Assembly (NCBI RefSeq): GCF_946885855.1 | Contig: NZ_CAMPHH010000126.1 | Location: 1 to 9,481, forward strand | Source of the DNA: an uncultured Actinotalea sp. | GTDB lineage: Bacteria; Actinomycetota; Actinomycetes; Actinomycetales; Cellulomonadaceae | Length of the DNA stretch: 9,481 nucleotides | Direction: 5' to 3' | Part shown: piece after piece, positions 1 through 9,481 of the stretch | Layout: each line of letters starts with the position of its first letter | Position numbering within the stretch: the first letter of the stretch is position 1 | Notes under the pieces: model-generated | What the model was told of the DNA's origin: nothing | The model's database searches: none | The model's input: only the letters and a program-made list of their open reading frames with translations | Program-made: the position numbers and the translations under genes

Positions 1-1
1 G

Positions 2-601
2 TCGGCGGCCCAGGCGGCGCGATCGCGCAACCTCGGCGCGCTGTGGGAGCGGGTGCGCGGGGCGGGCGTCTCCGTCGAGGACGGCCCCGCCTCGGGGGCG
101 CCGGTCGCGGAGCTTGAGGGCGGCATCCTCGTCCCCACCCGCGGGCGGACCGCGACGGACTGCGCCGCGGGCGACGGCGGGCCGGTCGTCGTGCTCGACC
201 TGGTGGGCGACGCCGCCACCGCGCGACGGTGGGCGGTGGCCGCGTCCGACGCCTGCCCACCAGCGGTCCTGGGGCGCGTCGTCGGCCTGCTGGAGGCGAC
301 GGGTGCCGCGGTGAGCGTCCTGCCGGACGTGCCGGGGCTCCTTGTCGCCCGGACGGTGGCGCTGCTCGTGGACGAGGCGTGCGACGTCGTCGGCCGCCGG
401 GTGGCATCCGCGCGCGACGTGGACACGGCGATGCGCCTGGGCGCCGGGTACCCGTGGGGGCCGCTGGAGTGGGGCGACCGCATCGGGCCGCCCCGCGTCG
501 CGGCGCTGCTCGATGCGCTCGCCCCGGTCAACGGTCGGTACCGGGTGAGCGCGACCCTGCGCGACGCGGTCCGCGACGGGAGGTCGCTGCGTGAGCTCTG
601 A
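2..601 (+). CDS. paaH: 3-hydroxyacyl-CoA dehydrogenase, C-terminal part (PaaH-like), 5' truncated by window
   Basis: The frame is open from the first bases of the window, so only the last 199 residues are visible. A GTG at 53 is internal and should not be taken as the start. The visible part holds the C-terminal 3HCDH helical domain: a segment reading LPDVPGLLVARTVALLVDEA (roughly residues 114-133 of the fragment) followed by DVDTAMRLGAGYPWGPLEWG, both hallmarks of PaaH-type enzymes. The family uses NAD+ to oxidise 3-hydroxyadipyl-CoA to 3-oxoadipyl-CoA in phenylacetate degradation; the NAD-binding domain would lie upstream of the window. The weakly conserved stretch before it matches the linker found in the longer two-domain PaaH forms. 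The stop codon overlaps the next gene by 11 bases, which indicates one operon with the thioesterase and thiolase. A generic fadB2-type 3-hydroxybutyryl-CoA dehydrogenase is the alternative; the downstream paaI and thiolase favour PaaH. Confidence 0.88.
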   Translation, partial: SAAQAARSRNLGALWERVRGAGVSVEDGPASGAPVAELEGGILVPTRGRTATDCAAGDGGPVVVLDLVGDAATARRWAVAASDACPPAVLGRVVGLLEATGAAVSVLPDVPGLLVARTVALLVDEACDVVGRRVASARDVDTAMRLGAGYPWGPLEWGDRIGPPRVAALLDALAPVNGRYRVSATLRDAVRDGRSLREL

Positions 602-1045
602 GCCGCGGACGGTCGACCGGCAGGCCCTCGCGCGCCGGTGCGCCGAGGCGATGTGGGAGGCCGACCTCGCGAGCCGTCGCCTCGGCATGCAGCTCGTCGA
701 CGTCTCCCCCGGTCGCGCTGTGCTGACGATGCGCGTGACCGCGGAGATGGTCAACGGGCACGGCACGTGCCACGGCGGCTACCTCGCGGTCCTCGCGGAC
801 AGCGCCTTCGCGTTCGCGTGCAACACCGACGACGACGTCACGGTCGCCGCGGGCTTCGACATCGTCTTCGCCGTCCCCGCGGTGCTGGACGACGAGCTGA
901 CCGCTGTCGCGGCCGAGCGCGTCCGGTACGGGCGCAGCGGCGTGTACGACGTGACGGTGACGCGGGCGGACGGGACCGTGATCGCCGAGTACCGGGGGCG
1001 CAGCCGCTCGCTCGGCCGGCCCCTGCTGCCGCGGGAGGAGGAGGC

Positions 1046-1049
<4 letters not shown>
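591..1049 (+). CDS. paaI: hydroxyphenylacetyl-CoA thioesterase PaaI
   Basis: This is a 152-residue hotdog-fold acyl-CoA thioesterase, the usual length for PaaI. The signature NGHGTCHGG spans residues 55-63 and is followed by LADSAFAFACN, which contains D70. The spacing N55, G62, D70 matches Asn46, Gly53 and the catalytic Asp61 of E. coli PaaI with a constant offset of nine. The GTG start at 591 is chosen because GGGAGG lies at 578-583, seven bases upstream. The enzyme hydrolyses ring-hydroxylated or dead-end phenylacetyl-CoA intermediates in the cytoplasm and so frees CoA when the pathway stalls. It overlaps the dehydrogenase gene by 11 bases, and its TGA overlaps the ATG of the thiolase gene, so the three are probably translated in a coupled way. 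Confidence 0.93.
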
Positions 1050-2251
<1,202 letters not shown>

Positions 2252-2262
2252 CCTCGCTCGTG

Positions 2263-3453
2263 CTAGGGCTCGTACAGGTCGACGGTGACGGCGACCACGG
2301 TGCCGTCGTCGGCGAGGAACAGGTCGACCGAGAACCATGCAAGGCACGTGGTGATCGAGTCCTCCGCCGGCTGCACGGAGACGCGGCGGGCGTCCGCCAG
2401 GCCGGCGGGTGCCGGTACCGGCGGGGAGGCGCAGTGCGGGTGCTCGCCGACGGACGTCTGCAGCCCGGTCCCGAGACGCTGGGCCCCGTCCGGCTCGGCG
2501 AGGTGCTCCTGGAGGACCGTCAGGGCGGAGACCGGTCCGGAGCGCGCGCGGAACCCGTCCGTCTCGAGCAGCCAGGCCTCGGGGTCGGATACCAGCTGCA
2601 CCGGCAGCGTCCGCACGAGCGTCGGCCCTAGTCCTAGTTCGACGCCGCCCGGTGCCAGCGGCAGAGCGTTCGCCGTGGCGCGATCCGGCTGCTGCGCGAA
2701 GCGCACGAAGGCGTCGATCAGCGCGGCGTCGGTCACGGTGATGTCGGCACCGTCCGTCGGCTCGTCGGCAGCGTCGGTGTCAGCCGTCCCGGGCTCGCCG
2801 CTGTCCGCGGGGCGGGAGGCGGAGTGCTCCGGCACCCAGAGATTCGAGGCGGCGGAGACCCATCCCTCGTCGGGAGCTCGGAACACGTCGGGCACCAGGA
2901 AGGCGCTCGCCGTCCCGCGGCCGGCCCCGTCGGCGACGTGGAGGGACAGCGGCAGTCCCCTGGCGGCGAAGTCATCGAGGCTGGTGCAGCCGGATGCCGT
3001 GCTCCAAGCGTCTGCTCCTGCAGGCAACGCGAGCACGAAGCACACCTGGTCATCCGCAGCCGCGACGTACGCGTGTGCCGCGCCGGCGTCGGGCAGGCGC
3101 CGCACCTGATCCGTCTCGAATCCTTGAAGCCGCGACACCTGTGGTGGAGCCACGTCGCCGGAGGTGACCGGCTCGCGGAAGGGTCCGAGCACGTCCCGCA
3201 CATCCTGGACGGGACCCGGCGCCCATCTCGCCGGGTCGACGACCACCTGACGGTGCGGCGTGGCGAGCTCGACGACCGCACCCCCGACCACGAGCACGCC
3301 CGCGACCCCCGCCACCAGGCCGCCGACCAGCCGTCTCCGGCGCGCACGCCGCCCCCGTGCCGTGACGGCATCGACCGATAGGGCCATGGGCGGGGCGATC
3401 GCCTCCGCATGGTTGCGTAGCAGGGCGGCGTCGTCGTCGTCGGTCCGATTCAT
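2263..3453 (-). CDS. single-pass membrane protein encoded with ECF sigma factor; putative anti-sigma/sensor
   Basis: This 396-residue protein is not an enzyme family I recognise. Residues 1-41 are a short cytoplasmic tail that starts MNRTDDDDAALL and ends in a strongly basic run (RGRRARRRR). A single transmembrane segment follows at about 42-61 (LVGGLVAGVAGVLVVGGAVV). The rest should lie outside the membrane. It forms two blocks: about 85-210, with C138 and C156 in a CFVL...SGC pattern, and about 255-396, joined by an acidic linker (217-237). Two more cysteines occur near the C-terminus. The start is set by the ATG at 3453, which overlaps the sigma-factor stop (ATGA), and by GGGAGGAGG at 3459-3467. 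The operon position and topology suggest regulation of the sigma factor, but the tail is shorter than a usual anti-sigma domain and has no HxxxCxxC zinc motif. Two adjacent CTA leucine codons, rare at this GC, lie at 2629-2637. The gene ends 11 bases from the convergent thiolase stop. Confidence 0.8.
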   Translation of the reverse strand: MNRTDDDDAALLRNHAEAIAPPMALSVDAVTARGRRARRRRLVGGLVAGVAGVLVVGGAVVELATPHRQVVVDPARWAPGPVQDVRDVLGPFREPVTSGDVAPPQVSRLQGFETDQVRRLPDAGAAHAYVAAADDQVCFVLALPAGADAWSTASGCTSLDDFAARGLPLSLHVADGAGRGTASAFLVPDVFRAPDEGWVSAASNLWVPEHSASRPADSGEPGTADTDAADEPTDGADITVTDAALIDAFVRFAQQPDRATANALPLAPGGVELGLGPTLVRTLPVQLVSDPEAWLLETDGFRARSGPVSALTVLQEHLAEPDGAQRLGTGLQTSVGEHPHCASPPVPAPAGLADARRVSVQPAEDSITTCLAWFSVDLFLADDGTVVAVTVDLYEP

Positions 3454-4016
3454 GACTGCCTCCTCCCGGGAACGGCATCGGCGGCACCGACGTCGTGCCC
3501 CTGTCCGAGGGCGCCGTCGCCCTCGTCGTCGAGCAGGGTCCGCAACCGGGCGAGCGCGCGGGACGCCGTGGACTTCACCGTTCCCAGGCTCACCCCCAGG
3601 TCGTCCGCCACCTCGGCCTCCGACAGACCGACGAAATGGCGGAGCACGACCACGCGACGCTGGCGGGTCGAGAGGGACTGCAGGGCGCCGACGAGTCGTG
3701 CTCGCTCGACGACCTGCGCCTCGTGACCCTGGCGTGCGGCGGCCGGCAGGTCGTCCACCGACGTCAGGACCTCTCGCCGTCGGCGCCGCCACCCGTCGAT
3801 CCGCGCGTTGGCGAGTGACCGCCGCGCGTAGGCCAACGGGTCCATCTCACGCGCCCGGCTCCACGCGACGTACGTGCTCACGAGCGCTTGCTGCGCGAGC
3901 TCCTCGGCCCGGTGGACGTCTCCGCAGAGCAGCCACGCGGTGTGCAGGAGGGCTCCGGAGTCCGCCGCCATGAGGGCGGCGAACGCCGCATCGCGCTGTC
4001 CCGCCTGGTCGCCCAC
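3450..4016 (-). CDS. SigE-family ECF RNA polymerase sigma factor
   Basis: The protein has 188 residues. Region 2 spans about 12-82 and includes the family-typical LLHTAWLLCGDVHRAEELAQ and DPLAYARRSLANARIDGWRR. Region 4 spans about 108-160 (ALQSLSTRQRRVVVLRHF, then the helix-turn-helix VADDLGVSLGTVKSTASRAL). There is no sigma-3 domain, as expected for an ECF factor, and the pattern resembles the actinobacterial SigE family. It directs RNA polymerase to a specific promoter class, usually in response to a cell-surface or stress signal. The start is a GTG at 4016 with GGGAGG at 4021-4026; this spacing is short, so M16 is a possible alternative. Its stop overlaps the downstream membrane-protein gene by ATGA, which marks a sigma/regulator pair. 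An ECF-like promoter at 4066-4093 suggests it drives its own transcription. Confidence 0.92.
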   Translation of the reverse strand: MGDQAGQRDAAFAALMAADSGALLHTAWLLCGDVHRAEELAQQALVSTYVAWSRAREMDPLAYARRSLANARIDGWRRRRREVLTSVDDLPAAARQGHEAQVVERARLVGALQSLSTRQRRVVVLRHFVGLSEAEVADDLGVSLGTVKSTASRALARLRTLLDDEGDGALGQGHDVGAADAVPGRRQS

Positions 4017-4065
4017 GTCACCTCCCGCGCCCTGCCGGGCGGTGTCGCCCCCGAGCCTCGCGCAT

Positions 4066-4093
4066 CACACGCACGAGCCCGCCGAGAGGTTGC
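4066..4093 (-). promoter_or_regulatory. ECF-type promoter of sigma-factor operon, putatively autoregulated
   Basis: On the minus strand GCAACC (4088-4093) is followed by exactly 16 bases and then CGTGTG (4066-4071). A -35 containing AACC and a -10 starting CGT are typical of ECF-sigma promoters, and 16 bases is the usual spacing. The predicted start point near 4058 leaves a leader of about 40 bases before the GTG at 4016. Self-recognition by the encoded factor is inferred from the common behaviour of ECF operons. Confidence 0.6.
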
Positions 4094-4105
4094 GTCAGGT
4101 CACCC
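4079..4105 (-). repeat. 27-bp near-direct repeat, copy 1 (contains sigma-operon -35)
   Basis: Read on the minus strand, this copy runs GGGTGA, three variable bases, GACGCAACCT, one variable base, TCGGCGG. It matches the copy at 4512-4538 at 23 of 27 positions, in the same orientation and 433 bases apart. Here it overlaps the -35 of the proposed ECF promoter. Confidence 0.7.
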
Positions 4106-4158
4106 ACGTGGCCTAACGAGGAGTACAGCCCCCGGGAAAGCGCTGGTGAGCCGAACGC

Positions 4159-4491
4159 TCAGGTGGCCCTGTCCGTCGCATCCGCCGCGGCGTCGAGATG
4201 GACGAGCCACTTGTCGGCGACCTCCTGCTGCAGGTCGACGCCGAACCGGGAGGCGATGAGGAGCACCTGCGCGAGCACGTCAGCCAGCTCGGCGCGGAAC
4301 CGCGCGTCGAGCTCCTCGTCCGTGGCCGTGTGCCGCGTCTGCCCGCAGCGCGCGAGGTAGGACTGGGTGAGCTCGCCGACCTCCTCGGTGAGCTTGAGGA
4401 CCAGCCAGTCGTCGGTGCGGTCGATGCCGTGCCGGGCGGCGTAGGTCCTGGAGACCGTCTCGGCGGCCGCGGTCAGCTCTGCGAGGTGCAT
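4159..4491 (-). CDS. MazG-like nucleotide pyrophosphohydrolase
   Basis: This 110-residue all-alpha NTP pyrophosphatase of the MazG-like superfamily carries the metal-binding signature ExxE (EEVGEL, E37 and E40) and ExxD (AELADVL, E68 and D71), 27 residues apart. Such proteins hydrolyse NTPs or dNTPs to monophosphate and pyrophosphate, often as cytoplasmic housecleaning of non-canonical nucleotides or under stress; the substrate here cannot be told. The ATG at 4491 is preferred, because it begins the conserved domain (MHLAELTAAAETVSRTYAAR) and because the upstream extension to a GTG at 4536 would run through the promoter-like repeat at 4512-4538. Neither start has a convincing ribosome binding site, so a leaderless mRNA is possible. 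The gene lies upstream of the sigma operon on the same strand, 142 bases away, and is divergent from tetR. Confidence 0.85.
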   Translation of the reverse strand: MHLAELTAAAETVSRTYAARHGIDRTDDWLVLKLTEEVGELTQSYLARCGQTRHTATDEELDARFRAELADVLAQVLLIASRFGVDLQQEVADKWLVHLDAAADATDRAT

Positions 4492-4497
4492 CCGAGG

Positions 4498-4526
4498 AGT
4501 CTGGCCGACGGCCGCCGAAAGGTTGC
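4498..4526 (-). promoter_or_regulatory. possible ECF-like promoter of the MazG-like gene
   Basis: GCAACC at 4521-4526 (minus strand) is the same -35 as in the sigma-operon promoter and sits inside the repeated 27-bp block. The -10 is poorly defined: CAGACT (4498-4503, spacing 17) is the best candidate and lacks the CGT of the sigma promoter. It would place the transcription start at or just before the ATG at 4491, which fits the absence of a ribosome binding site. The shared -35 is clear; the promoter assignment is tentative. Confidence 0.4.
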
Positions 4527-4538
4527 GTCGACTCACCC
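4512..4538 (-). repeat. 27-bp near-direct repeat, copy 2 (upstream of MazG-like gene)
   Basis: This is the second copy of the block described at 4079-4105, with four differences. The conserved minus-strand core is GACGCAACCT followed by TCGGCGG after one variable base. Both copies face a minus-strand gene, which supports a shared promoter or activator element over a chance repeat. Confidence 0.7.
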
Positions 4539-4574
4539 GACCGGCCCGCGCCGCACCGGCCGCCGCCTGTCACC

Positions 4575-4619
4575 GAGAGTGACTGGACACTCACCAATGG
4601 TGAGTGTACGGTCACTCTC
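4575..4619 (+). promoter_or_regulatory. 45-bp palindromic tetR operator with embedded promoter
   Basis: Two 22-base arms flank a single A at 4597 and match at 20 of 22 positions. Each arm region also holds a smaller inverted repeat of form GAGTG-N6-CACTC (4577-4592 and 4602-4617), 25 bases centre to centre. A sigma-70-type promoter is embedded: TGGACA at 4584-4589, 17 bases, TACGGT at 4607-4612. Bound repressor would cover both hexamers, so tetR should repress itself. The predicted start point falls at about 4619-4620, the first base of the ATG, implying a leaderless transcript. Confidence 0.82.
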
Positions 4620-5183
4620 ATGACGTCCCGGAGCCCGTCCCTCTCGACCGCCGACATCCGCCGCCCCATCGTCGCCGCGGCCGCGCTGCGAGCGTTCGCC
4701 CGGGGCGGGTACCACGGCACCACGGTCGCCGACGTCGCCCGGGACGCGGAGATCTCGTCGGCGTACGTCTTCAAGCTCTTCCCCCGCAAGGAGTTGCTCT
4801 TCGTCGCCGCGCTCGAGGTCTGCTTCGAGAGGATCGTCGCCGCGCTCGCTGCGGGCGCGGACGCCGCGGACGACGACTCCCCCGAGGCCGTGCTCGACTC
4901 GATGGGCGACGCGTACGCCCACCTGATCCGCGACCGCACGCTCCTGCAGCTCCAGGTCCACGCCCAGTCGGTCGCCGACGTCCCCGAGCTCGGTGACGCC
5001 CTGCGCGCCGGACTGGCCCGGGTCACCGCCTTCGCGGCGGAGCGCTCGGCCGGCTCGGACGACCAGGTGCAGCGGTTCATGGCCTTCGGTCAGCTGTGCC
5101 ACCTGCTCGTCACCGCAGGGATCGACGAGAGCAGCGAGAGATGGGCACAGATCCTCTCGCACGGCATCCGCCACCCGGAATAG
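4620..5183 (+). CDS. TetR-family transcriptional repressor of adjacent efflux module
   Basis: This 187-residue protein has a typical N-terminal TetR DNA-binding domain: AAALRAFARGGYHGTTVADV leads into the helix-turn-helix (about 35-54), which ends in the family-typical SSAYVFKLFPRKELLF. The remaining residues (about 60-187) form the ligand-binding and dimerisation domain, which is too variable to suggest an inducer. The ATG at 4620 abuts a 45-bp palindrome and has no ribosome binding site, in line with leaderless translation. The same operator half-motif occurs at 5229-5244, in front of the small membrane proteins and exporter, so the regulator probably represses both itself and that operon until a toxic ligand binds. 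The gene is divergent from the MazG-like gene, but there is no sign that the latter is a target. Confidence 0.92.
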   Translation: MTSRSPSLSTADIRRPIVAAAALRAFARGGYHGTTVADVARDAEISSAYVFKLFPRKELLFVAALEVCFERIVAALAAGADAADDDSPEAVLDSMGDAYAHLIRDRTLLQLQVHAQSVADVPELGDALRAGLARVTAFAAERSAGSDDQVQRFMAFGQLCHLLVTAGIDESSERWAQILSHGIRHPE

Positions 5184-5194
5184 GCACAGTGCCT

Positions 5195-5216
5195 GGCGCG
5201 GCCCCGGTCTCGCGCC
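5195..5216 (+). terminator. possible weak hairpin after tetR
   Basis: GGCGCG (5195-5200) and CGCGCC (5211-5216) can pair across a 10-base loop just after the tetR stop. No T-tract follows. A short palindrome, AGGCAC-A-GTGCCT, lies immediately before it (5182-5194). A terminator role is plausible but weakly supported. Confidence 0.25.
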
Positions 5217-5228
5217 GCTGTCGATAGT

Positions 5229-5244
5229 GAGTGATTACTCACTC
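5229..5244 (+). promoter_or_regulatory. TetR operator of the small-protein/exporter operon
   Basis: The 16 bases read GAGTG-ATTACT-CACTC, the same arms and spacing as the two sites in the tetR promoter (4577-4592 and 4602-4617). It is also part of a slightly wider inverted repeat, AGTGAGT-N4-ACTCACT (5226-5243). GATAGT (5223-5228) could be a -10, but no good -35 was found. The site lies about 20 bases before the first small ORF, a position suited to repression. Confidence 0.75.
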
Positions 5245-5264
5245 AAGCCACGAGAGGAGGAATT

Positions 5265-5348
5265 ATGACCAAGGACATGACGATGCGCTGGGTCGCCCTG
5301 GCGCCGCTCGCGCTCATCGCCGTCGCGATGTTCAGCCAGTGGAGCTGA
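5265..5348 (+). CDS. 27-residue single-span membrane protein
   Basis: A short reading frame starts MTKDMTMRW and ends AMFSQWS. It has one of the best ribosome binding sites in the window (AGAGGAGG at 5253-5260, four bases before the ATG). Residues about 9-23 (WVALAPLALIAVAMF) form a hydrophobic helix long enough to sit in the membrane; basic residues K3 and R8 before it predict a cytoplasmic N-terminus. It is the first frame after the TetR operator, so it would be the leading product of the repressed operon. No family is recognised. Known tiny partners of transporters, such as AcrZ and KdpF, show that such proteins can tune a transporter, and that is the suggested role. A leader peptide with no function as a protein is the alternative. 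Confidence 0.65.
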   Translation: MTKDMTMRWVALAPLALIAVAMFSQWS

Positions 5349-5352
5349 ACCC

Positions 5353-5397
5353 ATGACGCCAACCCTTCCCACCCCGACACAAGGACGACAACCATGA
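5353..5397 (+). CDS. possible 14-codon linking ORF between the two small membrane proteins
   Basis: The frame MTPTLPTPTQGRQP fills the gap between the two small membrane-protein genes. Its start lies four bases after the first stop, a GTGGAG sequence sits eight bases upstream (5339-5344), and its TGA overlaps the ATG of the next gene. The composition (Thr, Pro) shows no domain. It may serve only to pass ribosomes along, or may be chance. Confidence 0.22.
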   Translation: MTPTLPTPTQGRQP

Positions 5398-5534
5398 CCG
5401 ACACCGCCGACTCCGCAGCCACGGCTCTGCCCACCACCGACGCCAAGACCGTCTCCGTCGAGAGAGCCGCGTGGTGGATCACCTTCGGCGCCCTCACGGT
5501 CGCCCTGGTCACCATGCTCGGCCTCTGGGACTGA
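5394..5534 (+). CDS. 46-residue single-span membrane protein
   Basis: The protein has a polar N-terminal half (MTDTADSAATALPTTDAKTV, residues 1-20), then SVER and one hydrophobic helix at about 26-45 (AAWWITFGALTVALVTMLGL), ending in WD. K18 and R24 ahead of the helix predict the N-terminus inside the cell. An AAGGA element at 5380-5384 lies nine bases before the ATG, and the start also overlaps the stop of the 14-codon frame. The codons are GC-ending in the third position, as in neighbouring real genes. Like the 27-residue protein, it ends with a tryptophan followed by one small polar residue. It precedes the exporter gene by 101 bases. A transporter accessory subunit is the best guess; no family is recognised. 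Confidence 0.65.
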   Translation: MTDTADSAATALPTTDAKTVSVERAAWWITFGALTVALVTMLGLWD

Positions 5535-5541
5535 CGCCCAG

Positions 5542-5576
5542 GACCCGGGGGACGGGAACGCTCCGTCCCCCGGGTC
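5542..5576 (+). terminator. strong 14-bp hairpin between small-protein genes and exporter gene
   Basis: GACCCGGGGGACGG (5542-5555) and CCGTCCCCCGGGTC (5563-5576) are perfect reverse complements around a 7-base loop. The structure is very stable and lies eight bases after the stop of the 46-residue gene. There is no T-tract, so it could be a partial terminator, an mRNA-stabilising 3' end for the small-protein message, or an attenuator in front of the exporter gene. Confidence 0.7.
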
Positions 5577-5635
5577 GACCGGCCCCTCCTCAGCTCGCGG
5601 GCGCGCCCCGCACCCCGCTCGAAAGTGGCACCACC

Positions 5636-7060
5636 ATGACCATCACCGTCCCGACCGCCCCACCCGCGCCGGCCCGCCGCAGCAGCCGCCGCTGGCTCGC
5701 CCTGGGCATCCTGGCCCTCGCCCAGTTCCTCGTCGTCCTCGACGCGTCCATCGTCAACATCGCCCTGCCCGTCCTCGGGCAGCAGCTCGACATGGGCACC
5801 GCCGCCCTGTCCTGGGTCATCACCGCCTATGTCCTCGCCCTCGGCGGCCTGCTCCTCCTCGGCGGACGCCTCGCGGACCGGTACGGACACCGCCGCTTCT
5901 TCCTTGTCGGCACCGCGGGGTTCGTCGCCGCGTCCGCCCTGGCGGGCCTGTCGACCACCACCTCGATGCTGCTGAGCGCCCGAGCCGTGCAGGGTGCGTC
6001 CGCCGCGCTCCTGGCCCCCGCAGCCCTCGCCCTGCTGACGCACCTGTTCCCCGAGACGAAGGGCCGCACGAAGGCCCTCGGTGTCTGGGGCGCCGTCGCC
6101 GGCCTCGGGTCCGCCGCCGGTGTCCTCCTCGGCGGCGTCCTGACCGCCGCGTACGGCTGGCCGTCGGTGTTCTTCGTCAACATCCCGGTCGGCGCGGTCG
6201 TCCTCATCGCGATCCCGCTGCTCATCACCCCCGACGCCCGTGGCGTGCGGAGCAGGCTCGACGTCCCCGGGGCGGCGACCATCACCGGTGCTCTCGTCGC
6301 CGCCGTCGGCGCGCTCAGTGCTGTCGAGCAGGTCGGCCTCCTCGACCCGCTGGCCATCGGTCTGGCGGCGACGGCGGTCGTGCTCGGCTTCGCCTTCGTC
6401 CGTGTCGAGCGTCGGGCCGCCGACCCTCTCGTGCCTCTCCAGGTGTTCCGGAACCGGCACCTCGCGGTCGGCAACGTCGTCATGCTGCTCATCGGAGCGG
6501 CCATGGTGGCCCTGTTCTTCGCGCTCTCCGTGTTCATGCAGGCCGTCCTCGGCTACGGCGCGCTCGCCACCGGGCTCGCGCAGCTGCCGCTGGCCGGCGT
6601 CCTCGTGGTCGTCGCCGGCGTCGCCCCCGCGATCGTCGGACGCGTCGGCACCGGGCCCACGCTGGTCGGATCCCTCGTGGTGCTTGCGGCGGGTCTCTTC
6701 TGGTTGTCGTTCGCCCCGTCGTCGGCAGTGTTCAGCTCCCAGATCCTCGGGCCCACCGTGCTCATCGGACTCGGCTTGGGCGGCGCGTTCGTCACCACCA
6801 CCCAGCTGGCCGTCGACGGCGTCGCGGAGCGCGAGGCGGGCCTTGCCGGCGGCCTCGTCAACACCAGCCAGCAGATCGGCGGCGCCGTCGGCCTCGCCGT
6901 CCTCGGCACCCTGGCGGCGCTCCGGACCGAGTCGCTCGCGGAGCTCGGCGTGGCGACGCCCGATGCCCTGACCGGTGGGTTCTCGTGGCTCTTCCTCGGC
7001 GCCGCCGCCCTCAGTCTCCTCGGTGCCCTCGTCGCCCGGGCAGCAGGCGGTGGGCGCTGA
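5636..7060 (+). CDS. DHA2-family (EmrB/QacA-type) MFS multidrug exporter
   Basis: The protein has 474 residues and the hydrophobic profile of a 14-helix drug/H+ antiporter in the cytoplasmic membrane. Visible motifs are D1 (LDASIVNIALP, 35-45), motif A in the loop after helix 2 (GGRLADRYGHRR, 76-87), the motif B region beginning RAVQGASAALLAP (116-128) and a motif C-like GSAAGVLLGG (158-167) in which the usual proline is absent. YGWPSVFFVNIPVG is a further family mark. It would expel a toxic organic compound using the proton gradient; the substrate cannot be inferred. The ATG at 5636 is chosen because the protein then begins with a short basic tail before helix 1; the in-frame extension upstream is Pro/Arg-rich and runs over the hairpin and the small gene. 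The ribosome binding site is weak (GAAAGTGG at 5621-5628). Upstream TetR and operator place it under inducible control. Confidence 0.93.
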   Translation: MTITVPTAPPAPARRSSRRWLALGILALAQFLVVLDASIVNIALPVLGQQLDMGTAALSWVITAYVLALGGLLLLGGRLADRYGHRRFFLVGTAGFVAASALAGLSTTTSMLLSARAVQGASAALLAPAALALLTHLFPETKGRTKALGVWGAVAGLGSAAGVLLGGVLTAAYGWPSVFFVNIPVGAVVLIAIPLLITPDARGVRSRLDVPGAATITGALVAAVGALSAVEQVGLLDPLAIGLAATAVVLGFAFVRVERRAADPLVPLQVFRNRHLAVGNVVMLLIGAAMVALFFALSVFMQAVLGYGALATGLAQLPLAGVLVVVAGVAPAIVGRVGTGPTLVGSLVVLAAGLFWLSFAPSSAVFSSQILGPTVLIGLGLGGAFVTTTQLAVDGVAEREAGLAGGLVNTSQQIGGAVGLAVLGTLAALRTESLAELGVATPDALTGGFSWLFLGAAALSLLGALVARAAGGGR

Positions 7061-7078
7061 GCCTGCCGGGCAGGGCTC
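7059..7078. terminator. possible bidirectional terminator between exporter and GNAT genes
   Basis: GAGCC (7059-7063) pairs with GGCTC (7074-7078), and inside it TGCC pairs with GGCA, with one bulged base and a very tight loop. It overlaps the exporter stop codon and lies between convergent genes. There is no T-tract on either strand. Confidence 0.4.
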
Positions 7079-7118
7079 GGAGCACGCGGGCCGGGTCAGG
7101 GCGCGTCCGGCGGCAGCC

Positions 7119-7736
7119 TCACCTGCCCGGTCCGGTATCCGACGCTGTCGCGACGCGTCGCGTGCGGCGCATGACCAGGCGTGGCATCCCCGACGCGACG
7201 GCGTTCGTCGTGCCGATGACCTCGAACCCGGCCCTGGCGAACATCGACCGGGTGCCGACGAAGGCCATCGTCGTGTCCATCCGGCCCTGCGGGTCGACGG
7301 GGTACGCCTCGACCGCCGGCGCACCGTGCGAGGCGGCGTACTGCACCGCGCCCTCGAGGAGGTGCGCGGTGACGCCGGACCTCCGGTGCCCCGCGCGCAC
7401 CACGACGCAGACGATGCTCCACACCGGCACGTCGTCGACGGGACGGATGAGCCGCGACGCGGCGAGGCGCGGGATCTCGGCGCGCGGCCCGAGGTTGCAC
7501 CAGCCGACCGGCACGCCGTCGCGGTAGGTGACCACACCCGGCGGGTGCTCCCGCTCGCAGAGGCGACGCATCGCCCGCTCGCGGTCGCCCCCGCCCAGCT
7601 CCTCGACGTCCTGGACGCGGAGGCGGTGCGAGAGGCACCAGCAGTGGGTGGCCCGTCGGTTCGGGTTGACGACGTCGGCGAAGTCCTCGAACCGGTCCGG
7701 GGTGAGGGGGTGCGTCTCCCAGCTCGTCCCGCTCAT
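7119..7736 (-). CDS. GNAT-family N-acetyltransferase
   Basis: This 205-residue protein of the GNAT fold has the acetyl-CoA pyrophosphate-binding motif A at about 109-123 (VCVVVRAGHRRSGVT). Upstream blocks are CWC at 32-34, the GWCNLGPRAEIPRLAAS segment at 78-94 and the PVDDVPVWSIVC strand at 99-110; a YPVDP block follows motif A. Together they mark a recurrent actinobacterial GNAT subfamily whose substrate I do not know. The ATG at 7736 overlaps the stop of the hydrolase gene (ATGA), so translation is probably coupled; its own ribosome binding site is poor. The C-terminus (RRTRRVATASDTGPGR) is basic and probably disordered. Transfer of acetyl groups to an amine of a small molecule or protein is expected. 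Confidence 0.87.
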   Translation of the reverse strand: MSGTSWETHPLTPDRFEDFADVVNPNRRATHCWCLSHRLRVQDVEELGGGDRERAMRRLCEREHPPGVVTYRDGVPVGWCNLGPRAEIPRLAASRLIRPVDDVPVWSIVCVVVRAGHRRSGVTAHLLEGAVQYAASHGAPAVEAYPVDPQGRMDTTMAFVGTRSMFARAGFEVIGTTNAVASGMPRLVMRRTRRVATASDTGPGR

Positions 7737-8470
7737 GGCGCCACCGAGTCCAGCACCGTGGCGAGGTCCGCCGGTCGGCTCACCATCGGCCAGTGCCACG
7801 TCGGCAGCTCGACGTAGGTCCAGTCGCCGTCGACCATGTGCGCGAACACCGGCGCGTGCGGGGCCATCTGCCGCAGCTGCTCGAGGCTGAAGGTGCACAG
7901 CACGCCCGTCCGCGGCAGGCGCTCCCAGGCGCCGGTGAGCGTGACGGGCTCGGTGGCGGTGCGCCAGGGCTGCGGCCGCGACTGTGCGACCAGCGCGGCC
8001 ACGGCGGCGTCGTCGACCTCGGGCACCTCGGCGGCGAGCGCGGCCCACGGGGGCGGCGGCAGCCTCCAGCCCTCGCCCTGCGCCCTGACCACGTCCTCGT
8101 TGGCCGCCCGCGCCTCAGGTCCCTCGAAATCGGCCTGCGCCGTCCCGTCCGGCAGCGGCCCCGTGTCGACGTAGACGAGACGGGCCACCCGGTCGGGCAC
8201 GCGGTCCGCCGCGCCGGTGGTCACGAGCGCGCCGTAGCTGTGCCCCACGAGGACGACGTCGTGCAGATCCTCCTGCTCGAGGAGGTGCACGACGTCGTCG
8301 ACGTGCGTCGTCAGGTCGGTCTCGGGCGAGGCGAGGTCCGCCCGGTCGCCCATGCCGGTCAGATCGACGGGGTGCACGACGTGGCCGCGAGCGCGCAGCA
8401 CGTCGGCGACGGCGTTCCAGACCCGGCCGCCGAGCCAGAAGCCGGGGACGAGGACGTAAGTGGTGGTCAT
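7733..8470 (-). CDS. alpha/beta-fold hydrolase (esterase/hydroxynitrile lyase-like)
   Basis: This 245-residue alpha/beta hydrolase has the nucleophile elbow GHSYG with S78, an oxyanion-hole region VLVPGFWLGGRVW (6-18), and a C-terminal catalytic histidine, H226, in TWHW. The third triad member is probably the Asp in the VDGDW stretch shortly before. The DLTGMGDRADL segment resembles the plant methylesterase/hydroxynitrile lyase branch, so ester hydrolysis is likely, but the substrate is unknown. No signal peptide is seen. The ATG at 8470 begins the first beta strand; an in-frame ATG at 8491 would add seven residues and neither has a clear ribosome binding site. The gene leads a two-gene operon with the GNAT gene and is divergent from the WYL regulator, 90 bases away. 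Confidence 0.9.
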   Translation of the reverse strand: MTTTYVLVPGFWLGGRVWNAVADVLRARGHVVHPVDLTGMGDRADLASPETDLTTHVDDVVHLLEQEDLHDVVLVGHSYGALVTTGAADRVPDRVARLVYVDTGPLPDGTAQADFEGPEARAANEDVVRAQGEGWRLPPPPWAALAAEVPEVDDAAVAALVAQSRPQPWRTATEPVTLTGAWERLPRTGVLCTFSLEQLRQMAPHAPVFAHMVDGDWTYVELPTWHWPMVSRPADLATVLDSVAP

Positions 8471-8492
8471 GCCGACCACGGTAGGCGGCATT

Positions 8493-8507
8493 GCGGACAG
8501 GATCCGC
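8493..8507. promoter_or_regulatory. inverted repeat in divergent promoter region
   Basis: GCGGA-CAGGA-TCCGC is an inverted repeat with 5-base arms and 5-base spacer in the 90 bases between the hydrolase and WYL-regulator starts. TTGCGG (8491-8496) and TATGGT (8512-8517), 15 bases apart, could form a suboptimal plus-strand promoter around it. It is a candidate site for the WYL regulator; short arms make chance possible. Confidence 0.35.
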
Positions 8508-8560
8508 CCGATATGGTGACTGCACTTCGAGATCCACGACGAGCGGCGCCGAGGAGGTCC

Positions 8561-9481
8561 GTGACCCGCCCGACCGCGCGCGTGCTGGCGATGCTCGAGC
8601 TGCTCCAGACCGGCGGACAGCGCACGGTCGGCGAGCTCGCCGAGCGGCTCGGGGTCGACGAGCGCACCGTCCGGCGCTACGCCGAGCACCTCACCGACCT
8701 CGGGATCCCGGTCCAGGCGCAGCGGGGCCGGTACGGCGGCTACCGGCTCTCCCCCGGCTACAAGCTGCCGCCGCTGATGCTCACCGACGACGAGGCCGTC
8801 GCCGTCGTCCTGGGCCTGCGGGCGGCGGAGCGCGCCGGCCTCGCGACCACCGAGCCCGCCGCGACGGCGAGCGCGCTGACCAAGGTGTCCCGCGTGCTGC
8901 CGCACGCCCTGGCCCGGCGGCTCGACAGCCTGCTGTCGACCGCGCAGTTCACGACACGGCCGCACGCCGGCGCTGCGGCCGGGGCCGACACGTTGCTCGG
9001 CCTCGCCGCCGCTGCGCAGGAGCGGCGGACCGTCGCGATCGCGTACACCGCGTGGGACGGGCGGGAGTCGCAGCGCGACCTGGACGTCTACGGCCTCGTC
9101 TTCCACTCCGGCCGGTGGTACGCGACCGGGTACGACCACGGCCGGGACGACGTGCGGACGTTCCGCCTGGACCGCATCAGCGCGGTCCGGCAGGTCGAGG
9201 GCACGTTCGTCGTGCCGGCCGACTTCGACGCGAGGGCGCAGGTCGTGTCCGGCATCGCGGCGGTCGGCTGGTCGCACGAGGTCGCCGTCGTGCTGCGGAC
9301 CACCCTCGCGGAAGCGGGAGAGCGCCTGCCCCGGAGCGCCGGACGGCTCAGCCCGCACGTCGACGGCGTGCTCCTCGAGACGCGCGTCGAGGACCTCAGC
9401 GGCATGGCGGCCATGCTGGCCGGGCTCGGCTGGGACTTCGAGGTGGTCACGCCCGACGCCCTGCGCGACGAGGTCCTGGCC
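8561..9481 (+). CDS. YafY-type HTH/WYL-domain transcriptional regulator, 3' end outside window
   Basis: The frame is open to the last base, giving 307 residues, close to the full length of this family, so only a short end is missing. An N-terminal winged helix-turn-helix (about 5-63) includes RTVGELAERLGVDERTVRRY and the wing RGRYGGYRL. The WYL domain lies at about 145-215 and ends in DVRTFRLDRI. The naming triad reads W186-Y187-A188 instead of W-Y-L. The C-terminal WCX-type extension follows (about 235 onward, with LAGLGWDFEVV). WYL domains sense small ligands or nucleic acids, and the family usually regulates neighbouring genes. The GTG at 8561 is chosen because GAGGAGG (8551-8557) lies just before it, although spacing is short; in-frame GTG 8582 and ATG 8591 would cut into the first helix. 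The divergent hydrolase-GNAT pair is the most likely target. Confidence 0.9.
   Translation, partial: MTRPTARVLAMLELLQTGGQRTVGELAERLGVDERTVRRYAEHLTDLGIPVQAQRGRYGGYRLSPGYKLPPLMLTDDEAVAVVLGLRAAERAGLATTEPAATASALTKVSRVLPHALARRLDSLLSTAQFTTRPHAGAAAGADTLLGLAAAAQERRTVAIAYTAWDGRESQRDLDVYGLVFHSGRWYATGYDHGRDDVRTFRLDRISAVRQVEGTFVVPADFDARAQVVSGIAAVGWSHEVAVVLRTTLAEAGERLPRSAGRLSPHVDGVLLETRVEDLSGMAAMLAGLGWDFEVVTPDALRDEVLA

Follow-up and report, generated by a model that had tools for sequence, protein, structure and literature searches.

Twin single-span microproteins, likely paralogous, are conserved behind a TetR operator in actinobacteria, mostly beside a DHA2-type exporter gene

AcrZ, the partner of AcrB in E. 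coli, is represented in Pfam, NCBIfam and the PDB sequences. KdpF, which is tiny and hydrophobic, is a small subunit of the Kdp transporter. In Rhodobacter pufBA, the genes for two small single-span proteins are followed by a hairpin and then by the gene for a large membrane protein. DHA2 pumps such as EfpA, QacA and EmrB move lipophilic compounds, and we know of no exporter of this type that comes with two microproteins. Few microproteins are known to us at drug exporters, and to our knowledge none has been established for MFS pumps. The frame mdtU precedes mdtJI and was proposed to be a regulatory uORF (PMC7815308).

We analysed a stretch of 9,481 nucleotides from an uncultured Actinotalea sp. 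(the window), in which two small frames, ORF1 and ORF2 (the twins), are found with a tetR gene and a gene for a DHA2-type exporter, all four on the plus strand (Table 1). A first-pass annotation of the same DNA had described the two frames, their order and binding sites, the TetR operator 5' and the DHA2 gene 3' of them, and all of this was found to be correct; AAGGA precedes ORF2 as its ribosome binding site. The TetR protein has the features of a local repressor, namely a TetR_N domain and palindromes at its own and at the target promoter, and a site similar to the one at the start of tetR recurs at the tetR of relatives. The exporter scored 176.8 bits against the MFS_1 domain (PF07690; gathering score 33.4) and 227.6 bits against the NCBIfam subfamily TIGR00711 (cutoff 230.2). 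Its nearest solved relatives among PDB sequences are EfpA, QacA and EmrB. The closest relative of the locus that we found is in Actinotalea ferrariae, with TetR 93% and exporter 89% identical.

Table 1. Features of the locus, with positions in the window unless a locus is named
Feature	Position	Strand	Evidence or remark
Operator region at the tetR start, AGTGACTGGACACTCACC (4578-4595) and GTGAGTGTACGGTCACTC (4600-4617)	4578-4617	.	
TetR-family repressor, 187 aa	4620-5183	+	PF00440, E 1.2e-09
TetR operator, palindrome AGTGAGTGATTACTCACT, 5' of ORF1	5226-5243	.	motif
ORF1 ribosome binding site, AGGAGG	5255-5260	+	4 nt 5' of the ORF1 ATG
ORF1, 27-aa single-span microprotein, MTKDMTMRWVALAPLALIAVAMFSQWS	5265-5348	+	reading frame and conservation
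ORF2, 46-aa single-span microprotein, C-terminus WWITFGALTVALVTMLGLWD	5394-5534	+	reading frame and conservation
15-bp hairpin, GACCCGGGGGACGGG-AACGC-TCCGTCCCCCGGGTC, in the gap between ORF2 and the exporter gene	5542-5576	+	no T-tract
DHA2-type MFS exporter, 474 aa	5636-7060	+	PF07690, E 7.3e-52
SRPBCC protein with C-terminal anchor ending SLW(D/N)	L066:8367-8972		PF10604; also across L120-L132

Each of the 16 pair-carrying genomes that were searched had the operator motif, and every site with 0-1 mismatches lay at this locus. Operator-like sites with two mismatches away from the locus numbered 38 over the 16 genomes, against 24 for a reversed control pattern. Two such sites recur with identical letters, GAGTGAATGACGTACCACTT in G003, G208 and G252, and AAATGAGTGAGCACTCACTC in G007 and G738; they are possible further targets. 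Elsewhere in the window, consecutive genes for a 3-hydroxyacyl-CoA dehydrogenase, a thioesterase and a thiolase (Pfam; positions 2-2251) may belong to a degradation operon of the phenylacetate type. Within 2263-4016 lies a gene for an ECF-type sigma factor (3450-4016, minus strand), followed, at the position of an anti-sigma factor, by a 396-aa protein with no Pfam match.

To find relatives, TetR rather than the small frames was used as the first anchor. A contig scan gave 34 TetR relatives: seven with both frames intact 3' of tetR (L001, L002, L003, L005, L008, L009 and L011), one with ORF2 and a broken ORF1, and 26 with neither frame. In a TetR tree with four of the 18 more distant loci included, L001-L016 (16 loci) grouped with the window, apart from these four (support 100/100). 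The exporter gene directly follows tetR, with the twins absent, in L004, L007, L010 and L012, and other genes lie 3' of tetR in L013-L016. Neither ORF1 nor ORF2 was found at any of the remaining 18 TetR loci. At L017-L028 (Nocardioides, Antrihabitans, Rhodococcus), TetR relatives lie divergent beside DHA2-like MFS genes, and the small frames are absent. The broken ORF1 is that of Labedella populi (L006, about 3646-3786), where 2 nt are deleted compared with the near-identical L. phragmitis locus; the ORF2, TetR and exporter frames are all open, and the break either happened in nature or stems from a sequencing error.

Genome searches with an ORF1 profile added nine loci (L045-L049, L061-L063 and L077). 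In all, both frames were intact at 17 distinct loci, the window counted, with ORF1 5' of ORF2 in every one; they span at least three actinobacterial families. This sample was partly found through ORF1 itself; L006 stands outside it as the one extra locus, and both L006 and L077 are outside the ORF1 and ORF2 alignments (16 rows). Of 398 genomes in the family of G002, eight had strong matches to the ORF1 profile, the broken ORF1 among them; the counts elsewhere were 5 of 396 in the order of G001, 4 of 200 in the family of G001 and 5 of 295 in the genus of G002, and the four sets overlap. We dropped as chance 11 of the 19 genome matches in the family of G002 and one of the five in the family of G001, inside which a smaller search was nested; the dropped matches were frames of at least 184 aa with E-values of 2.7e-5 to 0.009, of which L050 was inspected. 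In a search of 10 genomes at E up to 1, the five matches whose E exceeded 0.01 were likewise taken for chance.

With an ORF2 profile of nine rows, 38 proteins were found among 5.8 billion, the window's own included. They are named "hypothetical", "uncharacterized protein" or by a bare status word, and none carries a functional name. The first-pass annotation had called the frames too short for standard gene callers, which may fit ORF1; for ORF2, homologues have been deposited, some as "hypothetical protein". A plasmid search with ORF2 gave no match. A phylum-wide ORF2 search of 396 genomes returned the query genome only, which is weak evidence of absence because at most 18 candidates were scored per genome. 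Neither ORF matched anything above chance in Pfam (best E 0.24), NCBIfam (0.11), PHROGs (0.02) or the PDB sequences (0.24, a 45-residue chain named AmoD).

We then asked how far the two proteins are conserved. In ORF1, seven positions are invariant over the 16 aligned loci: M1 (encoded by GTG in two), R8, W9, L12, P14, F23 and W26. ORF2 has a variable N-terminal tail and a conserved stretch of 24 C-terminal residues, in which E23, W27 and W45 are invariant. A hydrophobic stretch is present in both ORFs at 17 of 17 loci, with a best 17-residue hydropathy mean in the window of 1.94 for ORF1 and 1.92 for ORF2. An AlphaFold model of a linked read-through construct placed helices at 3-27 and 60-88 with low confidence (mean pLDDT 66.9), and gave no supported contact between the two helices (pTM 0.34). 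The hydropathy and this low-confidence model agree with the one hydrophobic helix per protein of the first-pass annotation, and both proteins do end with Trp and one polar residue. Its statement that basic residues precede each helix is thinly supported: Arg8 of ORF1 is invariant, while the net charge before the helix ranges from -2 to +2.

Selection on the frames was examined in eight disjoint pairs of loci (16 of the 17, L063 being left out) over the last 25 codons, each substitution being reassigned at random among positions that carry the same base. ORF1 showed 44 amino-acid differences where 74.1 were expected (lowest of 5000 randomisations 60), and ORF2 60 where 79.0 were expected (lowest of 5000, 66). 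Summed over the eight pairs, the BLOSUM scores were above every randomisation for both ORFs. Frames shifted by one or two positions gave no comparable deficit, either for ORF1 (82 observed against 76.2 expected, and 75 against 68.4) or for ORF2 (82 against 81.4, and 72 against 79.1). Taken singly, two of eight ORF1 pairs and four of eight ORF2 pairs had P above 0.05 by amino-acid differences alone; by BLOSUM sums, only the pair of the window and L001 did so, for ORF1.

Over the same last 25 codons, the window and L001 gave dN/dS of 0.53 (ORF1) and 0.79 (ORF2), which is uninformative, and L002 and L077 gave 1.11 for ORF2. L045 and L046 differ in the last 25 codons of ORF2 by five synonymous changes and no others. 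Across all pairs pN/pS was 0.49 for ORF1 and 0.76 for ORF2, ratios that synonymous saturation and GC bias must blunt. The first-pass annotation had put its proposal at risk on conservation of the peptides and an excess of synonymous change among relatives; this check has now been carried out, and the proposal survived it. ORF1 and ORF2 are genuine conserved genes under purifying selection. We had also considered chance open frames, which are ruled out by the recurrence and the selection.

Aligned without gaps from their C-termini, the twins share a pattern, mostly E-x-T-x2-W-x16-W-x-stop. Mostly common to both are E/D at -24, T at -22, W at -19, M at -6, F or L at -5, a small residue at -4, W at -2 and a polar final residue. 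HHalign compared ORF1 with ORF2 at a probability of 71 (E 3.7e-5, single comparison). In a gapless C-terminal scan of each ORF against the other's profile, the mean score was 33.6, above all of 7,244 membrane-like control 24-mers (highest scores 27.7 and 25.7). The controls were taken from genes predicted in the loci by a crude caller, which overlooks some genes where the DNA is less GC-rich. Against the ORF1 profile, the lowest score of a single ORF2 sequence was 16.6. Among 12,587 scored C-termini, no other reached 18 except the broken ORF1; this set includes overlapping loci, and ORF1 of L084 stands in it alone because the piece ends before ORF2.

Permutation of the core columns gave P 0.017 (one test, 9 of the 17 loci). 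In 100 such permutations scored by HHalign, the 95th percentile was 20.1 and the maximum 26.5, so that some exceeded the score of 22.0 between ORF1 and ORF2. The first helix of the exporter scored 23.05 against ORF1 by HHalign, compared with that 22.0, and 27.7 in the gapless scan, below the ORF2 mean. We conclude that ORF1 and ORF2 are likely paralogues by their sequences; this is not proven, because exporter helix 1 matches ORF1 equally, core permutations sometimes score higher and single ORF2 scores are low. The N-terminus of the exporter (window 5678-5750), whose first helix reads RRW-x-AL-x2-LAL, resembles ORF1, and ORF1 could have arisen from this helix.

The genes around the twins vary. 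The order of the window, tetR-operator-ORF1-ORF2-DHA2 MFS, was found at 13 of 17 loci, and ORF2 lies directly 5' of an MFS gene at 16 of 17, with L063 as the exception. The same exporter clade is beside the twins at 15 of the 17, so the bias toward a DHA2 exporter partner is real. L049 has the order tetR-ORF1-operator-ORF2-MFS, and L062 (taken as Cellulomonas sp. DKR-3) tetR-operator-SRPBCC-ORF1-operator-ORF2-MFS. Promicromonospora thailandica (L011/L073) has tetR-operator-ORF1-ORF2-different MFS-Dabb protein; this MFS was not found with the window exporter at E 1e-4 (blastp E about 0.01). In G722 (L063/L065) the order is tetR-operator-epimerase-like gene-ORF1-ORF2-hairpin-class A beta-lactamase gene (PF13354), where the epimerase-like call was made by eye, Pfam finding nothing in the truncated frame of L063. 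No exporter relative was seen in G722 within 18 kb around the twins, and the whole genome has no close exporter orthologue (best 36% identity); the best exporter identity was 89% in G001, 68% in G738 and 42% in G007, the P. thailandica genome.

These variants bear on the proposal, raised in the first-pass annotation, that the twins associate with the exporter or modulate it as AcrZ and KdpF do for other transporters, or act on their own. That they are AcrZ/KdpF-like small subunits which bind and tune this DHA2 exporter would agree with the exporter clade adjoining them at most loci, and pump-modulating small membrane proteins are known, AcrZ on AcrB being one case (PMC7267776). The twins nevertheless stand with a different MFS at L011/L073 and with no exporter relative nearby at L063/L065. 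At four loci (L004, L007, L010 and L012) TetR and exporter are kept without them; here it may be said for the subunit reading that a modulator could be lost while the pump stays. In the TetR and exporter trees, twin-carrying and twin-free loci interleave, and L009 (with twins) and L010 (without) are sisters (support 100/99 for TetR, 99/99 for the exporter). These variants weaken the idea of dedicated subunits: the twins are probably not dedicated to this DHA2 exporter, and we regard the subunit reading as rather unlikely. Of the earlier proposal, the co-placement with the exporter under a local TetR stands, and binding of the AcrZ or KdpF type is weakened. The twins may loosely modulate several exporters, or act alone in the membrane.

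The same variants were weighed for a reading of the twins as membrane-active growth inhibitors, similar to type I toxins, or as selfish small genes. Short hydrophobic proteins can be toxic in other bacteria, as reported for TimP (PMC7667032). That the twins follow a TetR operator in the company of exporter or enzyme genes speaks against this, and loci which keep the rest of the operon without twins argue against addiction, making such a role very improbable.

The operon of L062 drew attention to a further gene. Its SRPBCC protein has about 40 extra C-terminal residues, absent from most relatives, which are basic, then hydrophobic, and end in ALSLWD. Among 100 SRPBCC homologues listed, 25 have W at -2 (21 LSLWD, 2 LSLWN and 2 FSLWD). 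A close relative was found in 7 of 111 genomes of the family of G738, and at 7 of 7 of these loci the same TetR and an operator-like site lie 5' of the SRPBCC gene. Five loci (L128-L132) have the order tetR-operator-SRPBCC-MFS-Dabb, the MFS being 56-63% and the Dabb protein 79-88% identical to those encoded after the twins in P. thailandica. L127 reads tetR-operator-DHA2 MFS-operator-SRPBCC, with an exporter 78% identical to that of the window. In otherwise alike operons, the slot 3' of the operator is thus taken by the twins or by an anchored SRPBCC protein whose end resembles theirs, and at L062 by both, a further point against a dedicated subunit of the exporter. The ligands of SRPBCC proteins are often hydrophobic.

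We considered whether the SRPBCC anchor could be ORF2 copied into a fusion, and set this aside: HHalign gave a probability of 16 to ORF2, over nine terminal columns only, and of 5 to ORF1, and we do not claim homology. In G1208 (L123/L130), the TetR by the SRPBCC gene looks frame-shifted, because it matches in two pieces in different frames; the SRPBCC, MFS and Dabb genes are open.

We also examined the gap between ORF2 and the gene that follows. At 11 of the 17 loci, ORF2 is followed by a stem of at least 12 bp, a length that no more than 2 of 100 dinucleotide shuffles attained. It begins 3-11 nt past the stop at ten loci and 29 nt past it in L063. The hairpin recurs as a structure with sequences that differ between loci, and between the window and L001 a C-G pair is replaced by an A-T pair. 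Such a stem is missing at 6 of 17 loci: the hairpin is weak or absent in L009, L011, L047, L049 (10 bp) and L062, and L077 has a longer-loop stem, read by eye, which the stem test missed. No T-tract follows the hairpin in the window. It may terminate, process or stabilise the transcript, and through it the twins might be made in larger amounts than the exporter.

The hairpin also admits ORF2, and perhaps ORF1, as a leader peptide, in which drug-dependent ribosome arrest at the C-terminus would let transcription pass the hairpin and enter the exporter gene. The conserved last 24 residues of ORF2 would occupy the ribosome exit tunnel, the hairpin closely follows the stop at 10 of 17 loci, and MdtU offers a precedent, C-terminal conservation included (PMC7815308). 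Against such a leader, L049 and L062 have ORF1 on the 5' side of an operator, with ORF2 and the exporter on its 3' side, and the twins of L063 have no exporter relative after them. L009 and L011 are without such a hairpin, the exporter starting almost immediately, and in L127 the SRPBCC gene with the similar ending sits after the exporter. Moreover, the divergent twins of L047 and L063 keep hydrophobicity more than identity. On balance a leader function appears quite unlikely.

Our preferred reading, to which we give an even chance, is that the twins form a TetR-controlled, exchangeable membrane accessory module for lipophilic toxins, likely paralogous to each other and not dedicated subunits of the exporter. 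TetR would repress itself and the twin-exporter operon through the local operators. TetR repressors of such layout are usually relieved by ligand, and an inducer, probably lipophilic, would lift the repression. The twins would then be the first products, perhaps outnumbering the exporter on account of the hairpin after ORF2, and would insert in the cytoplasmic membrane with the N-terminus inside. There they could act jointly as an exchangeable accessory to whichever exporter is present, conditioning the bilayer or helping to present membrane-dissolved substrate to the exporter. Joint action is suggested by the constant order at the 17 loci and by the 34 TetR loci, at which both frames or neither were found, L006 with its broken ORF1 apart. 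We infer that the cassette responds to a toxin that is lipophilic and perhaps aromatic. At L013-L016 (Nocardia, Streptomyces), the tetR genes of the same branch precede genes that, by eye, resemble those for quinone oxidoreductases or carotenoid oxygenases, a hint that the inducer is aromatic or a terpenoid.

A wider form of this idea would treat the twins and the SRPBCC anchor as alternative plug-in membrane modules, each with a helix ending W-(N/D)-stop, in a TetR cassette that can be combined with different exporters. Such modules would capture or concentrate a lipophilic toxin for any of several MFS pumps, with the twins kept in excess by the hairpin. We regard this extension as unlikely.

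The twins make up a family of two conserved genes under a clear regulator; they are naturally absent from some loci, stand beside another partner elsewhere and have an apparent substitute in the anchored SRPBCC protein. These natural variants provide ready-made comparisons on what such microproteins do. ORF1 is moreover a functional gene of just 27 codons, below the usual annotation length. In soil actinobacteria, the twins are candidates for a new kind of toxin-tolerance helper.

Compared with known systems, the twins share with AcrZ that they are single-span microproteins linked to multidrug efflux. AcrZ is one protein with an RND pump, whereas here two proteins occur with more than one partner and without a family match; homology to AcrZ was not found in Pfam, NCBIfam or the PDB sequences (best E 0.24, 0.11 and 0.24). 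As with KdpF, the small-protein genes open a transporter operon and encode tiny hydrophobic products. The Kdp complex is fixed, whereas the transporter next to the twins varies or is absent; neither Pfam nor NCBIfam matched the twins to KdpF, and their neighbours are TetR and MFS genes, not a kdp operon. The likeness to pufBA is an analogy of layout only. By sequence, the window exporter belongs near the DHA2 proteins EfpA, QacA and EmrB. MdtU is similar as a small conserved frame 5' of an exporter, with a conserved C-terminus and RNA structure downstream, and differs in that the twins are two frames, conserved over whole membrane helices, found also away from the exporter and split by an operator (PMC7815308 for MdtU). 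A literature search, to which most subscription papers were closed, showed no description of such twins. A microprotein beside a transporter is of a known kind, and its twin, partner-switching form with an anchored enzyme as substitute is new as far as our searches go.
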